A stretch of 64,000 nt of DNA from positions 1 to 64,000 of the forward strand of contig JAIUMA010000013.1 of assembly GCA_022565795.1 (NCBI GenBank). The letters run 5' to 3'. The notes under the pieces were generated by a model. That model had not been told where the DNA came from. It did not search any database and saw nothing but the letters and a program-made list of their open reading frames with translations. Below, one piece after another: positions 1 to 64,000 of this stretch. Both the position numbers and the translations under genes were made by a program. Source of the DNA: Balneolia bacterium (GTDB lineage Bacteria; Bacteroidota; Rhodothermia; Balneolales; Cyclonatronaceae). Positions within the stretch are counted from its first letter, which is position 1, and every line of letters begins with the position of its first letter.

Positions 1-134
1 TGGCAAACGGACAGCAGGCTGCGGGGCGTCATCAGGTGAGCTTCGACGGCTCGGCCCTGAGTTCGGGCGTTTACCTGTACCGTCTGCAAACCGCTACGGG
101 CGTCATCACAAGAAAAATGATGTTGGTGAAGTAA
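1..134 (+). CDS. 3' end of a secreted protein with a type IX secretion sorting domain (partial)
   Basis: Only the last 43 codons are visible, in frame from base 3 to the TAA at 132-134. The C-terminus reads SSGVYLYRLQTATGVITRK followed by MMLVK. The pattern SGVYxYRLxxxxGxxxxKMxLxK is the hallmark of the type A C-terminal domain used by the type IX secretion system (Por/Spr) of Bacteroidota and relatives. This domain targets the protein across the outer membrane and is cleaved there. Nothing can be said about the catalytic or binding part, which lies left of the window. It points to a T9SS-encoding organism. Confidence 0.8.
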   Translation, partial: ANGQQAAGRHQVSFDGSALSSGVYLYRLQTATGVITRKMMLVK

Positions 135-189
135 GCCAAATCTTAAAAAAACGACTGCAGTCGAAATCAAAGAATGTACTGTAGAAATA

Positions 190-223
190 AAGAAGCCCGG
201 GGCGTTAACGTCCCGGGCTTCTT
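190..223. terminator. Bidirectional terminator, near-perfect palindrome
   Basis: A 34-bp inverted repeat (AAGAAGCCCGGG on the left arm, CCCGGGCTTCTT on the right, around a GTTAAC centre) lies between two convergent genes. The arms begin with A-runs and end with T-runs, so it can terminate transcription from both sides. Confidence 0.8.
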
Positions 224-266
224 GTGTTAAAAAACAATTTGTCTGAATTGCTGGATTCCGATTGAG

Positions 267-1841
267 TTAATCCAGTCCGCCGCGACGGTTTGGTGAACGC
301 TGCTGCGGCCATTCCATCTGTTCGCCGGTTCTCGGGTTGATCGGCATCACCCTGCGCTCACGGCTGGAGCGCTGCGGGTCTTCGCTGGCCATATAGGTTA
401 GCGAAGCTATCAGAATCACGTTGTTGAGAAGATCATCGAATACAATCTTATCGTACGTGTCGCGATTGGTGTGCCAGGTATAGTTCCAGTACGACCAGTT
501 CAGCGAGCTGAGTGAAAAGCCGGGCGCTCCTGCAGCTACAAAAGAGGCGTGATCGGTACCGCCACCGCTTGGCATGCCCGGGAAATTGGTCTCAATGTGG
601 CCGCGAACGTCGGAAGGCACGCCGGAAAGCCAGCGGGTCATGAAATCATAAGAGTGGAGAAAACCCTGTCCGCTTATGTTTACTACGCGGCCGGTTCCGT
701 TATCCTGATTGAACAGAGCCTGAAGTCCTTCTACAATCTCAGGCTGATCTTCCACAAATGCGCGTGAACCGTTCAGCCCCTGCTCTTCACTTCCCCATAG
801 TCCTACAACGATGGTGCGTTTTGGATCCGGATAAACTTCTTTCAGAATACGTGCCACTTCCATCATAGTGATGGAGCCTGTACCGTTGTCGGTTGCGCCG
901 GTGCCGCCGTCCCATGAGTCGAAATGGGCCGAAAGAATGATGTACTCATCAGGTTTTTCAGTACCGGGAATGGTTGCGATAGTGTTGAATGTGGGAACTT
1001 CACCAAGCTCTTGCGATGTAGTATTTACGCGAATTACAGGCTCATGACCGTTTTCAACCAGGCGGTAGAGCATGCCATAGTCTTCGAGGAGGATATCGAT
1101 AGTTGGGATTTCACGGGTTTGTGTGCCGAATACGCGATTAACCCCAAAGCCCTGGCTCCAGTTTGAAATAATAATTCCAGCCGCGCCGGCTTCTTCAAGT
1201 GCAACCTGAAGCTGATTATTGTTGAAGCCGGTGTTCGCAATGCGCTGTCTCCAGGCGTTAGTCTGCTCCTGGCGGTCGGCCAGCATTCGCTCGTAGGACT
1301 CTTCCGTGGCGAACTCTTCCCAGTTGTAATTCGGTCGCCCTGTTGGCTGGTGCATGGAAATCATCACAAATTTGCCTTCTACATTCGGCAGCCACTCCTG
1401 GAAAGCCTCCGGACCTTCGACTTCAGGGATGATTACAATACCACCTTCAACCGGACCGTCGGTTCCGGGGCTCCATGCCAGCTGCATAGCCTCAAGGGTT
1501 ACCACTCTTGGAGAAATCATATCCACATGCGTAATACCGCGTTCCCAGCCGCGCCAGGTGCCAAACTGCTGGTTTTCGGCTTCAATGCCCCAGCTTTCGA
1601 AGGTTTCCACCGCCCAGTCGTGGGCATGCTGCATTTGTGGCGTGCCCACAAGGCGCGGCCCGATAACGTCCATCAGGTGATGACCGAGCTTTTCAAGGTG
1701 AGAGTTTTCGGTTGCTTCCTGCACGATGGCATCAAGAATGGCCTGATCGTGATACTGCTGCGCCTGCTGCTCCTGCGCCTGCAGCACGTGCGTAAACGCT
1801 AAAATGAAAAGGATTGTAGATAAGTGGCGGATATAGCTCAT
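267..1841 (-). CDS. Secreted M28-family zinc metallopeptidase (carboxypeptidase Q-like)
   Basis: Predicted exported aminopeptidase or carboxypeptidase of family M28, with a PA-like insert between the N-terminal region and the catalytic core. The metal and catalytic motifs are in order: HFDSWD (first zinc His), ATDNGTG (bridging Asp), EEQGLNGSRAF (catalytic Glu pair), QDNGTG and TDHASF (last His). The first residues from ATG at 1841, MSYIRHLSTILFILAFTH, form a clear signal peptide ending near LQAQ, so I prefer this start over an in-frame ATG ten codons upstream (1871), which would place a polar segment before the signal. Length about 524 residues fits the family. It likely releases amino acids from peptides in the periplasm or outside. 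It is convergent with the T9SS cargo gene and shares its terminator. Confidence 0.9.
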   Translation of the reverse strand: MSYIRHLSTILFILAFTHVLQAQEQQAQQYHDQAILDAIVQEATENSHLEKLGHHLMDVIGPRLVGTPQMQHAHDWAVETFESWGIEAENQQFGTWRGWERGITHVDMISPRVVTLEAMQLAWSPGTDGPVEGGIVIIPEVEGPEAFQEWLPNVEGKFVMISMHQPTGRPNYNWEEFATEESYERMLADRQEQTNAWRQRIANTGFNNNQLQVALEEAGAAGIIISNWSQGFGVNRVFGTQTREIPTIDILLEDYGMLYRLVENGHEPVIRVNTTSQELGEVPTFNTIATIPGTEKPDEYIILSAHFDSWDGGTGATDNGTGSITMMEVARILKEVYPDPKRTIVVGLWGSEEQGLNGSRAFVEDQPEIVEGLQALFNQDNGTGRVVNISGQGFLHSYDFMTRWLSGVPSDVRGHIETNFPGMPSGGGTDHASFVAAGAPGFSLSSLNWSYWNYTWHTNRDTYDKIVFDDLLNNVILIASLTYMASEDPQRSSRERRVMPINPRTGEQMEWPQQRSPNRRGGLD

Positions 1842-2012
1842 ATTATGTTTGTTTGGTTGATGTTGGAACATGAATATATCCGATTGAGCTGGTATTTAAA
1901 ACAGAATCTGCAACGACATAGGGATTTATTGACATTGAGGAAGTATATTTACAACTCGGTGCGTATCGCCCGGGACCTGATTTAGTATTGCAAATTCACC
2001 CTATGGAATAAA

Positions 2013-2279
2013 ATGACCATAATTAGATCACATAATAAACCGCTGGACGAGGTAAAGGAATCTGTCGAAAAGATTGCCGGAGAAATGCAGTCTCAGCTTG
2101 GCATCAGCTACGAGTGGGAGGGTCAGCAGCTTGTATTCTCAACAACCGGCGTAAAGGGGAATATCTCTGTTTCAAAAACCGAGGTGGCCGTAACCGTTAA
2201 AAAAAGCTTTTTTGTGCCGGTTAGTGAGGCAACCATACGAGAGAAGGTGGAGTCGTACCTAGACGAGCAACTCGGCTGA
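2013..2279 (+). CDS. Polyhydroxyalkanoic acid system family protein (PHA_gran_rgn-like)
   Basis: Small 88-residue protein matching the PHA_gran_rgn family pattern: basic N-terminus with a KPLDEVKESVEKIAGEM helix, then YEWEGQQLVFSTTGVKGNI and the VTVKKSFFVPVSEATIREK strand/helix end, finishing ESYLDEQLG. Family members are found near PHA synthesis genes in proteobacteria, but their biochemical role is not established. Here no PHA synthase is adjacent, so a PHA role is only suggested by name. The protein has no signal peptide or membrane segment and is probably cytoplasmic. It is convergent with the next gene, with a 26-bp gap. Confidence 0.75.
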   Translation: MTIIRSHNKPLDEVKESVEKIAGEMQSQLGISYEWEGQQLVFSTTGVKGNISVSKTEVAVTVKKSFFVPVSEATIREKVESYLDEQLG

Positions 2280-2305
2280 GCCATGGCCCACCGTCAATAT
2301 TTGAA

Positions 2306-3253
2306 TCATCTCAGCTGATTTCTCAGTCTGCCTTCCGGTTGCGATGCTGAACCGGTGTCCCCATCCAAATCCTCAACATCAATAGTTGTTGAGTGCTGCT
2401 TTTTGTGAGCGCTGCCTGAAGCCCGGTAGCTGCTTTTTTGGGGTGTTTGCTCAGCAAGCTGTACGGCCAGGTTCTCCAGGTCGGTTCCAAGCATTTCAAC
2501 CTCGTCGCGATGTTTCTCCACAAATTTGGCGGAAGCTTTCTTCGCAAACGGATAGCTTAACATAAACGCCAGAATACCGATGCCAATGCCAATAGCTGGT
2601 GAATCCAGGAGGCCATGGCCGATTCCGCCCCCCACGATAAGACAGATTGGAACCAGCAGCCAGTTGGCATGCATGTACTGATCCCAGGAAATGCCCCACA
2701 GCGTTTTCTTGCTTATTCTAATGCGGATATTCTCACCGCGCTGCTGAAACAGAGCCCGCACGCTGTAGGTCTCGTTTTCTGTTGTATACCGCCACTCGGT
2801 ACTGTTTTTAGTCTTGCGGATGGTAGCTTTGCCGGCATAGCTTTTCCATAGATCATCCCACCAGCTAATGTCGTCTTCGGATGTGCCAAACCGGTGGTTT
2901 AGCTCCGTGATGAGTGCTTCAGTGAGCTCGTCGGAGAGATAGCCGGGAATGAGGTATTCAGTGGCAATCTCATCGCCACGCATGCGTGTTTTTACGCTGT
3001 TATGGGCCTGTGGGTCGGTTTTTCCGGAGTGATTACCGGCAGCTTCGTCTGCGGCTATGCGTATGAGGTCGGGGTCAATTCCGGAATCGGCTGCGATATG
3101 TTCCAGCTCGGAAATGGTGAGTCCGGCACGGGTGCCATCACCACTTTTTAAAGAGCGCTCGGCCTCCAGCTCGGCGGCTCGCTTAATGATACGGGAGACT
3201 TCATCACCGGAAAAAGTACGATCAGACATAGAAGGAATGATATTATATGACAT
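2306..3253 (-). CDS. Two-TM membrane protein of unknown function, paralogue of the gene at 36551
   Basis: I do not recognise a named family. Three parts can be seen: an N-terminal helical region of about 75 residues (SRIIKRAAELEAERSL ... ISELEHIAADSGIDPDLI) that resembles a small regulatory or protein-interaction domain; a basic middle part rich in beta strands; and two adjacent transmembrane segments (NWLLVPICLIVGGGIGHGLL and IGIGIGILAFMLSYPF) followed by a polar tail. The same layout, including the EIxxIAxDSGL-type motif and the paired TM hairpin, recurs in the gene at 36551-37390, so these are paralogues. A second possible start, ATG at 3229, gives MSDRTFSGDEV. Neither start has a Shine-Dalgarno sequence. 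Confidence 0.75.
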   Translation of the reverse strand: MSYNIIPSMSDRTFSGDEVSRIIKRAAELEAERSLKSGDGTRAGLTISELEHIAADSGIDPDLIRIAADEAAGNHSGKTDPQAHNSVKTRMRGDEIATEYLIPGYLSDELTEALITELNHRFGTSEDDISWWDDLWKSYAGKATIRKTKNSTEWRYTTENETYSVRALFQQRGENIRIRISKKTLWGISWDQYMHANWLLVPICLIVGGGIGHGLLDSPAIGIGIGILAFMLSYPFAKKASAKFVEKHRDEVEMLGTDLENLAVQLAEQTPQKSSYRASGSAHKKQHSTTIDVEDLDGDTGSASQPEGRLRNQLR

Positions 3254-3310
3254 AACTCAATGGCGTAGATACGGCCAATTGATAGTAATGTTACGGAAAA
3301 TATCATAAAT

Positions 3311-3341
3311 AAAGGCGCACAACCGATGATTGTGCGCCTTT
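3311..3341 (-). terminator. Terminator of the copper-receptor-like TonB gene
   Basis: Perfect 12-bp stem (AAAGGCGCACAA / TTGTGCGCCTTT) with a 7-nt loop. On the minus strand it is followed by a T-rich stretch, just past the stop codon at 3361. Confidence 0.8.
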
Positions 3342-3360
3342 GAAACCAGAACTGCTACTA

Positions 3361-5685
3361 TTAGAATCTCCAGCTCAATTCAGCAAAAAAACGACGTCCC
3401 GGTTCGGGAAGACGTGTGCCGGCCGGAGCAAAATCGGGATTAAAATTGCGATTAAGATGCTCAGTGTAGTTTTCATCAAACAGGTTTCGAATGCCGGCTG
3501 AAAGAGTAAGGGTATTGTGCAAGCTTACTCTTGTACCGATATCGGCCAGCCAAAAGCCGGAGGTGCGTTGTTCGCCAAATGAAGCATCAAAGCGTGTTTG
3601 TGGAAAGGCTCTTCGAAGCATCAGCTCGGGATAGATATTGCGACCAATGGCTCCGTTCAGCTGAAGCTTCGCCTCAAGAGGTGGGATTTCAGCGACAGGG
3701 CCGCTTTCATCGCCAACAAATTCTGCGTAGGTATACGAACTGCTGAGTCTGGTATTCCAGTCAGAGAAGAATGTGTACGCTGCGGAAAATTCGAATCCGG
3801 TAAAGAAAGCATCTCCCCGGTTCTGGAATTCACGTACACCGGGTGCATCTGCGCCCATCGGCATAAGCTCCGGATTTATAACGCCCGAAATGTAGTTTTG
3901 CATCAGTGAAATGAAGCCGTTCATCTGAAGACTCAGGTTATGAATTTGTGTGCCAAAAACTAAATCGAGCTGATTGTTTGTCTCAGGGCTCAGGTTCGGG
4001 TTACCCGCAAACTCGAACGGATTTCTGCCAATTGCCAGAAAGTTGATAAACCGTTCTGTTACATCGGGGCTGCGCACGCCGCGTCCCGCATATAAACTTA
4101 CGGAAGCTGACTGCCACAAGTCCCTGCTGATTCCCGCACTGAAGCTTATGTTGATGTGCTCGCTGGATAAATCCTTGCCCTCAAAACGCGGGGCAGGATT
4201 TCGGGCATCAGCATAATTGTAGTCGAGGCGAATACCGGCAGATAAGGTCCAGCTGTTCAGGAAATAGTCCGAACCGGCAAAAAGCCCCGCATTCGTGATG
4301 CGGGAGTCCTGCCACAGATTGTATTGCATGCTGTTACCGGCATTAGGTCCCATTTTGAAATCAACAAATCGGGTTCCGTCTATGAGCAGGTGATCAACAC
4401 CACCTGCTACGGTCCAACGGATTTGATTAGAAAGGCCGTCTGCTTTGGCATGCGCTCCCCATGTTTTGGTTTCAGCTAAGGCAACGGCATCCCGCATTTC
4501 AAATGATGCACGGTTATGGTTATTCATTTCGTGGTCGACGAGAGTATGATAGGCATTCAGGCTGAGGCTGCTGACGGTACCTGGCTGCTCCGGTTCCCAG
4601 CTGTAGCCTGCATTGAATTTATAGGTATCGTCTATGGCCATATCCATGGGCAGAGCCGGAAAATCAGCATCTCTTACAAAAGACTGCGACCAGCCAATCG
4701 AAAATTCGTGATCCGCGTCAGGCCTGAACCGTGCTTCTGCACCATAATCAGCAGACTGAAACCCTGCTGCCACGCTTTCTCCGTTTCCGGCCGTATAGCT
4801 GCCCGTGCCGGAAAGTCCGCCACTGAGCAAAATGTCGTACCGGGTACTGCCGAGAAGCAGTCGTGCGTCGGTAATTCTGTTGCTGGTGTTGGATTCAAAG
4901 CCGGCCCGTACATCACCCTGCACCCGAAAATGCTCAGATGGCTGCTGTTTATGCTTGATGAAATCGACGGTACCGCCAAAAGCCGGACCAAACTGCAGAG
5001 CGTGCGGACCGTGGTGGATTTCGACGCGCTCAATATCGCTCAATCTGATGTGAGAGGTTGGCGGGTCCATACGATTCGGACATGCCGCTGCTGTAGTTGA
5101 AAGGCCATCTAACCGTATATTCAAACGGCTTCCACTCTGACCCCGAACGACAGGATCAATGCCAAAGCCGCCGCGCCGGACACCCGAAACGTTGTCGGCT
5201 TCACGCAGGAAAGAGCCGGAATCGATTGATGTAAACGTGGCTTCGGTTATATCCAGTCCGTTGCGGGGAGCGCCCATAGTATGGTGAGCAACAACGGTGA
5301 CCGGACTCATGGACTGTGCATAAGGCCTGAGGTATATCCGAATCAATTCATCGGTCTGCGTCGCAGCATGTAACGGGTAGGCATATCTGTGAAAGCCAAC
5401 ATGACTTACAGTAAGCTCTGAATTCGCATTTATATCCTGAATACGGATTTGAAATGAACCGTTTTGAGCCGTAACGGCGAATGACTCACCGTTTAAAGAT
5501 ACGTGAGCGCCTTCAATAGGAGCGTGGGTATCTACATGGAGCACCTGCCCTTCAAGAATAGTGTCAGTGTCAGCTACGGATGCCAGCGCAGTTTGATTTA
5601 AAATGCAGGTTGATATGGTAATGGCAATGATAAAAGCCATCATCATCCCCCGCCAGATTGCGGGATGTGATTGTAATGATTTCAT
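3361..5685 (-). CDS. TonB-dependent receptor, OprC/NosA-like copper receptor type
   Basis: Outer-membrane ligand-gated channel. From ATG at 5685 it has a signal peptide (MKSLQSHPAIWRGMMMAFII ...), a carboxypeptidase-regulatory-like Ig domain (ILEGQVLHVDTHAPIEGAHV), a plug and a 22-strand-type barrel ending LSWRF. An upstream in-frame ATG (5763) would hide the signal peptide. The plug contains ACPNRMDPPTS. With this start, Cys202 and Met206 form a CxxxM motif, and His385/Met387 in VDHEMNN form HxM. In Pseudomonas OprC a CxxxM-HxM set binds copper, with almost the same spacing (about 180 residues). I therefore infer copper rather than siderophore uptake. The Cys-rich gene upstream on the same strand is a probable partner, and a strong terminator follows. 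Confidence 0.85.
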   Translation of the reverse strand: MKSLQSHPAIWRGMMMAFIIAITISTCILNQTALASVADTDTILEGQVLHVDTHAPIEGAHVSLNGESFAVTAQNGSFQIRIQDINANSELTVSHVGFHRYAYPLHAATQTDELIRIYLRPYAQSMSPVTVVAHHTMGAPRNGLDITEATFTSIDSGSFLREADNVSGVRRGGFGIDPVVRGQSGSRLNIRLDGLSTTAAACPNRMDPPTSHIRLSDIERVEIHHGPHALQFGPAFGGTVDFIKHKQQPSEHFRVQGDVRAGFESNTSNRITDARLLLGSTRYDILLSGGLSGTGSYTAGNGESVAAGFQSADYGAEARFRPDADHEFSIGWSQSFVRDADFPALPMDMAIDDTYKFNAGYSWEPEQPGTVSSLSLNAYHTLVDHEMNNHNRASFEMRDAVALAETKTWGAHAKADGLSNQIRWTVAGGVDHLLIDGTRFVDFKMGPNAGNSMQYNLWQDSRITNAGLFAGSDYFLNSWTLSAGIRLDYNYADARNPAPRFEGKDLSSEHINISFSAGISRDLWQSASVSLYAGRGVRSPDVTERFINFLAIGRNPFEFAGNPNLSPETNNQLDLVFGTQIHNLSLQMNGFISLMQNYISGVINPELMPMGADAPGVREFQNRGDAFFTGFEFSAAYTFFSDWNTRLSSSYTYAEFVGDESGPVAEIPPLEAKLQLNGAIGRNIYPELMLRRAFPQTRFDASFGEQRTSGFWLADIGTRVSLHNTLTLSAGIRNLFDENYTEHLNRNFNPDFAPAGTRLPEPGRRFFAELSWRF

Positions 5686-5844
5686 AAAAATCTTTCTCTG
5701 GATTAGAATAAATAAGTGCTGCTCAGAGAGCAAAATTATATGCCGTACCGGAGCCTGCTTCATGAAAAGGACGTAGCTCTTTCACAAATCAGGGAAGATA
5801 GTTTTGGTAATCAGCTCTGGTCGGCAGTTGTTTGTTGAACCGTG

Positions 5845-6369
5845 TTAAGAAGCCAGAGAATGGGAAGGCGGATGAAAAACCTCGCTGGTATGCGCTGTGT
5901 GATTCGTCAGCGTCATGTAGCCCTTACAAGGTTTAGGCTTTTGGTTGTTAATAAGTGAAGCAGCCGCAAACAAGGTAACTTTATCCAGCGGCTTAAGTAT
6001 GGATGCGGCGCTTTCAGGTATTTCATGGCCGCAATCACAAATAGTGGTCTGGTTAAGTTTAATTAGCTGCTCCGTGGAGTGAGTGCTTGCATCTGAAGCT
6101 GCATCTTCTGCCGGTTTAGTGCAGCAGGTCGTAGATTCTGACTTGGAGATTTGATCGGCAGGAACGAGTAAAGGAATGCCTGCAGCGTTTTTTGTCGGTA
6201 TTTCGGAATGTCCGGAAGAGCAGCTGCAGCCGGAAGAGCAGGCGCAGAAAAGCATTTCACAATCATTGTCGGCAAATGATGCGACGACCAACAAGCTGAT
6301 TCGGTTAATATCTGACACCGAAAGCAGCAGTGAAATGGTAATAATAATATGAATGACTCTTTTAGCCAT
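5845..6369 (-). CDS. Cys/His-rich exported protein, probable partner of the copper-type TonB receptor
   Basis: A 174-residue protein starting MAKRVIHIIITISLLLSVSD, a hydrophobic N-terminus that looks like a signal peptide. It is followed by a dense cysteine cluster (CEMLFCACSSGCSCSSGH), a later TTCCTKP, an ICDCGHE, and a His-rich C-terminus containing HTAHTSEVFHPPSHS. The CC and PP elements recall the small HYC_CC_PP proteins of Bacteroidota, but the HYC element is not evident, so the family call is tentative. The thiol and imidazole groups suggest soft-metal binding. It lies 159 bp upstream of the receptor on the same strand, probably in one operon. A 10-bp palindrome CTTAATTAAG (6391-6400) sits upstream of its start and could be an operator. 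Confidence 0.7.
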   Translation of the reverse strand: MAKRVIHIIITISLLLSVSDINRISLLVVASFADNDCEMLFCACSSGCSCSSGHSEIPTKNAAGIPLLVPADQISKSESTTCCTKPAEDAASDASTHSTEQLIKLNQTTICDCGHEIPESAASILKPLDKVTLFAAASLINNQKPKPCKGYMTLTNHTAHTSEVFHPPSHSLAS

Positions 6370-6506
6370 ATTGGCTTCTCTTTAATAATACTTAATTAAG
6401 ATAAAGAAGTCTTAAATAAGAAAAAACAAGTTCCCCCTGATTATTTGTAAATAAAAACTGAATGGCGGGCCTGCAGATTTCTGCCTGCAATTAGTATCTT
6501 GTAATA

Positions 6507-7505
6507 ATGAAGACATCAGAACATGCGGTTGATTTTGCGAATCAGATACGATCGGGCAAACGCCGGTCGCTGGCACGGGCAATTACGCTGGTGGAGAGCA
6601 CACGCCGCGAGGATATGGCTTTCGCCCAGGACGTGCTGCTCGAGCTCATGCCGTATACTGGAAAATCCGTACGAATTGGGATTACTGGCGTGCCTGGCGT
6701 AGGTAAAAGCACGTTTATCGAGGCTCTTGGTAGTCATGCTAGCAGTCTGGGGAAGAAAATTGCAGTACTGGCCGTTGATCCGAGCAGCCCGTATACTGGA
6801 GGGAGTATACTGGGTGATAAAACCCGAATGCAGGATTTGAGCAGGCTGGATGAGGTGTTTATACGCCCGTCTCCGACCGCAGGAACGCTTGGCGGGGTCA
6901 GCAGAAAAACCCGCGAAAGTATTCTGCTTTGTGAGGCAGCTGGCTATGATGTAATCATCGTGGAAACGGTGGGTGTGGGTCAGAGCGAATATGAAGTAGC
7001 CTCGATGGTAGATTTTTTTCTTATGCTCATGCTTCCCAATGCCGGTGACTCCCTGCAGGGCATAAAAAGGGGAATCATGGAGTTGGCCGATTTGATACTG
7101 GTGAACAAAGCCGACGGCAGCTACAGTAAAAAAGCTGAGTCAGCCGCCCGTGATCTGCAAAATGCTCTTCATCTTGTACGTCCGAAATACAAAGGCTATA
7201 CAACTGAAGTAGCTTTGTGCAGTGCGCTTGAGCAGACAGGGATTGACCAAGCCTGGAAAAAACTTAATGAATATGCCGCCCGCCTGAAATCAGACGGCCT
7301 TTTTGCTGAAAACCGTAAACGCCAGCTCATCCACTGGACGCGCAGGCTTACCGAAGAGCTGCTGTTATCTGAGCTTTGGGGCAGTGAAGAAGTGGGCCGG
7401 ATTTGGGACCGGCAAATTGCAGCCATACAGCAGGGAACGTCTACTCCGGTAAAAGCCGGAAGAACACTGATTAAAGCATTCCGGGAGACCGGGCGAAAAA
7501 AGTAG
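6507..7505 (+). CDS. meaB: Methylmalonyl-CoA mutase-associated GTPase MeaB
   Basis: G3E/SIMIBI-class GTPase that protects and gates cofactor loading of adenosylcobalamin-dependent methylmalonyl-CoA mutase. Walker A GVPGVGKSTFIEALG, switch region VDPSSPYTGGSILGDKTRM, ETVGVGQSE (Walker B/switch) and NKADG (guanine specificity) are all present. Length 332 matches the family. The mutase subunits are not next to it in this window. The following same-strand gene is an acyl-CoA dehydrogenase of the branched/short-chain type, consistent with valine/isoleucine breakdown through propionyl-CoA, but the 263-bp gap argues against a simple operon. Confidence 0.93.
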   Translation: MKTSEHAVDFANQIRSGKRRSLARAITLVESTRREDMAFAQDVLLELMPYTGKSVRIGITGVPGVGKSTFIEALGSHASSLGKKIAVLAVDPSSPYTGGSILGDKTRMQDLSRLDEVFIRPSPTAGTLGGVSRKTRESILLCEAAGYDVIIVETVGVGQSEYEVASMVDFFLMLMLPNAGDSLQGIKRGIMELADLILVNKADGSYSKKAESAARDLQNALHLVRPKYKGYTTEVALCSALEQTGIDQAWKKLNEYAARLKSDGLFAENRKRQLIHWTRRLTEELLLSELWGSEEVGRIWDRQIAAIQQGTSTPVKAGRTLIKAFRETGRKK

Positions 7506-7768
7506 GTTGCTATCATGTAAGATTAAGCAATCAGCTCAACACATGGAGCCAGACTGAGTTAACGGACCATCCTGATTTTGCCGCTTATTAAGGATTGCAA
7601 AAGAGTCTGGAAGGGCTTTTTCAAACGGTTCAATCCTGTTATATTCGGGCTATAAAATGCCAAATTTCATTTGCATACATTCGCGCGACCTTTCCGATAG
7701 TATTTTAGTTATTTAGCGGTCTGCTGCGGGTGTACTTTCTTTAAACTATTAACGATAACATCAGTTTT

Positions 7769-8935
7769 ATGGAAACAGCCCTCGAAAATACGTTCAAACC
7801 CCTTACACATTTTACAGAAGATGAGCAGATGCTTCGTGAAGCATCTGCCGATTTCGCAAAAACGGCCGTGGCTCCGCTGGTCCATAAAATGGATGAAGAA
7901 GCTAAACTCGATCCGGAGCTGGTAAAGCAGTTTTTTGAAATGGGCCTGATGGGCATTGAAATTCCTGAGAAATATCAGGGTGGAGGCGGTACCTTCTTCA
8001 TGTCTGTTCTCGCTATTGAGGAAATCGCCAAAGTAGATGCATCTACTTCTGTGTTTATGGACGTGCAGAATACGCTCGTCAACAACGCATTTCTAAACTT
8101 CGGAAGCGACTATCTGAAGGAAACTTATCTGCCAAGACTTGCAACTGATACCGTTGGAGCATACGCCCTTTCTGAAGCCGGATCCGGAAGCGACGCATTT
8201 GGTTTAAAAACCCGTGCTGAAAAGAAGGGTGATGAGTACATTCTGAACGGAAACAAGCTTTGGATCACAAACGGTAATGAAGCGGATATTTTCCTCGTGT
8301 TCGCCAACGTAAATCCGGAAGCAGGCTACAAAGGTATTACCGGATTTGTGGTTGAGCGTGGCTTTGAAGGGTTTTCTGTAGGAAAAAAGGAAGACAAGCT
8401 GGGTATTCGCGCCAGCTCAACCACCGAGCTTATCTTTGAAGACTGCCGCGTGCCTGCTAAAAACGTTATGGGTGAAGTCGGAAAAGGATATAAGATTGCC
8501 ATGGAAACCCTAAACGAAGGCCGTATCGGAATTGGCGCTCAGATGATTGGTATTGCGCAGGGTGCATTTAACGCGGCTGTAGAATATTCAAAGGAGCGCA
8601 AGCAGTTTGGCAAGGCTATTAGCGAGTTCCAGGGACTCCAGTTCCAGCTTGCGCGCATGGCTACAGATATTGAGATGGCCCGTCTGCTTGTTTATAACGC
8701 TGCACGCCTGAAAATGGCAGGTCAGCCGTTTCTCAAAGAAGCAGCTATGTGTAAGTACTATGCCTCTGAAGTTGCCGAGAGTGTTTCCTCAATGGCTGTG
8801 GAAGTCTTCGGCGGCTACGGATTCGTTAAAGAGTACCCGGTTGAGAAGTTTTTCCGTGATTCAAAAATCGGTAAAATCTACGAAGGTACATCTAACATGC
8901 AGCTTCAGACTATCGCAAAGCTGATTCTGTCATAG
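7769..8935 (+). CDS. Acyl-CoA dehydrogenase, short/branched-chain type
   Basis: FAD-dependent dehydrogenase that introduces a 2,3 double bond into acyl-CoA and passes electrons to ETF. The 388-residue length and motifs are typical: N-terminal helices, YALSEAGSGSDAFGLKTRA (FAD/substrate loop), LWITNGNEAD, the middle beta domain (KLGIRASSTTELIFEDC), and a C-terminal four-helix bundle with ERKQFGKAISEFQGLQFQLA. The catalytic Glu lies in GKIYEGTSNMQ, the position used by short- and branched-chain enzymes. The N-terminal EIAKVDASTSVFMDVQNTL resembles 2-methylbutyryl-/isobutyryl-CoA dehydrogenases, so I lean to branched-chain amino-acid catabolism. A Rho-independent terminator follows. Confidence 0.93.
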   Translation: METALENTFKPLTHFTEDEQMLREASADFAKTAVAPLVHKMDEEAKLDPELVKQFFEMGLMGIEIPEKYQGGGGTFFMSVLAIEEIAKVDASTSVFMDVQNTLVNNAFLNFGSDYLKETYLPRLATDTVGAYALSEAGSGSDAFGLKTRAEKKGDEYILNGNKLWITNGNEADIFLVFANVNPEAGYKGITGFVVERGFEGFSVGKKEDKLGIRASSTTELIFEDCRVPAKNVMGEVGKGYKIAMETLNEGRIGIGAQMIGIAQGAFNAAVEYSKERKQFGKAISEFQGLQFQLARMATDIEMARLLVYNAARLKMAGQPFLKEAAMCKYYASEVAESVSSMAVEVFGGYGFVKEYPVEKFFRDSKIGKIYEGTSNMQLQTIAKLILS

Positions 8936-8959
8936 TCAATTGTAGCGTTTGTTGTTATC

Positions 8960-8992
8960 AAAAGGCCGGTTCATTGAGTACCGGCCTTTTTT
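8960..8992 (+). terminator. Rho-independent terminator after the acyl-CoA dehydrogenase
   Basis: Stem AAAAGGCCGGT / ACCGGCCTTTT with a 9-nt loop and trailing T-run, 25 bp after the stop codon. Confidence 0.85.
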
Positions 8993-9144
8993 GTTTCTGT
9001 AAATCGATTCTTCAAATCAGTACCTTTTCGGGGAATGTAATCATTGAAAACATGGGTATTCAGTGATTAGAATTAATGTGAAGAATTATCAATACATCAA
9101 ATCTGTATTTCATGGTTACCCGGACTCATAATTAAGAAAGAGTG

Positions 9145-10368
9145 ATGGAGAACTCATCCGAACATCCGCTGCTGCATCGGCAAGACTGGCACAAAATTGT
9201 CGAAGAATGCATAGACATGAAGCCGGCTGATTTCGCCCTTGAAAAACGAAGTGAATGGGGTGAATTAACACCATGGCTGGCAGAGCAGCTTCATTGCTAT
9301 CAAAAAGCACAAAAGAAGCTCCAGGGCATTCATCAATGCGGCTGGATCTACAGAAAGCAGTCACTTGAGCAGTCAAGCGGCACGGCAGCAGCGAGATACA
9401 AAGCGTCGCTTTTTGAAGTGGAAACCTGCGTAGATCTCACTGGCGGACTTGGAATTGACACCCTTGCCTTTTCGGAAAAATTCGGGAAAGTTTCCCATGT
9501 TGAGCCCGATACACTGACATCAGACCTTGCCAAACATAATCTTGAAACTGCAGGATGCAGCAATATTACCTTTCATAAGACAACAGCGGAAGCGTTTGCT
9601 TCGGGCTTTGAGGGTCGTGCAGATTTAATGTACGCCGATCCCTCCCGCAGGGATGAAGCAGTGAGGCTCATTCGGCTGGAGGAATGCGTTCCGGATATCC
9701 ATGCAATGCGTGCTGATTTAAGCAGCAAGGCCAGGCAGGTGATGCTCAAGCTTTCGCCAATGTATGATATAGATCAGCTTCTGAGAGAGCTGCCAGAGGT
9801 GACGTGGGTTAAGGTGGTTTCAGTTCGTGGAGAGGTGAAGGAAATTCTGGCTGGCTGGAATAATGATGAGATTTCTGAAAAGAAGAGCGCAATCATCAGC
9901 GCGGTTTTGTTGAATGATGATGGCACGGTAAAGAATGAAATCATCACAAATCGGGTGGAAGTAAGCACTGTAGGTACATCTGATAAACTGGAAGCAGGAT
10001 GGGTTTGTCTGCCGGATTCCGCCATCACCAAAGCCGGTGCGGTGGATGCGACGGCCGTAATGCGCAACATGAAAAGAATAAGCCATCAGCATGATGCGCT
10101 GTGGTCGGATGCAGAGCCCGTTGATTTTCCGGGTCGTAGCTTCAGAATCATTTCTATGATGCCCTATAATCCGAAAAAGCTGCAGAAGCTAATCAGAAGA
10201 TCTTCCTGGGAATCGGCTCATATCTACAGAAGAGACTTTCCGGTCGAGGTCCCGCAGCTTCACAAAAAATTTGGGCTGCCCATGGGGCCTGATATTCATC
10301 TGCATTTTTTAAGCAGCTCACTTAAGGAGAAGCTGGTGCTGATTTGTGAGCCTCCGGAACAGGGTTAA
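9145..10368 (+). CDS. Class I SAM-dependent methyltransferase with a C-terminal THUMP-like domain
   Basis: Rossmann-fold methyltransferase, probably acting on RNA. The SAM-binding motif I is CVDLTGGLGIDTLAFSEKF, motif II ends in HVEPD, and a ADLMYADPSRRD segment supplies the DPxR motif IV seen in a Bacteroidota family annotated with RNA methylation folds. The C-terminal 90 residues (SFRIISMMPYNPKKLQKLI ... GLPMGPDIHLHFL) match the THUMP-like tail of that family. ATG at 9145 is preceded by AAGAAAG; a GTG one codon upstream (9142) would also work. The target base is unknown. Confidence 0.8.
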   Translation: MENSSEHPLLHRQDWHKIVEECIDMKPADFALEKRSEWGELTPWLAEQLHCYQKAQKKLQGIHQCGWIYRKQSLEQSSGTAAARYKASLFEVETCVDLTGGLGIDTLAFSEKFGKVSHVEPDTLTSDLAKHNLETAGCSNITFHKTTAEAFASGFEGRADLMYADPSRRDEAVRLIRLEECVPDIHAMRADLSSKARQVMLKLSPMYDIDQLLRELPEVTWVKVVSVRGEVKEILAGWNNDEISEKKSAIISAVLLNDDGTVKNEIITNRVEVSTVGTSDKLEAGWVCLPDSAITKAGAVDATAVMRNMKRISHQHDALWSDAEPVDFPGRSFRIISMMPYNPKKLQKLIRRSSWESAHIYRRDFPVEVPQLHKKFGLPMGPDIHLHFLSSSLKEKLVLICEPPEQG

Positions 10369-10430
10369 TCCGGCCGGGGGATTATTTCGTAGCAGGAAGT
10401 GTTACGCACAACAACTACAGAGGTAATCCC

Positions 10431-11177
10431 ATGAAAACAGCTTTTCTGATTTCGATACTTTCAATCATATTGCTTACCGACCGGACCGACGAGAATTCAG
10501 AAACGGAATCTGAGGCACCGCCTTACATTGAAGCCGGCTTATTTTCGGCCTACAGCGCTAAAGAAACGTTGCCCTCTAACTGGGAGGCATTAACGTTCAG
10601 GGGGATTGACCGAACAGAATATACTTTGTATGATTATGATGGCAAAACTGTAATCAGAGCAGTGAGCGAAAATGCTTCTTCTGCATTGGTCAGACGTAAA
10701 GCAATCGATCCGGCAGAGTTTCCCATTCTGCGATGGAGCTGGAAAACAGAGCAGGTTTTTGAAAAGGGTGATGTCACCTCAAAAGACGGGGACGACTATC
10801 CCGTACGCATCTATATCATTTTTGATTACGATACCGGCAATCTTTCTCTCTGGCAGCGAACAAAGATTCGCGCAGCGCGTCTGGTGCATGGTGAAATCCC
10901 CGCCCGCGCCATCAACTATGTATGGGATACGGACTCAGAGCCGGGAACCATAGTTCCAAATCCCTACACTGAACTGGTAAAAATGGTCGTAGTTGAAAGC
11001 GGAGAAGAGCACGTTGGTGAATGGGTAAGCTACGAGATGAATGTTTTTCAAGATTACCGGAACATATACGGAGAGGACCCGCCGGAAATAGCTGCCGTAG
11101 CAATAATGACCGATACCGATGACACCGGAGAGCGGGCGATAAGTTATTTTGGCGACCTTAAATTCTATAGAGAATAG
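10431..11177 (+). CDS. DUF3047 domain-containing exported protein
   Basis: A 248-residue protein with a short N-terminal hydrophobic stretch (MKTAFLISILSIILLTD) and a beta-sandwich-like DUF3047 region: LPSNWEALTFRGIDRTEYTL, FPILRWSWKTEQVFEKGDV, DDYPVRIYIIFDYD, AINYVWDTDSEPGTIVPNPY and AIMTDTDDTGERAISYFGDL are the conserved blocks. Family function is unknown; the fold resembles carbohydrate-binding jelly rolls. No lipobox is seen after the hydrophobic segment, so it is periplasmic or membrane-anchored. It follows the methyltransferase by 62 bp. Confidence 0.85.
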   Translation: MKTAFLISILSIILLTDRTDENSETESEAPPYIEAGLFSAYSAKETLPSNWEALTFRGIDRTEYTLYDYDGKTVIRAVSENASSALVRRKAIDPAEFPILRWSWKTEQVFEKGDVTSKDGDDYPVRIYIIFDYDTGNLSLWQRTKIRAARLVHGEIPARAINYVWDTDSEPGTIVPNPYTELVKMVVVESGEEHVGEWVSYEMNVFQDYRNIYGEDPPEIAAVAIMTDTDDTGERAISYFGDLKFYRE

Positions 11178-11325
11178 CTTTCGGCCCGTACATCCCGGCC
11201 AATATCTCTAAGCCGAAAAAGCTGTAGAATTTGTATATTGGCGGGCCGGGCTTCAATAGGAGGTTTACAGAGCCTTCCTAAAGTGAATCTGCCCAAAAAC
11301 ACCACGATAAACAGTTCAGATTTTT

Positions 11326-11682
11326 ATGATTTATACAGACAAAACGTTTTTTCTTTGCCGTATTCCGCTCAGCGCTGAGGGCTCTCATGATGTTGAGGTT
11401 ATCACCAAAGCTGAGAACATTGAGGATTTCCCTCGTGTATTTGATGAATACGAAGGTCTCAGAAAACATGCGTTTAATGATGACGGATTGTTCAGCGTAA
11501 TTCGCGCAGACGAGCTGTTCGTCATTGTTCGTACAACAAGCGACAAAATGGCCAAAGAAATGGCATTCGACGAGTCGCGTGCGAATCTGGTTACCAATCT
11601 TCAGCACCGCGTGATGCAGGAAAAAGACGCCGAAGCGGTTGCCATCCTGAAGAAGGTGCACGAGGTAGAAACAAGTATTTAA
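11326..11682 (+). CDS. Conserved-looking hypothetical protein, 118 residues
   Basis: I do not recognise a family. The protein begins MIYTDKTFFLCRIPLSAEGS and alternates predicted strands and amphipathic helices (DFPRVFDEYEGLRKHAFN; SVIRADELFVIVRTTSDKMA), ending with a charged helix. It has no signal peptide, Cys or membrane segment, so it is probably cytoplasmic. An in-frame stop at 11308-11310 fixes the start close to 11326. It is followed after 44 bp by a TPR protein on the same strand, with which it may be co-transcribed. Confidence 0.65.
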   Translation: MIYTDKTFFLCRIPLSAEGSHDVEVITKAENIEDFPRVFDEYEGLRKHAFNDDGLFSVIRADELFVIVRTTSDKMAKEMAFDESRANLVTNLQHRVMQEKDAEAVAILKKVHEVETSI

Positions 11683-11726
11683 CACCAAATACGGGTTAAC
11701 CTGAAAACACGGCGCCCGTTTGCATA

Positions 11727-12266
11727 ATGAGCACATTAAAAGATAAGCTGCTAAAGCTGAGTGAAGAGGTCGTAGATCTTTCGGATAAGCTCGATGAACT
11801 CGAGTTTGAAGAAGAAAGCAAAGATCGTTTCGTCATCTTCCGGAGATTACGGGAAATCGGGGATGAGCTCCTATCCCATAAGGAAAAAGCTGAGGGCGAC
11901 GACCTTGCGTACGCAAACTATGCGCTTGGTTCCGTAGCATCGCTTCTTGGCTACAACGAACGGGCTGAGGAAGCCTACGATAAAGCCCTCGAACACTGGC
12001 CCGACCACGTGGGAATATTGAATGAGGCCTACCATCTGCTAATTGAAGCCGGAAAGCACAAAAAGGCCAAGACCTACATTCAGCGGAGTATGAAGCATGG
12101 CGGCGAAACGCCGGATATATTGTACAACTACGCATCCCTTACGGCCCACATGGGTGATATCGACGAGGCGCGCATCATTCTAATAAACGCGCTTGCAAAG
12201 TTTCCGCACGACCGGGGCTGCAGGGCTCTGCTTGAACAGCTTGAGTCGGGCGAGCAGAAAAACTGA
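11727..12266 (+). CDS. Tetratricopeptide-repeat protein
   Basis: 179 residues. The first 50 form an acidic, heptad-like coiled coil (LKDKLLKLSEEVVDLSDKLD). About three TPR units follow (YANYALGSVASLLGYNERAEEAYDKALEHWP; GILNEAYHLLIEAGKHKKAKTYIQRS; DILYNYASLTAHMGDIDEARII), each with the W/L/G/Y/A/F/A/P spacing. TPRs are protein-protein interaction scaffolds; the partner is unknown. It lies in a row of same-strand genes and precedes the RluA gene by 56 bp. Confidence 0.8.
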   Translation: MSTLKDKLLKLSEEVVDLSDKLDELEFEEESKDRFVIFRRLREIGDELLSHKEKAEGDDLAYANYALGSVASLLGYNERAEEAYDKALEHWPDHVGILNEAYHLLIEAGKHKKAKTYIQRSMKHGGETPDILYNYASLTAHMGDIDEARIILINALAKFPHDRGCRALLEQLESGEQKN

Positions 12267-12322
12267 CGTAGCACTCCTTCTTTAGGGCTTCGCGGCCCGA
12301 ACAAATCGCAAATCCTACTATC

Positions 12323-13030
12323 GTGGCTAGAAAAAAATACAAGTACACCATTCTCTTCGAAGACAAGCACATCATGGCGGTGAGCAAGCCTCCGGGGCTG
12401 CTTTCTGTACCTATTCCGGGTATGCGCTCGCTGAATCTTCAGGATATGGTGAGACGCGATCATGGCGATTCGCTTCGTCCGGCACACCGCATTGACCGCT
12501 ACACGTCCGGTATTGTGTTGTTTGCTAAAAGCAGCAAGGCGCACTACAAGCTCATGAAACAGTTTCGTATGCGTACGGCCAAAAGATCTTATCTGGCTCT
12601 GGTGAGGGGCGTCGTTGAGCCGAAATCCGGTACGCTGGTACACCATATGAAGCGCATCAAAAAAGGATTTCGCAACGTGGTTGTAGATAAAGATGATGAT
12701 GAGGGCACCCGGGCCGAGCTCAACTACTCGGTAATGGAGCAGTACCCGAACTCATGCCTGCTGCGTGTGGACCTGGTGAGCGGCCTCAAAAATCAGATAC
12801 GCGTTCAGCTTAGTGAAGCCGGCTACCCGTTAATCGGTGATCGTCATTACAACGCGCAGGAAGAAAACGAACCATGGATCGACCGGCAGGCACTTCATGC
12901 TGCAGAGCTTGGCATCGTTCACCCGGTAGACGGGCGGGAGCTCACGTTCCGGAGTCCGGTGCCTCAGGATATGGAAAAGCTAATTTCTATATACAAAAAA
13001 GGTCAGGGTGCAAAAGACCTCGGAGGCTGA
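12323..13030 (+). CDS. RluA-family pseudouridine synthase
   Basis: Isomerises uridine to pseudouridine in rRNA or tRNA. The conserved motif I KPPGLLSVP, the catalytic motif II HRIDRYTSGIVLFAKS (Asp in RID), LVRGVVEPKSGTLVHHM and the motif III region SGLKNQIRVQLSEAGYPLIG are present. At 235 residues it is a compact RluA/YqcB-type enzyme without an S4 domain. The start is GTG at 12323 (MARKKYKYTILFEDKHIMAV); no ATG fits. The specific target position cannot be read from sequence alone. Confidence 0.9.
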   Translation: MARKKYKYTILFEDKHIMAVSKPPGLLSVPIPGMRSLNLQDMVRRDHGDSLRPAHRIDRYTSGIVLFAKSSKAHYKLMKQFRMRTAKRSYLALVRGVVEPKSGTLVHHMKRIKKGFRNVVVDKDDDEGTRAELNYSVMEQYPNSCLLRVDLVSGLKNQIRVQLSEAGYPLIGDRHYNAQEENEPWIDRQALHAAELGIVHPVDGRELTFRSPVPQDMEKLISIYKKGQGAKDLGG

Positions 13031-13033
13031 TGT

Positions 13034-13801
13034 TTAGCCGCCGGTTTTACGGAAAAGCATTATCATACGCGGGCTTGTAGTCTTGTCGTAGGGTTCTCCG
13101 TTGTAATCTCCGTATACGCTCTCCGGTTTTAACCCGTGTTCAGCCGCCTGTTCGCTGAACCATTCAAGATCGTAGAGTTTTACATGCTCAGAAAAAGTCT
13201 GTTCGTCTCCGGTGGTTTTATGAACAAACCGCATCGTTTTATTCACGGCATTATCTTTAATGAGGCGGGTTATGATAACGTCAAAATCTTCCGTCTCACG
13301 GGTTTCCTTTTCGGCCAGGGTGCTTTCTACGAAACCCGGATTCAGAAAGTCGGAAACCAAAGCGCCATCATCCCTTACTGAACCGGCAATGTGATCAAAA
13401 ATCCGGCGGTTTCCTTTGTCATCAGGCAAGTAGCCAAAGCTGGTAAAAAGGTTGACAGTAAGGTCGTAAGTTTCATTCAGCGGTAACCTCATGTCATGCT
13501 CCTGAAAACGCACGCGATCCGGAAATGGGAACGTTTCCTTAAGTGTATTTGCGCGTTTTATGGCTCTTTCTGAAAGGTCGACACCTGTAACATTGTAACC
13601 CAGCTTGGCCAGATTAAAACTGTGTCTGCCGCGGCCGCATGCGATATCGATAACTCTGGTGTATTCGTCCGGGGGAAAGTGTTTGCTAATAAGTTTTGCC
13701 AGAGCAGAAGCCTCAGACATGTCTCGATTGGCGTACATCTTTTCGTAAAGTGGGGTGTCGAACCAGGTTTCAAACCAGCTAACTTGCTTGTTTACAGTCA
13801 C
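13034..13801 (-). CDS. Class I SAM-dependent methyltransferase
   Basis: 255 residues with motif I VIDIACGRGRHSFNLAKLGY, motif II VTGVDLSERAIKRAN, and a Leu/Phe-rich motif IV (TVNLFTSFGYLPD). The N-terminus SWFETWFDTPLYEKMYANRD is characteristic of a widespread small-molecule-type methyltransferase family. The start codon is GTG. It is convergent with the RluA gene with a 3-bp gap and no obvious terminator between them. The substrate is unknown. Confidence 0.88.
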   Translation of the reverse strand: MTVNKQVSWFETWFDTPLYEKMYANRDMSEASALAKLISKHFPPDEYTRVIDIACGRGRHSFNLAKLGYNVTGVDLSERAIKRANTLKETFPFPDRVRFQEHDMRLPLNETYDLTVNLFTSFGYLPDDKGNRRIFDHIAGSVRDDGALVSDFLNPGFVESTLAEKETRETEDFDVIITRLIKDNAVNKTMRFVHKTTGDEQTFSEHVKLYDLEWFSEQAAEHGLKPESVYGDYNGEPYDKTTSPRMIMLFRKTGG

Positions 13802-14139
13802 GAATGAGGAAGGTTATTATAATTCTTTTGATGTTAAATTAAGATTCTGTAAATCAGAAGCTTAGCAAAATTAATTGCGGTTGGGTTAAAAATAAATTTA
13901 ATGCTAAATTAACATTGTTAAACTGTTTAAACCCGTGAGGGCTGCATCCCCAATATACCATCGAAGGAAGAATTAACATAACTAAGGGATAGCTTCGGGC
14001 GGGATTACGTAACTGATTCGTGGTTCACAAAAGTCGACTGTTATCTGTATTGCCGTGATTCGACGCCGGTCTTGCAAACGGTACCTGTGCCGTAAAGTCG
14101 ATAGTTGTGTCCGCAACAACTAAACATAACTACTTACTT
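13802..14139 (+). other. Non-coding leader region of the TonB receptor operon
   Basis: A 338-bp gene-free stretch. The first half is AT-rich and contains small palindromes (TTAACATTGTTAA near 13910 and GTTTAAAC near 13926), suitable for a promoter. The second half is GC-richer and could form a long 5' UTR of about 200 nt. I looked for cobalamin, TPP and SAM riboswitch cores and did not recognise any. Confidence 0.4.
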
Positions 14140-16989
14140 ATGAGCAAGTTTACATTACGCGCTATGATGGCGGCAGCGGCTCTGTGCATGCTGCTGGCAC
14201 TGGCACCTCAGCAGGCTGTTGCGCAGTCTGTGACCATAGAAGGAACCGTAGTGGACGACCGGAACAATGAACCTCTTATTGGGGTGAATGTGGTTATCCG
14301 CGGTACGGTATCCGGTGTGGCTACCGATATAAACGGCCGGTTCTCCATTACCACATCCCAATCACTTCCCTTAACGCTTCGTATTACGAGCGTAGGGTAC
14401 AGTTCAGCTGAACTCGAAATTACCGAAGATAACCTGACCGGCAATACGGTTCGCTTGCGTGAACAGGCCTTTTTCGGTTCTGAGGTCGTTCTTTCGGCTT
14501 CAAGAGTTGAACAAAGCGTGCTTCAGTCGCCGGTTTCTATCGAGCGCATGGATGCCATTGCTATCCGTGAGTCGGCAGCTCCGACTTTTTACGATGCTCT
14601 GGCCAATCTTAAAGGCGTGGACATGTCGGCACAAAGTATGACCTTCAAGTCGGTAAATACCCGCGGCTTTGCAGCTAACGGAAACACCCGTTTTGTACAG
14701 CTGATCGATGGTATCGACAACCAGGCGCCGGGTCTCAACTTTGCCGTTGGTAACGTAGTAGGTATTTCCGATCTGGATCTGGAAAGCGCAGAGCTGATAC
14801 CGGGTGTAGCTTCGGCACTTTACGGACCAAATGCCATCAACGGTATTCTGCTACTGAACAGCAAGAGCCCGTTTGAGTATCAGGGCGTTTCAGCGCAAAT
14901 CAAGACGGGTATTAACCACGTCGATAACCGCGACGACGATTTATCTCTCTATCAGGATTACGCATTTCGCTATGCGCAGGCGTTTGACAACCGTTTTGCT
15001 TTCAAGGCCAACTTCTCCTATCTGCGTGCTAACGACTTTATAGGGGTTGATACACGCGATCAGGGTCCGGCTACGTTTGGCGCCGTCGAGCGTGGCGCTA
15101 CCTCCAGAAACGGAAACCGGGTATATGATGGCGTTAATGTTTACGGACAGCCGCTTGTGAATCTGGGTCAGATTGCCGACGGGCAGATTGCAGCGGGTAA
15201 CCAGCAGCTTGCGGCTATTCGCTCCCTTATTCCTGATGGGGAAGCCGGTAACTTCACACCGACCGGTTTCACAGAAGGCTCGTTTGTAGATAATACAACC
15301 GAAAGCCTCAAGTTTGGTGGTGCTCTTCACTACCGAGTAACGGATAACATCGAAGCTTTGGCTCAGTTTAACTACGGGCAGGGCAGTACAGTTTATACCG
15401 CTAACGACCGCTTTGTACTGGATGATTTCTCAATCTGGACCGGTAAGCTGGAGTTACGCAATCCGAACTTCTTCGTTCGTGCGTACACCACCCAGGAGAA
15501 TTCCGGCGATACCTACGCCGCTAACACCCTGGCTTCGCTAATTAATGTTGAAACATTTATACCTGCGTATTTTGAAGCTTTTGCCGGTGCAAGAACACAG
15601 GGAGCTACCGTGGATGAAGCGCACGCAATTGCGCGTCAGGCGGGTGAAGCAGCACAGCCTCAGCCGGGCTCTGATGAATTCAACGCTCTTGCGGATCAGA
15701 TTCGCTCAGTGCCTATTTCTGAAGGCGGAGCCCGGTTCCTCGACCGCTCGGCTCTCTATCACGTTGAAGGTCTCTATAACTTTAGCGAGTACATCGACCC
15801 GGATCTTGTAGAGGTAATCGTGGGTGGTAACTACCGTCGCTTTGCCCTCGAGTCTGAAGGTACCCTGTTCGCCCTCCAGGATAACGGCGACGAGTTTACT
15901 ATGGATGAGTTCGGCTTCTATACCCAGCTTGCGAAGTCGTTCTTCGACGGACGCCTGAACATGCAGGGCTCGCTTCGCTATGACAAGAACGAGAATTTTG
16001 CGGGTCAGCTCTCTCCGCGTGTTTCTGCTGTCTACAATCTGTTCGACAACCACAACGTGCGTCTGTCCTATCAGCGTGGTTTCCGTATCCCAACAACGCA
16101 GGATCAGTTCATTGATCTGGACGTGGTTTCCCGCCGTCTGGTTGGTGCTAATCCTGTTCTGGTTGACCGATACAATTTCGAAACCAATACGGTTTACTTA
16201 ACCGAGAGCGTGGAAGCTGCGCGTCAGGCGCTTGCGGAAGGTGCCAGCGCTGCAGATGCCAGAAACCTGCTCCAGCCGGTCGAGTTTACCGAGTTCAAAA
16301 CCGAAAAGGTTGGAACTTTCGAAGTAGGCTACAAAGCGCTGATCGACAACCGTCTGTACATCGATGCTTATTACTACTACAGTGAGTACACCGATTTCCT
16401 TGCGGAGATCGACTTCACACAGGGTGTCCCAAACGGACTGCGTCAGGATCCGGGTCCGGACTTTAATCCGAACAGTGCTGCTGGACAGGATGCTATCATC
16501 AACCGTACGGTTGCAACGCAGCGTTATGGATTCGACGTAAACGCCGATGGTGTTGTGCGCGCTCACGGGTTTGCCGTTGGGCTCGACTACGCGGCCGGCC
16601 GTGGGTACACCCTTGGTGGTAACGTAACTTACAACGAGCTGATTTCAGAGCGCGATCTTCGTGATCAAGGATTCAGTGCTGGTTTCAACACGCCAAACTG
16701 GCGCTATAACATCTCGCTTCGCAACAGAAACGTGATCGAAAACGTGGGCTTTAACCTCACCTACCGCTGGCAGGATGCTTTCATCTGGGAGTCTGCGTTT
16801 GGTGAAGGCGTCATCGATGCGTTCGGTACGCTCGATGCCCAGGTTAGCTACCGCATACCGCAATGGCGTACCATCGTTAAGCTGAGCGGTCAGAATATCC
16901 TCAACGAGCGTTATACAACCTCGTTTGGTAATCCGTCTCTTGGCGCTGTGTATATGCTTTCCTTCACATTCGATCAATTCCTGAATTAG
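14140..16989 (+). CDS. TonB-dependent receptor with carboxypeptidase-regulatory-like domain
   Basis: Large outer-membrane receptor (about 949 residues from ATG at 14140; an upstream GTG at 14107 adds a poor N-terminus). Signal peptide MSKFTLRAMMAAAALCMLLA ends near AVAQS. Next comes the Ig-like domain (VTIEGTVVDDRNNEPLIGVN), a plug domain with NTRGFAANGNTRFVQLIDGI and the LYGPNAINGILLLNSKSPFE block, and a barrel ending YMLSFTFDQFLN, with a C-terminal aromatic residue (Phe) three from the end. The ligand is unknown. The SGNH-hydrolase lipoprotein 13 bp downstream is a likely co-transcribed surface partner, suggesting an esterified or glycolipid-like substrate. Confidence 0.92.
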   Translation: MSKFTLRAMMAAAALCMLLALAPQQAVAQSVTIEGTVVDDRNNEPLIGVNVVIRGTVSGVATDINGRFSITTSQSLPLTLRITSVGYSSAELEITEDNLTGNTVRLREQAFFGSEVVLSASRVEQSVLQSPVSIERMDAIAIRESAAPTFYDALANLKGVDMSAQSMTFKSVNTRGFAANGNTRFVQLIDGIDNQAPGLNFAVGNVVGISDLDLESAELIPGVASALYGPNAINGILLLNSKSPFEYQGVSAQIKTGINHVDNRDDDLSLYQDYAFRYAQAFDNRFAFKANFSYLRANDFIGVDTRDQGPATFGAVERGATSRNGNRVYDGVNVYGQPLVNLGQIADGQIAAGNQQLAAIRSLIPDGEAGNFTPTGFTEGSFVDNTTESLKFGGALHYRVTDNIEALAQFNYGQGSTVYTANDRFVLDDFSIWTGKLELRNPNFFVRAYTTQENSGDTYAANTLASLINVETFIPAYFEAFAGARTQGATVDEAHAIARQAGEAAQPQPGSDEFNALADQIRSVPISEGGARFLDRSALYHVEGLYNFSEYIDPDLVEVIVGGNYRRFALESEGTLFALQDNGDEFTMDEFGFYTQLAKSFFDGRLNMQGSLRYDKNENFAGQLSPRVSAVYNLFDNHNVRLSYQRGFRIPTTQDQFIDLDVVSRRLVGANPVLVDRYNFETNTVYLTESVEAARQALAEGASAADARNLLQPVEFTEFKTEKVGTFEVGYKALIDNRLYIDAYYYYSEYTDFLAEIDFTQGVPNGLRQDPGPDFNPNSAAGQDAIINRTVATQRYGFDVNADGVVRAHGFAVGLDYAAGRGYTLGGNVTYNELISERDLRDQGFSAGFNTPNWRYNISLRNRNVIENVGFNLTYRWQDAFIWESAFGEGVIDAFGTLDAQVSYRIPQWRTIVKLSGQNILNERYTTSFGNPSLGAVYMLSFTFDQFLN

Positions 16990-17002
16990 AAATTATACGA
17001 TT

Positions 17003-18685
17003 ATGAAAAACTTACTAAAACTCTCCGCCGGGCTGCTAACAGCTGCATTTCTGATGTACAGCTGCGACGGAATATCTGATTCGCTGAAAAATGATCGTCT
17101 TGAAGAAAATCCGGTGCCTGCACCGGAAGTTGTGGAAGGCGATCCGGGCTCTGCAGATTTCACCCGTCTGGTAACTATAGGCAATTCCCTTACCGCAGGG
17201 TTTAAAGACGGAGCACTGTATGATTTAGGCCAGAGCTACTCGTTTGGTGCTCAGCTCGCGGCTCAGCTTGCTTTTGCCGGCGGGCCTGAAACCTTCAACC
17301 AGCCTGATATCAATTCAGCTAACGGATTTAACGCAGCTGCTTCAAATCCTGAGCAAGGTGTTATCCTGGGTCGGTTTAAGCTGGATACAAGCATCCCGGG
17401 TCCTTCACCTGTAATAAACGGTGATCTCCCTGGAGATTTCGAAGGCGATCGTTCAGCGCTTCATAACTTTGGCGTGCCGGGGATACAGGTAGGTCAGCTG
17501 CTGACCGCCGGAACCGGTACTCCGGGCGATCCTGCTTTTAATCCGTTTTATGCACGTTTTGCATCACAGCCGGGTGCTTCAACCATTCTGGGTGATGCGC
17601 TGGCTAAAGATCCGACCTTCTTCACGCTTTGGATCGGTAATAACGATGTATTGGGCTATGCCCTCAGCGGCGCTACGAACCCTGCGATTCTGACCTCAAC
17701 CTCCGATTTCCAGCAGCGTTACCAGGCTGTTCTTCAGCAGCTTGTCGGAAGCGGAGCCAGAGGCGCGATTGGCACGATTCCAAACGTGCTCGCCATTCCG
17801 CATTTCCAGGCCGTACAGTGGAACGTGCTGGAGTTTGGTGAGGCGGAAGCCGCACAGCTGAATGAGGGCTTGGCAACGCTTAATGCAGTGTACCAGGGAA
17901 TGGCTGATAGTAATATTGGACCACTCGCTGAGTTCACAGAAGAAGACAAAGAACAGCGTGAGGTGATTTATCAGGCTGGTAACAACCCTGTATTCATAGT
18001 TGATCCGGGTTTGATGGATATTGGTCCGCAACTCGATTTTTTGGTTACTGCCGGACAAATTACACCTGAGCAGCGTGAAGCGCTCGAGCCGTACCGTCAG
18101 GCCCGCCCGATGGTACAGGGTGAGTTATTGCTTCTGGCTGCAGCCCAGCAGCTGGGTACGCTGGCCGATCCGAATAACCCAACCTCTATTCGGGGCGTTG
18201 TGCTTCCGCTGGCGCCGCAGTTCAGCCTTACGATGGAAAACATTGTAGAAGTTGAAACGGCCCGCCAGACGTTTAACGGAATTATGAAAGCTATCGCGGA
18301 CCAGATTAACGCTTCTGCTACTATGGTCGCTGTCGTTGATTTCGACAGTCCGGAAAGTATATTCACGCGTCTTCTCGGTCTTGATGGAAGTGGTTTGGGT
18401 GTGCAGGTAGGGACACGCACGCTCGCTCCCGATTTCAGCCCGAACGGCGTTTTCTCAACCGATGGTATTCATCCGAATGCCCGGGGGATAGCGCTGGTGA
18501 CCAACGATTACATTCGCGCGATTGAGTCTGCATTCGGTGCTACCATCCCGCATATTTCAGACGCTGCGGTTTTAAATATCCCAAGCGTTCAGATATGTGC
18601 CGGTGACTGCGTGAGCCAGCAGAGCGGCCGCCCTTCCGGTTCAGATGTTCCGCTCGTACTCAATTTTAATAACTTCAGTTATTAA
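17003..18685 (+). CDS. SGNH/GDSL-hydrolase lipoprotein
   Basis: Outer-membrane or surface lipoprotein: MKNLLKLSAGLLTAAFLMYS is followed by the lipobox Cys. The SGNH blocks are seen in order: block I VTIGNSLTAGF (Ser nucleophile in GNSLT), block II-like FGVPGIQVGQL, block III LWIGNNDVLGYAL (Asn), and block V FSTDGIHPNARGIAL (Asp and His of the triad). At 560 residues it is longer than simple esterases because of insertions around the catalytic blocks. It follows the TonB receptor by 13 bp and is almost certainly in its operon, so it may deacylate or present the receptor ligand. A bidirectional terminator follows. Confidence 0.9.
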   Translation: MKNLLKLSAGLLTAAFLMYSCDGISDSLKNDRLEENPVPAPEVVEGDPGSADFTRLVTIGNSLTAGFKDGALYDLGQSYSFGAQLAAQLAFAGGPETFNQPDINSANGFNAAASNPEQGVILGRFKLDTSIPGPSPVINGDLPGDFEGDRSALHNFGVPGIQVGQLLTAGTGTPGDPAFNPFYARFASQPGASTILGDALAKDPTFFTLWIGNNDVLGYALSGATNPAILTSTSDFQQRYQAVLQQLVGSGARGAIGTIPNVLAIPHFQAVQWNVLEFGEAEAAQLNEGLATLNAVYQGMADSNIGPLAEFTEEDKEQREVIYQAGNNPVFIVDPGLMDIGPQLDFLVTAGQITPEQREALEPYRQARPMVQGELLLLAAAQQLGTLADPNNPTSIRGVVLPLAPQFSLTMENIVEVETARQTFNGIMKAIADQINASATMVAVVDFDSPESIFTRLLGLDGSGLGVQVGTRTLAPDFSPNGVFSTDGIHPNARGIALVTNDYIRAIESAFGATIPHISDAAVLNIPSVQICAGDCVSQQSGRPSGSDVPLVLNFNNFSY

Positions 18686-18715
18686 AACAGTTTCCGGTCC
18701 TTAAACGCTTAATGC

Positions 18716-18757
18716 AAAAAGAGCCGTATGGAATTGCTTCCATGCGGCTCTTTTTTT
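18716..18757. terminator. Bidirectional terminator between convergent TonB operons
   Basis: An 18-bp stem (AAAAAGAGCCGTATGGAA / TTCCATGCGGCTCTTTTT, one G-T type mismatch) with a 4-nt loop. Flanking A- and T-runs suit termination from both sides. Confidence 0.85.
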
Positions 18758-18782
18758 GAGGGGTAATAAAATCCGAATCAAA

Positions 18783-21188
18783 TCAGAAACTGAAATCAAC
18801 TCCTGCAGAGATAAAGCGCGGCAGACCAACGCGTATACCCTGCGGACGTCTGGAAACGATGTAGCGCTCATCTAAAAGATTTTTTGCGGACAGACTTACG
18901 GAAGCCTGGCTGAGCATAGGCAGCTCGTAGCTTGCGCGGGCGTCAAGTACAAAGTAGGCTGGAATCTGACCGCTGCGACCGTCGAGTGAGCCGTCGGTAG
19001 TGTTGAGCACATCACCGAACTGATCACCAATGTAGGTTCCGGTTAACGATAGCCCAAGTCCGAACGGAGCAACGATGTTCAGGTCGCTCGAAACGAGAAT
19101 TTCAGGAGCATATGGCGTTGTGTTTCCCTTAACATTAACGGTTTCCCCTCCGCTCTGTACGAAGCGGTCTTCGCTGAATTCAGCTCGTACAATAGTTGCT
19201 GCCGTGCTCAGATTGATACCCCATTGTGTTGACAGCATCTGCTGGAAATCAAGATTCAGGGTAGCTTCGAGGCCTAGGTGTTCGGTTGCGCCACCGTTGG
19301 TAAGGCTGGCACCTGGCGCGCCTGCACCGCCAGCAGCTTCAGCAACCGGAATAATCTGGTTGGAGAAGTCCATGTAGAAACCTGTCAGCTCCAGATCAAC
19401 GCCGCGGGTAAGACGGGCGCGGGTTCCAAGCTCGTAGTTCCAGCTCAGCTCAGCATCAAGCTCCTCGCTGATACCAAGCGGACTGATAGCATCTTTAACT
19501 CTTGGTGGTCCGAATCCTCTGTTTACGCCACCATAAAAGGCCACCCCTTCAAAAGCCCGATAGTTGAACCCGAGCCCTGGAATAAGCTCAGTTACCGTAT
19601 CCGTGCTTACAATGTCCTGCGGCTGATTGCCAAGCCTTCTGATGTCGCGCTCGTAGTCGAAGTACTCCATGCGAAGCCCCGGAGTAACCGAGAAGCGGCT
19701 GGTTAGGTTAAACCGGTTCTGAAGGTAGGCACTGAAAGCGTAGCCGGTACGAATCTCATCGTCGCGCAGTACGCCTGACTGGGGTGACTGGGTGTCTCCG
19801 TCAATACGCTGTTCGAAAGCGCGTTCGTATAGGAGTCGAACGCCTGCATCAAGCTCCTGATTCATTCCGGCTAGATCATAGTTAAGGGAGAATCTTGGCT
19901 CAACGCCAAGTACCTCGAACTGTCGGTTCCGGTTTCCGGTACCATCCCGGAAAAAGATAGCTCCGCCCGGTGTGCTCTCATCTCCGACGATGCGCACGTA
20001 TTCACGGTCTGGATCAAAAACGGTGTCGAAGTCCTGTCGCGACCAGTTTCTCGTAGTTGTATAACCATAAGCTGTAGTACGCAGGGTAGCGTCTTCATTT
20101 ATGAAAAAGTCATGCGAAAAACTGACAGAATAACGCCGAATATTAAGTATATCATCGGGCGCAAGATGGGTGAAATCGAACTGGCCACCATCATACATCT
20201 GCTGCGTTAGACCAACATAGGTGGAATTAGAGGCCTCATCATAAAGGCCAAGCTTAATACCGGCAACGGAACGGTCGCTAAGAACCATCTTAACTTTACC
20301 CGTAAGGTCGTGAAGCCCGAAATCGAGCAGCCCAACCTCGTTGCCCTGTCTTCTCAGGTAGGTTGCCTGTATGCCAGTATTCCCAACGGTGGTTCCATAG
20401 CCAAGACGGCCTACAAAATATCCGCCTTCACCACCACGAAGATGAATATCTGTAGTGGGAAACGGCGGAGGGTCTGCTGTAATATAATTTACAACACCAC
20501 CGAATGTTTGAGGGCCAAAGAGAATTGAACCGCTTCCCTTAACGACCTCTATACCCGACATGCGGTCCATGGATGGAGTATAGTACATTTCCGGCTCTCC
20601 GTATGGTGCGAGCGCTACGGGAATACCGTCTTCAAGCATAAGAACAGAGCGGCTTTTAGAAGGGTCAAGGCCACGAACGCCAATATTTGCTCTCAGGCCT
20701 AATCCTTCTTCCTCAACAGCGTGGATTCCGGCAACCCTGCGAAATACCTCATGTCCGCTAACGGGGGCAACTGTCTGAATTTGCTGTTCGGTAACAATGG
20801 CTGCGGAACCTGGTACGCGCTCCAGACGATCAGGCTGCTGCCCGATAAGTGTAATCCCGGGCATATCGAGCATACGATCCAGCACAATCTCCATACTGGA
20901 GAGCTGACCGGCCTGAACCGTAACAGACCTTCTGCTGGTTATATATCCAACATAGCTAACGCGTAAGGTGTAAGAGCCTGATTGAAGTCCTTCAAGGTGG
21001 AATTCGCCGTTAATATTTGTTGCTGTGCCAACGCTGGTGTTTTCAATCAGTATATTCACACCGATAAGGGGCTCACCGCTCTCGGAGGTTACGGTACCGG
21101 AGATTTGGCCGGTTTGCTGGCCATGTGAAGTTAGCGGGAATAAAAATAAAAGTATTACTAATAATAGATATTGGGTGGTGGTTTTCAT
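18783..21188 (-). CDS. TonB-dependent receptor, FecA-like (ferric citrate type)
   Basis: Outer-membrane receptor of about 801 residues from ATG at 21188; the signal peptide MKTTTQYLLLVILLFLFPLT is hidden if an upstream ATG at 21236 is used. The carboxypeptidase-like domain (GQISGTVTSESGEPLIGVNI) precedes the plug (VPGSAAIVTEQQIQTVAPVS; GSGSILFGPQTFGGVVNYIT) and barrel. The plug and the segment GLYDEASNSTYVGLTQQMYD resemble the FecA/COG4772 group, hence ferric citrate or another ferric chelate is the favoured ligand. It is divergent from a protoporphyrinogen oxidase gene, and a TTAG-N-CTAA palindrome resembling a DtxR/IdeR iron box lies between them. Confidence 0.88.
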   Translation of the reverse strand: MKTTTQYLLLVILLFLFPLTSHGQQTGQISGTVTSESGEPLIGVNILIENTSVGTATNINGEFHLEGLQSGSYTLRVSYVGYITSRRSVTVQAGQLSSMEIVLDRMLDMPGITLIGQQPDRLERVPGSAAIVTEQQIQTVAPVSGHEVFRRVAGIHAVEEEGLGLRANIGVRGLDPSKSRSVLMLEDGIPVALAPYGEPEMYYTPSMDRMSGIEVVKGSGSILFGPQTFGGVVNYITADPPPFPTTDIHLRGGEGGYFVGRLGYGTTVGNTGIQATYLRRQGNEVGLLDFGLHDLTGKVKMVLSDRSVAGIKLGLYDEASNSTYVGLTQQMYDGGQFDFTHLAPDDILNIRRYSVSFSHDFFINEDATLRTTAYGYTTTRNWSRQDFDTVFDPDREYVRIVGDESTPGGAIFFRDGTGNRNRQFEVLGVEPRFSLNYDLAGMNQELDAGVRLLYERAFEQRIDGDTQSPQSGVLRDDEIRTGYAFSAYLQNRFNLTSRFSVTPGLRMEYFDYERDIRRLGNQPQDIVSTDTVTELIPGLGFNYRAFEGVAFYGGVNRGFGPPRVKDAISPLGISEELDAELSWNYELGTRARLTRGVDLELTGFYMDFSNQIIPVAEAAGGAGAPGASLTNGGATEHLGLEATLNLDFQQMLSTQWGINLSTAATIVRAEFSEDRFVQSGGETVNVKGNTTPYAPEILVSSDLNIVAPFGLGLSLTGTYIGDQFGDVLNTTDGSLDGRSGQIPAYFVLDARASYELPMLSQASVSLSAKNLLDERYIVSRRPQGIRVGLPRFISAGVDFSF

Positions 21189-21303
21189 GTGTGAATTTTT
21201 TTTGAGTAAAACAGGTGCCGAAGATTTGGCAGCCAATTAACTTCCATTTTTGTTTGGAACGCATCTAAATTAAGAGCGAATCCTGTTGGAATCAAGCATT
21301 GTT

Positions 21304-21321
21304 TTAAATTAGTCTAAATAA
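21304..21321. promoter_or_regulatory. Possible DtxR/IdeR-type iron box between fecA-like and hemY-like genes
   Basis: The core TTAGTCTAA (21309-21317) is a perfect odd palindrome; the flanks keep further but incomplete symmetry. The IdeR/DtxR box has a TTAG-S-CTAA core. The site lies about 115 bp upstream of the FecA-like start and 110 bp upstream of the protoporphyrinogen oxidase start. In AT-rich DNA a 9-bp palindrome can be chance. Confidence 0.35.
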
Positions 21322-21388
21322 GCGAGTGCGGCTTTTAATCAAATAATATCTGGCTCTTACACAAAATGAAGCGCACGAATAAAATATT

Positions 21389-21396
21389 TATATTTG
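21389..21396 (+). promoter_or_regulatory. Putative -7 box of the protoporphyrinogen oxidase gene
   Basis: TATATTTG fits the Bacteroidota -7 consensus TAnnTTTG and lies 33 bp before the ATG at 21429. No convincing -33 TTG was found at the expected spacing. Confidence 0.35.
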
Positions 21397-21428
21397 AATT
21401 AACTCATTATTAAAAAGAAGCGGCAGTG

Positions 21429-22790
21429 ATGGTATCGAAATCAGAATTTATAGTAGCAGGTGGCGGCATATCGGGACTGACAGTAGCTCACAAGCTTTCA
21501 AAAAGAGGTAGGAGCGTTACTCTGGTTCACTCCGGCAAAGAGGCCGGAGGAGCACTCAGAACTGTCGAAAAAAACGGCTGGATACTGGAAACGGGCCCGA
21601 ACACAATCGTAGAATCCAACACCTACCTCCGCGAGCTGATAGATGAGTTAGGCATGCGGAAGCGGGTGGTTACCGCTCAGCCGGTAGCTAAAAACCGCTA
21701 CATTGTTAAGAACAAGAAACTGGTTCCTCTTCCCGGCGGTGCAATGGAATTCATCCGTACACCTCTGTTCAGCGGCCGCGCAAAGCTGAGGCTGTTCAAA
21801 GAACCCTTCATCCGTAAAGGAACGGATCCGGATGAAAGTCTGGCAAATTTTGTGCGCAGAAGATTAGGAGGAGAGTTCCTGGATTATGCCATCAATCCGT
21901 TTGTGGCTGGTGTATACGCGGGAGATCCTGAAAACCTGTCTATGCGCATGGCCTTTCCGATGCTGGGCGTGCTCGAAGACAAATATGGCTCGCTAATTAA
22001 AGGTCAGTTTAAAATAAAGCCTGAAGATCGGAAAAAAGGAGATTTGCCCAGGGCGTCAGCACCGATGATAAGCTTCAAAAGTGGTAACAGGGAATTTGTG
22101 AAAGCGCTGACCGATAGTTTAGGTGAGCGGATAAGAGCTGACTTCAACATCACCAAAATCAAAAAAAACACGGATGGCTATGTGCTGGAAAGTGCCGACG
22201 GTATCAAGGCCGAAGGCAAAAACCTGATTCTGACACTTCCGTTGTTTGCTCTTCAGAATATCGAGTGGTCTGGTTTTGATGAAGATCTGAAAGAACTCCC
22301 TGAAACCGAATATCCGCCTTTAACAGTAGTTCATTTGGGATACAAAAAAGAGCAGGTTGCACATCTGTTGGACGGATTCGGAATGCTGGTGCCCGCCGCT
22401 GAAAAGATGAATATTCTGGGCTGTCTGTTCAACAGCAGCCTTTTTCAGGGTCGAACACCAGAAGATGATCATCATTTGTTGACCTGCTTCATCGGAGGGA
22501 GTCGTAGTCCTGACTATGCCCGGGAAACAGATGAAATGATATTGAAGAGGGTTAAGGAAGACATCAACCTTCTGCTAGGGGCAAAATCAGAGCCGGTTAT
22601 GTATCATATCACCCGATGGGACAAAGCAATTCCGCAGTACACCACGGCTTATAAAGCGGTTTATAATTATCTTGGAAGGATGGAAGAAAAGCATACAGGA
22701 CTACATTATCTCGGGAATTTCAGAAACGGGATATCTGTGCCGGACTGTATTAGGAATGCCGTAACTCTTGCCGAAAAGCTAAACTCGTAG
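21429..22790 (+). CDS. hemY: Protoporphyrinogen oxidase (oxygen-dependent type)
   Basis: FAD enzyme oxidising protoporphyrinogen IX to protoporphyrin IX, or coproporphyrinogen III in HemY-type routes. The dinucleotide-binding motif FIVAGGGISGLTVAHKL is at the N-terminus, followed by GGALRTVEKNGWILETGPNT and LPGGAMEFIRTPLFSGRAKL, which are diagnostic for PPOX. FVAGVYAGDPENLSMRMAFP and a C-terminal FAD-contact GISVPDCIRNAVTLAEKL complete it. At 453 residues it is family-sized. ATG at 21429 follows an AGAAG-like sequence; GTG at 21426 is an alternative. Divergence from a FecA-like receptor suggests shared iron/heme control. Confidence 0.92.
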   Translation: MVSKSEFIVAGGGISGLTVAHKLSKRGRSVTLVHSGKEAGGALRTVEKNGWILETGPNTIVESNTYLRELIDELGMRKRVVTAQPVAKNRYIVKNKKLVPLPGGAMEFIRTPLFSGRAKLRLFKEPFIRKGTDPDESLANFVRRRLGGEFLDYAINPFVAGVYAGDPENLSMRMAFPMLGVLEDKYGSLIKGQFKIKPEDRKKGDLPRASAPMISFKSGNREFVKALTDSLGERIRADFNITKIKKNTDGYVLESADGIKAEGKNLILTLPLFALQNIEWSGFDEDLKELPETEYPPLTVVHLGYKKEQVAHLLDGFGMLVPAAEKMNILGCLFNSSLFQGRTPEDDHHLLTCFIGGSRSPDYARETDEMILKRVKEDINLLLGAKSEPVMYHITRWDKAIPQYTTAYKAVYNYLGRMEEKHTGLHYLGNFRNGISVPDCIRNAVTLAEKLNS

Positions 22791-22799
22791 AAGTCAAGT

Positions 22800-24140
22800 T
22801 TAGGCGTTTACAACCACTGAACCTTTAAGCTCTGGATTAGAAGTAAGCGTAATTTCAGTAATCTCAGGCCGCACAAGGCGTATCGGAGCACCGACCAGAC
22901 CAACGCCTACATTCACATAAAGCTGGTGATCACCTTTCTGGTAGTGGCCTCTTGAATACTTTTGGAACAGATCAATAGGGTAAAGCTCAAGGGGTCCAAG
23001 ATCAAAACCGATTTGCCCGCCGTGTGTGTGGCCGGAAAGTGTGAGGTTGATGTCTTTATGGGCTGCTTCCTCAAATTTATGGGGGCGATGAGAAAGCAGT
23101 ATTTTAAAGGATTCAGGATTTGCACCCGCAAGTGCAGCATCGAGGTCATCAAAATTTCGTCCCGTCTCTCCGGCATCATCAATACCAATGATTGAAACCG
23201 GCTCACCGTTAATGGTCAGGTTGTGACTGCGGTTTCTGAGCAGACTAATTGGCTTATCAGTAAGCGCGCTCTGCAGGCCGTTAATAGAAGCATAATGATC
23301 GTGATTACCCGGGCAGCCAAACACACCGTAATCGGTTTTCAGCATATCAATAGTATCTCTGATAGCAGGAATTTCGCTTTCGTGCGTGTCCACCATATCA
23401 CCTGTAATCACACTAATATTTGGATTCAGACTGTTTACGATTTCGTAGATTTCGCGAATCTGGTTCGAATTCATATATATACCGGAATGAATATCGCTTA
23501 TGTGCGCGATTTTCAGGCCTTCAAGACCGGACGGTAAGTTTGGGTAGTAAAAAGTCTGCTTACTGATGACATAATTTCTGTGCGTGGCAGCGGATAGACC
23601 CGAAGTAAGTAGCAAAGGCGCCCCGAAAGCAACCGTACCCGCAGTCCGTATAAATTCACGGCGGGAGTAGAGTCCGCCGCTGGTTTTGTTATCGTTAACA
23701 GATGAGTATTCGGGAACAGCTGCAGGCTCGGGAGCAGCAGCTGTAGTTTTTTGAGCCTGCTTGTAGCTATGGTCGCGCTGAATAAACCGTTTAATGAAAG
23801 CAGTAAACTTATACAGATTGCTGAAACCGCTGTAAAGGGCGCTGAAAACAAACAGCATAAATATGAAGGCAAAATAGATGCCGCCGGGATTAATCAGGAA
23901 CTTCTGCAGCAAAAGTGATTCGTGCCAGGTAGTATAAGTAATAGCAAACCTTGGGAAGAAAAGCAGGTTTCCAACAACGAGAATACCAATGGCGAGTTTT
24001 TTCAGACGGTCGTGCGTAACGGAGCTTGAAAAACTAAAGGTGTACCATTTCTTGAAAGTCTGAAATACAACATACTGCATGCTGCCAAAAACCAGGACCA
24101 TCAAGGTATAAAAAACAAGAAAAAGCAGGAAGTTACTCAT
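22800..24140 (-). CDS. Membrane-anchored metallophosphoesterase with an internal Tat-like motif
   Basis: The N-terminal 110 residues hold three probable TM helices (LFLVFYTLMVLVFGSMQYVV; LAIGILVVGNLLFFPRF; YFAFIFMLFVFSALYSG). A linker then leads to SRREFIRTAGTVAFGAPLLL, a twin-arginine-like segment in the middle of the chain. The catalytic domain has the calcineurin-type motifs LKIAHISDIHSG, VITGDMVDTH, GVFGCPGNHDHY and LTLSGHTHGGQIGF, a YkuE/YaeI-type dimetal phosphoesterase. The substrate may be a lipid or nucleotide phosphoester, with the catalytic domain probably outside the cytoplasm. It lies downstream of metK beyond a terminator. Confidence 0.9.
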   Translation of the reverse strand: MSNFLLFLVFYTLMVLVFGSMQYVVFQTFKKWYTFSFSSSVTHDRLKKLAIGILVVGNLLFFPRFAITYTTWHESLLLQKFLINPGGIYFAFIFMLFVFSALYSGFSNLYKFTAFIKRFIQRDHSYKQAQKTTAAAPEPAAVPEYSSVNDNKTSGGLYSRREFIRTAGTVAFGAPLLLTSGLSAATHRNYVISKQTFYYPNLPSGLEGLKIAHISDIHSGIYMNSNQIREIYEIVNSLNPNISVITGDMVDTHESEIPAIRDTIDMLKTDYGVFGCPGNHDHYASINGLQSALTDKPISLLRNRSHNLTINGEPVSIIGIDDAGETGRNFDDLDAALAGANPESFKILLSHRPHKFEEAAHKDINLTLSGHTHGGQIGFDLGPLELYPIDLFQKYSRGHYQKGDHQLYVNVGVGLVGAPIRLVRPEITEITLTSNPELKGSVVVNA

Positions 24141-24195
24141 GCTGCGAAAATCTGCAGGATAATTGGGTGTATATCAATTGATGAATTGCGGACAT

Positions 24196-24250
24196 AAAAA
24201 AGCCCGGCGATGAGATAACGCACAAAGGTAGTATCTCATTCCGCCGGGCC
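24196..24250 (-). terminator. Terminator of metK
   Basis: On the minus strand, GCCCGGCG plus ATGAGATA pair with TATCTCAT plus CGCCGGGC across a 14-nt loop with a small bulge. The hairpin is followed by a run of six Ts. Confidence 0.8.
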
Positions 24251-24282
24251 GGACAGTCTCATATGTTTTAGCAGCTGTGCTG

Positions 24283-25440
24283 TTATTTTACAGCATTGGC
24301 GATTTTGTCTGTGTAGTCCAATTGTTCCCATGGAAACTCAGGACGACCAAAATGGCCATAGGCAGCTGTCTGAGTGAAAATTGGCTTGGACAGTTCAAAA
24401 CGCGAAATGATGCCCGACGGGGTACAGTCGAATGTACGCTGAACGGCATCGGCCAGTTTAACATCGTCGACCACGCCGGTGCCGTAGGTGTTAACCGAAA
24501 CGGAAACCGGTTCAGCAACGCCAATAGCATAAGCAAGCTGAACAAGACAATTTTCAGCTAAGCCTGCGGCAACAATGTTTTTAGCGATATGACGCGCTGC
24601 ATAGGCTGCCGAACGGTCCACTTTAGTTGCGTCTTTACCAGAGAACGCACCACCGCCGTGGGCACCGTGTCCGCCATAGGTATCCACGATGATTTTGCGA
24701 CCGGTGAGCCCCGTATCACCATGCGGACCGCCAATCACAAATTTACCGGTCGGGTTGATGTGCATCACCGTGTTGTGATCAAGAAGATGTGATGGGATTA
24801 CGCGGCTAAAAAGCTGTTCGCGAATATCTTTTTTGATCTGCTCCTGGCTAACATCAGCGTCGTGTTGCGTAGAAAGTACGATGGTGTCAACACGGGTTGG
24901 ATTTCCGTCGGCATCGTTTTGAATCGTTACCTGGCTTTTGCTGTCTGGTGCAAGGTAGGTCATAATCTTGCCCTCTTTGCGAATGGCGGCAAGCTCGCGA
25001 ACCAAATCATGCGCCAGCTGTATGCTAAGCGGCATAAAGGTGTCGGTTTCCTTACATGCATAACCGAACATCATGCCCTGATCACCTGCTCCGATGGATT
25101 TGTTGGACTCTTTGTTTTCATCCACGCCCATCGCAATGTCATCGCTCTGCTGGTGGATGGCCACGATTACGCCGCAGGACTCAGAGTCGAAACGATACGA
25201 ACTTTTGGTATATCCAATGCGGCGAATGGCTTCGCGTGCAACTTCCTGAACATCGACATATGCATTTGTGCGGACTTCACCGGAAATTACTGCAAGACCT
25301 GTAGTAACCAATGTTTCTACCGCAACTCTTGATTCCGGATCCTGGGAAAGAAGCGCGTCGAGAATAGAATCTGAAATTTGATCGGCAACTTTATCCGGGT
25401 GGCCTTCTGAAACTGACTCAGAAGTAAATAATTTTTTCAT
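24283..25440 (-). CDS. metK: S-adenosylmethionine synthetase
   Basis: Makes S-adenosylmethionine from methionine and ATP, as a cytosolic tetramer. The signatures are clear: [20 protein letters not shown] at the start, [32 protein letters not shown], and [19 protein letters not shown]. At 385 residues it is full length. The 5' region (25441-25530) was checked for a SAM riboswitch and none was recognised. Two overlapping -7-like boxes (TAATTTTG and TAAATTTG on the minus strand) are present. The enzyme supplies SAM for the methyltransferases in this window and elsewhere. Confidence 0.97.
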
Positions 25441-25488
25441 GTACGTCTTAAATTAAAATATGAGCTTGTGTTTAAGCGCGAGGGGCGA

Positions 25489-25496
25489 CAAATTTA
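25489..25496 (-). promoter_or_regulatory. Putative -7 box of metK
   Basis: TAAATTTG on the minus strand fits TAnnTTTG, 49 bp from the start codon. A second candidate, TAATTTTG, lies just upstream. Confidence 0.35.
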
Positions 25497-25612
25497 CAAA
25501 ATTATAATGAAAGAAAAATGTAGACGGATTGTCCGGCAATAGTTTTCCGTCTATATTGAAAGATATATTCGTGAGAAAGTAGCACCTTAACTTATAACAC
25601 TCCAGATTACTT

Positions 25613-25861
25613 ATGAACGCTCTGATGCTGCCCGTATTAGCCGTTTTAGCTTTGCTGTTTTTAAGTTTTTCTCTGATCGTGATACTTCGGAAAGTAAAGC
25701 GTTTCACCGCTAGCCGAACAGCAGGGTGTGACTTAAACCACTGTGAGGTAAAAAGAATTCAGCGACCTGACTGGATGCGATTTTTATCGCCGCTGGTGCC
25801 TACCCGAAGATATCGCTGCAACACCTGCGAAAAATCCTTTATCAGACTCAAGCCGCTTTGA
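25613..25861 (+). CDS. Small membrane protein with a C-terminal zinc-ribbon-like CxxC
   Basis: 82 residues: an N-terminal TM helix (MNALMLPVLAVLALLFLSFS), a basic cytoplasmic stretch with an isolated Cys pair (GCDLNHC), and a C-terminal RRYRCNTCEKSFIRLK that resembles one half of a zinc ribbon. Proteins with a TM plus the ending RYRCxxCxKSF occur widely in this group, but I know no function. The gene is convergent with ruvB (6-bp gap). Moderate confidence because it is short. Confidence 0.65.
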   Translation: MNALMLPVLAVLALLFLSFSLIVILRKVKRFTASRTAGCDLNHCEVKRIQRPDWMRFLSPLVPTRRYRCNTCEKSFIRLKPL

Positions 25862-25867
25862 AATAGT

Positions 25868-26887
25868 TTAGCTGTCGAACAGGCTTTTATCGTTACCGCC
25901 CGGCAGTTTGACGCCCATGTATTCGAAGGCTTTCTGAGTGGCCGTTCGTCCTTTGGGTGTGCGCTGTATAAAGCCTTCCTGGATGAGAAACGGCTCGTAA
26001 ACTTCTTCGATGGTGCCCTTTTCCTCATTTACCGCAACTGCAAGCGTACTGAGTCCTACCGGTTTGCCTTTATACTGTTCCGTTAGGACGTGCAGTATGC
26101 GAATATCCATGTCGTCGAGGCCGTTGGTATCCACATCTAAGGCATTCAAGGCTTTGTCGGCGAGGGTATCAGTAATCTCGTTTATGCCTGCTACCTCGGC
26201 AAAATCACGGGTGCGACGAACCAGCCTGTTTACGATACGAGGGGTGCCGCGACTGCGACGGGCGATTTCGAAAGAGCCTTTGTCACTAAGCCCGATATTC
26301 AGGATTCCAGCCGTTCTTCCGGCAATATGCTGGAGAAGCTCGACATCATAATAATCCAGTCTGAGGTCGATGCCAAAACGGGCTCTGAGCGGAGCAGTAA
26401 GCAGTCCCTTTCGTGTAGTGGCTCCGATGAGGGTAAACTTTTTGAGTTCTATCTGTACGCTTCGTGCGTTGGGACCGGAGTCGATAACAATATCGATTTT
26501 GAAATCCTCCATCGCAGAGTAAAGATACTCCTCCACAACAGGATTCAGGCGGTGGATTTCATCAATGAAAAGAACGTCGCCCTCTTCGAGATTGGTGAGC
26601 AAGCCGGCGAGGTCACCCGGCTTTTCGAGAACAGGGCCGGTTGTGGGCCGCATGCTTACATTCATCTCGTTCGCGATAACCGTAGCGAGCGTGGTTTTCC
26701 CCAGGCCCGGAGGTCCTGAAAGCAGCACATGATCCAGAGATTCACCACGCATTCTGGCCGCTTTAATGAAAACAGTGAGATTATCGATTATTTTCTGCTG
26801 ACCAATAAACTCGTCAAGGCGAAGTGGCCTCAGGCTCTGCTCAAAAGAGTCCTCTTTGAATTCTGCGTTTAAATTCGGGTTAGACAA
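25868..26887 (-). CDS. ruvB: Holliday junction branch migration helicase RuvB
   Basis: AAA+ motor that with RuvA drives branch migration of Holliday junctions. Diagnostic motifs: [19 protein letters not shown], Walker [15 protein letters not shown], Walker [11 protein letters not shown], sensor 1 [20 protein letters not shown], arginine-finger region, and the C-terminal winged helix [20 protein letters not shown]. The open frame extends to 27043, but those extra residues are not RuvB-like and overlap the terminator of the upstream gene. The TTG at 26887 begins SNPNLNAEF and gives 339 residues, the usual RuvB size. I therefore call the start TTG. Confidence 0.95.
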
Positions 26888-27013
26888 AATGAATGGAAGA
26901 ATTTCGGGTGTTAGAAGATCAGTGGCGGTCTTTGGAGTTCGTAAACCTATACCACGAGGCGAAGTGCTTAAAATACAAATGATGAATGACTGTTTTGGTA
27001 ACAAAACAAAAAA

Positions 27014-27052
27014 AGAGAGACAGCGCCGGTCTGAGCCGGACACTGTCTCTCT
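27014..27052 (-). terminator. Terminator of the anti-sigma/TPR gene
   Basis: Stem AGAGAGACAG / CTGTCTCTCT with an inner CCGG/CCGG pairing. On the minus strand it is followed by a run of seven Ts. It lies inside the over-long upstream extension of the ruvB reading frame, which supports the downstream ruvB start. Confidence 0.8.
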
Positions 27053-27082
27053 AAAATGGCTGCTTAAGCTTGTTCTAAAATG

Positions 27083-27958
27083 CTATTCCAGGTAAGGTTC
27101 TATCTGGTTAATTAGTTCACCGGCTTCAAACATAAATTCACCCTGCATTGAGGCTATGGTAAGCAGGTTAGCATAGGCCTGAGTCACTTCACCAATGTTG
27201 AGCTGAGCGTTGGCCATAAACCAGAGCGCTTTTTCATCCATAGCTGGGTCTTCTTCAGAAAGCTCAATGGCGTCTTCAAATCTGCTAACTGCGTTTGGGT
27301 ATTCGCTCAGGTTATAATAGAGAATGCCGGCATTCATGTGAACCATTGCGGTTCTCGGGTCTTCCGGAAAGGCTGCAATCAACTCATCGTAGATTTGCAG
27401 AGCAGTTTGGAAATCATCTGAAAACGCTGCTATCAGGCTTTGGTCGAACTTTTGGACAAATTCATCTTCGCTGGTTTCATCCCTAAGAGTCGGGATGGAC
27501 TCAAAGAAAAAGATATCGATTTCATCGACGGGAGAAAGGTTGGTCGGCATTTCAGCTACAAAAAGCTGTGTTTCCGTGGGGCTGGAAACTCTGATAAAAT
27601 TAAATGCAATCACAACCATGATAACGGCAGCCATTGAAATAACCCAATAGGTGTAGGAACTACTCTCGGGTTCGGGCTGTGAGTCGCCGGCACCGGAGGA
27701 ATCATCGTCTGTGTATGGCGGCAGGCCGTTTACGGATGTTGCATTGATATCATCGTCGGAAGCGTCAAGCAGCCCCGGATTCTGGCGGGATAACTGCAGC
27801 AGGCTTGCATTTAACCGGAGCTCCTTATGAAACTGCGGGTTTTCTATCATGAACTCCCAGAAAGCTTGCTTTTCTGCTTCATCCATTTGGTTGGTTAAGT
27901 ACAGGTGAATCAGCTCCTGTGCTTTGGCCTGAAGATTAATGTCGTTCTCTTCTTTCAT
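27083..27958 (-). CDS. Anti-sigma-like membrane protein with periplasmic TPR repeats
   Basis: 291 residues. The N-terminal cytoplasmic part (about 1-115) has the helical pattern of small anti-sigma domains (LYLTNQMDEAEKQAFWEFM ENPQF-type). One TM helix (YWVISMAAVIMVVIAFNF) follows. The C-terminal part carries two to three TPR units (ALQIYDELIAAFPEDPRTAM; GILYYNLSEYPNAVSRFEDA; ALWFMANAQLNIGEVTQAYA). It lies directly downstream of an ECF sigma gene on the same strand, so it is the probable partner that holds the sigma factor at the membrane. The role is inferred from order and layout. Confidence 0.78.
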   Translation of the reverse strand: MKEENDINLQAKAQELIHLYLTNQMDEAEKQAFWEFMIENPQFHKELRLNASLLQLSRQNPGLLDASDDDINATSVNGLPPYTDDDSSGAGDSQPEPESSSYTYWVISMAAVIMVVIAFNFIRVSSPTETQLFVAEMPTNLSPVDEIDIFFFESIPTLRDETSEDEFVQKFDQSLIAAFSDDFQTALQIYDELIAAFPEDPRTAMVHMNAGILYYNLSEYPNAVSRFEDAIELSEEDPAMDEKALWFMANAQLNIGEVTQAYANLLTIASMQGEFMFEAGELINQIEPYLE

Positions 27959-27995
27959 TGAATTTGTTTAAAAAGTTTGCGCGTGTTCAGCGAAT

Positions 27996-28021
27996 CTCAT
28001 ACGTGCTACTACACGTATGAG
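27996..28021 (-). promoter_or_regulatory. Inverted repeat between the sigma and anti-sigma genes
   Basis: Perfect 10-bp arms CTCATACGTG / CACGTATGAG around CTACTA. No long T-run follows on either strand, so it may be an mRNA stability or attenuation hairpin, or an operator for differential expression of the two genes. Confidence 0.55.
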
Positions 28022-28060
28022 TCGCGAAACCCGATTTCCTTACAAACTTTTTTGAGAAAT

Positions 28061-28603
28061 TCAGGAATTTTTTTCGATACAGGCGTGAAGTTGTTGATTT
28101 ATACGATGTTTACGCGTCCAGATATTATTCACTGAAGTATTGAATTCTTTGGCAACTTTTTCAGATTTCGCGTCGGGGTTCTTTAAAAGATAGTTAATAA
28201 GCTTCTTCGGAAGGTCAGCCAGCTGCTGTATACATTTGTGCAAAATAGCCATCATCTCCTTATCCATTAGGATGGAGGTTGGGTCGGGATGAAACTCCAT
28301 TTCCATATCGAGGACTTCATCCGTTACTTTTTTCTTGTTCTCGTTGTATATCTTAAAGTAGTTGTTTCGGGCCGTGGCTAATATATATGCGCCCGGATTG
28401 TTGGTGTCGAAGCTGCCGGCCTGTACTTTTTCGAAAACCATTGCCAGCGTCTCCTGAACGCAATCCTGAGCGTCGTCTGTGCTGGCGCGAAACTTGAGGC
28501 GAAGATAATCAGCAATAATAGTACTGGCGCTTTCCGACCAGCGATTTACCTCATCCTGGTCGTTACTTTGCAGTGCGATAACAAAAGAGTTGATGTCGAT
28601 CAC
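28061..28603 (-). CDS. ECF-type RNA polymerase sigma factor
   Basis: 180 residues with a sigma-2 region (FRASTDDAQDCVQETLAMVF, then GAYILATARNNYFKIYNENK) and a sigma-4 helix-turn-helix (LPKKLINYLLKNPDAKSEKV AKEFNTSVNNIWTRKHRIN across the two). The start is GTG at 28603, preceded by GGGAAAA. It is paired with the downstream TPR anti-sigma-like gene; targets are unknown. The -7/-33 regions of its own promoter were not identified. It is divergent from the M13 peptidase gene. Confidence 0.88.
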   Translation of the reverse strand: MIDINSFVIALQSNDQDEVNRWSESASTIIADYLRLKFRASTDDAQDCVQETLAMVFEKVQAGSFDTNNPGAYILATARNNYFKIYNENKKKVTDEVLDMEMEFHPDPTSILMDKEMMAILHKCIQQLADLPKKLINYLLKNPDAKSEKVAKEFNTSVNNIWTRKHRINQQLHACIEKNS

Positions 28604-28843
28604 AGCTTTTTCCCGTTTACCACGTTTGTTGTGATGGTTGTTTTCGTAAATGTGCTGGTGCCTTCTGTGCAGCCGTACCGATTTGTGCCCCTGGTGCTTT
28701 TTAAAGCTATATTTTGGGCTAATTCTGAATCTAACAAAAAAAAACTACAATTCAACTATGTAAGGTTCATGAGGACAAGCATTTGTAAGCCCTTACAGAC
28801 CATTTGTTAAAAGTAAAAACAGTTTGATAAACGAAATTCAGAC

Positions 28844-28868
28844 TTGTTGTAAAAATGCTTTTAATTTG
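28844..28868 (+). promoter_or_regulatory. Possible promoter of the M13 peptidase gene
   Basis: TTG at 28844 and TAATTTG at 28862-28868 (one base short of TAnnTTTG) lie with an 18-nt offset in the 340-bp divergent region (28604-28944). The rest of that region is AT-rich and shows no gene. Confidence 0.28.
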
Positions 28869-28944
28869 TGATGTTCAACACGTTGTATTAAAATCGATAG
28901 GACTACTTTTACGTCAAAAAAACAATCATACTTATTCTAATTGC

Positions 28945-30990
28945 ATGAATGTATCTAAACTTTCAGGTGTGCTTCTGATAGCAAGTGTTGTGCTGTTTTC
29001 TGCATGCAACAGCTCAGATTCACCCGTCGATCCGGCTGATATGGACTCCGGAATTTACCATCACTTTATGGACACCTCTGTTAATCCGGGCGACAATTTC
29101 TATCGCTACGTAAACGGTGTTTGGCTTGAGGAGACTGAGATACCATCTGACCGCTCACGATGGGGCAGCTTCGATGAACTGCGTGAAATCGCCGATCAGC
29201 ACGTGCTCGATATCATTCGTGAAGCCGCCGAAGCTAACGCTTCACAGGGAAGTGATGAGCAGAAAATCGGCGATATGTTTGCATCATACATGAACGTAGA
29301 CTTGCTTAACGAGCTTCGTCTCTCGCCGCTTGAAGATGCACTTGGCCGTATCGATGCCATTTCATCCCACGATGATCTGGCCGCATTCTGGGGCTATAAT
29401 CAGCGATTCCGCTTTGGGCTTCCGGTTTCTGTATCGGTAGGGCAGGATCAGCAGCAGAGCGATCAATACATCACCGCTGCGGGCCAGTCGGGTCTCGGTC
29501 TTCCGGACCGCGACTTCTACGTGAATGATGATGACCGCTCCCGTGCTATCCGCGACGCCTACGTTAGCTATATTTCCGAAATCTGGGATCTGGCCGAGTG
29601 GGGTGATGGCAGCAGCGCTGCCTCAACCGTTATGGCCGTTGAGACCGCTATAGCCGAAAACCACTGGACACGTGTTGAAAACCGCGACCGGGTGGCGACC
29701 TACAACAAAATGACGATTCCCGAGCTGAGCGAGATGGCACCCGGCTTCGACTGGATGATGTTTCTGGATAATGCAGGTCTCGGCGATATAGAGGAAATGG
29801 TTGTTCGTCAGCCAACCTACTTCTCCAGCTTCGCAGCCATGCAGAATGATGTCGCCATCGCCGACTGGAAAACCTATCTGCGCTTTCATCTGCTTCGCTC
29901 TGCTGCGTCTAACCTGAGCGAAGATTTTGATGATGCCAATTTCCGCTTTTACGGCCAGATTCTCCGCGGACAGCAGGAGCAGCGTAGTCGTGAAAAGAGA
30001 GCCGTTTCAGCTACTGAAAGCGTGCTGGGATTTATGGTAGGCCAGAAATATGTAGAGCGTCATTTCCCGCAGGAAGCCAGCGACCGCATGGACGAAATGA
30101 TCGATAACCTTATCGTAGCTTTCGATCAGTCGATTCGCGAGCTCGAATGGATGACCGAAGACACCAAGGAAGAAGCGCTGGCCAAACTGTCGACCTTCAC
30201 AACAAAAATCGGTTATCCGGAAGTTTGGCGCGACTACGACTGCCTCGAAATTGAGCGCGATGATTTAATGGGCAACGTTATGCGCTCGGCCGTTTGTGAG
30301 TACGAGCGAAACATTGGCCGCCTTGGTGAAGAGGTAGACCGCGACGAGTGGGGAATGACACCACAGACCGTAAACGCCTACTACCGTGCAACGCTTAATG
30401 AAATTGTATTTCCGGCCGCCATCCTTCAGCCGCCATTCTTCGACGTAAATGCTGAAGATGCAGTTAACTACGGCGCGATTGGTGCGGTAATTGGTCATGA
30501 GATCTCACACGGCTTCGACGATCAGGGACGTCGCTCCGATGGCGATGGCAACCTGCGCGACTGGTGGACACAGGAAGATGAAGACGCCTTCCAGGAGCTC
30601 GCTGAAAAGATGATCGATTTCTATAGTCAGTACAACCCAATTGACGATATGTTCCTTAACGGAGCTCTTGGTCTGGGTGAAAATATCGCCGATCTCGGCG
30701 GTATGAACGTAGCATGGCGTGCCTACCAAAACTCGCTGGACGGAGAAGAAGGGCCGGTAATTGATGGCTTCACCGATGCACAGCGCTTCCTTATCGGCTG
30801 GGGACAAATCTGGAGAACCAAGTTTACCGATGAGGCTATGCGTCAGCAGATCATCACGGGACCACACTCACCCGGTAAATACCGCGTACTGGCCATCGTT
30901 TCCAACATGAATCTGTTTTATGATGCTTTTGACGTGCAGCCCGGCGACGAGATGTACATCGATGAAGAAAACCGCATCCGTATCTGGTAA
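28945..30990 (+). CDS. M13 (neprilysin-family) metallopeptidase lipoprotein
   Basis: Zinc endopeptidase, probably attached to a membrane outside the cytoplasm. ATG at 28945 gives MNVSKLSGVLLIASVVLFSA followed by the lipobox Cys; an in-frame ATG at 28855 would bury this signal. The N-terminal M13 domain has DNFYRYVNGVWLE and SGLGLPDRDFYVNDD. The catalytic part has NAYYRATLNEIVFPAAILQP, the zinc motif HEISH (residues 518-522), ENIADLGG (Glu579 third ligand, Asp583 catalytic) and the late PGKYRVLAI block. At 681 residues it is a typical size. It cleaves oligopeptides. A terminator follows. Confidence 0.94.
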   Translation: MNVSKLSGVLLIASVVLFSACNSSDSPVDPADMDSGIYHHFMDTSVNPGDNFYRYVNGVWLEETEIPSDRSRWGSFDELREIADQHVLDIIREAAEANASQGSDEQKIGDMFASYMNVDLLNELRLSPLEDALGRIDAISSHDDLAAFWGYNQRFRFGLPVSVSVGQDQQQSDQYITAAGQSGLGLPDRDFYVNDDDRSRAIRDAYVSYISEIWDLAEWGDGSSAASTVMAVETAIAENHWTRVENRDRVATYNKMTIPELSEMAPGFDWMMFLDNAGLGDIEEMVVRQPTYFSSFAAMQNDVAIADWKTYLRFHLLRSAASNLSEDFDDANFRFYGQILRGQQEQRSREKRAVSATESVLGFMVGQKYVERHFPQEASDRMDEMIDNLIVAFDQSIRELEWMTEDTKEEALAKLSTFTTKIGYPEVWRDYDCLEIERDDLMGNVMRSAVCEYERNIGRLGEEVDRDEWGMTPQTVNAYYRATLNEIVFPAAILQPPFFDVNAEDAVNYGAIGAVIGHEISHGFDDQGRRSDGDGNLRDWWTQEDEDAFQELAEKMIDFYSQYNPIDDMFLNGALGLGENIADLGGMNVAWRAYQNSLDGEEGPVIDGFTDAQRFLIGWGQIWRTKFTDEAMRQQIITGPHSPGKYRVLAIVSNMNLFYDAFDVQPGDEMYIDEENRIRIW

Positions 30991-31038
30991 TCCGGCGAAC
31001 CTGCGCCGGCAGCTTACCGGAATCTACTGAGTTGAAGA

Positions 31039-31072
31039 GGCAGTCTGGTTAAACAATCAGACTGTCTTTTTT
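31039..31072 (+). terminator. Terminator after the M13 peptidase gene
   Basis: Stem CAGTCTG / CAGACTG (extendable by one or two pairs) followed by TCTTTTTT. Confidence 0.75.
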
Positions 31073-31312
31073 ATGCGTTCAAAAAAGCAGTTCGGGAGAG
31101 AAAGGCTGAGACGCGCCGTCCTGAAAATGAATATTAATTCTCTGGCATTTTTGACCAAACTAGGCAAATAAGGGAAATTTTTAAAAGAAAGCCAAATTGC
31201 AGCTGGTAATAGTAACAATAAGTTAACAAAAGAGGCTGTTTTCGGTAACATTTCGATAACAGTACAGTGGGAAATTGTGGTATTCCAAAACCTTCACACT
31301 TACTCTTACGTT

Positions 31313-32737
31313 ATGACTGCGAACTACTTACAAAGCTTTCAAAAAGTGCTCTTGCTTGCAGCACTTTTACTCGTTGCCGGAGCTTGTTCCACAAACTCAA
31401 ACAGCGATGAAGACCTTGATCCGGCTACCGACTTCATCGAATTAACCGGTGATTTGCCAACCCAGACGCTTACGGCGGACAATAAATACCTCCTGAAAGG
31501 ACAGGTTTTTGTTCGTGATGGCCGTACTCTAACCATTCAGCCTGGAACCGTAATCTTTGGAGACAAAAGAACCCGTGCTACTCTTGTAATTGATAAAGGC
31601 GGCACAATTATCGCCGATGGTACCCGCGAGAACCCAATCGTGTTCACATCGGCTCAGGAGCCGGGCGTTCGTGACCGCGGCGACTGGGGCGGACTTGTAA
31701 TTCTGGGCCGTGCCAACGTAAACCAGCCAAGCCCGGCAATCGAAGGAATTACGCCTGAAGTGTTTTTTGGCACCACAGGCAGCAGCCAGTTCGACAATGA
31801 GAGCTCCGGTGTTCTTCGCTACGTACGCGCTGAGTTTGGCGGTATTGAGCTATCACCAAACAACGAAACCAACTCCATCACCATGGGCGGCGTTGGTCGC
31901 GGTACTGAGATGGAATACAACATGGTATCCTTTGGCGGCGATGACGGCTTCGAATGGTTTGGCGGCACTGTAAACGGCCGCTACTTCGTAAGCCACGCCA
32001 TGTGGGACGACGACTTCGACTGCGATTACGGCTGGTCCGGTAACGTGCAGTTTGGTCTCATCATCCGCTACCCGGGTTTTGCTGATCAGTCTCAGTCAAA
32101 TGCGTTTGAGTGCGATAACGGCCCGAACGACAACGATGTGGAGCCATACACCACAGGAACCTTCTCCAACGTAACCGTGATTGGTCCAATTCGTCAGGGC
32201 TCAAGTATTTCCAACGGTAATTATGCGCACGCCATCGACCTACGTCGCCGTACATCCGTATCAATTTTCAACTCTGTGTTTACCGGATTCCCGCGCGGTC
32301 TCCGTATGAATCAGCCATCAGTACTTGAAAACTACCTGAACGGACGCGGCACGCTGCAAAACAACATTATGGTGTACGCCAATGCAGACAACGCTTTTCT
32401 TGCCGGTTCCGGCGTAGACCGAGATGAAGTAAGAGCCATTTGGGAAGCAGATAACACCGTAATTTCCGGTCCTTTTTCAGATGAGCTGCACGCACAACTG
32501 GGTCTGAATCCAGAGCTCTTCTTCGGCAGTCGTCTGGCCGATGACTATGCTTCAAATCCTGATTTCCGTGTAACAAGCGGCACGCTTGCTTCGGGCGCTG
32601 ACTTCAGCCATCCCCGTTTTAATGAGCCAAACCGCGCCGGTTTCTTTGATACGACCGTAGGATTCATCGGCGCTTTTGGCAACGACAACTGGACCCAGGG
32701 CTGGACCGAGTTCGATCCTGTAAACCGGGAATACTAG
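31313..32737 (+). CDS. Right-handed beta-helix-type lipoprotein
   Basis: 474 residues from ATG at 31313. The lipobox region LLLVAGACSTN marks an outer-membrane lipoprotein. The body has repeated short strands: LKGQVFVRDGRTLTIQPGTV, TLVIDKGGTIIADGTRENPI, DRGDWGGLVILGRANVNQPS, YVRAEFGGIELSPNNETNSI, MVSFGGDDGFEWFGGTVNGR. This matches a broad Bacteroidota family often found beside TonB receptors. It lacks an evident catalytic motif, so binding or surface capture is more likely than catalysis. It is the first of three consecutive envelope genes ending in a TonB receptor. Confidence 0.8.
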   Translation: MTANYLQSFQKVLLLAALLLVAGACSTNSNSDEDLDPATDFIELTGDLPTQTLTADNKYLLKGQVFVRDGRTLTIQPGTVIFGDKRTRATLVIDKGGTIIADGTRENPIVFTSAQEPGVRDRGDWGGLVILGRANVNQPSPAIEGITPEVFFGTTGSSQFDNESSGVLRYVRAEFGGIELSPNNETNSITMGGVGRGTEMEYNMVSFGGDDGFEWFGGTVNGRYFVSHAMWDDDFDCDYGWSGNVQFGLIIRYPGFADQSQSNAFECDNGPNDNDVEPYTTGTFSNVTVIGPIRQGSSISNGNYAHAIDLRRRTSVSIFNSVFTGFPRGLRMNQPSVLENYLNGRGTLQNNIMVYANADNAFLAGSGVDRDEVRAIWEADNTVISGPFSDELHAQLGLNPELFFGSRLADDYASNPDFRVTSGTLASGADFSHPRFNEPNRAGFFDTTVGFIGAFGNDNWTQGWTEFDPVNREY

Positions 32738-32774
32738 GTCTTGCATCAGGATCTGAAAAATCTCCATATCACCA

Positions 32775-32810
32775 ACGACCTGCCGCTGATCCGGCAGGTC
32801 GTGTTTTATT
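32775..32810 (+). terminator. Hairpin after the beta-helix lipoprotein gene
   Basis: Perfect 11-bp stem ACGACCTGCCG / CGGCAGGTCGT with a 6-nt loop and a T-rich tail (GTTTTATTT), 37 bp past the stop codon. It may be a leaky terminator, separating the lipoprotein from the following genes. Confidence 0.75.
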
Positions 32811-32830
32811 TAAACCAATTCCATCAGGCA

Positions 32831-33451
32831 ATGCTCTTCCCAAAACGATTTTTGTTACTTATCACGCTTGTATTTTTTGCGGCCTGCTCATCTGCGCAAA
32901 AGGATACTCCTTCTCTGGATATTCAAGCTGAATCTCAGCTAAGTCCGGACGAACGGTACCAGCTGATAGACCAGATTATTCGCTATGCTGGCAGAATGCC
33001 ATCAGAGGCCACGGTGCTCACGCGGCATGAGTCCAGGTTTGATGACGCCTATGCTCAAATAGCATCACGCCACAGGCTGGATTTCTATCACCGCACGGAA
33101 GAGGGGCGCGAGTTTCTGCTCATCAGCCGTGATGCGCGCAGTCTGCACCAGCGCAGGGTCGCAACAGGCATCGAAATGCAGCGCGATACCACGGGACGCA
33201 TCACCCATTATAACGAGCATTTCCGCACCTGGGCCATGGATCCGCAGGAGCTGGAAACCAAATCTGATAAGCTGTTCAGGGTGATGGCATCCGGATCGGA
33301 CTTGTCGCCCTGGTATCCTGAGAACTCCGGTACAGAAGAGTATATCGAGTTTCCAAATGAATGGAGCCGTTTCGACCAGGATCAGCGGGTATGGATTCGT
33401 ACCGACGACCATCCGCTTCTGGAGTTCTACGGGCTGAAGGAACAGCTGTAA
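32831..33451 (+). CDS. Small lipoprotein of unknown function
   Basis: About 206 residues from ATG at 32831, beginning MLFPKRFLLLITLVFFAACS, a good lipoprotein signal (FFAAC). An upstream in-frame start at 32741 would run through the terminator hairpin and is rejected. The mature part has alternating strands and helices (RLDFYHRTEEGREFLLISRD; GRITHYNEHFRTWAMDPQEL) and no recognised motif. It sits 47 bp upstream of the TonB receptor and is probably expressed with it. Confidence 0.7.
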   Translation: MLFPKRFLLLITLVFFAACSSAQKDTPSLDIQAESQLSPDERYQLIDQIIRYAGRMPSEATVLTRHESRFDDAYAQIASRHRLDFYHRTEEGREFLLISRDARSLHQRRVATGIEMQRDTTGRITHYNEHFRTWAMDPQELETKSDKLFRVMASGSDLSPWYPENSGTEEYIEFPNEWSRFDQDQRVWIRTDDHPLLEFYGLKEQL

Positions 33452-33498
33452 AGTAAACAAACAACCTGCTGAGCATATCAACTTTTTATACAGTTAAC

Positions 33499-36327
33499 AT
33501 GATTAAAACGCGTTTTTTTCTGCTTTGTATCGGTACCATATTTGCACTTAACGCCGGTTTTGCCGAAGTGCTTTCTGCACAAAATACCGGAACCCTGAGC
33601 GGTCTGGTGCTCGACGAGTCCGACCGTGAGGCCGTAATAGGTGCTTCGGTTCGTCTGGAGGGCACCATGCTTGGCGCCGCAACCGATATAGACGGGCGCT
33701 ATATCATCCGAAACATACCGGCCGGTACGTACACCGTAATATTTAACTACGTAGGCTACGCGGCTCTCAGCATAACGGAAGTGGAAATCACCGCCGGCGG
33801 GCGACATGAGCTGAATGCCCTAATACGTGAGTCAACCCTGCACCTGGACGCTATTACCGTTTCGGCCTCCCGCCAGCGAAATACGGATGCCTCGCTCATT
33901 CAGGATATACGCCGCACCAGCCAGATTGTAACCGGCGTTTCGGGTCAGCAGATAGCGCGCAGTCAGGACAGCAACGCCGCTCAGGTGATGCAGCGTATTC
34001 CCGGTGTAACTATTGTAGACAGCCGTTTTGTGATGATTCGTGGCCTTAGCGAGCGCTACAACAGCGTTATGATTAACAACGTACAGGCCCCAAGTACCGA
34101 AATCGATAAGCGAACCTTTTCATTTGATCTCATATCCAGCGGTTCACTCGACCGGATGCTCATTTCCAAGTCGGGTTCAGCCGAGCTTCCGGGCGATTTT
34201 GCCGGCGGCGTGATTAAGCTCTACACCGTAGAGCAGACTGAGGAAAACTTCAGCAGTTTCAGCCTTGGCCTGGGCTACCGCCCCGGAACAACCGGCCGCA
34301 CCTACATGCAGTCAGCCGGGTCGAGAACCGACTTTCTGGGTTTTGATAACGGCTTTCGAAGACTGCCTTCCGATTTTCCGGATACCCGTGCGCTTCAATC
34401 CTCGCCCAGAAACGCAGAGCTACGCAGGGATGCTGCACTTACGCTGCCAAATAACTTTATGCCTGAGTCGGGCACTGCTCTGGCTGATCACAGCGTGGGG
34501 ATTGGCTTTGGCCGCAACTGGCAGAGCGGCCGCCGCAACTGGTCGAACATCACCACGATTGATTATGGTACGGGATATGAATATTACGAACGCTCGTTCT
34601 TCAGATATCTGGAGTGGGAAGACCGCTCGCGGCCCATTTTGCAGCGTTTCGCCTATAACGATGATACCTGGCAGAAAGAAACCCGCCTCAGCCTGATGTC
34701 CAACTTCACGCTTCGCTCCGGACGGGACCATGTATTCCGGTTTAAAAACCTGTACAATCAGATTGGGGAAAACACTACCATCATTCGCCGTGGTACCGAC
34801 TTCATACAGCGCCCCGATGATGAGCTCCAAAACTATATGCTGGGCTACCGCAGCCGAAGTATTTATACAGGTCAGCTTGAAGGTGCACACACCATCTCCG
34901 ACAATGCGCAAGTCAACTGGACGGCCGGCCTCAGCTATCTTGGTGAGTCCGAGCCCGACCTGAGACGATTCCGGACATTTCGTGCAAACGGCGACTTAGA
35001 TAGCCGCTTCACCATGCAGATGCCGCCATCATCCAACCTGTTCGACACCGGACGCTATTATGGCGAGCTGGATGAGATTTCTCTGAATCAGGGAGCGGAC
35101 TTCACCCTGAGACTGCCGGGCCTGCTGAATTTTGTGAAGACGGGTTACCTTGTCGATTACCGCGACCGCGATTTTTCGTCGCGCTACATGTCGTATCTCT
35201 ATCCGGGATTTTTTAATCCGGAAACCAGAGAGGAGCTCATCCGCCTTCCTTTGGATGAAGTCTTTGCAGCCGAAAATATCCGTACGCTCGATGGTTTTGT
35301 GCTGGAAGAGGGCACCAGGCCAATCGACTCCTACACGGCTTCGAACCTGACTACGGCCGGTTATATCACCACTGAACTACCCGTTGCGACCGCGCTGGTT
35401 TCGGCAGGACTTCGGGTTGAGCACAACCGTCAGACGCTCAACAGCCGCGACGATTTTCAGGTAATACGGGTGGATAACAACGTGCTGTCGGCGCTGCCGT
35501 TTCTGAACATCAGCCTGCCCGTTACGGATCGTTCTCAGATCCGCACCGGATACAGCCGCACCGTTAACCGTCCGGAATTCCGGGAACTTGCGCCATTCGT
35601 GTTCTACGACTACAAGCTGGACGCCAACCGTGCCGGAAACCCAAACCTGCGCACGGCCAGAATAGACAATGCCGAAATGAGGTTCGAATACTACCCGAGG
35701 CTTGGCGAAATCATGACGCTTGGGGTCTTTTTTAAATACTTTGACAGCCCTATCGAAAACCGAACCATTGTAACGACCGAAAGTCCGCAGTTCAGCTATG
35801 TGAATGCCGATTACGCGGTGAGCTACGGAGCCGAAGCGGAATTCCGGAAGTCTTTTTCAGGCGTAACGGGAAGCGAACTGATTGACCGGTTTTCGGTAAG
35901 CGCAAATGCCACCATCATCTTTTCGGAGGTTGATCTTGGCGAAAGCGCGCTGGCCCAGGAAAGCACGCGCGCGCTGCAGGGGCAATCACCCTACATTCTG
36001 AACGGTGCCATATATTATGATGATCAGCGACGCAGGGTACAGGCCGGGCTGGTTTACAATATCGTAGGTCCGCGCATATTCTCCGTTGGCGACGTGCTCT
36101 TCCCAACCATCTACGAAATGCCCCGCCACAGCGCGGATATAAACGCTACGGTTGGCGTTAGCAGAATAAGCAGCGTGAAATTGGGCGTAAAAAACTTCCT
36201 GAATGCCCCGTTTCGCTTCTATCAGGACTCCGACAGAAACGGACGGGCTAATACGGACAACGACGACGTGGTATTCCGCTATACTACAGGTCCGGAAATA
36301 AACCTGAGCTGGAACGTGCGTTTTTAA
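33499..36327 (+). CDS. TonB-dependent receptor (large, carboxypeptidase-like domain)
   Basis: 942-residue outer-membrane receptor. Signal peptide MIKTRFFLLCIGTIFALNAG; Ig-like domain TGTLSGLVLDESDREAVIGA; plug with VMQRIPGVTIVDSRFVMIRG, LSERYNSVMINNVQAPSTE and the SGSAELPGDFAGGVIKLYTV block. These plug sequences resemble the Xanthomonas/Caulobacter-type family that handles polymers or unknown solutes. The barrel ends INLSWNVRF. With the two preceding lipoproteins it forms a probable capture-and-uptake set; the ligand is unknown. A strong terminator follows. Confidence 0.92.
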   Translation: MIKTRFFLLCIGTIFALNAGFAEVLSAQNTGTLSGLVLDESDREAVIGASVRLEGTMLGAATDIDGRYIIRNIPAGTYTVIFNYVGYAALSITEVEITAGGRHELNALIRESTLHLDAITVSASRQRNTDASLIQDIRRTSQIVTGVSGQQIARSQDSNAAQVMQRIPGVTIVDSRFVMIRGLSERYNSVMINNVQAPSTEIDKRTFSFDLISSGSLDRMLISKSGSAELPGDFAGGVIKLYTVEQTEENFSSFSLGLGYRPGTTGRTYMQSAGSRTDFLGFDNGFRRLPSDFPDTRALQSSPRNAELRRDAALTLPNNFMPESGTALADHSVGIGFGRNWQSGRRNWSNITTIDYGTGYEYYERSFFRYLEWEDRSRPILQRFAYNDDTWQKETRLSLMSNFTLRSGRDHVFRFKNLYNQIGENTTIIRRGTDFIQRPDDELQNYMLGYRSRSIYTGQLEGAHTISDNAQVNWTAGLSYLGESEPDLRRFRTFRANGDLDSRFTMQMPPSSNLFDTGRYYGELDEISLNQGADFTLRLPGLLNFVKTGYLVDYRDRDFSSRYMSYLYPGFFNPETREELIRLPLDEVFAAENIRTLDGFVLEEGTRPIDSYTASNLTTAGYITTELPVATALVSAGLRVEHNRQTLNSRDDFQVIRVDNNVLSALPFLNISLPVTDRSQIRTGYSRTVNRPEFRELAPFVFYDYKLDANRAGNPNLRTARIDNAEMRFEYYPRLGEIMTLGVFFKYFDSPIENRTIVTTESPQFSYVNADYAVSYGAEAEFRKSFSGVTGSELIDRFSVSANATIIFSEVDLGESALAQESTRALQGQSPYILNGAIYYDDQRRRVQAGLVYNIVGPRIFSVGDVLFPTIYEMPRHSADINATVGVSRISSVKLGVKNFLNAPFRFYQDSDRNGRANTDNDDVVFRYTTGPEINLSWNVRF

Positions 36328-36402
36328 TGGATGATGAGATGAATGGGTTGGTGATGTAATCACCAGGCTTCAATAAACTGCAACGCTGTTTCATCAGCAA
36401 TG

Positions 36403-36436
36403 AACCGCCGGATATCACGTCCGGCGGTTTTTTTGT
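36403..36436 (+). terminator. Terminator after the TonB receptor
   Basis: Perfect 10-bp stem AACCGCCGGA / TCCGGCGGTT with a 7-nt loop and a run of Ts. Confidence 0.88.
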
Positions 36437-36550
36437 TTTTGATGTGAATTGAAGGCAGATTGGCTCAAAACTGATGCTAAAGCGGCTCATTGCAATTCCC
36501 AACAAAATCATATCTTCACCGTACGAATGTGACTCACCAAAACTGAACTG

Positions 36551-37390
36551 ATGAAATACGACGATACTGAACTGAAACAAATAATTGGCAGGGCTATCGA
36601 ACTGCAGCGTAACGCGGGTGAACTCGAGGCAGAAGCTTCGGAGATAAGCCGTGGCAGCTTCACCGAAGCCGAAATTGAGGAAATCGCCAGAGATTCAGGA
36701 TTGTCGTCGAAATTTCTGAAGCAGTCGCTGGCCGAGTATAAGGGCATCCCGCTGGAAGAAGCTTTTTTCATAGATACCTTTGAGAAAAATCATATCGAAA
36801 TTATGGGCTTTGTGGAAGGCCGGCTGGATCAGCGGGCCTGGGCCGAAATCAAGGCGCTGGCAGAAAAGGAGTTTAAAACGAAAGGCAAAGGCAAAGGCAA
36901 AGTCGTGAAGCTCGACAAGGGCATGAGGTGGGAAAAAGACACATCAGCCGCGGCTAAATTTACGTCTGGCTTTTCGCCTGAATTTATGGAAGTGACGGAA
37001 TCAGCCGGGCGCCTTAAAGTGCGAATCAGGCGCAAGGTGAAGCTGAGACGCTTTCCCGAGATTCCCGCATGGATGTGCGTGATAGGCGTGGTGCTGATGG
37101 TGCGCATTATGCTGTTTGATGAGCTCATCGGCGGGTTATTCACCGGAATTCTGTTCGGCGCATTTGCATTGCTGTTTTTCAACTGGGCGGCCAAGCTCAA
37201 GGCAAAATCCAGAGTTAAGCTGCGTGATTTGATGGAGTCGGTTCAGGCTGTGCTCACGCGCGCGAACACAGATATGGGTTATTCCGCACAGGCGGAACAA
37301 ACGGCGCACATCGCAGTACCAACAGATGAAGACTCCGGGACCGAAAGAGAAGCCGAACCCGGGCGTTTGGAAAACAAACTGCGCTCATAG
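36551..37390 (+). CDS. Two-TM membrane protein, paralogue of the gene at 2306
   Basis: 279 residues in the same three-part layout as the protein at 2306-3253: N-terminal helical region (IIGRAIELQRNAGELEAEAS; FTEAEIEEIARDSGLSSKFL), a basic middle part (RLKVRIRRKVKLRRF), and a TM pair (IPAWMCVIGVVLMVRIMLF; GGLFTGILFGAFALLFFNW) before a polar tail with GRLENKLRS, close to the GRLRNQLR end of its paralogue. A charged low-complexity stretch GKGKGKVVKLDKG sits in the middle. No function is known. Confidence 0.75.
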   Translation: MKYDDTELKQIIGRAIELQRNAGELEAEASEISRGSFTEAEIEEIARDSGLSSKFLKQSLAEYKGIPLEEAFFIDTFEKNHIEIMGFVEGRLDQRAWAEIKALAEKEFKTKGKGKGKVVKLDKGMRWEKDTSAAAKFTSGFSPEFMEVTESAGRLKVRIRRKVKLRRFPEIPAWMCVIGVVLMVRIMLFDELIGGLFTGILFGAFALLFFNWAAKLKAKSRVKLRDLMESVQAVLTRANTDMGYSAQAEQTAHIAVPTDEDSGTEREAEPGRLENKLRS

Positions 37391-37499
37391 ACAAACAGCG
37401 AAGTGAATGCATTATATTAATTGTGCGTTCTGAACCCTGTGATACATCTTGAGTAAATCATTCAAGAGCAACTCACATAATATTTTTCTGCCTGAACTA

Positions 37500-38408
37500 A
37501 TGAATACCTTTTTAGTGAAATTCCTGTATCTCGTAATTTTAACTGCTTTTGCGACACTCTTTTTTGTTGCGTGTAATGGGGAAGAAGCCGGAGAGGCCCT
37601 CACCCTTCAGGAAGAGAACGACGAGTGGCATGCCGAGCGGGTCGAGACGCTCAAGGAAGACCGGGGCTGGCTCAAACTGGCCGGCTTGTACTGGCTGGAT
37701 GACGGCGAGCACAGCTTTGGCACGGATCCGGAATCCGATATCGTGTTGCCTGAAGGAAGCATGATTGCGCACGGTGGGCGGATTATCGTAGAAGGCACCG
37801 ACATCACTCTGGCTCCTGCAGAAGACGGATTGTTTTCTATTTCGGGTGAAGCGCTCACGGGCAGCATCACCTTTAGCTCAGAAAACCCAATTGAGGCCGA
37901 ACACGGACGGCTGGCGTTCGATTTTATCGAGCGCAATGGTCAGATTGCCCTTCGTCTTTACGATCAGGAAAGCTATGTGTATACGGGTTTTCGCGGGATT
38001 GAGCGCTTCCCGGCCGACGAGAATTTCATAGTTGAGGCCACCCTCATCCCGCACGAAGAGGAGATCACCATTCCCATTATAAACGTGGTGGGAATGACCG
38101 AGGAAAACGATACGCCCGGTATTCTGGAGTTTGAGATTGACGGCGAAAAACACTCGCTCTGGGCCATTTCGGCATCCGAAGGCGAGCGATTGTTTCTGAT
38201 CGTGGCCGACCAAACCAACCGCAGCACCACCTTCGGCGGGGGCCGCTTTCTCTATGTGGACAATCCCGGTCCAAACGGAACCATAACTGTAGATTTTAAC
38301 AAGCTCTACAATCCACCCTGTGCGTTTTCAGATTACACCACCTGCCCGCTTCCTCCGCCCGAAAATCGCCTGAATGTTGCGATAGAGGCGGGTGAAATGC
38401 GATATTGA
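37500..38408 (+). CDS. DUF1684 domain-containing lipoprotein
   Basis: About 302 residues from ATG at 37500: MNTFLVKFLYLVILTAFATL then LFFVAC, a lipobox. The body contains the DUF1684 blocks EWHAERVETLKEDRGWLKLA, GLYWLDDGEHSFGTDPESDI, RGIERFPADENFIVEATLIP, GGRFLYVDNPGPNGTITVDF and NKLYNPPCAFSDYTTCPLPP, which are the most conserved part of the family. Function is unknown; the WLKLAGLYWL motif and the NPPCAFS end are family hallmarks. An intergenic repeat starts 5 bp after its stop codon. Confidence 0.9.
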   Translation: MNTFLVKFLYLVILTAFATLFFVACNGEEAGEALTLQEENDEWHAERVETLKEDRGWLKLAGLYWLDDGEHSFGTDPESDIVLPEGSMIAHGGRIIVEGTDITLAPAEDGLFSISGEALTGSITFSSENPIEAEHGRLAFDFIERNGQIALRLYDQESYVYTGFRGIERFPADENFIVEATLIPHEEEITIPIINVVGMTEENDTPGILEFEIDGEKHSLWAISASEGERLFLIVADQTNRSTTFGGGRFLYVDNPGPNGTITVDFNKLYNPPCAFSDYTTCPLPPPENRLNVAIEAGEMRY

Positions 38409-38412
38409 ATGT

Positions 38413-38460
38413 AAGGACGCAGAGGGGCGCGGATTACAACGCGGATTTGCGCAATGGTTT
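38413..38460. repeat. ACGCAGA-type intergenic repeat, copy 1
   Basis: A 48-bp segment reading AAGGACGCAGAGGGGCGCGG then ATTACAACGCGG... It matches the copy at 42306 at most positions and is related to those at 55686 and 59623. All four begin shortly after a plus-strand stop codon. Confidence 0.6.
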
Positions 38461-38504
38461 AAAACAGTACATGCTGATTTTAAGCGCCAAAATTATCAAT
38501 CTTT

Positions 38505-39464
38505 TTATGGGGTTGCGATAAGAAAGAACTTGAAATCATCCTGATTATACCCGTATAAAGCGCCATTCAGAACTGTAAGCGACTCTATTTGGTGAGTGTT
38601 TTCAATTTGCCCTGTGCGATTTCCCTCGTAGTCGTAAATGTCAATATAGCTGAGAGGTTCGCTGGCATAACGATCTTGTATGAGATACAGCTCTCCGTTA
38701 AAAGGAGCGATCGTAGAAATAACCGGACCATCAAGCCAGCCAACGGCCTCATAGTCGGCTGGTGGTCGCGCTATTTCCGGCAGGTTCTTTTCTACAAATT
38801 CAATGCTTTGCTGGTCCTGAATTTTGAATAAGCTGTACTCTTCGCTTTGATATTGGTATGGTATAATTAGCCCGATGAAAAAGTTTACCGATACAAAATA
38901 ATTTGATGAAGTGTCGAAATAGGTAGAATGTCGACTCAGAATTCTATGACTTGAATACATAGGTGCACCCAGAAGATTTTCTTCCACAAAAGTATCCCTG
39001 TTTACTACCAATACCGAGCTGTGGTCACCCGCATACCCAACCGCAACGGAGAAATAGTAATGGGTCTCAGTCTCGAACAATAAACTTTGGATTATAGGAT
39101 TGATCATTCCGGGAGTTCGCTGAATAACATGGGTTTGTATATGGTTAAATTCCGTGTCGAACTCAAGCGCCCTGTTTGTTGCATCGATAACCATAAGATT
39201 TCCCGACTTTAGGCAGCTGATCGAGCGCGGGCCACGTTGTTCATCGAAATCTCCGGGACCTTCGCCGGGACTAGCGTAGGATTTAATGAAAGTACCGTCA
39301 TTGTCAAACGAATTGATTGATTTCATGTAGCGATCAACTGTGAAGAATTGCTCGCCACAGGAGACAATGGACCTGATGTTAAGACTTTCTTCTTCGGGCT
39401 GAAGTTCAATACGGTCTGGCCATTGTAACGATGTAATGATGGCAAGAAGAATTAATAGGTACAT
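38505..39464 (-). CDS. 6-bladed beta-propeller protein (tandem copy 2)
   Basis: 319 residues, signal-anchor-like N-terminus MYLLILLAIITSLQWPD, then repeats of the NHL/BF3164-like propeller kind: FFTVDRYMKSINSFDNDGTF IKSYASPGEGPGDF, GNLMVIDATNRALEFDTEF, EPLSYIDIYDYEGNRTGQIE. Family members are exported and of unknown function in Balneolota/Bacteroidota. It is strongly similar along its whole length to the gene immediately upstream (39605-40564), same length, so this is a recent-looking tandem duplication. A 140-bp gap separates the copies. Confidence 0.78.
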   Translation of the reverse strand: MYLLILLAIITSLQWPDRIELQPEEESLNIRSIVSCGEQFFTVDRYMKSINSFDNDGTFIKSYASPGEGPGDFDEQRGPRSISCLKSGNLMVIDATNRALEFDTEFNHIQTHVIQRTPGMINPIIQSLLFETETHYYFSVAVGYAGDHSSVLVVNRDTFVEENLLGAPMYSSHRILSRHSTYFDTSSNYFVSVNFFIGLIIPYQYQSEEYSLFKIQDQQSIEFVEKNLPEIARPPADYEAVGWLDGPVISTIAPFNGELYLIQDRYASEPLSYIDIYDYEGNRTGQIENTHQIESLTVLNGALYGYNQDDFKFFLIATP

Positions 39465-39604
39465 ATAAATCTGATTATGTATGAAGGGCTATTGAAAACA
39501 TATTTGACAAGCTGATAAATTGGAATATAGAATTGTAGCCTGTATAAAGTTTCGGGCTATAGCATGTACGTGTTAGGAATTAAAATAAAAACTAATGTTT
39601 TTGA

Positions 39605-40564
39605 CTAGAGCGATTCGATAAGGAAGAGCTCAAAATCATCGGGATTATATCCGTAAAGGGCGCCATCAAGAATAGCGAAACTGATTATTTCATGTTTATT
39701 GGGAATTTGATCTTTTTGATTCCCTTCAAAATCGTAAATATCTATATAGCTTCTGGGTTCGTTAGCGAATCGATCCTGGATGAGATAGATTTGATTTTTG
39801 AAGATGGTGATCGAAAGAATTACCGGTCCATCCATCAGCCCAACCGCTTCAAAGTCCGATGGTTGCCGGGGGATTTCAGGTAAATGCTGTTCAAAAAAAT
39901 CAAGGCTCATATGATCCTGAATTTTAAAATAGCCGTATTCATTACTGCCGTATTTGTATGGTATCACAAGACCAACAAAACGGTTATATGACAAGAAGTA
40001 TTCAGAATTATGGTCGAAATAAGTATTATGTCTTCTTAAAAACATGTGATCCGTGTATAAAGGAGGCCCAAGAGTTTCCTCTTCTTTAAAAGTTTCTCGA
40101 TTTACTACCAAAACAGAGCTGTGATCATATGCATTAACTAAATTGGCGGAAAAATAATAGTGCGTTTCCGTCTCATTAAGAAGGCTCTGAATAAAGGGAG
40201 CAGACATGCCGGGAGGCCGTTCCACTATAAGCGTTTCAATATGGTTTAAGTCTTTATCAAAGAATAAAACTCGATTCCCAATGTCTATGACCATAACATT
40301 GCCCTTTTCGAGGCAATGAATACTGTGCGCTCCATTTTGTTCATTGAAATCACCGGGTCCCTGACCGAGGCTGGAATAAGATTTGATAAACTCACCATTT
40401 TTGCTGAAGGAGTTTATCGACTTAAGATGATTGTCTACAGTAAAAAACCGGTCACCACAAAGGGCAAGTGATCTTATGGTTGAACTTTCCTCACCGGGCT
40501 GAAGATCAATACGGTCTGGCCATTCAAGGGCAGAAATGAGTAGAAAAATGATGAATATATACAT
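39605..40564 (-). CDS. 6-bladed beta-propeller protein (tandem copy 1)
   Basis: 319 residues, MYIFIIFLLISALEWPDRID at the start, followed by the same blade sequence pattern as its neighbour (FFTVDNHLKSINSFSKNGEF; SYSSLGQGPGDFNEQNG; NVMVIDIGNRVLFFDKDL; EPRSYIDIYDFEGNQKDQIP). Base composition is more AT-rich than the downstream copy, and many substitutions are visible, so the copies have diverged. The 5' region contains a C9 homopolymer (G9 on this strand) and a TAAATTTG box, discussed separately. Confidence 0.78.
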   Translation of the reverse strand: MYIFIIFLLISALEWPDRIDLQPGEESSTIRSLALCGDRFFTVDNHLKSINSFSKNGEFIKSYSSLGQGPGDFNEQNGAHSIHCLEKGNVMVIDIGNRVLFFDKDLNHIETLIVERPPGMSAPFIQSLLNETETHYYFSANLVNAYDHSSVLVVNRETFKEEETLGPPLYTDHMFLRRHNTYFDHNSEYFLSYNRFVGLVIPYKYGSNEYGYFKIQDHMSLDFFEQHLPEIPRQPSDFEAVGLMDGPVILSITIFKNQIYLIQDRFANEPRSYIDIYDFEGNQKDQIPNKHEIISFAILDGALYGYNPDDFELFLIESL

Positions 40565-40733
40565 GATGCCTTAGCTAAAATAGAAGGGAGATTTAATAAC
40601 CCCGATTTGATCCGAATGTTAAAATGGATGTTGCTATATCAATTACCCTATACAGATAAATACTCTGAAAAGTCATTGAAATTGCCGAAAGTGGAAAAAG
40701 ACAAGTTGAATATTTTAGGCATTTTACATAATA

Positions 40734-40742
40734 CCCCCCCCC
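40734..40742 (-). repeat. C9 (G9 on the minus strand) homopolymer in the 5' region of a propeller gene
   Basis: Nine consecutive C residues in the 401-bp divergent region 40565-40965 between the propeller gene and the PhoH gene. On the minus strand it lies between a TAAATTTG box and the start codon at 40564. The rest of this region is AT-rich with no gene recognised. Confidence 0.8.
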
Positions 40743-40754
40743 GTTTGTAAAAAG

Positions 40755-40762
40755 CAAATTTA
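40755..40762 (-). promoter_or_regulatory. Putative -7 box upstream of the propeller genes
   Basis: TAAATTTG on the minus strand fits TAnnTTTG. It is about 190 bp from the start codon and 12 bp before the G9 tract. No -33 was found. Confidence 0.3.
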
Positions 40763-40965
40763 TTCTGTTCGCCGCCACCCCATTTCACATTATCATTCGA
40801 TAATATTGGCATGATGTGTTCTTTATCTTGCTGTTTTGTATCACTATCAGGGAAAGGTGAAATAAATTTGTGCCATATACCTAATCAGTGAATTATTTTA
40901 TATAATGCAGTCAGAAGTTCTTTTAGTTAGGATGATGCCCTTCCCTCCCAATCAAAACGTATCCT

Positions 40966-42300
40966 ATGCCAAGAAAGAAGAAAGATGCCAAAATCTTTGT
41001 ACTTGATACCTCAGTACTACTCTACGACTCCGATGCGGTCAGCAACTTTGAAAAGCACGATATAGCCATCCCCATTACCGTTCTCGAAGAGATCGATTCA
41101 TTCAAGAAAGGAAACTCGGTTACAAACCTGCACGCCCGTGAATTTATCCGGTATATGGATAAGATCTCCGATGCTGGTCAGATTATGAACTGGATCCCCA
41201 TAAACGGGAAGTCAACCGGGAAGATCCGGGTGGTGAGCGATATGGGCAGCATTACAAACGCCAACGAGATATTCGGAAGCGTAAAAAACGATCACCGCAT
41301 CATTAACACAGCACTGAAGCTGCGAGAGGATGAGCCAAACCGGAAGGTGGTTCTGGTATCCAAAGACATCAACCTGAGGCTAAAAGCCCGGGCCCTGATG
41401 CTCGACGCCGAGGATTATGAAACGATCCGCATTAAGGATATTGAGCATCTCCACCGGGGCAAGACCGAGCTTAAGCTTAAATCCAAGACGGTGATTGATA
41501 AGCTCTACCGCGAGGGAAGCGTTACGGCAGAGGAAATCGGTGAGGAAAACCCGACCCTCAATCACTACTACATTCTCAAGCACAACTCCGCTTCGGCCCT
41601 GGGTTACTACAATGCCCAAACCCGGATGATTGATCTGGTATCACCGGCCAACGCCTACGGAATCAAGCCCCGCAACGCCGAGCAGACCTTTGCGATGCAC
41701 GCAATAATGAATCCGAATATTGAGCTGGCGACCATAACCGGTTCGGCCGGCACAGGGAAAACGCTGCTGGCTCTTGCCGGTGCGATTGAGCAGCGTAAAC
41801 ACTATCGCCAGATCTATCTTGCCCGGCCTATTGTGCCCTTGAGCAACCGGGATATCGGCTACCTTCCCGGCGACATCAAGTCAAAAATTGATCCCTACAT
41901 GCAGCCGCTGTGGGACAATCTGAGCATCATCAAAAATCAATATCCCGAAAGCTCAAAACAGTTTCAGAAGCTCAATGAGCTGGTGCTTCAGGAGAAGGTG
42001 GCCATTGTTCCGCTGGCCTACATCCGCGGCCGAAGCCTGAGCAACGTGATTTTCATCGTGGATGAAGCGCAAAACCTGACGCCCCACGAAATCAAGACCA
42101 TTATTACCAGAGCAGGGGAGCAGACCAAAATCATCTTTACCGGTGATATCTTCCAGATCGATACGCCCTATCTGGACGCCCAAAGCAACGGCCTGTCTTA
42201 TCTGGTCGACCGCCTGCACAACAACGAGATGTATGCGCACATCAACCTCGAAAAAGGCGAACGCTCCAAGCTGGCGAATCTGGCGAGTAAATTGTTGTAG
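40966..42300 (+). CDS. PhoH-family protein: PIN domain fused to a PhoH ATPase
   Basis: 444 residues. The N-terminal PIN nuclease domain begins KIFVLDTSVLLYDSDAVSNF and has VVLVSKDINLRLKARAL (acidic metal residues in FVLDTS and SKD). The C-terminal PhoH domain has Walker A TGSAGTGKTLLALAG, LARPIVPLSNRDIGYLPGDI, Walker B VIFIVDEAQNLTPHEIKTII and FTGDIFQIDTPYLDA. This is the PhoH2/YlaK group, a probable RNA helicase-nuclease linked to RNA turnover. Length matches. An intergenic repeat begins 6 bp after the stop codon. Confidence 0.93.
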   Translation: MPRKKKDAKIFVLDTSVLLYDSDAVSNFEKHDIAIPITVLEEIDSFKKGNSVTNLHAREFIRYMDKISDAGQIMNWIPINGKSTGKIRVVSDMGSITNANEIFGSVKNDHRIINTALKLREDEPNRKVVLVSKDINLRLKARALMLDAEDYETIRIKDIEHLHRGKTELKLKSKTVIDKLYREGSVTAEEIGEENPTLNHYYILKHNSASALGYYNAQTRMIDLVSPANAYGIKPRNAEQTFAMHAIMNPNIELATITGSAGTGKTLLALAGAIEQRKHYRQIYLARPIVPLSNRDIGYLPGDIKSKIDPYMQPLWDNLSIIKNQYPESSKQFQKLNELVLQEKVAIVPLAYIRGRSLSNVIFIVDEAQNLTPHEIKTIITRAGEQTKIIFTGDIFQIDTPYLDAQSNGLSYLVDRLHNNEMYAHINLEKGERSKLANLASKLL

Positions 42301-42305
42301 AGAGG

Positions 42306-42353
42306 AAGGACGCAAAGGGCGCGGATTATGACGCAAAGATTCGCAAAGGGTTT
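42306..42353. repeat. ACGCAGA-type intergenic repeat, copy 2
   Basis: Reads AAGGACGCAAAGGGCGCGGA then TTATGACGCAAAG..., close to copy 1 at 38413. It abuts the nested palindrome element that follows. Confidence 0.6.
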
Positions 42354-42360
42354 GTATGAC

Positions 42361-42534
42361 GGGGTGGTTTTTGATTGATGGTGTCACGTTCGGCGGGGTG
42401 ATGGGATTTGGGCGTTGATGGGTTCCGGGTGGTAGAGACGCAATGCATTGCGTCTCTACCACGATGCCCCATCAACGCATACCAATTACATCGAATTCCC
42501 CGCCAACGCCGGATTATCACCATCACACCCAACC
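42361..42534. repeat. Nested palindromic element, about 170 bp
   Basis: The core (42429-42462) is a perfect 34-bp palindrome centred on TGCA, with GTGGTAGAGACGCAA as the left arm. Outside it, GCGTTGATGGG (42412-42422) pairs with CCCATCAACGC (42468-42478), GGCGGGG (42392-42398) with CCCCGCC (42498-42504), and GATGGTG (42377-42383) with CACCATC (42518-42524). No transposase or reading frame is present. It resembles a MITE- or REP-like hairpin element. GTAGAGACGC...GCGTCTCTAC-type palindromes are known as repeats in cyanobacteria and Chlorobi. Confidence 0.75.
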
Positions 42535-42580
42535 CAAAAATAAATTCTAATCCCGCTATTGCCTTTTACAATTAATTCTG

Positions 42581-42595
42581 TTTATTTGAAATAAA
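42581..42595. promoter_or_regulatory. Candidate operator upstream of the GbsR-like regulator
   Basis: TTTATTT G AAATAAA, a perfect odd palindrome 20 bp before the start codon, containing TATTTGAAA. The same half-site occurs in the larger palindrome before the SDR gene, suggesting autoregulation. It overlaps a -7-like TTTATTTG. Confidence 0.5.
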
Positions 42596-42615
42596 TCAAA
42601 CATTGGAAACAGAAT

Positions 42616-43137
42616 ATGACCAAACCGGAAATCATCCAGAATCTCATTAACGCGTATGCCGAGGCCTATCAGAATCTGGGCTACAGCTCGCTGATGGGAA
42701 AAATCGTGGCGCTGCTGATTGCCTCGCCGGAGCCGATGTCGCTGGATGAAATCTCCGGAGAGCTGCAAATGAGCAAGGGTCCGGTTTCCCAAATCGCCCG
42801 AAAACTGAAGGAACACCGCCTGATTGAAAAAGTCTGGATTCCGGGCGAACGCAAGGATTACTACCGCGCCGTCGAGGATATTTTTGGTCAGGCCTTTGCC
42901 AACTACGCTTCATCCATGCGCAGAAACCAGCGACTGGGTGAAGAATTTGAGCAGCTTTCCAAAGCCGTGCCCGCCCAGGATGAGCAAACGCGTCATCTGG
43001 CCACGCGCATGAACGAGATGAAGCTGTTTTACGAAATGATGGATGAAAGCAACCGCGCGTTCCTCCAAAACTGGAGAGATAACGTGAAGCCCGGCCTTGA
43101 AGAGCTGCAGGACGAGCCGGCCGGCAAACAGTCCTGA
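42616..43137 (+). CDS. GbsR/MarR-type transcriptional regulator
   Basis: 173 residues with a winged helix: SLDEISGELQMSKGPVSQIA (HTH) followed by RLIEKVWIPGERKDYYRAV (wing), then a helical dimerisation tail. The pattern KGPVSQIARKL and RKDYYRA match GbsR-type regulators, which respond to small ligands. It stands at the head of the SDR-KAS-symporter-ligase-MaoC gene set on the same strand, 137 bp upstream of it, and palindromes sharing TATTTGAAA lie before both. It is therefore the likely regulator of that set. The ligand is unknown. Confidence 0.88.
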   Translation: MTKPEIIQNLINAYAEAYQNLGYSSLMGKIVALLIASPEPMSLDEISGELQMSKGPVSQIARKLKEHRLIEKVWIPGERKDYYRAVEDIFGQAFANYASSMRRNQRLGEEFEQLSKAVPAQDEQTRHLATRMNEMKLFYEMMDESNRAFLQNWRDNVKPGLEELQDEPAGKQS

Positions 43138-43245
43138 AAATTATGTATCGCTTAACCTGAAATGTGCGAAGCCGCACGGTATCCGACAATCGAATAGAGT
43201 ATTAAGCCCGAACAGGGCGATGAAACCATCACCCTGAAAACAATA

Positions 43246-43261
43246 TTTGAAAATTTTCAAA
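43246..43261. promoter_or_regulatory. Candidate operator upstream of the SDR gene
   Basis: A perfect 16-bp palindrome TTTGAAAATTTTCAAA, 13 bp before the start codon at 43275. With the preceding bases it shows TATTTGAAA, shared with the site at 42581. It overlaps a -7-like sequence (AATATTTG), so binding would block transcription. Confidence 0.55.
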
Positions 43262-43274
43262 CGAATAAAACACA

Positions 43275-44018
43275 ATGAGCCGATTTGATAAAAAAGTAGT
43301 ACTCGTAACCGGCGGAGCGGCCGGAATTGGAAAAGCCACCAGCGAACTGTTCGCCAGAGAAGGCGCCACGGTCCACGTCTGGGACCTCAATGAGGAGGCC
43401 GGTAACGCCCTGGTAAAAGACTTTTCTTCGAAAGGATGGAAAAGCGCTTTCAGAGAGGTGGATGTTACCAGCTACGAGGACGTCGGCCGCGGCATTGAGG
43501 CCATCATAAAAGAGTCGGGCCGCCTCGATGTGCTTATCAACAACGCGGGCATCACCATGGATAAAACCCTGGTTAAAATGGATCCGGCCACCTGGCAGAA
43601 GGTCATAGACGTAAACCTCACCGGCGTGTTCAACTGCACGCAGCAGGCCGTCGCCCACATGGTGGAAGGCGGGGGCGGGGTAATCCTGAACGCCAGCTCG
43701 GTGGTTGGTTTGTACGGTAATTTTGGTCAGACCAACTACGTGGCCACCAAGGCAGGCGTAATTGGCATGACCAAAACCTGGGCCAGGGAGCTTGGCCGCA
43801 AAAATATTCGCGTAAACGCCGTGGCGCCGGGCTTCATCATGACCGAAATGGTGCAGAAGATGCCCGAAAAAATAATTGAGGGCATGGTTTCCAAAACGCC
43901 GGTTGGGCGCATGGGCAAGCCCGAAGACATTGCCAACGCCTACGCATTCCTGGCGTCGGATGAGGCCTCCTTTATAACCGGAACCACCCTGAGCGTAGAC
44001 GGAGGCGTGATATCGTGA
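43275..44018 (+). CDS. SDR-family oxidoreductase (FabG / acetoacetyl-CoA-reductase-like)
   Basis: Classical short-chain dehydrogenase, 247 residues: VLVTGGAAGIGKATSELF cofactor motif, DVLINNAGITMD, catalytic NASSVVGLYGNFGQTNYVATKAGV (Ser-Tyr-Lys), and the late IAPGF-type block VAPGFIMTEMVQKMP. FabG/PhaB-like enzymes interconvert 3-ketoacyl and (R)-3-hydroxyacyl thioesters. In this operon it probably acts on acyl-CoA in the oxidative direction. Its stop TGA overlaps the GTG start of the next gene (44015), so the two are translationally coupled. Confidence 0.88.
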   Translation: MSRFDKKVVLVTGGAAGIGKATSELFAREGATVHVWDLNEEAGNALVKDFSSKGWKSAFREVDVTSYEDVGRGIEAIIKESGRLDVLINNAGITMDKTLVKMDPATWQKVIDVNLTGVFNCTQQAVAHMVEGGGGVILNASSVVGLYGNFGQTNYVATKAGVIGMTKTWARELGRKNIRVNAVAPGFIMTEMVQKMPEKIIEGMVSKTPVGRMGKPEDIANAYAFLASDEASFITGTTLSVDGGVIS

Positions 44019-45004
44019 GAAACGCCAGAATAATTGGCAGCGGAATGGCTGTGCCGGACAATGTAGTACCCAACAGCTGGTTCAACGAGCGTCTGGGCGA
44101 GGACGTGGACACCTGGCTGCGGGAAAACCTGACCATTCGCGAGCGTCGCTGGATGACCGAAGATGAAAAGATGAGCGACTTCTGTATCAGCGCGGCGAGA
44201 AAGGCGATGGAGATGGCCGGGGTGAAGCCAGAAGAGATCGATCTGCTGATTATTTCGACCGATACGCCGGAGTACATTTCGCCATCAACGGCATCCGTGG
44301 TGTGTCATAAAGTCGGGCTCGTAAACGCCGCGAGTTTCGACCTGAACACCGCCTGCGCGGGATTTGTAACCGCAAGCGAAACGGCCGTCAATTTTCTGAA
44401 AGCCGATCCGCGCTATTCGAAAGCGCTGGTAATCGGAGCCTACGGAATGAGCCGGTACCTGAATCTGGACGACAAAAAAACGGTAACGCTCTTCGCCGAC
44501 GGAGCCGCCGCCGCTGTGCTGGAAGCCACAGAAGAAGCAGGGGCGGGTCATCTTGCGTCGGACATGCGCACAAAAGGCGAGTACTTCGATTATATGGGCA
44601 TTTATCAGGGCGGCTCGGCCCATCCGGTAACGCCGGAAAGCGTGATGAATCAGGAGCACAAATTGCTGTTCACGAAGAAATTCCCCAAAGAGCTGAACCC
44701 CATCATGTGGACCGACATGATCAGGACCGTGGCTGAGCGCAGCGGTTTTGATGTGAAGGATATCAAGCGGGCATTCATGACCCAGATCAATATCAATCAG
44801 ATTTGGGAGACCATGGATAATCTGGGGCTGCCGCGCGACACGGCTCCGGCCATTATGAGCACCTACGGTTATACCGGCTCAGCTGCCATTGGAATGGCGA
44901 TGGACCTGACCATCCGGAAAGGTGAGCTCAAGCCCGGCGATATTTTTGTGATGATGGGCTCCGGCGGCGGACTCACTTTCGCATGCAATGCCTTCAGATA
45001 CTAA
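44015..45004 (+). CDS. 3-oxoacyl-ACP synthase III-like protein with altered catalytic residues
   Basis: Thiolase-fold protein, 329 residues, GTG start overlapping the preceding stop. The active Cys is kept in NTACAGF (Cys114). At the usual catalytic His position of FabH (PHQANxRI) the sequence is MTQININQI (Thr256), and at the usual Asn (xGNTSAA) it is YGYTGSAAIG (Tyr286). KAS III enzymes need that His and Asn for malonyl decarboxylation, so this protein probably does not perform a standard condensation. It may catalyse acyl transfer, thiolysis or condensation with a different nucleophile. FDLNTACAGFVTASE, TLFADGAAAAVLE and the final MGSGGGLTFACNAFRY are otherwise normal. Confidence 0.85.
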   Translation: MRNARIIGSGMAVPDNVVPNSWFNERLGEDVDTWLRENLTIRERRWMTEDEKMSDFCISAARKAMEMAGVKPEEIDLLIISTDTPEYISPSTASVVCHKVGLVNAASFDLNTACAGFVTASETAVNFLKADPRYSKALVIGAYGMSRYLNLDDKKTVTLFADGAAAAVLEATEEAGAGHLASDMRTKGEYFDYMGIYQGGSAHPVTPESVMNQEHKLLFTKKFPKELNPIMWTDMIRTVAERSGFDVKDIKRAFMTQININQIWETMDNLGLPRDTAPAIMSTYGYTGSAAIGMAMDLTIRKGELKPGDIFVMMGSGGGLTFACNAFRY

Positions 45005-45035
45005 ATCTAATTCACCCTAAACGGAAAATGCGAAC

Positions 45036-46577
45036 ATGGAATTAGCATCACCACAATTGGTTACAGCCGGATGGATTCTGGTGGGCGTGTACGCGGCCGT
45101 CATTCTCTGGTTTGTGGTCCGCGGGGCGAAGAAAATCACCAATATTGATGATTACGCCCTGGGCAGCGTGCTGTTTTCGCCCTATGCGGTGGGGCTGTCG
45201 CTGGCGGCGTCCATCACCAGCGCGGCCACGTTTATCATTAATCCAGGCTTTGTGGCGCTCTACGGCATTTCTGGGGTACTTTCAATGGCGATAGCGCTGC
45301 CCTTTGCGGCCCTGATTTCGCTGGTTCTGCTAACCAAAGGCTTCCGCAAGCACGGCACCACGGTGAAGGCGCTCACCATGGCGCAGTGGATGGAAACCAT
45401 GTACAAGAGCAAGAAATACGGCATCTTTTTCGGATTTCTGTCGCTGCTGCTCATCACCTTTATCGTGTTGATTTGCGTGGGCCTCACGAAAGTGCTGTCG
45501 GCATCCCTCAACATTCCTGAACTCTATACGCTTATCGGCATAGTGACCTTCGTTTTTGGCTATATGATGTTCGGCGGGGCCAACTCCATGGTCTATACGA
45601 ATACCATTCAGGCGGTGCTGATGCTCATCGTAGCCGTAATCCTGCTGGGCTCCGGATATGAGCACTTCAGCGACGGGGTGCGCGGATTCCTGGGCAAGCT
45701 GGAGGCTATCGACCCATTGCTGGTTTCGACCACCAACGAATCGAGCTTTCTGTTCCGGGACTTCTTTGAAATTTTCGTTGCCCAGTTCATCGTGGGCATT
45801 GCCATTATTTGTCAGCCGCACATCCTCACCAAGTCGCTGCTGCTGAAAAGTGATGATGATGTTAACAAATACCTTGTTGTGGGTATAGGGGCCCAGTTGC
45901 TGTTTTTCTTCGTGGTCTTTACCGGCCTGTACATTCGCATCACTTTCCCGGATTTAAGCCCGGGTGGCACGGTCATTCCGATGGACGGGCTGGTTTCGGC
46001 CTATGTGGTTAGTGAATTCCCGGTATTTGTTGGATTGATTGTAGTGATGGGCCTGATCTCGGCCGGACTGTCCACGCTGGAAAGCCTCATACAATCACTT
46101 TCAACAACCATCACAAAAGACATTCTGGAGCCGTTGTTCGGCAAGAAGCTCGGGATGAAAGCCAAAGGCGGAAGCAACGTCTTCATAAACAAAATTGTGA
46201 TAGTGGTGCTGGCAGTTATTACGGTATTCGTAAGCTGGGATCAGCTTGTGAATCCGAACCTGAGCGTCGGAATTTTTGCCCAGAACGGTGTCTATGCCTA
46301 TTTCTCAGCCGCCTTTGTCCCAATTCTGATGGGCATGTTTTTCAAAGGCGTGCCATTGATGGCACCGGTGCTGGCATCGGTAACGGCCGTGGTGGTGCAC
46401 TTCACCATTTATTATGGTCAGCTTTCCATCCCGTTTTCGCAGGCCGATGGTCAGAATCCGGGAGTGGCTGCAGCCGTGGCCATCATCATGTCGGTGGTGG
46501 TTGGTTTCTCGACCTATTTCTTGAAGACCACGCCACAGCTGAGGTCAGCCGCAAAGGGCAACGGAGCCGATAAATGA
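45036..46577 (+). CDS. Sodium:solute symporter (SSS family)
   Basis: 513 residues with about 13 hydrophobic segments in the LeuT-like order: GWILVGVYAAVILWFVVRGA, SPYAVGLSLAASITSAATFI, LSMAIALPFAALISLVLL and so on. The SSS signature region ITSAATFIINPGFVALYGIS and VGLIVVMGLISAGLSTLESL are typical, closest to PutP/ActP-type transporters of organic acids or amino acids. It lies between the KAS III-like gene and an acyl-CoA synthetase, so I infer uptake of the carboxylate that is then activated. The substrate cannot be read from sequence. Confidence 0.9.
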   Translation: MELASPQLVTAGWILVGVYAAVILWFVVRGAKKITNIDDYALGSVLFSPYAVGLSLAASITSAATFIINPGFVALYGISGVLSMAIALPFAALISLVLLTKGFRKHGTTVKALTMAQWMETMYKSKKYGIFFGFLSLLLITFIVLICVGLTKVLSASLNIPELYTLIGIVTFVFGYMMFGGANSMVYTNTIQAVLMLIVAVILLGSGYEHFSDGVRGFLGKLEAIDPLLVSTTNESSFLFRDFFEIFVAQFIVGIAIICQPHILTKSLLLKSDDDVNKYLVVGIGAQLLFFFVVFTGLYIRITFPDLSPGGTVIPMDGLVSAYVVSEFPVFVGLIVVMGLISAGLSTLESLIQSLSTTITKDILEPLFGKKLGMKAKGGSNVFINKIVIVVLAVITVFVSWDQLVNPNLSVGIFAQNGVYAYFSAAFVPILMGMFFKGVPLMAPVLASVTAVVVHFTIYYGQLSIPFSQADGQNPGVAAAVAIIMSVVVGFSTYFLKTTPQLRSAAKGNGADK

Positions 46578-46623
46578 TAAATATAATATCTATATTAGAT
46601 TATGGAGCTGTAAGCTGAACGTT

Positions 46624-48171
46624 ATGGAAAAAAAGGCATTTATAGCGAATAAACCGGCATTCGAAGGGGTCCATAGCGACTGGATTTCGAAGTGGGCGCA
46701 GTATTCTCCAAAGGCGGTAATGCTGCAGGATGATGAGAGCGGCAGCAGCATCACCTACGGCGAGTCGAAGCGAATGATGATGCGCACCGCCGGTATGTTG
46801 CAGCATACATACGGAGTTAAAAAAGGCGACCGGGTTGCCGTGTTGGCACTGAATCACATTGAGTATGTGGTGCTGTTTTTTGCCATCCAAAAGCTGGGCG
46901 CGATCATGGTGCCACTCAATTTCCGTCTGGCCGCCCCCGAGCTGGCCTATCAGCTGGAAGACAGCTCGCCATCGCTGCTGCTTGTTGAATCCGATTTTGT
47001 TGAAACCATCGAACAAACCGGATGGAAGGGTGAGCGCATTCTGCTTGATACCAAAGACGGTTTTGTGGCACGCATGTACTTCACCTCGCCCGACGATGAG
47101 GCCGAAACCGAATTTCCCGAAAACGGTTTTGATGACTGCTGCATGATTCTCTACACCTCAGGCACCACGGGCCGCCCGAAAGGCGCTATGATTACCAACG
47201 GCATGCTCTTCTGGAATTCAGTAAATACCGGACTAAGGCTGAATCTCGTGCAGAGCGACATCACCCTCACTTTTGCGCCATTTTTTCACACCGGCGGCTG
47301 GAACGTGTTGACCACGCCCTTCATCCACCGCGGAGCAAAGCTGATTCTGCTGCGTAAGTTCGATCCGGAAAGAGTGCTTGAATTATGCGATTCGGAGAAA
47401 GTCAGCATCCTGTTCGGCGTGCCCACTATGATGGATATGCTCTATCGTGCGAAAGGCTTTGCAGCATCAAAACTTAAGGAGCTGCGCTACGCCATTGTTG
47501 GCGGCGAGCCCATGCCGGTGCCGCTAATTGAGGCCTGGCAGGATAAGGGCGTACCAATTCGTCAGGGCTACGGGCTCACAGAGTTTGGTCCGAACGTATT
47601 TTCGCTGAATGAAGAAGACGCCATCCGCAAAAAAGGCTCGATAGGCTTTCCGAATTTTTATATAGCGGCGGCTGTACGAAAAGACGACGGCACCTTTGCC
47701 GCAGACAACGAGCCGGGCGAGCTGGTGCTGCGCGGTCCGGTCTGTATGAAGGGCTACTGGAACAAGCCGGAGGAGACCGAAAAAACGATGGCCGACGGCT
47801 GGCTGCTTACTGGCGATATCGTAAAGCGCGATGAAGAGGGCTATTTCTACGTAATTGACCGTAAGAAAGAGATGTTCATCAGCGGGGCGGAAAACGTCTA
47901 TCCGGCTGAGGTCGAGCACGTGTTCCGGACGCATCCCGCCGTGCGGGAAATAGCTGTGATTGGCGTGCCTGATCCGAAGTGGGGCGAAACCGGCAAGGCG
48001 TTTATCGTCTGCAGCGAAGGGCATCACCCTACACCCGAAGAGCTGATGAGCTGGGCACGCACGAAGCTGGCCAAATACAAAGTACCGTCACACTACGAAT
48101 ATATTGATGAGCTGCCGAAAAGCGACAGCGGCAAGATCCTGAAGCGCAAACTGAAGGAGCCCAAAGCATGA
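46624..48171 (+). CDS. AMP-forming acyl-CoA synthetase
   Basis: 515-residue adenylating enzyme. It forms acyl-CoA from carboxylate, ATP and CoA. Motifs: P-loop ILYTSGTTGRPKGAMITNGM, GYGLTEFGPNVFS, GDIVKRDEEGYFYVIDRKKE (hinge), and the C-terminal KSDSGKILKRKL catalytic Lys. The N-terminal region (ALNHIEYVVLFFAIQKLGAI; MVPLNFRLAAPELAYQLEDS) is of the medium- to long-chain or aryl-CoA type. Chain length or ring preference cannot be fixed. Its stop overlaps the start of the MaoC gene (ATGA), indicating tight coupling. Confidence 0.93.
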   Translation: MEKKAFIANKPAFEGVHSDWISKWAQYSPKAVMLQDDESGSSITYGESKRMMMRTAGMLQHTYGVKKGDRVAVLALNHIEYVVLFFAIQKLGAIMVPLNFRLAAPELAYQLEDSSPSLLLVESDFVETIEQTGWKGERILLDTKDGFVARMYFTSPDDEAETEFPENGFDDCCMILYTSGTTGRPKGAMITNGMLFWNSVNTGLRLNLVQSDITLTFAPFFHTGGWNVLTTPFIHRGAKLILLRKFDPERVLELCDSEKVSILFGVPTMMDMLYRAKGFAASKLKELRYAIVGGEPMPVPLIEAWQDKGVPIRQGYGLTEFGPNVFSLNEEDAIRKKGSIGFPNFYIAAAVRKDDGTFAADNEPGELVLRGPVCMKGYWNKPEETEKTMADGWLLTGDIVKRDEEGYFYVIDRKKEMFISGAENVYPAEVEHVFRTHPAVREIAVIGVPDPKWGETGKAFIVCSEGHHPTPEELMSWARTKLAKYKVPSHYEYIDELPKSDSGKILKRKLKEPKA

Positions 48172-48596
48172 GTAAAGAGCTGACCATACACGACATCAAA
48201 ACAGGAGATTCGGCTTCTTTTACGAAGACCATTTCGGAAGAGGTTGTGAACGCTTTCGCAGAGATAACCGGAGATTTTAATCCACTGCATATCGATTTGG
48301 AATACGCCGCAAAATCCCGCTTTGGCGGCCGTATTTCGCACGGTGCGATTCTGGCCGGACTGATTTCCACCGTCGTAGGCATGAAGCTGCCCGGTCCGGG
48401 GGCACTCTACGCCTCCCAGAGCCTGAATTTTTTAAAGCCGGTTTTTATCGGGGATACGATTACGGCCAGTGTGGTCGTGACAATCCGCGTTGAGGAACGC
48501 AACAGAATTGTATTAAAAACCAGCTGCACAAACCAGCATGGTGAAGAAGTGGCTGAAGGGAAATCAATACTGCTGCCTTCAAAACCAAAAAAATAA
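48168..48596 (+). CDS. MaoC-family (R)-specific enoyl-CoA hydratase
   Basis: 142 residues of hot-dog fold. The hydratase-2 motif is AFAEITGDFNPLHIDLEYAA (catalytic Asp and His), then KSRFGGRISHGAILAGLIST, as in PhaJ. The PhaJ type adds water to trans-2-enoyl-CoA to give (R)-3-hydroxyacyl-CoA, the substrate handled by a FabG/PhaB-type SDR such as the one at 43275. Translationally coupled to the acyl-CoA synthetase. This supports a beta-oxidation-like sequence with R-stereochemistry. Confidence 0.92.
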   Translation: MSKELTIHDIKTGDSASFTKTISEEVVNAFAEITGDFNPLHIDLEYAAKSRFGGRISHGAILAGLISTVVGMKLPGPGALYASQSLNFLKPVFIGDTITASVVVTIRVEERNRIVLKTSCTNQHGEEVAEGKSILLPSKPKK

Positions 48597-48652
48597 ATGC
48601 ATACAGCGACACAAAAAACCAACCAATAAAACCCTTACAAGAGGTCAAAACC

Positions 48653-49156
48653 ATGAAAAAATATCTGTTACTAATAGCCGCATTCTCGCTTACGTTTGCA
48701 GGAATCGCGTGCGACTCATCATCAACCGATGCCAACGACGTAGACGAAGATCCGCTCTTTGGCGTATGGCTGTCTGAAGGCGAAAATATTGCGCCCGGAC
48801 TTGCTGGTCCTCCGTTTAACAATGTGAGAATCGATGCCACATTTAACGATGACAACACCTACTTCGTAGAGTCTGAAGACGCCGAAGGTGCCGTTGTTCA
48901 GTTTACCGGTACTTACCAGACTACGGAACCAAACAGCGAAGGTATCCGTGGTATCACGCTGAACCAGTCTACTCCTGCTGCCCTTGTTTCATCCGGAATT
49001 TTCCGTATTGAAGGCAGCACCATGCAGTATGAAGTAATTCAGGAAGGACTTACAGGCGTTGAGCCTCCAACCGTTGAAGGCGGCTTTGGCAGCACAAATG
49101 TTGGCGGCAACCCAACCGGTCCGTTCTGGATTCAGAGCTATGTTCGCGTAGACTAA
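48653..49156 (+). CDS. Small lipoprotein, lipocalin-like
   Basis: 167 residues: MKKYLLLIAAFSLTFAGIAC is a lipoprotein signal. The mature part starts with acidic residues (TDANDVDEDPLFGVWLSEGE) and continues with strands such as NVRIDATFNDDNTYFVESED and FTGTYQTTEPNSEGIRGITL, typical of small lipocalin-like domains that start with W-based GVW motifs. No catalytic motif is seen. It is the last gene before the terminator, 56 bp after the MaoC gene, and may bind the pathway ligand at the membrane. Confidence 0.75.
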   Translation: MKKYLLLIAAFSLTFAGIACDSSSTDANDVDEDPLFGVWLSEGENIAPGLAGPPFNNVRIDATFNDDNTYFVESEDAEGAVVQFTGTYQTTEPNSEGIRGITLNQSTPAALVSSGIFRIEGSTMQYEVIQEGLTGVEPPTVEGGFGSTNVGGNPTGPFWIQSYVRVD

Positions 49157-49180
49157 GGTCTATCTGAGCTAATCATAAGT

Positions 49181-49214
49181 CCGCCCGGCAGCGTGTTCCG
49201 CCGGGCGGCTTTTT
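49181..49214 (+). terminator. Terminator at the end of the SDR-to-lipoprotein operon
   Basis: Stem CCGCCCGGC / GCCGGGCGG with a 10-nt loop and a T5 tail, separating the operon from the outer-membrane protein gene. Confidence 0.88.
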
Positions 49215-49275
49215 AAAACTGCTGTATGTAATACTCTATCTGATTTTTCCACATGTATCCACTCATGAGGCTGTT

Positions 49276-50859
49276 ATGAAACACTTAGCTACACTTTTTA
49301 TTTTGATGCTCTTCAGCATGCCGGCTTTGGCGCAGGTAGTCGAAACCAGCGATCTGCCCGACCGCAGCGAAGAAGACCGCATTCGCCTGACCGATCCGCT
49401 TCCGGGCGAGTTTCAGTTTATCGGCTACTCCTTTACCCGGACAACCACCTCGAATATCACTCCGGTAAACGACGTGCTGCAGGGCCAGGTTATCGGCCGG
49501 CTGTTCGGGCGTAATTCTACCGAAACGGTTGACCGTGCCGGATTTTACACCGAGCAGCGCTTTGTGCCGCTGTTTGTGTATCGGCCTTCTATTCTGGACG
49601 GTTATGCCACGTTCCGCGGACTTTTCAAGATCGACTACACCTGGGGTGACCAGGCCTACGGAATCGGAAACAACCGCGGGGGCGCCATCAGCGGGGGGAA
49701 CATCAACCTGCAAACCCTCATGGCAAACGTGGATATACGTCCCCCGGAAAGCTGGTACAACGTTGTGATTGGTCTTCAAAGAATTTTCGACAGCCCGTAT
49801 GACCCGAACGTGCTGGGTTTGGAGTTTTTTCAAACTACTGGCTATAAGCTCAGCTTCTGGGGTACGCAGGCCGTGGGCGCGAGCTGGTACATGAGGCCGC
49901 ACCAGGCGATTAACGCCCGTCTGGGTTTTTTCCAGCTTTGGGAGAATCAGATTACCCGCGACGACGATGTGTTTATTGTGATGGGTGATGTGGCTACGCG
50001 TCCGAGTCCAAAAATTGAACTGGGATTCAACCTGTGGTATCTGCGCGATACGGCCAAAGGAGCCGGAGGGATTTCGGTGCTGGGTCAGGGACTGACGAGC
50101 GCACTTTCAGAGTATAACGGCGCGCCGAGAATTAACTTCGCGGGAGGGAGCAGTCAGCGCTATAAAGCCGATTTGTTTTGGGCGGGTACCAACATCAACT
50201 GGAACCGGAACTTTGTGCACGGCCCGACTTCATTCAACGCCTACGCCATTACCAACTTTGGCAACATTTCGCCTATAGATGAAACCGTGGACGACATCAG
50301 CGTGCTGGGCGCAACGTTCAACGCGCAGGTGGCCTACCGCTACGGTATGACCAACAACGATCGCGTGTGGCTGGAAGGTATTTTTACGACCGGTGATGAA
50401 GACGGCGCGGCCGACGGCACCCTCAACAGCGTGCTTACGGGCAACGTGTGGGGCTCGCCGGTAGGCATTTACAGCTCGCACCGCGCCATGCTGCTGTTCC
50501 CCGATCCGCAGGTGGTGAACCGCTACTACTCTATGGTTCATGATATTTCCAATATGGGGCTTGGCGTGGCTGGCGGCTCGGTGAACTTCATGAAAGACAT
50601 CATTCCGCATAAATTCAGCGCCAAAGTGGGCTCGGCCATTGCGTTCAGCAACTACGCGCTCCCGGGCGGCGGGAATCATATCGGTACGGAAATCAACGGC
50701 GAGCTGAAGTACAATCTCCGGGTGTTCCTTACCCTGGGTTTAAGCGGCGGTTACGTGTTTACCGGTGATTTTTATGATGCGCCCGGAGCAACCAATTCCG
50801 GCGTCCATCCCGACAACCCATGGGTGGCTTTTGTGTCGCTCACGTGGCTGATGTTTTAA
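49276..50859 (+). CDS. Outer-membrane beta-barrel protein (porin-like)
   Basis: 527 residues with signal peptide MKHLATLFILMLFSMPALAQ. The mature part consists of repeated aromatic strands: GQVIGRLFGRNSTETVDRAG, GYATFRGLFKIDYTWGDQAY, WYNVVIGLQRIFDSPYDPNV, and WVAFVSLTWLMF at the C-terminus with the terminal Phe that helps BAM insertion. It resembles large alginate-export or carbohydrate-porin-like barrels but is not clearly one of them. Position after the catabolic operon and before an alpha/beta-hydrolase lipoprotein (24-bp gap) suggests that it passes the substrate across the outer membrane. Confidence 0.8.
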   Translation: MKHLATLFILMLFSMPALAQVVETSDLPDRSEEDRIRLTDPLPGEFQFIGYSFTRTTTSNITPVNDVLQGQVIGRLFGRNSTETVDRAGFYTEQRFVPLFVYRPSILDGYATFRGLFKIDYTWGDQAYGIGNNRGGAISGGNINLQTLMANVDIRPPESWYNVVIGLQRIFDSPYDPNVLGLEFFQTTGYKLSFWGTQAVGASWYMRPHQAINARLGFFQLWENQITRDDDVFIVMGDVATRPSPKIELGFNLWYLRDTAKGAGGISVLGQGLTSALSEYNGAPRINFAGGSSQRYKADLFWAGTNINWNRNFVHGPTSFNAYAITNFGNISPIDETVDDISVLGATFNAQVAYRYGMTNNDRVWLEGIFTTGDEDGAADGTLNSVLTGNVWGSPVGIYSSHRAMLLFPDPQVVNRYYSMVHDISNMGLGVAGGSVNFMKDIIPHKFSAKVGSAIAFSNYALPGGGNHIGTEINGELKYNLRVFLTLGLSGGYVFTGDFYDAPGATNSGVHPDNPWVAFVSLTWLMF

Positions 50860-50883
50860 TTCATACTTTTAAGGAAACCGATT

Positions 50884-51837
50884 ATGAAAAAGCTGATTTT
50901 AATCACTCTGGCGCTAATTCTTGCTTCCTGCGCGGGCGTGCGCTATGCGGATAAGCCGGCCCTGGAGTTTGAGGATATCGATTATGGCTTCGACGTGCAT
51001 TATGCCTTTTCCGACGAGCACGAAATGCCGCGTATCGCCTATATAGACGAAGGCAGCGGTGACAAAACCCTGCTGCTGGTGCATGGACTGGCCAGCAACG
51101 CCGGATTCTGGCGCTACAATATTACGGCACTTTCACGAGATTTCAGGGTTATAGCCGTGGACCTTCCCGGCTACGGTAAGTCACAAAAAGGTGACTATCC
51201 TTACGGCATGAAGTTCTGGGCCGAAATGCTGGACGGCTTCATAGCCGAGCTTGGACTCGAAAACGTGGTATATGTGGGTCATTCGATGGGCGGTCAGATT
51301 GGCATCACGCTGTCGATTGAGTATCCCGACGCCATCGACGAGCTGGTTCTTGCCGCTCCGGCCGGAATTGAAAGCTTCTCCCCGGGTTCGGGTGACTGGC
51401 TGGCCAGCGTTTTCACCATGCACGGCGTAAAAAACACCACCGAGCCTGCAATTCGCGAAAATCTTTCCATCAACTTTTACCGATGGAACAGCCGCTGGGA
51501 GTGGATGGTGGAAGAGCGCGTGCGCATGGCGAAAGCCCGTGAAATGGATGAGTTTGCCTATACCGTGGTGCAATCCATAAACGCTATGCTCGACGAGCCG
51601 ACCTCGCACAGATTGCATCAGGTGAATCATCCCACGCTGATTGTTTACGGTGAATACGACGGCCTCATTCCCAACCGCTTTCTGAATCCCGGCTTTCCGT
51701 CCGCAGTGTTTCAGAAGGGGCATGAAGCCATTCCAAACAGCACGCTGGTCGAGCTCAGAAGAGCAGGCCATATGCTGATGATAGAGCGGCCGGATGCCTT
51801 TAACGTGGCCGTTGCGACCTTTGCGCGGTCAAATTAA
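50884..51837 (+). CDS. Alpha/beta-hydrolase lipoprotein
   Basis: 317 residues. MKKLILITLALILASC is a lipoprotein signal; AAGGAAACC lies upstream of the ATG as a plausible RBS. The hydrolase fold shows LLLVHGLASNAGFWRYNI (oxyanion HG), the nucleophile elbow YVGHSMGGQIGI, the acid LIVYGEYDGLIPN and the base RRAGHMLMIERPDAF. This matches the esterase / C-C-hydrolase group. As a surface or periplasmic lipoprotein beside a barrel protein it probably releases the carboxylate (or alcohol) that the operon upstream then metabolises. This functional link is inferred. Confidence 0.9.
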   Translation: MKKLILITLALILASCAGVRYADKPALEFEDIDYGFDVHYAFSDEHEMPRIAYIDEGSGDKTLLLVHGLASNAGFWRYNITALSRDFRVIAVDLPGYGKSQKGDYPYGMKFWAEMLDGFIAELGLENVVYVGHSMGGQIGITLSIEYPDAIDELVLAAPAGIESFSPGSGDWLASVFTMHGVKNTTEPAIRENLSINFYRWNSRWEWMVEERVRMAKAREMDEFAYTVVQSINAMLDEPTSHRLHQVNHPTLIVYGEYDGLIPNRFLNPGFPSAVFQKGHEAIPNSTLVELRRAGHMLMIERPDAFNVAVATFARSN

Positions 51838-51868
51838 TAGATTTTGGCCTTGATTTAGCCTGTAGGCG

Positions 51869-51889
51869 AAACACTAAAAAGGAAAGCAC
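51869..51889. repeat. 21-bp inverted repeat, left copy
   Basis: AAACACTAAAAAGGAAAGCA followed by C. Its reverse complement occurs at 53479-53499 with a single mismatch. The two copies flank the alpha/beta-hydrolase gene at 51988. Confidence 0.65.
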
Positions 51890-51987
51890 AAAAAAACACG
51901 AAGTTTAGATAGTGCTTTCCTGAACTCCGTTCCGAGTGCTCTGCAGTAATTCACAATTCACCATTGAAAATTCACCATTGCGAGCGA

Positions 51988-53019
51988 ATGCGAGCCTTGT
52001 TTATTGAAGAACAGCATCTGCTTTCGGGTGGTAATCCGGAAGGCATGCCTGTGGTGTTCATCCATGGAAATACAAGTACATCTTCCGTTTGGGGGCCGCT
52101 TATTTCCATGATGGATTCCGATAAATACTTTTGTCTCGCGCCCGACCTCAACGGCTTCGGCAAAACGCACATGCGCCCGGTTGACGCGCGCACGGGCGTT
52201 CGGGACTGGGCGATCGATATAGTTAATCTGCTGGATACTTTTGGCATTGCGAAAGCCCGCTTTGTCTGCAGCTCACTCGGCGGCATTGTGGGCTGGTGGC
52301 TGCTGGCGCATCACGGGGAGCGCATCGAATCGCTGGTGCAGATTGCTCCGGGCTCGCCCTTTGGATTTGGGGGTACGCAGGGTGATGACGGCCGGGCCAA
52401 CTTCCCAGATTTTGCCGGTTCGGGTGGCGGAATGAGTAATCCCGCGCTGGTGGAGCGCATCCGGAAAGGAGACCGCTCTCAGGATGAGCCAAAGATGACT
52501 TCACCCGCATGGGTATTGCAAAACTACGTATTCCGGAACAGCGTAACCCTGCATCCGGAGCATCCTTTTCTGGACGGGATGATGAGCCTCAGAGCCGGGG
52601 ACGAGGGCTTCCCGGGAAACGTGCTGAAATCTGAAAACTGGCCGGGCTATGCTCCAGGCGACAGCGGCATCGTAAACGCCATATCACCCAAACACCTGCA
52701 GGGTTTACGGGATGATGTGGTCAAAGCCGGAAAATCGATCTCACCTGTGCCGGTGCTCTGGCTGAGAGGAGGCGAAGACCGAATTGTAAGCGACCGCTCC
52801 GACTCCGACCCCGCCGTCCACGGAATGTCGGGCCTGATCCCCAATTGGCCCGGAAACGAAATTGCCCCTCCCCAGCCCATGCTCACCCAAACCCGCAGCA
52901 TGCTCCAAGCTTACGCCCAAAACGGCGGAACCTACAAAGAAGTCGTGCTGGAAAACCTCGGCCATTGTCCCTACGTGGAAGATCCCGAAGCCATAAGAAG
53001 TCTGATTTCTGATTTTTGA
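51988..53019 (+). CDS. Alpha/beta-hydrolase, cytosolic type
   Basis: About 343 residues from ATG at 51988 (a TTG at 51964 adds eight residues that lie within repeats). Fold markers: PVVFIHGNTSTSSVWGPLIS (oxyanion), RFVCSSLGGIVGWWLLAHHG (Ser nucleophile; Cys replaces the first Gly of the usual elbow), VLWLRGGEDRIVSD (acid) and LGHCPYVEDPEA (base). There is no signal peptide. A long insertion of about 110 residues between the nucleophile and acid, rich in Gly and Pro, is unusual. It lies between 21-bp inverted repeats and next to several other short repeats. Confidence 0.85.
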   Translation: MRALFIEEQHLLSGGNPEGMPVVFIHGNTSTSSVWGPLISMMDSDKYFCLAPDLNGFGKTHMRPVDARTGVRDWAIDIVNLLDTFGIAKARFVCSSLGGIVGWWLLAHHGERIESLVQIAPGSPFGFGGTQGDDGRANFPDFAGSGGGMSNPALVERIRKGDRSQDEPKMTSPAWVLQNYVFRNSVTLHPEHPFLDGMMSLRAGDEGFPGNVLKSENWPGYAPGDSGIVNAISPKHLQGLRDDVVKAGKSISPVPVLWLRGGEDRIVSDRSDSDPAVHGMSGLIPNWPGNEIAPPQPMLTQTRSMLQAYAQNGGTYKEVVLENLGHCPYVEDPEAIRSLISDF

Positions 53020-53230
53020 TATGCGAAGGAGGGATTCAGTTCTGAATTGCTCCCTTCATAAAGCAAAATATCAAAATGCTCTTTTGAAAAAGCATTTTGC
53101 AGACAAATCGAATCCGAGAGGTGCCATTTTGGGGTTGAGTTACAAGTCCATTATGCAATATGTCAGGGCTACAGTTTCTTAAATGCCATTGAACAAGCTT
53201 TGTAACTCAGTGCGAAACTCAGCACATCGA

Positions 53231-53256
53231 GCCTGCTCCGATAGTTCGGAGCAGGC
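53231..53256. repeat. Perfect hairpin in the intergenic region
   Basis: Arms GCCTGCTCCGA and TCGGAGCAGGC, loop TAGT. There is no T-run, so it is not a standard terminator for the gene ending 212 bp upstream. Confidence 0.65.
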
Positions 53257-53478
53257 GTAGCGATTCCCGCGAAGTTAAAAACAGCGCTCCCTGTTCCAAT
53301 GTACCCCAATTCAACTCTGTCAATTGATATACGCTTGTTAGATAAACACTAAATAAGTTGTTTACGGGATTTGATTCTTCAGTGACCCCTCGTGGGAATC
53401 CGCTGGATTATCTGAATTGAGATTTGTGTGAAAAGCATGAAAACACGCTGGGCCAAGGATCCAAATTAGTGCCCTTTA

Positions 53479-53499
53479 GTGCTTTGCTTTTTAGTGTTT
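53479..53499. repeat. 21-bp inverted repeat, right copy
   Basis: GTGCTTTGCTTTTTAGTGTT then T; reverse complement of 51869-51889 with one mismatch. Confidence 0.65.
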
Positions 53500-53669
53500 A
53501 CCTTCAATCTCTCTATCTGTAGCAACTGCACTCACCTGCTGACTACTGACTACTGTTTTCACTGTTGCCCTGGCAAACTGAAATCCTGCCGTACTGATTC
53601 TTGCATATTCCAACTTCTTGCGGTTTATTCTGTAGTACCCAAACGAACTCAACCTAAGTATTACGTATC

Positions 53670-55646
53670 ATGGATCTCATGCGCAGCTCTTTTCTTTTTG
53701 TCATTCTTGTTCTGGCCGGCGTCTCCACGCTTGTTGCCCAAACCACCATCGAAAGCTGGACCCCGGAGGCGATGGTCAATCTGCCCGTTACTGGCTCGCC
53801 GGAGCTTTCGCCCGACGGATCGATGATCGCCTACACGGTTCGAACTACCAATATGGAAGGTGATGAATCCAGCTTTACCACGCACGTTTGGGTGGCAAAT
53901 GCCGACGGATCCATGAACCGGCAGTTTACCTTTGGCGAGCAGTCAGCTACGAATCCGCAGTTCAGTCCTGACGGCGAATATCTCAGCTTTATCACCACTC
54001 GCGACAACGGTCGACAGGTCTACAAAATGTACCTGAACGGAGGCGAGGCGCAGAAAATAACATCGGCAGATGAGGGCGTCGGCAGCTACGAGTGGTCACC
54101 CGACGGCAGCCGCATTGCATATACCATGACCGATCCCAAAACCGATGAAGAACGGACCCGCGAGCGTGAGCGGATGGACGTTATGATTGTAGACCGGGAC
54201 TTCAAGTTCGCCAGAATCTATGTGCATGAAATAGAAACGGGTGAATCAAAAGCGGTTTACGCAGATGATCTTCACACTACATCTTTTAGTTGGTCACCAG
54301 ACGGGGAAACCATCGTGTTTGCGCATCAGCCGACGCCACGAATCGATGACCGCTACAAAATGGATATTTCAACTGTCGCCGCAGACAGCGGATCGGTTAG
54401 CTCGCTCGTAGCACGGGAAGGAACAGACGCCTCTCCACACTTCACCCCGGACGGAAACTACGTAGTCTTCACCTCACATGGTGGTCAGCTTGAAGGCATC
54501 GGTTTGGGTGATCTGTTTGTGGTTCCAGCATCCGGCGGAGAGCCGAAAGCGCTGGCCCATACCTACGACCGGAGCGCAGCAATCACCGGATTTGATGCCG
54601 ACGGACATCTGCTCATCACCGAGCGCAGAAATACGGTTTCAGCTCTGTACCGAGTCCCGCTGGACGGTAGCGAGCCGGTACTGCTAACTCCCGAAAACGG
54701 AATCTACAACGGTTTTGCGGTAAATGGTGAAGGCACCCGGGTAGCTTTCACCTTCCAGGATTCCAACACGCCTGCTGAAGTCCATTACGCGGATTTGTCC
54801 GGATTTAATCAGGTGAAGGTTTCTTCCGTATTCGATGCCATCACTTTTCCGGAATTCGGGGACACCGAGCTTCTTACGTGGACATCACCTGACGGTATGG
54901 AAATCGAAGGGCTGCTAACCTATCCTGTGGGCTACCGGCCAGGTGACCGCGTTCCGCTTATTCTGATGGTGCACGGCGGGCCTGCCGGCGTGTACTCGCA
55001 GACGTTCACGGGTCAGGGCAACATCTACGCCATTCAGCACTTTGCCGAGCAGGGCTATGCATTGCTCCGCCCGAATCCGCGCGGAAGCACCGGATACGGC
55101 AAAGAGTTTCGCTATGCCAACTTTCAGGACTGGGGCTACGGGGACTACGAGGATCTGATGGCCGGAGTCGACACCGTTATCGAAATGGGCGTGGCGCATC
55201 CCGACAGCCTGGTCGAAATGGGCTGGAGCTACGGCGGCTACATGACCTCCTGGATTGTAACCCAAACCGACCGCTTCAAAGCCGTGAGCATGGGCGCAGG
55301 ACTTTCGAATCTGGTAAGTATGGTTGGCACCACCGATATTCCCGGCTACCTTATGGCCCACATGGGCGGTCCCTACTGGGGCGGAAACATGGAGAGCTAC
55401 GAGCGCCACTCGGCCGTCTACTTTATGGATAATGTAGTTACGCCGGTGCAAATCATCCACGGGGCAAACGATCTGCGGGTGCCGCTTGGTCAGGGGCAGG
55501 AGTTCTACTGGGCTCTTCAGGAAAAAGGCATCGATTCCGAGATGGTCATTTATCCCAGAACAGGTCATGGCCCGACCGAGCCCAAATTCATAGCCGATGT
55601 CTCAAACCAAATCCTCAGATGGTTTGATAAGCATTTGGGGAGGTAG
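53670..55646 (+). CDS. S9-family prolyl oligopeptidase, exported
   Basis: 658 residues: a signal peptide (MDLMRSSFLFVILVLAGVST), an N-terminal beta-propeller with TolB-like SPDG motifs (PELSPDGSMIAYTV; FSPDGEYLSFITTR; WSPDGSRIAYTM) and a C-terminal alpha/beta-hydrolase domain. Catalytic triad: Ser520 in GWSYGGYM, Asp601 in GANDLRVP and His633 in TGHGPTEP. HGGPAGVYSQTFTG gives the oxyanion region. It is a dipeptidyl or acylaminoacyl peptidase. It probably degrades peptides in the periplasm, as do the M28 and M13 peptidases in this window. Confidence 0.95.
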   Translation: MDLMRSSFLFVILVLAGVSTLVAQTTIESWTPEAMVNLPVTGSPELSPDGSMIAYTVRTTNMEGDESSFTTHVWVANADGSMNRQFTFGEQSATNPQFSPDGEYLSFITTRDNGRQVYKMYLNGGEAQKITSADEGVGSYEWSPDGSRIAYTMTDPKTDEERTRERERMDVMIVDRDFKFARIYVHEIETGESKAVYADDLHTTSFSWSPDGETIVFAHQPTPRIDDRYKMDISTVAADSGSVSSLVAREGTDASPHFTPDGNYVVFTSHGGQLEGIGLGDLFVVPASGGEPKALAHTYDRSAAITGFDADGHLLITERRNTVSALYRVPLDGSEPVLLTPENGIYNGFAVNGEGTRVAFTFQDSNTPAEVHYADLSGFNQVKVSSVFDAITFPEFGDTELLTWTSPDGMEIEGLLTYPVGYRPGDRVPLILMVHGGPAGVYSQTFTGQGNIYAIQHFAEQGYALLRPNPRGSTGYGKEFRYANFQDWGYGDYEDLMAGVDTVIEMGVAHPDSLVEMGWSYGGYMTSWIVTQTDRFKAVSMGAGLSNLVSMVGTTDIPGYLMAHMGGPYWGGNMESYERHSAVYFMDNVVTPVQIIHGANDLRVPLGQGQEFYWALQEKGIDSEMVIYPRTGHGPTEPKFIADVSNQILRWFDKHLGR

Positions 55647-55685
55647 GGAATAAGGTTATCTGGAATTGACCTGAGGTTTGTTTGT

Positions 55686-55720
55686 CACGCAAAGGCGCGG
55701 AGGCGCAAAGAGGAAGAGTT
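55686..55720. repeat. ACGCAAAG-type intergenic repeat, copy 3
   Basis: CACGCAAAGGCGCGGAGGCG then CAAAGAGG..., a degenerate relative of the copies at 38413 and 42306, 40 bp after the S9 gene. Confidence 0.5.
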
Positions 55721-55781
55721 ACAAAGTTGCAAGATCAAAGTGTTATTCAGCTTATAGCCTGAATAAACTGTTTGAAAAATC

Positions 55782-55826
55782 AGGGTATAACCTTATTATT
55801 AGTCATAAATAATCAGGTTATATCCT
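55782..55826. promoter_or_regulatory. Large inverted-repeat operator of the mobile mystery A/B genes
   Basis: Two 19-bp arms, AGGGTATAACCTTATTATT (55782-55800) and AATAATCAGGTTATATCCT (55808-55826), are inverted with two mismatches around a 7-bp spacer. It ends 6 bp before the start codon of the HTH gene. Autorepression by the HTH protein is the obvious role, as in toxin-antitoxin loci. Confidence 0.75.
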
Positions 55827-55832
55827 TACAGT

Positions 55833-56291
55833 ATGAACAAGAAAAAATTACAAATAGAACAACTCGAAGAACGGATTAAGCTTTTTTCTGAGGCGCAGAA
55901 GGTGCCGAATCCACCAACCGGTTGGATCAGGGCTATCCGGCTTGCATTGGGTATGTCTTTAAAACAGCTGGCCGGTAAACTGTCTGTTTCCACGCAGAGC
56001 ATCCATGAGGTAGAAATGCGTGAAAGGGAAGGTGCAGTTACGATTAGATCATTAAGAGAAGCAGCAAATGCTTTAGATATGGATTTGGTGTACGGATTTG
56101 TTCCTAAAGATGGTTCGCTGGAAAAACTTATTGATAAACGAGCAGGGCGGCTGGCCGAAAAGATTGTATCCCGAACGTCCCATACCATGAGTCTTGAAGA
56201 TCAGGAAAATTCGAAAAGCCGAATTCGAAAAGCGGTTAAAGAGCGGAAGCAGGCAATCAAAGAAGAGCTCCCCAAATCGTTATGGGATTAG
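55833..56291 (+). CDS. Mobile mystery protein A (HTH, antitoxin-like)
   Basis: 152 residues. The central HTH is XRE-type: IRLALGMSLKQLAGKLSVST with QSIHEVEMREREGAVTI, which matches the mobile mystery A family. This family is always found with mobile mystery B (a Fic protein). It lies just downstream of a 45-bp inverted repeat. It overlaps the next gene by 10 bp. The C-terminal part is basic and helical (SRIRKAVKERKQAIKEEL). The role as repressor and possibly as antitoxin is inferred from this arrangement. The local base composition is more AT-rich than in the flanking genes. Confidence 0.9.
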   Translation: MNKKKLQIEQLEERIKLFSEAQKVPNPPTGWIRAIRLALGMSLKQLAGKLSVSTQSIHEVEMREREGAVTIRSLREAANALDMDLVYGFVPKDGSLEKLIDKRAGRLAEKIVSRTSHTMSLEDQENSKSRIRKAVKERKQAIKEELPKSLWD

Positions 56292-56878
56292 ATCTAAACT
56301 ACATTTATGGGCAAACTCCCCTGGATGAAGATGAAAAAGAAGGTCTTTTGATTCCGACTATTGCTACGCGGACTGAATTGGATGAGTTTGAACAGCAAAA
56401 TATTGAAGATGCCGTGCAATGGATTCTGGAAAGGTCCTTTAAGACAGATAAAATCCTGAGTGAAAACTTTATCCGCAGCCTTCATAAGAAGATGTTTGGA
56501 GAGGTCTGGAGCTGGGCAGGTACCTTCAGAAAAACCAACAAAAACCTGGGCGTAGATAAATGGCAGATACCTGCTGCTCTGAAGAATCTGTGTGATGATT
56601 CACATTTTTGGATAAAAAATGAAACCTTCCCCCCGGATGAAATTGCAGTTCGATTCAAGCATCGGGTTGTGAGCATACACTGTTTTCCGAATGGAAATGG
56701 CCGCCACAGCCGGATAATGGCAGATGTTATTGCCCACAACGTGTTTGGACGCCCCATGTTCAGCTGGGGTGCAGGAAATATTATTGAGGAGGGAGGAACA
56801 AGAAGGAAATACATTGAGGCCATACAGCTGGCTGATGAAGGCAGCTATGAAGAACTGCTAAAGTTTGCCAGAATTTGA
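56282..56878 (+). CDS. Mobile mystery protein B (Fic-domain protein)
   Basis: 198 residues with a Fic core: HCFPNGNGRHSRIMAD, a good match to the HxFxxGNGRxxR active site (His133). Fic enzymes transfer AMP or other phosphate groups onto target proteins. The N-terminus (EQQNIEDAVQWILERSFKTD) resembles DOC/Fic proteins with a helical extension. The gene starts inside the end of the HTH gene (overlap 56282-56291), so expression is coupled. The pair looks like a toxin-antitoxin-like module of mobile origin; the target and the inhibitory partner cannot be seen. Confidence 0.93.
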   Translation: MGLDLNYIYGQTPLDEDEKEGLLIPTIATRTELDEFEQQNIEDAVQWILERSFKTDKILSENFIRSLHKKMFGEVWSWAGTFRKTNKNLGVDKWQIPAALKNLCDDSHFWIKNETFPPDEIAVRFKHRVVSIHCFPNGNGRHSRIMADVIAHNVFGRPMFSWGAGNIIEEGGTRRKYIEAIQLADEGSYEELLKFARI

Positions 56879-57005
56879 AAGAGCCTTCACTCACCAGCCA
56901 TCAACCCCCACATCCGAACATTCCCCGGATCTGCGGTGTTTAGATAGCTCATTTGCGTATCTTTAAATCATGATTTTTTATTCATTAGTGGTATTCGGGG
57001 CAGTT

Positions 57006-58754
57006 ATGATTTTGAGGCGATTAGCGAGAATCCGCTACATGGCTATGATTACGCCCTTACTTCTGCTGATGGCATGCGGCGGAGAAATGGCGCCAAACCT
57101 TGAGCCCGTACAGCAGCCGGAAGAGCAGCTGGCCGAGCGGTTTATGATTGCAGCCGCCAATGATCTTGCCGTTGAAGCCGGCCTCGACATTCTCCGAAAA
57201 GGCGGCAACGCCGTCGATGCTGCGGTGGCCGTACAGATGATGCTCAGCTTTACCGAGCCGGCAGAAAGCGGAATAGGCGGCGGCGCGTTTATGATGTTCC
57301 GGAACGGGGAGACCGGCGAGATGATGATGTTCGACGGGCGCGAAACGGCTCCGGCATCAGCCACCTCTGACCGCTTCAAATGGCTGTTCGGCCGTCCGAT
57401 GCCGCTCTATCTGGCCGTACCAACGGGCGCCTCTGTGGGCGTGCCGGGCACGGTTGCTATGCTGTATGAAGCCCATCAGCAGCACGGCTTTTTGCCATGG
57501 TCCGATCTTTTTGAGGCTGCCATTCAGGCAAGCGCGGCCGGCGTACCCTACCCGGATCAGCTGAAAAGACAGGTCGAACGGGATTATTCGCTTCAGCTAT
57601 TTGGCGATATGCGACGCTATTTCGTTTATCAGGCCAGAGGAGACGAGCCGGTACTAAAAAATGAAGCGCTCTCGCAAACGCTGGCTAAAATTGCCGAAGA
57701 TGGCCCGTCTGCGCTTCTGGAGGGTGAAATCGCAGCGGAAATTGTCGAAGCCGCACGTGCCCGCTGGCCGAGGGGCAGCGATATCACGATGGAAGACCTG
57801 GCCGGATACGAGCCAAAGCAACGGGATGTCGTTTGTGGCACATATCGCGGTCATGAGCTGTGCGGTCCGGCCCCGCCTTCATCGGGGGGCATTACCGTGC
57901 TGCAGATTCTGGGAATGCTCGAACGGTTCGATCTTTCATCAATGGACTACAACTCGGCGGAGGTGGCCCATCTCATTGCCGAGGCCAGCCGGCTCGCGTT
58001 TGCCGACCGCGCGTTCTATATCGGTGATCCCGACTTTACGAATGTGCCGGTAGAGGCCCTCATCAATCCGGATTATCTGTTGATGCGCTCCGAGCTAATT
58101 GATCCCGCCCGCGCCATGAACGATCCAAAGCCGGGCTCGCCTCTGGAGCAGATTCGCGAGCTTGAGGACATCACCCTGCCTGAAGAGCAGGAGTCTGAAG
58201 GCACCACGCATTTTTCCATCGTGGATGAGTTTGGAAACTGGGTATCGATGACCTCATCTATCGAGGTCCCGTTTGGCAGCCGAATCATGACCAACGGATT
58301 TCTGCTGAACAACCAATTGACCGACTTCAGCTTTGTGGATGAAATTGACGACAAGCCGCATCCGAACCGGGTGGAGGGCGGCAAGCGTCCGAGAAGCTCT
58401 ATGAGCCCGTTTTTTGTGATGGATCCGGATGGTGAAATCAAAATGGTTGTTGGTTCGCGCGGTGGAAGCCGGATCATTGGCTATGTCACCAAAACGATAA
58501 TCGGCGTCATCGACTATGGTCTTCCGGTTCAGGAAGCCATCATTCTGCCAAACATCCTGCACCGGGGAGACGGCCTCGAGCTTGAGTTCGGTACAACTGC
58601 CGCGGATCTGGAGAATGAGCTCCGTGAAAAAGGCCACCGGGTGAACGTAACCGAGATGGAGAGCGGCATCCATGGAATTGAGTGGTTAAAGGGTGATGGC
58701 GTCTGGAGAGGCGGGGCCGACCCCAGAATTCGCGGATTCGCGAGAGGGGAATGA
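57006..58754 (+). CDS. ggt: Gamma-glutamyltransferase lipoprotein
   Basis: Ntn-hydrolase that cleaves or transfers the gamma-glutamyl group of glutathione and related peptides. The start is ATG at 57006 (MILRRLARIRYMAMITPLLL, lipobox LLMAC); an ATG at 56970 adds a hydrophobic stretch and is less likely. AGLDILRKGGNAVDAAVAVQ, ESGIGGGAFMMF and DGRETAP are the N-terminal family blocks. The autocatalytic Thr lies in EGTTHFSIVDEFGNWVS (Thr400), and PRSSMSPFFVMD and SRGGSRI are the substrate loops. At about 582 residues it is normal. It is probably anchored in the envelope and works in peptide or glutathione salvage. Confidence 0.93.
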   Translation: MILRRLARIRYMAMITPLLLLMACGGEMAPNLEPVQQPEEQLAERFMIAAANDLAVEAGLDILRKGGNAVDAAVAVQMMLSFTEPAESGIGGGAFMMFRNGETGEMMMFDGRETAPASATSDRFKWLFGRPMPLYLAVPTGASVGVPGTVAMLYEAHQQHGFLPWSDLFEAAIQASAAGVPYPDQLKRQVERDYSLQLFGDMRRYFVYQARGDEPVLKNEALSQTLAKIAEDGPSALLEGEIAAEIVEAARARWPRGSDITMEDLAGYEPKQRDVVCGTYRGHELCGPAPPSSGGITVLQILGMLERFDLSSMDYNSAEVAHLIAEASRLAFADRAFYIGDPDFTNVPVEALINPDYLLMRSELIDPARAMNDPKPGSPLEQIRELEDITLPEEQESEGTTHFSIVDEFGNWVSMTSSIEVPFGSRIMTNGFLLNNQLTDFSFVDEIDDKPHPNRVEGGKRPRSSMSPFFVMDPDGEIKMVVGSRGGSRIIGYVTKTIIGVIDYGLPVQEAIILPNILHRGDGLELEFGTTAADLENELREKGHRVNVTEMESGIHGIEWLKGDGVWRGGADPRIRGFARGE

Positions 58755-58968
58755 TGGTGAGTGTTGAGTGTTGAATTGTGTCGATCCCTGAATTAGCTTG
58801 ACCGTTGGTATTTATGATGGTTTAGAAAATTGTTCTACAAATCATCCTAAGGGGCGAAATTGCCTGATGGCTTATCATAGCTGATAATACCCGGCATTGG
58901 TCCGTAATAATTCTTCCGATTAGCGTTAATTTGGGAGAAAGAACCTTTATCAATCCAATCAATGAGAA

Positions 58969-59604
58969 ATGGAAAATTCTGAAACTACCTACGAGTTCAT
59001 CGACGAGTTTAAAGCAGCACCCGAGCTGAAAGACCGATTACGGGAAATAAGTATCATTAAGCAGTACCGGCCGGGTGATGTGATAGTGGAAGAAAATTCA
59101 TCCATAGTGACTATTCCCATCGTTTCTAAGGGCAGCGTTAAAGTGATGCAAAGCGATGAAGACGGGCGCGAAATGGTGCTCTACTACCTGAAGCCGGGGG
59201 AAGGCTGCATCATGTCGTTTCTGGGCGGTATTCACGATGAAACCAGCAAAATCCGCGTGGTATCTGAGGATAATACCGAGCTGATGCTTATCCCTGTGGA
59301 TAAAATGACCGGGCTGATGCAGGAATATCCGGCCTGGCTGAACTACATTTTCCGCCTCTATCACAAGCGTTTCGAGGAGCTGCTCGAGGTGATTAACGCC
59401 GTTTCGTTCAAAAAGATGGATGAGCGACTACTCGACTATCTGCGAAAAAAGGCCGGGCTTACCGGAAGTAAAGTCATCTACATAACCCATGAGCAAATTG
59501 GTTCCGAGCTCGGCACTGCACGCGTGGTCGTCTCCCGCCTCCTCAAGCAAATGGAAAAAGAGGGGCTGGTAGAGCTTAGCCGCAATAAGGTGATTTTGAA
59601 ATAA
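58969..59604 (+). CDS. Crp/Fnr-family transcriptional regulator
   Basis: 211 residues: a cyclic-nucleotide-binding-like beta-roll (YRPGDVIVEENSSIVTIPIV; EMVLYYLKPGEGCIMSFLGG), a dimerisation helix, and a C-terminal winged HTH (THEQIGSELGTARVVVSRLL). It lacks the N-terminal Cys set of FNR, so oxygen sensing by an iron-sulfur cluster is unlikely. In related genomes such regulators precede DUF2892 and thioredoxin genes; here a KilA-N gene separates them. The spacer 58755-58968 contains degenerate GTGTTGA repeats and no gene. Confidence 0.92.
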   Translation: MENSETTYEFIDEFKAAPELKDRLREISIIKQYRPGDVIVEENSSIVTIPIVSKGSVKVMQSDEDGREMVLYYLKPGEGCIMSFLGGIHDETSKIRVVSEDNTELMLIPVDKMTGLMQEYPAWLNYIFRLYHKRFEELLEVINAVSFKKMDERLLDYLRKKAGLTGSKVIYITHEQIGSELGTARVVVSRLLKQMEKEGLVELSRNKVILK

Positions 59605-59622
59605 TTGTGAATGGTGAATTTT

Positions 59623-59666
59623 CAGGACGCAGATTTGCGCGGATTGTGGCGCAGATTAACGCAGTG
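59623..59666. repeat. ACGCAGATT-type intergenic repeat, copy 4
   Basis: CAGGACGCAGATTTGCGCGG then ATTGTGGCGCAGATTAACGCA. It is preceded at about 59602 by ATTGTGAATGGTGAATTTT, the reverse of a motif found at 51945-51975. It begins 19 bp after the Crp stop codon. Confidence 0.6.
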
Positions 59667-59792
59667 TTGGATAAGTTTAGATGGGATAGACTGACTCTTT
59701 ACTTATATAAGAAGGCAGAATATATTGGGAGCTTATAAATCTGAAAAGTAGCTACTTAAGTATATTTCAGTCACCACAATTGAAATTTACAG

Positions 59793-60617
59793 ATGGCAAG
59801 GAATAAAAAAATCGAGGTACAGGGCATTGAAATCTCAATTTATAAAGGAGATTTGGAAGATTATATCTCTTTGACTGACATAGCTCGCCATAAGGATACC
59901 TCAAATACAGATGCCATAATTCAAAATTGGCTTCGTAACCGAAACACGATTGAATTGCTTGGCTTCTGGGAACAACTTTATAACCCGGATTTTAAACCCC
60001 TCGAATTCGAGGGGTTTAGAAAACAAGCTGGTTTGAATAGTTTCGTGCTTGCGCCTAAGCGCTGGATTGAAACCACGAATGCAATAGGTATAGTTTCCAA
60101 AGCCGGACGGTATGGAGGAACATATGCTCACAAGGATATTGCATTTGAGTTTGCATCGTGGATATCCATTGAGTTCAAGCTCTATATAATCAAGGAATTC
60201 CAGCGTCTTAAGGAGGAAGAAACTGACCGGAAAAAACTCGACTGGAATCTACAGCGTACCCTTGCCAAGGTAAATTACACCATCCATACAGATGCTATCA
60301 AAGAAACCCTTATTCCGCACAAATTAAGCAAAAATGAAATCTCCTGGCTGTATGCATCGGAAGCGGATATGCTGAATATGGCTCTGTTCGGCACTACAGC
60401 AGCCGATTGGCGAAAAAATAATCCCGAAGCTAAAGGCAACATGCGTGACCACGCCACGATTGAGCAACTTGTTGTATTATCCAATTTGGAAAGCCTCAAT
60501 GCCGTACTCATACGACAGGGTTTAAATGCGGAAGACCGTATTGAGCAGCTCAACGACATTGCTATAACACAAATGAGTTCATTGCTTGAACATAAAAATC
60601 TCAAAAAGCTGAAGTAG
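59793..60617 (+). CDS. KilA-N domain protein
   Basis: 274 residues. The N-terminal KilA-N domain has DYISLTDIARHKDTSNTDAI, WLRNRNTIELLGFWEQLYNP, KRWIETTNAIGIVSKAGRYG and YAHKDIAFEFASWISIEFKL, the family signature. It is DNA-binding, common in phages and mobile elements but also as solitary bacterial genes. The C-terminal part is helical. The gene is AT-rich compared with its neighbours and lies between a Crp gene and the DUF2892/thioredoxin pair, with repeats on both sides. It therefore looks inserted. A 26-bp palindrome (59993-60018) lies inside its coding sequence. Confidence 0.92.
   Translation: MARNKKIEVQGIEISIYKGDLEDYISLTDIARHKDTSNTDAIIQNWLRNRNTIELLGFWEQLYNPDFKPLEFEGFRKQAGLNSFVLAPKRWIETTNAIGIVSKAGRYGGTYAHKDIAFEFASWISIEFKLYIIKEFQRLKEEETDRKKLDWNLQRTLAKVNYTIHTDAIKETLIPHKLSKNEISWLYASEADMLNMALFGTTAADWRKNNPEAKGNMRDHATIEQLVVLSNLESLNAVLIRQGLNAEDRIEQLNDIAITQMSSLLEHKNLKKLK
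59993..60018. repeat. Perfect 26-bp palindrome inside the KilA-N gene
   Basis: TAAACCCCTCGAA and its exact reverse complement meet at the centre of TTCGAATT-like GAATTC. It encodes FKPLEFEGF within the conserved KilA-N core, so it is not an inserted repeat that breaks the frame. Confidence 0.9.
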
Positions 60618-60835
60618 AGCCCTTGGATTTTTGTCAATCTCTGAATTATGTTGGCACCGTTGGCACCCTCTACGTGAATCCGTGTCGTAATCTGCGCACC
60701 GAGCGCAGCGATTCCCACGAAGCGAACATCTGCGTCCCCACGATCATCTGTAACAAAAGTAGCTGTGGGCGGAGCTTGTGATTCTTACCTTTATGCATAG
60801 AAATTGATTGATAACATCATCCATCATAAAACATC

Positions 60836-61084
60836 ATGAAAGACCGCATTTTTACAAACTGGCATCTTCGCCGCTGGATTGGCCTGATTCTCGGGCTGGT
60901 GCTGATTGCGCAGGGGATTTTTTATCAGGAGGCCGTAGCTGGTATTCTGGCAATGCTGTTTCTGGTTCAGGCCATTGGCAACGTCGGCTGCTTTGGAGCA
61001 CAGGGCTGCGTTCCGGCAAATTATCCGCCTCAGGTGTCGAATGCCGAGGCGCCCGAGGATGTGAGCTTTACGGAAATTAAGTAG
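60836..61084 (+). CDS. Small DUF2892/YgaP-TM-like membrane protein
   Basis: 82 residues: WIGLILGLVLIAQGIFYQEA and VAGILAMLFLVQAIGNVGCF form a TM hairpin, followed by a Cys pair in GCFGAQGC and a polar tail. It matches the membrane-anchor type often fused to rhodanese or found near thioredoxin genes in sulfur-related clusters. It is followed by a thioredoxin gene, which supports a role in redox or persulfide handling. Confidence 0.78.
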   Translation: MKDRIFTNWHLRRWIGLILGLVLIAQGIFYQEAVAGILAMLFLVQAIGNVGCFGAQGCVPANYPPQVSNAEAPEDVSFTEIK

Positions 61085-61090
61085 ATCTTC

Positions 61091-61167
61091 AGTTATCAGT
61101 TATCAGTTATCAGTTATCAGTTATCAAGTAACAGGTAACAGGTAACAGGTAACAGGTAACAGAAATC
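61091..61167. repeat. Eleven in-phase heptanucleotide repeats
   Basis: Five copies of AGTTATC (61091-61125), then AAGTAAC, four copies of AGGTAAC (61133-61160) and AGAAATC. All units stay in a 7-bp register. It lies between the DUF2892 stop codon and the thioredoxin gene. Such heptad arrays (STRR-type) are known in cyanobacterial genomes. Confidence 0.95.
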
Positions 61168-61231
61168 AGGGTCAGGGGACCGGGTTTCAGAAGGGTATAG
61201 AAAAAACAATCAACAAAACAGGACGAACATT

Positions 61232-61543
61232 ATGGAAACGAAACTAAGCTTTAAAGAACTCATTAACTCCGATACGCCCGTATTGGTGGATTTTTACGCC
61301 GACTGGTGCGGACCGTGCAAGATGATGCCGCCCATTCTCGACAAGGTGAAGCAGTCATTCGGAGATGATCTCACCATCGTGAAGATCGATGTGGATAAAA
61401 ATCAGCAGGCGGCTGCGGCCTATCAGGTGCGCAGTATTCCTACGCTGATCCTCTTCCACAAGGGTGAGATCAAGTTCCAGCAGCCCGGCGTAATGCAGGC
61501 CGCACAGCTCGAACAGATCATCCGCGAAAAAACGAGCGCTTAA
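61232..61543 (+). CDS. trxA: Thioredoxin
   Basis: 103 residues, standard cytosolic thioredoxin: VLVDFYADWCGPCKMMPPIL with the redox pair Cys26/Cys29, KIDVDKNQQAAAAYQVRSIP (cis-Pro) and TLILFHKGEIKFQQPG. It reduces protein disulfides. It lies 147 bp after the DUF2892 gene across the heptad repeats; with a Crp-type regulator further upstream it forms a probable redox set. Confidence 0.95.
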   Translation: METKLSFKELINSDTPVLVDFYADWCGPCKMMPPILDKVKQSFGDDLTIVKIDVDKNQQAAAAYQVRSIPTLILFHKGEIKFQQPGVMQAAQLEQIIREKTSA

Positions 61544-61657
61544 TTAAGCCGGGATTAGTTAATTTTAGTGTCTTCTTCGTGTCTTAGTGACTTGGTAGTT
61601 ACACTATGTAGCTGTTAAGATGGCGCGATTTCTTTATTTAATCAGGTCATTTTTCCA

Positions 61658-62782
61658 ATGAAGTTCGAAACCAAAGCCATTCATGCCGGGCTGGATATCG
61701 GCAATCCGTCCAAATCCATCGTGCCGCCCATTTCGCCAAGCACGATTTATGAAATAAATGCGGACGGAAAAACCGATGGCGAGTTTCACTATTCACGTCT
61801 GGATAATCCCAACCGGATGCAGTTCGAGCATCTGGTTTCGGCTCTCGAGGGCGGGGCAGACACGGCCGCGTTTGCATCGGGCATCGCGGCAACGCAGGCG
61901 GTGTTTCAGGCGCTGAAGCCCGGCGATGAAGTCATCCTGCCCGAAGACGTCTATGCGGGTCACCGAAAGATGATCCACGGCATGATGAGCCGATGGGGCC
62001 TGAAGTTTCATTTTATCGACATGACCAGCCTCGATACGATTCGGGAGCACATCACCCCGAATACCCGGCTGATCTGGATCGAAACGCCATCAAACCCGCT
62101 CATGCGCATCACCGATATCCGCAGGGTAACCGAACTGGCGAAGTCTAAGGGCATCCTCACCTGCGTGGACAACACCTGGCCTACGCCGGTCAATCAATTG
62201 CCGTTTGAGCTGGGTGCCGATCTGGTGATGCACTCCACCACCAAGTACTTCGGCGGGCACTCCGACACCATGGGCGGTACGGTCACCACCCGGGAGAAAA
62301 GCGAAATCTTTGATCAGATTCGTTTCATACAAAAAATGGGCGGAGCCGTTCCGAGCCCGCATGACAGCTGGATGCTCAGCCGCAGCACCCGCACGCTCTC
62401 CTACAGAATGAAGGGCCACAACGAGCACGCCTTTGCCCTGGCAAGGTTCCTGAACGAACACCCGAAAGTTAGCGGGGTGTATTATCCGGGTTTGGAAAGT
62501 CATCCTGGTCATGAAATCGCCAGGTCTCAGATGAGCGGTTTTGGCGGGATGGTCTCCTTCCTGATTAAGGGTAGTCGGGAAGACGCCGTGAAGGTTGTAG
62601 CCGGCTCAAAAATCATCAAGCGGGCCACCAGTCTGGGCGGGGTGGAAAGCACCTGGGAGCACCGCCTCAGCACCGAGGGGGAGGGCTCGCTCACGCCCGA
62701 AACGCTGATTCGCATTAGCGTGGGGCTCGAGCACCCCGATGACATCATCGAAGACGTAGCCGGCAGCCTGGACCGTATCTGA
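61658..62782 (+). CDS. Cys/Met metabolism PLP-dependent enzyme (cystathionine gamma-synthase/lyase type)
   Basis: 374-residue fold-type I PLP enzyme. Markers: YSRLDNPNRMQFEHLVSALE, ALEGGADTAAFASGIAATQA, IWIETPSNPLMRITDI, DNTWPTPVNQLPFELGADLV, and the PLP Lys in MHSTTKYFGGHSDTMGG; SLGGVESTWEHR is the substrate-binding Ser/Gly loop. Whether it is a cystathionine synthase, a cystathionine lyase or methionine gamma-lyase cannot be decided from sequence. The active-site loop lacks the Cys typical of methionine gamma-lyases. It probably works in sulfur amino-acid metabolism next to the thioredoxin. Confidence 0.9.
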   Translation: MKFETKAIHAGLDIGNPSKSIVPPISPSTIYEINADGKTDGEFHYSRLDNPNRMQFEHLVSALEGGADTAAFASGIAATQAVFQALKPGDEVILPEDVYAGHRKMIHGMMSRWGLKFHFIDMTSLDTIREHITPNTRLIWIETPSNPLMRITDIRRVTELAKSKGILTCVDNTWPTPVNQLPFELGADLVMHSTTKYFGGHSDTMGGTVTTREKSEIFDQIRFIQKMGGAVPSPHDSWMLSRSTRTLSYRMKGHNEHAFALARFLNEHPKVSGVYYPGLESHPGHEIARSQMSGFGGMVSFLIKGSREDAVKVVAGSKIIKRATSLGGVESTWEHRLSTEGEGSLTPETLIRISVGLEHPDDIIEDVAGSLDRI

Positions 62783-63155
62783 TTTGATCTGATTAACAGT
62801 TTGTACAATGCATGCGGGGAACGTGCGTCCGGAAAGGATCATCTATTTTGCTCATCACCTTGTTGAGGTCCACAGATTTCGGTTGGCTTTGTGGATTAAC
62901 ACAATGTTAATTTGTACATTCAGGGTTAAGTGGTAGTTTACACGCATTAATATTTTTGCAAGCAAAGGTTGCACCAATGCAGCACTTTCTGAAAGCAGTT
63001 TAATACGCGTAAACGCTACTGAAGAAGATGGTAAACATCTGTTATTTAACTACCGGCTCCGGCAAAAAATCAACAATGGTGATGGGATCGTGGTTCGACT
63101 CAGCGGCAGAACCGGAAAGCAGGCTATCAATCAACTCAACCAAAGAAAGACCAAG
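62783..63155 (+). promoter_or_regulatory. Promoter/leader region of a large secreted protein
   Basis: 373 bp without a gene. TATTTTTG at 62951-62958 fits the -7 consensus TAnnTTTG. The motif AACACAATGTTAA near 62900 is similar to TAACATTGTTAA upstream of the TonB receptor at 14140. A long 5' UTR of roughly 190 nt is implied. No riboswitch was recognised. Confidence 0.35.
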
Positions 63156-64000
63156 ATGATGAAAAGACGATACGGATTAAAAAGCATACTCACCCCAATA
63201 CTCGCCCTGGTGATGATGCTGGGAATGGGGAATGTGGTGATGGGGCAAGGACTTGAAACCTTTGATAATTTTACCTTAAATCAAGGAAGTTACTTTGATG
63301 GCTCTTTTGTAGGTGAAAATGAAATTACTTGGAATTACATACATGTTACAGGGGCGGCTGAAGTGAATCAGATAGATGGTAACGGTATGATACTTAGAAG
63401 GTCAGCCGAAGGTAGTAGGATCTTTTCTGATCCAATTCCAGGTGGAATCGGCAATTTTTCTGTTCAACTACGAAAAGCTTTTGCAGGCAGTGGTGACCGT
63501 CAGGCTGAATTATTTGTAAACGGTATTAGTAGGGGAACATCTGAAGTTTTTGGATCTGAATCTGGAGCTGATGAAACAGTAATTGAGTTTTCTGTTGAAG
63601 ATATTAATGTTGCAGGAAATGTAATTATCGAAATAAGAAATATTCAAGGTGGGACTAATAACAGGCAGTTTACGATTGACAACATTGAGTGGACCGGTTT
63701 TGAGTCCAATGATCCTCTGTTAGTTTCAAGTGTGACGTCAATTAACGACTTTTTTGCTGTAGAGGATGGACTACCATCTAGCACTCAAAGTTTTGAAATA
63801 GCAGGCGATAATCTTGATGGTTCAAGCGTAGTATTAGAATCATCCGGTGGATTTGAGGTTTCATTTTCAGAAGGGTTTGGATTCTCAGATAATATCTCAA
63901 TTCCAGCTTATGATGGATCATCAACCGAAGTATTTGTCAGATTGGCCGAGGGCTTGGTAGCAGACGATTATTCAAGCTCTCTAAGTATTACAGGCGGAGG
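63156..64000 (+). CDS. Large secreted protein, 5' part only (probably T9SS cargo)
   Basis: The frame opens at ATG 63156 and runs off the end of the window without a stop (281 codons seen). Signal peptide: MMKRRYGLKSILTPILALVM then GMGNVVMGQ. The mature part has a beta-sandwich region (NQGSYFDGSFVGENEITWNY; GIGNFSVQLRKAFAGSGDRQ) and an Ig/sorting-type repeat (TQSFEIAGDNLDGSSVVLES; FEVSFSEGFGFSDNISIPAY) typical of multidomain cell-surface or extracellular proteins of this group, including extracellular nucleases. Base composition is more AT-rich than in most of the window. A C-terminal T9SS domain cannot be checked here. Confidence 0.85.
   Translation, partial: MMKRRYGLKSILTPILALVMMLGMGNVVMGQGLETFDNFTLNQGSYFDGSFVGENEITWNYIHVTGAAEVNQIDGNGMILRRSAEGSRIFSDPIPGGIGNFSVQLRKAFAGSGDRQAELFVNGISRGTSEVFGSESGADETVIEFSVEDINVAGNVIIEIRNIQGGTNNRQFTIDNIEWTGFESNDPLLVSSVTSINDFFAVEDGLPSSTQSFEIAGDNLDGSSVVLESSGGFEVSFSEGFGFSDNISIPAYDGSSTEVFVRLAEGLVADDYSSSLSITGG

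Follow-up and report, generated by a model that had tools for sequence, protein, structure and literature searches.

The 64,000 nucleotides analysed here from a Balneolia bacterium (contig JAIUMA010000013.1; referred to below as the window) carry a perfect palindrome behind phoH, and we asked what kind of element it is, how it could have arrived there, and what could account for the mirrored sequence on either side of it. The palindrome is 34 bp long, and its two arms of 17 nt each (42429-42445 and 42446-42462) are 100% complementary and loop-free around a centre at 42445/42446. A first-pass annotation had described both this perfect core and its centre; both were confirmed, and the core is certain. 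It had also placed the palindrome between PhoH and a regulator and held that it encodes no protein, and both statements stand: the palindrome lies between phoH and the next gene and itself encodes nothing. The features of the locus are listed in Table 1. The stretch just past phoH (42301-42350) also contains a repeated GACGCAAAG motif (AAGGACGCAAAGGG ... ATGACGCAAAGATTCGCAAAGG).

Table 1. Positions of the palindrome, its arms, its flanks and the neighbouring genes in the window.
Feature	Position	Strand	Remark
34-bp perfect palindrome	42429..42462		28-bp REP plus 3 private bp per side, GTG/CAC
28-bp double-foot REP	42432..42459		foot GTAGAGACGC, variable inner palindrome AATGCATT, foot complement GCGTCTCTAC; sole unit recurring in the genome
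Second nested left arm GCGTTGATGGG	42412..42422	+	11 bp pairing with 42468-42478; no other genome copy
Second nested right arm CCCATCAACGC	42468..42478	+	partner of 42412-42422
Third left arm GGCGGGG	42392..42398	+	partner 42498-42504; weak alone
Third right arm CCCCGCC	42498..42504	+	partner 42392-42398; weak alone
Fourth left arm GATGGTG	42377..42383	+	partner 42518-42524; weak alone
Fourth right arm CACCATC	42518..42524	+	partner 42377-42383; weak alone
phoH (PIN_4 and PhoH ATPase by Pfam)	40966..42300	+	REP begins 131 bp past its stop codon
Downstream ORF, 173 aa	42616..43137	+	MarR/GbsR-like regulator by appearance; no Pfam match
Left 100 bp, G/T-rich top strand	42332..42431	+	GC skew +0.56
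Right 100 bp, C/A-rich top strand	42460..42559	+	GC skew +0.62 read towards the core

The search of the organism's own genome (3.59 Mb) returned three copies of the core, each exactly 28 bp long, in the window, on contig C110 and on contig C25; the reversed pattern, used as a control in the same genome, gave zero copies. Because the three copies share 28 bp while the outer arms of the window copy recur nowhere, the repeated unit is GTAGAGACGC-N8-GCGTCTCTAC. The first-pass annotation had drawn an element of about 170 bp; only 28 bp of it recur, the outer arms are private to the phoH site, and no second copy of the region outside the core was found in the own genome. A 170-bp miniature transposon (MITE) is not supported, since the whole unit with its arms is not repeated elsewhere and the core alone recurs.

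The annotation was right that the GTAGAGACG...CGTCTCTAC palindrome is repeated: the copy count in genome and relatives, which it had proposed, gave three copies here and more in relatives, and not a single copy without relatives. The inner 8-10 bases differ among copies and are mostly still palindromic (e.g. AATGCATT, GATGCATC and AAAATTTT). Copies occur in the organism's own genus, family and order and across the phylum, and their distribution among relatives is patchy, with 21 in G005, 29 in G006, 28 in G009, 4 in G002 and highest counts of 29-39; the same search of the congeners G001, G003 and G004 found no palindrome. The exact foot was present in 10/98 genomes and foot variants in 28/98, and across the phylum 50/394 genomes were positive. 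One locus (L040, G005:C1:1052807-1054501) holds five REP copies about 400 bp apart with alike flanks, apparently a tandemly duplicated segment. A perfect dyad upstream of a regulator gene could also be a protein-binding operator for the regulator at 42616. This is hardly probable, as the same sequence also turns up in a kinase gene, a RAYT gene and many intergenic sites, settings unrelated to one another, and the length of the 28-bp unit is constant.

The check for a REP-associated transposase, also proposed by the annotation, showed that a RAYT gene is present in the own genome. It lies on contig C25, is intact, and carries one of the three 28-bp copies in frame (L003 1501-1528, inside the ORF at 1170-1952), with the same feet as the window copy and GATGCATC instead of AATGCATT as inner sequence. 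This copy is located between the HUH and Tyr motifs in a loop predicted to be disordered: residues of about 96-182, including the palindrome-encoded DRRDAMHRVST, were mostly below pLDDT 50-55. The protein (P0001) has the motifs MPNHIH and YIINNP, and at the W position WHVRFHDHIIRN it has WH and not the WQ of most homologues. Its match to NF047646 (REP_Tyr_transpos) had E=3.5e-13, under the curated cut-off, and NF047646 scores ranged over 43-68 bits (E 3e-11 to 6e-19), below the curated 80 bits. Because the variable loop interrupts this match, the protein is classed on profile, motifs and fold as a relative of RAYTs rather than as an NF047646 equivalog. The best solved-structure match of the family profile was TnpA-REP 4er8 (E=1.7e-6), and Foldseek with the predicted model gave a probability of 1.00 to 4er8 and to IS200/IS605 transposases, including ISDra2 and IS608.

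A PF01797 search of the own genome gave no match, probably because the loop splits it, and the RAYTs were found instead by protein query. Two further RAYT-like ORFs of the own genome, one full-length (C50) and one partial (C27), were inspected and contain no such palindrome. No second palindrome, and thus no REPtron-type flanking REP, was found around the own-genome RAYT gene; flanking copies do occur in relatives, for example in G057 (C17: 166588, 167083 and 167490, around and inside the RAYT gene). Among 98 genomes, a RAYT was present in 27/28 palindrome-bearing genomes compared with 17/70 of the others (Fisher p=1.5e-11). RAYT genes fetched from GTDB, which were mostly from Bacteroidota, had a strong palindrome between HUH and Tyr in 49/70 cases compared with 4/70 for an equal upstream stretch (p=5e-16). 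The inner sequence of these palindromes differs among genes, with GTAG..CTAC mostly kept at the ends.

These features match a known class of repeat. In Quentin 2018 (PMC6006769), TnpA-REP subclass 2.4 is defined by the protein motifs NH[IFV]H, WQ and YIxNNP together with double-foot REPs, in which GT[AG]G and its 3' complement C[TC]AC stand at the ends of a long hairpin; the hallmark of the subclass is an in-frame insertion of REPs into the transposase gene itself, between its HUH and Y motifs. The locus resembles subclass 2.4 (RAYT group 4), as described there, in its GTAG end with the complement at the other end of a long hairpin (28 bp, perfect), in a cognate transposase with NH[IFV]H, YIxNNP and the TnpA-REP fold, in the in-frame copy between the HUH and Tyr motifs, in its host range, the subclass being one of Bacteroidetes/Cyanobacteria and scattered phyla, and in dispersed genome copies, few here (3) and 21-29 in G005, G006 and G009. 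It differs in the low copy number of the own genome (3), and in that, at the own-genome RAYT gene, the pattern occurs inside the gene and not beside it. According to the same text the in-gene copies are additional to flanking ones, which are found near most but not all genes, so the missing flanking REPs breach a usual, not a strict, feature. The mirrored outer arms and the mirrored GC skew described below are likewise not among the features described in the available part of that work. We had considered the in-gene RAYT palindromes as an unpublished feature, and rejected this because they are already in Quentin 2018.

The GTAG REPs of Di Nocera 2013 (PMC3733652) share the GTAG tag, the RAYT association and intragenic in-frame copies, and some of their families lie inside larger palindromes; they carry a single unpaired GTAG next to stems of mostly 6-13 bp, whereas here GTAG pairs with the far-end CTAC. 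Rickettsia palindromic elements (RPE) are similar in standing in frame in protein genes, but RPE-4 and RPE-6 fall in CGTC families without an associated transposase (PMC3733652). Given the match to subclass 2.4 of Quentin 2018 and the features shared with the REPs of Di Nocera 2013, the phoH palindrome is very probably a dispersed double-foot REP with a cognate of RAYT/TnpA-REP subclass 2.4. The earlier idea of a palindrome mobilised in trans was thus right in kind (a REP repeat, a RAYT present, and co-occurrence of the two), while a mobile element of 170 bp is unsupported.

In any transcript that reads through from phoH, the palindrome would form a strong RNA hairpin; the whole palindromic region has an MFE of -97.6 kcal/mol (z=-7.4). 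The very stable hairpin behind phoH, and REPs at one other site (asd) where congeners have terminators, would fit a selected, non-mobile RNA element, one that terminates or stabilises the phoH mRNA and shares the REP sequence by chance. We consider this quite improbable. A terminator scan of the palindrome region matched no canonical terminator and the T tract is absent, an Rfam scan of the region gave no family above threshold, copies lie within reading frames, and the palindrome is patchy in the genus, with G001, G003 and G004 lacking it. The phoH orthologues in G003 and G006 sit in other surroundings, and because phoH synteny is not kept in these relatives the window copy lacks a clean empty counterpart there.

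The four mirrored arm sets reported by the annotation held in part: the 34-bp core and the nested arms are present, while the outer arms are imperfect, interrupted and weak. Base-by-base alignment of the 90-bp flanks in the window was marginal (9/500 shuffles were as good when anchored and 117/500 in local alignment) because G and T prevail in the left flank and C and A in the right. The compositional mirroring at this site is strong; the outer arms exist but are weak. When the core was taken out and the two flanks were shuffled independently of each other, flank pairing gave z scores of -2.7, -2.7 and -3.5 for the three own-genome copies (window copy -2.7). Random positions of the same genome, used as control, had a mean of -0.2 (sd 1.3) with 6% at or below -2.6, and pairing of three out of three copies by chance has a probability of about 2e-4. 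All 18 scored copies in G009 have perfect arm extension of 2 to 13 bp, with a sharp drop past 12. Perfect extension was also seen in several copies of family f4 and was rare in the phylum-wide replicate; since it is common in some genomes only, arm growth is not a general rule.

The outer arms could be the target of the insertion and not its product, if the REP entered the centre of a pre-existing palindrome such as an intergenic terminator stem. According to Di Nocera 2013 (PMC3733652), palindromes of A. variabilis, T. roseum and H. neapolitanus contain REPs, and T. roseum also has such target palindromes unoccupied; the sharp stop of the G009 arms at about 12 bp also fits such a target. The C110 copy (C110:4002-4029, L002 1501-1528) argues against it. 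This copy lies in frame in a histidine-kinase gene (HisKA, HATPase_c), directly past the N-box NNAFDAMR in a stretch of variable length among homologues, and encodes VETQCIASLQ; the kinase still matches HATPase_c (8.6e-22). Homologues without the insert showed no flank pairing at the site (z -0.8, -0.9, +0.3 and +0.8), in a comparison of one locus with paralogues or distant orthologues.

The asd site of genus g17, compared in eight congeners (L353-L360), bears on the same question. Three of them (G028, G072 and G067) have REPs with differing, largely self-complementary arms, G056 has the foot variant GTAGTGACG, G038 and G070 have ordinary terminator-like hairpins, G082 has an inverted repeat but no REP, and in G060 the genes stand only about 10 bp apart. 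This variety suggests that REPs can stand in for terminators. The two congeners in which an ordinary hairpin terminator occupies the place of the REP speak for a pre-existing palindrome, but the almost empty site of G060 and the unlike arms of orthologous filled sites speak against it, and we regard this origin of the arms as unlikely, though it keeps appreciable weight. As far as these few loci go, the kinase and asd comparisons favour arms that formed after insertion. The inner stems also vary: at orthologous sites with the flanks kept they differ block by block, as though the stem had been exchanged whole, for example in L305 (ATGGGCCCAT) compared with L310 (CAGAGCCCTG). The pairs L271/L308, L305/L310 and L304/L307 are all orthologous REPs with the same feet and flanks and different inner palindromes.

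Across genomes, the strand with its 3' side facing the palindrome was G-rich on both sides over about 100 bp in 70/81 copies (p=3e-10), a set thinned by flank similarity alone in which genomes of one lineage are not independent. The mean skew was +0.13 at 20-100 bp and near zero by 200-400 bp (control -0.004). This mirrored skew was first spotted mid-analysis and then tested on a new set of independent genomes, where it was replicated (48/68, p=2e-4), with 21/22 at unidirectional sites. Gene orientation was rejected as the cause, as the skew was seen whether the neighbouring genes are convergent, unidirectional or (in relatives) divergent, and was weaker in intergenic-midpoint controls. Simple C deamination was disfavoured, the T-over-A skew being weak in most genomes. 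Other hairpins showed a skew of the same sign that was weaker (0.068 compared with 0.125); because this control set still contains degenerate REPs, specificity to REPs is not fully shown.

The arms could also be decayed halves of older REPs that were split centrally by a new one. Core-facing half-REPs are enriched within 100 bp (exact, 11 compared with 1; one mismatch, 28 compared with 10), and the window arm GGGCGTTGATGGG resembles the decayed 5' half of RAYT-borne palindromes such as GTAGGGGCGTT. This nesting is improbable as the source of the arms: the skew persists without a nearby half-REP (47/57 copies positive, p=2.6e-6), for which reason half-REP remnants were rejected as its sole cause, and conserved N-box coding sequence forms part of the kinase arms. 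RAYT loops such as L187, L201 and L042 have D/G/N-rich runs encoded left of the palindrome and P/Q/S/T-rich runs right of it. This residue bias is the protein-level image of the mirrored skew and repeat expansion. A literature search on GC skew around REPs returned nothing relevant, and no account of the unexpected flank pairing and mirrored skew around such repeats was found in the literature searched.

Judging from the sequences compared, the palindrome was probably spread by a "domesticated" transposase, in whose own gene a palindrome of the same kind is embedded. Because GTAG stands at each end, either strand, once single-stranded, can form a hairpin footed by a GTAG guide, and both DNA strands could thus serve as RAYT substrates. 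By analogy with its family, a single-strand HUH nuclease (the C25 RAYT or a relative in the lineage's past) would recognise foot and stem, and by cutting and joining single strands at replication forks it most likely placed the copy behind phoH. Cleavage of REPs by other RAYTs is described by Corneloup 2021 (PMC8266576), which treats the way REPs spread as unsettled in the RAYT field. With only 3 copies present, the family may be inactive in the own genome.

After insertion, the perfect hairpin could have acted as a template-switch site at which the palindrome was extended and renewed, and synthesis folding back on the hairpin would copy one flank to the other side and give mirrored outer arms specific to each site. 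Quasipalindrome template switching, in the available parts of PMC8794818 and PMC7202029, is a process that extends and perfects inverted repeats; it is a mutation process and not an element, and is proposed here as the arm source. Growth of the arms in place after insertion by such hairpin-templated DNA synthesis is a serious possibility that we put slightly short of even. By itself, template switching would produce mirrored arms but leave the sign of the GC skew free. A broader reading, which we offer tentatively and consider rather unlikely, is that double-foot REPs reshape nearby DNA: strand-specific templated synthesis (or break repair) driven by the hairpin would write the arms, leave the mirrored G-over-C skew over about 100 bp on either side and exchange the inner stem block-wise, with the result that palindromes expand outwards and are renewed at fixed sites.

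The lineage offers usable material on REP spread, with RAYT genes that carry their own likely substrate, an in-frame insert in a kinase gene, and orthologous sites in filled and nearly empty states. Confirmation of the skew and the arm growth would show that REPs alter the DNA next to them strand-specifically, with the skew marking the strands that are exposed during REP processing.
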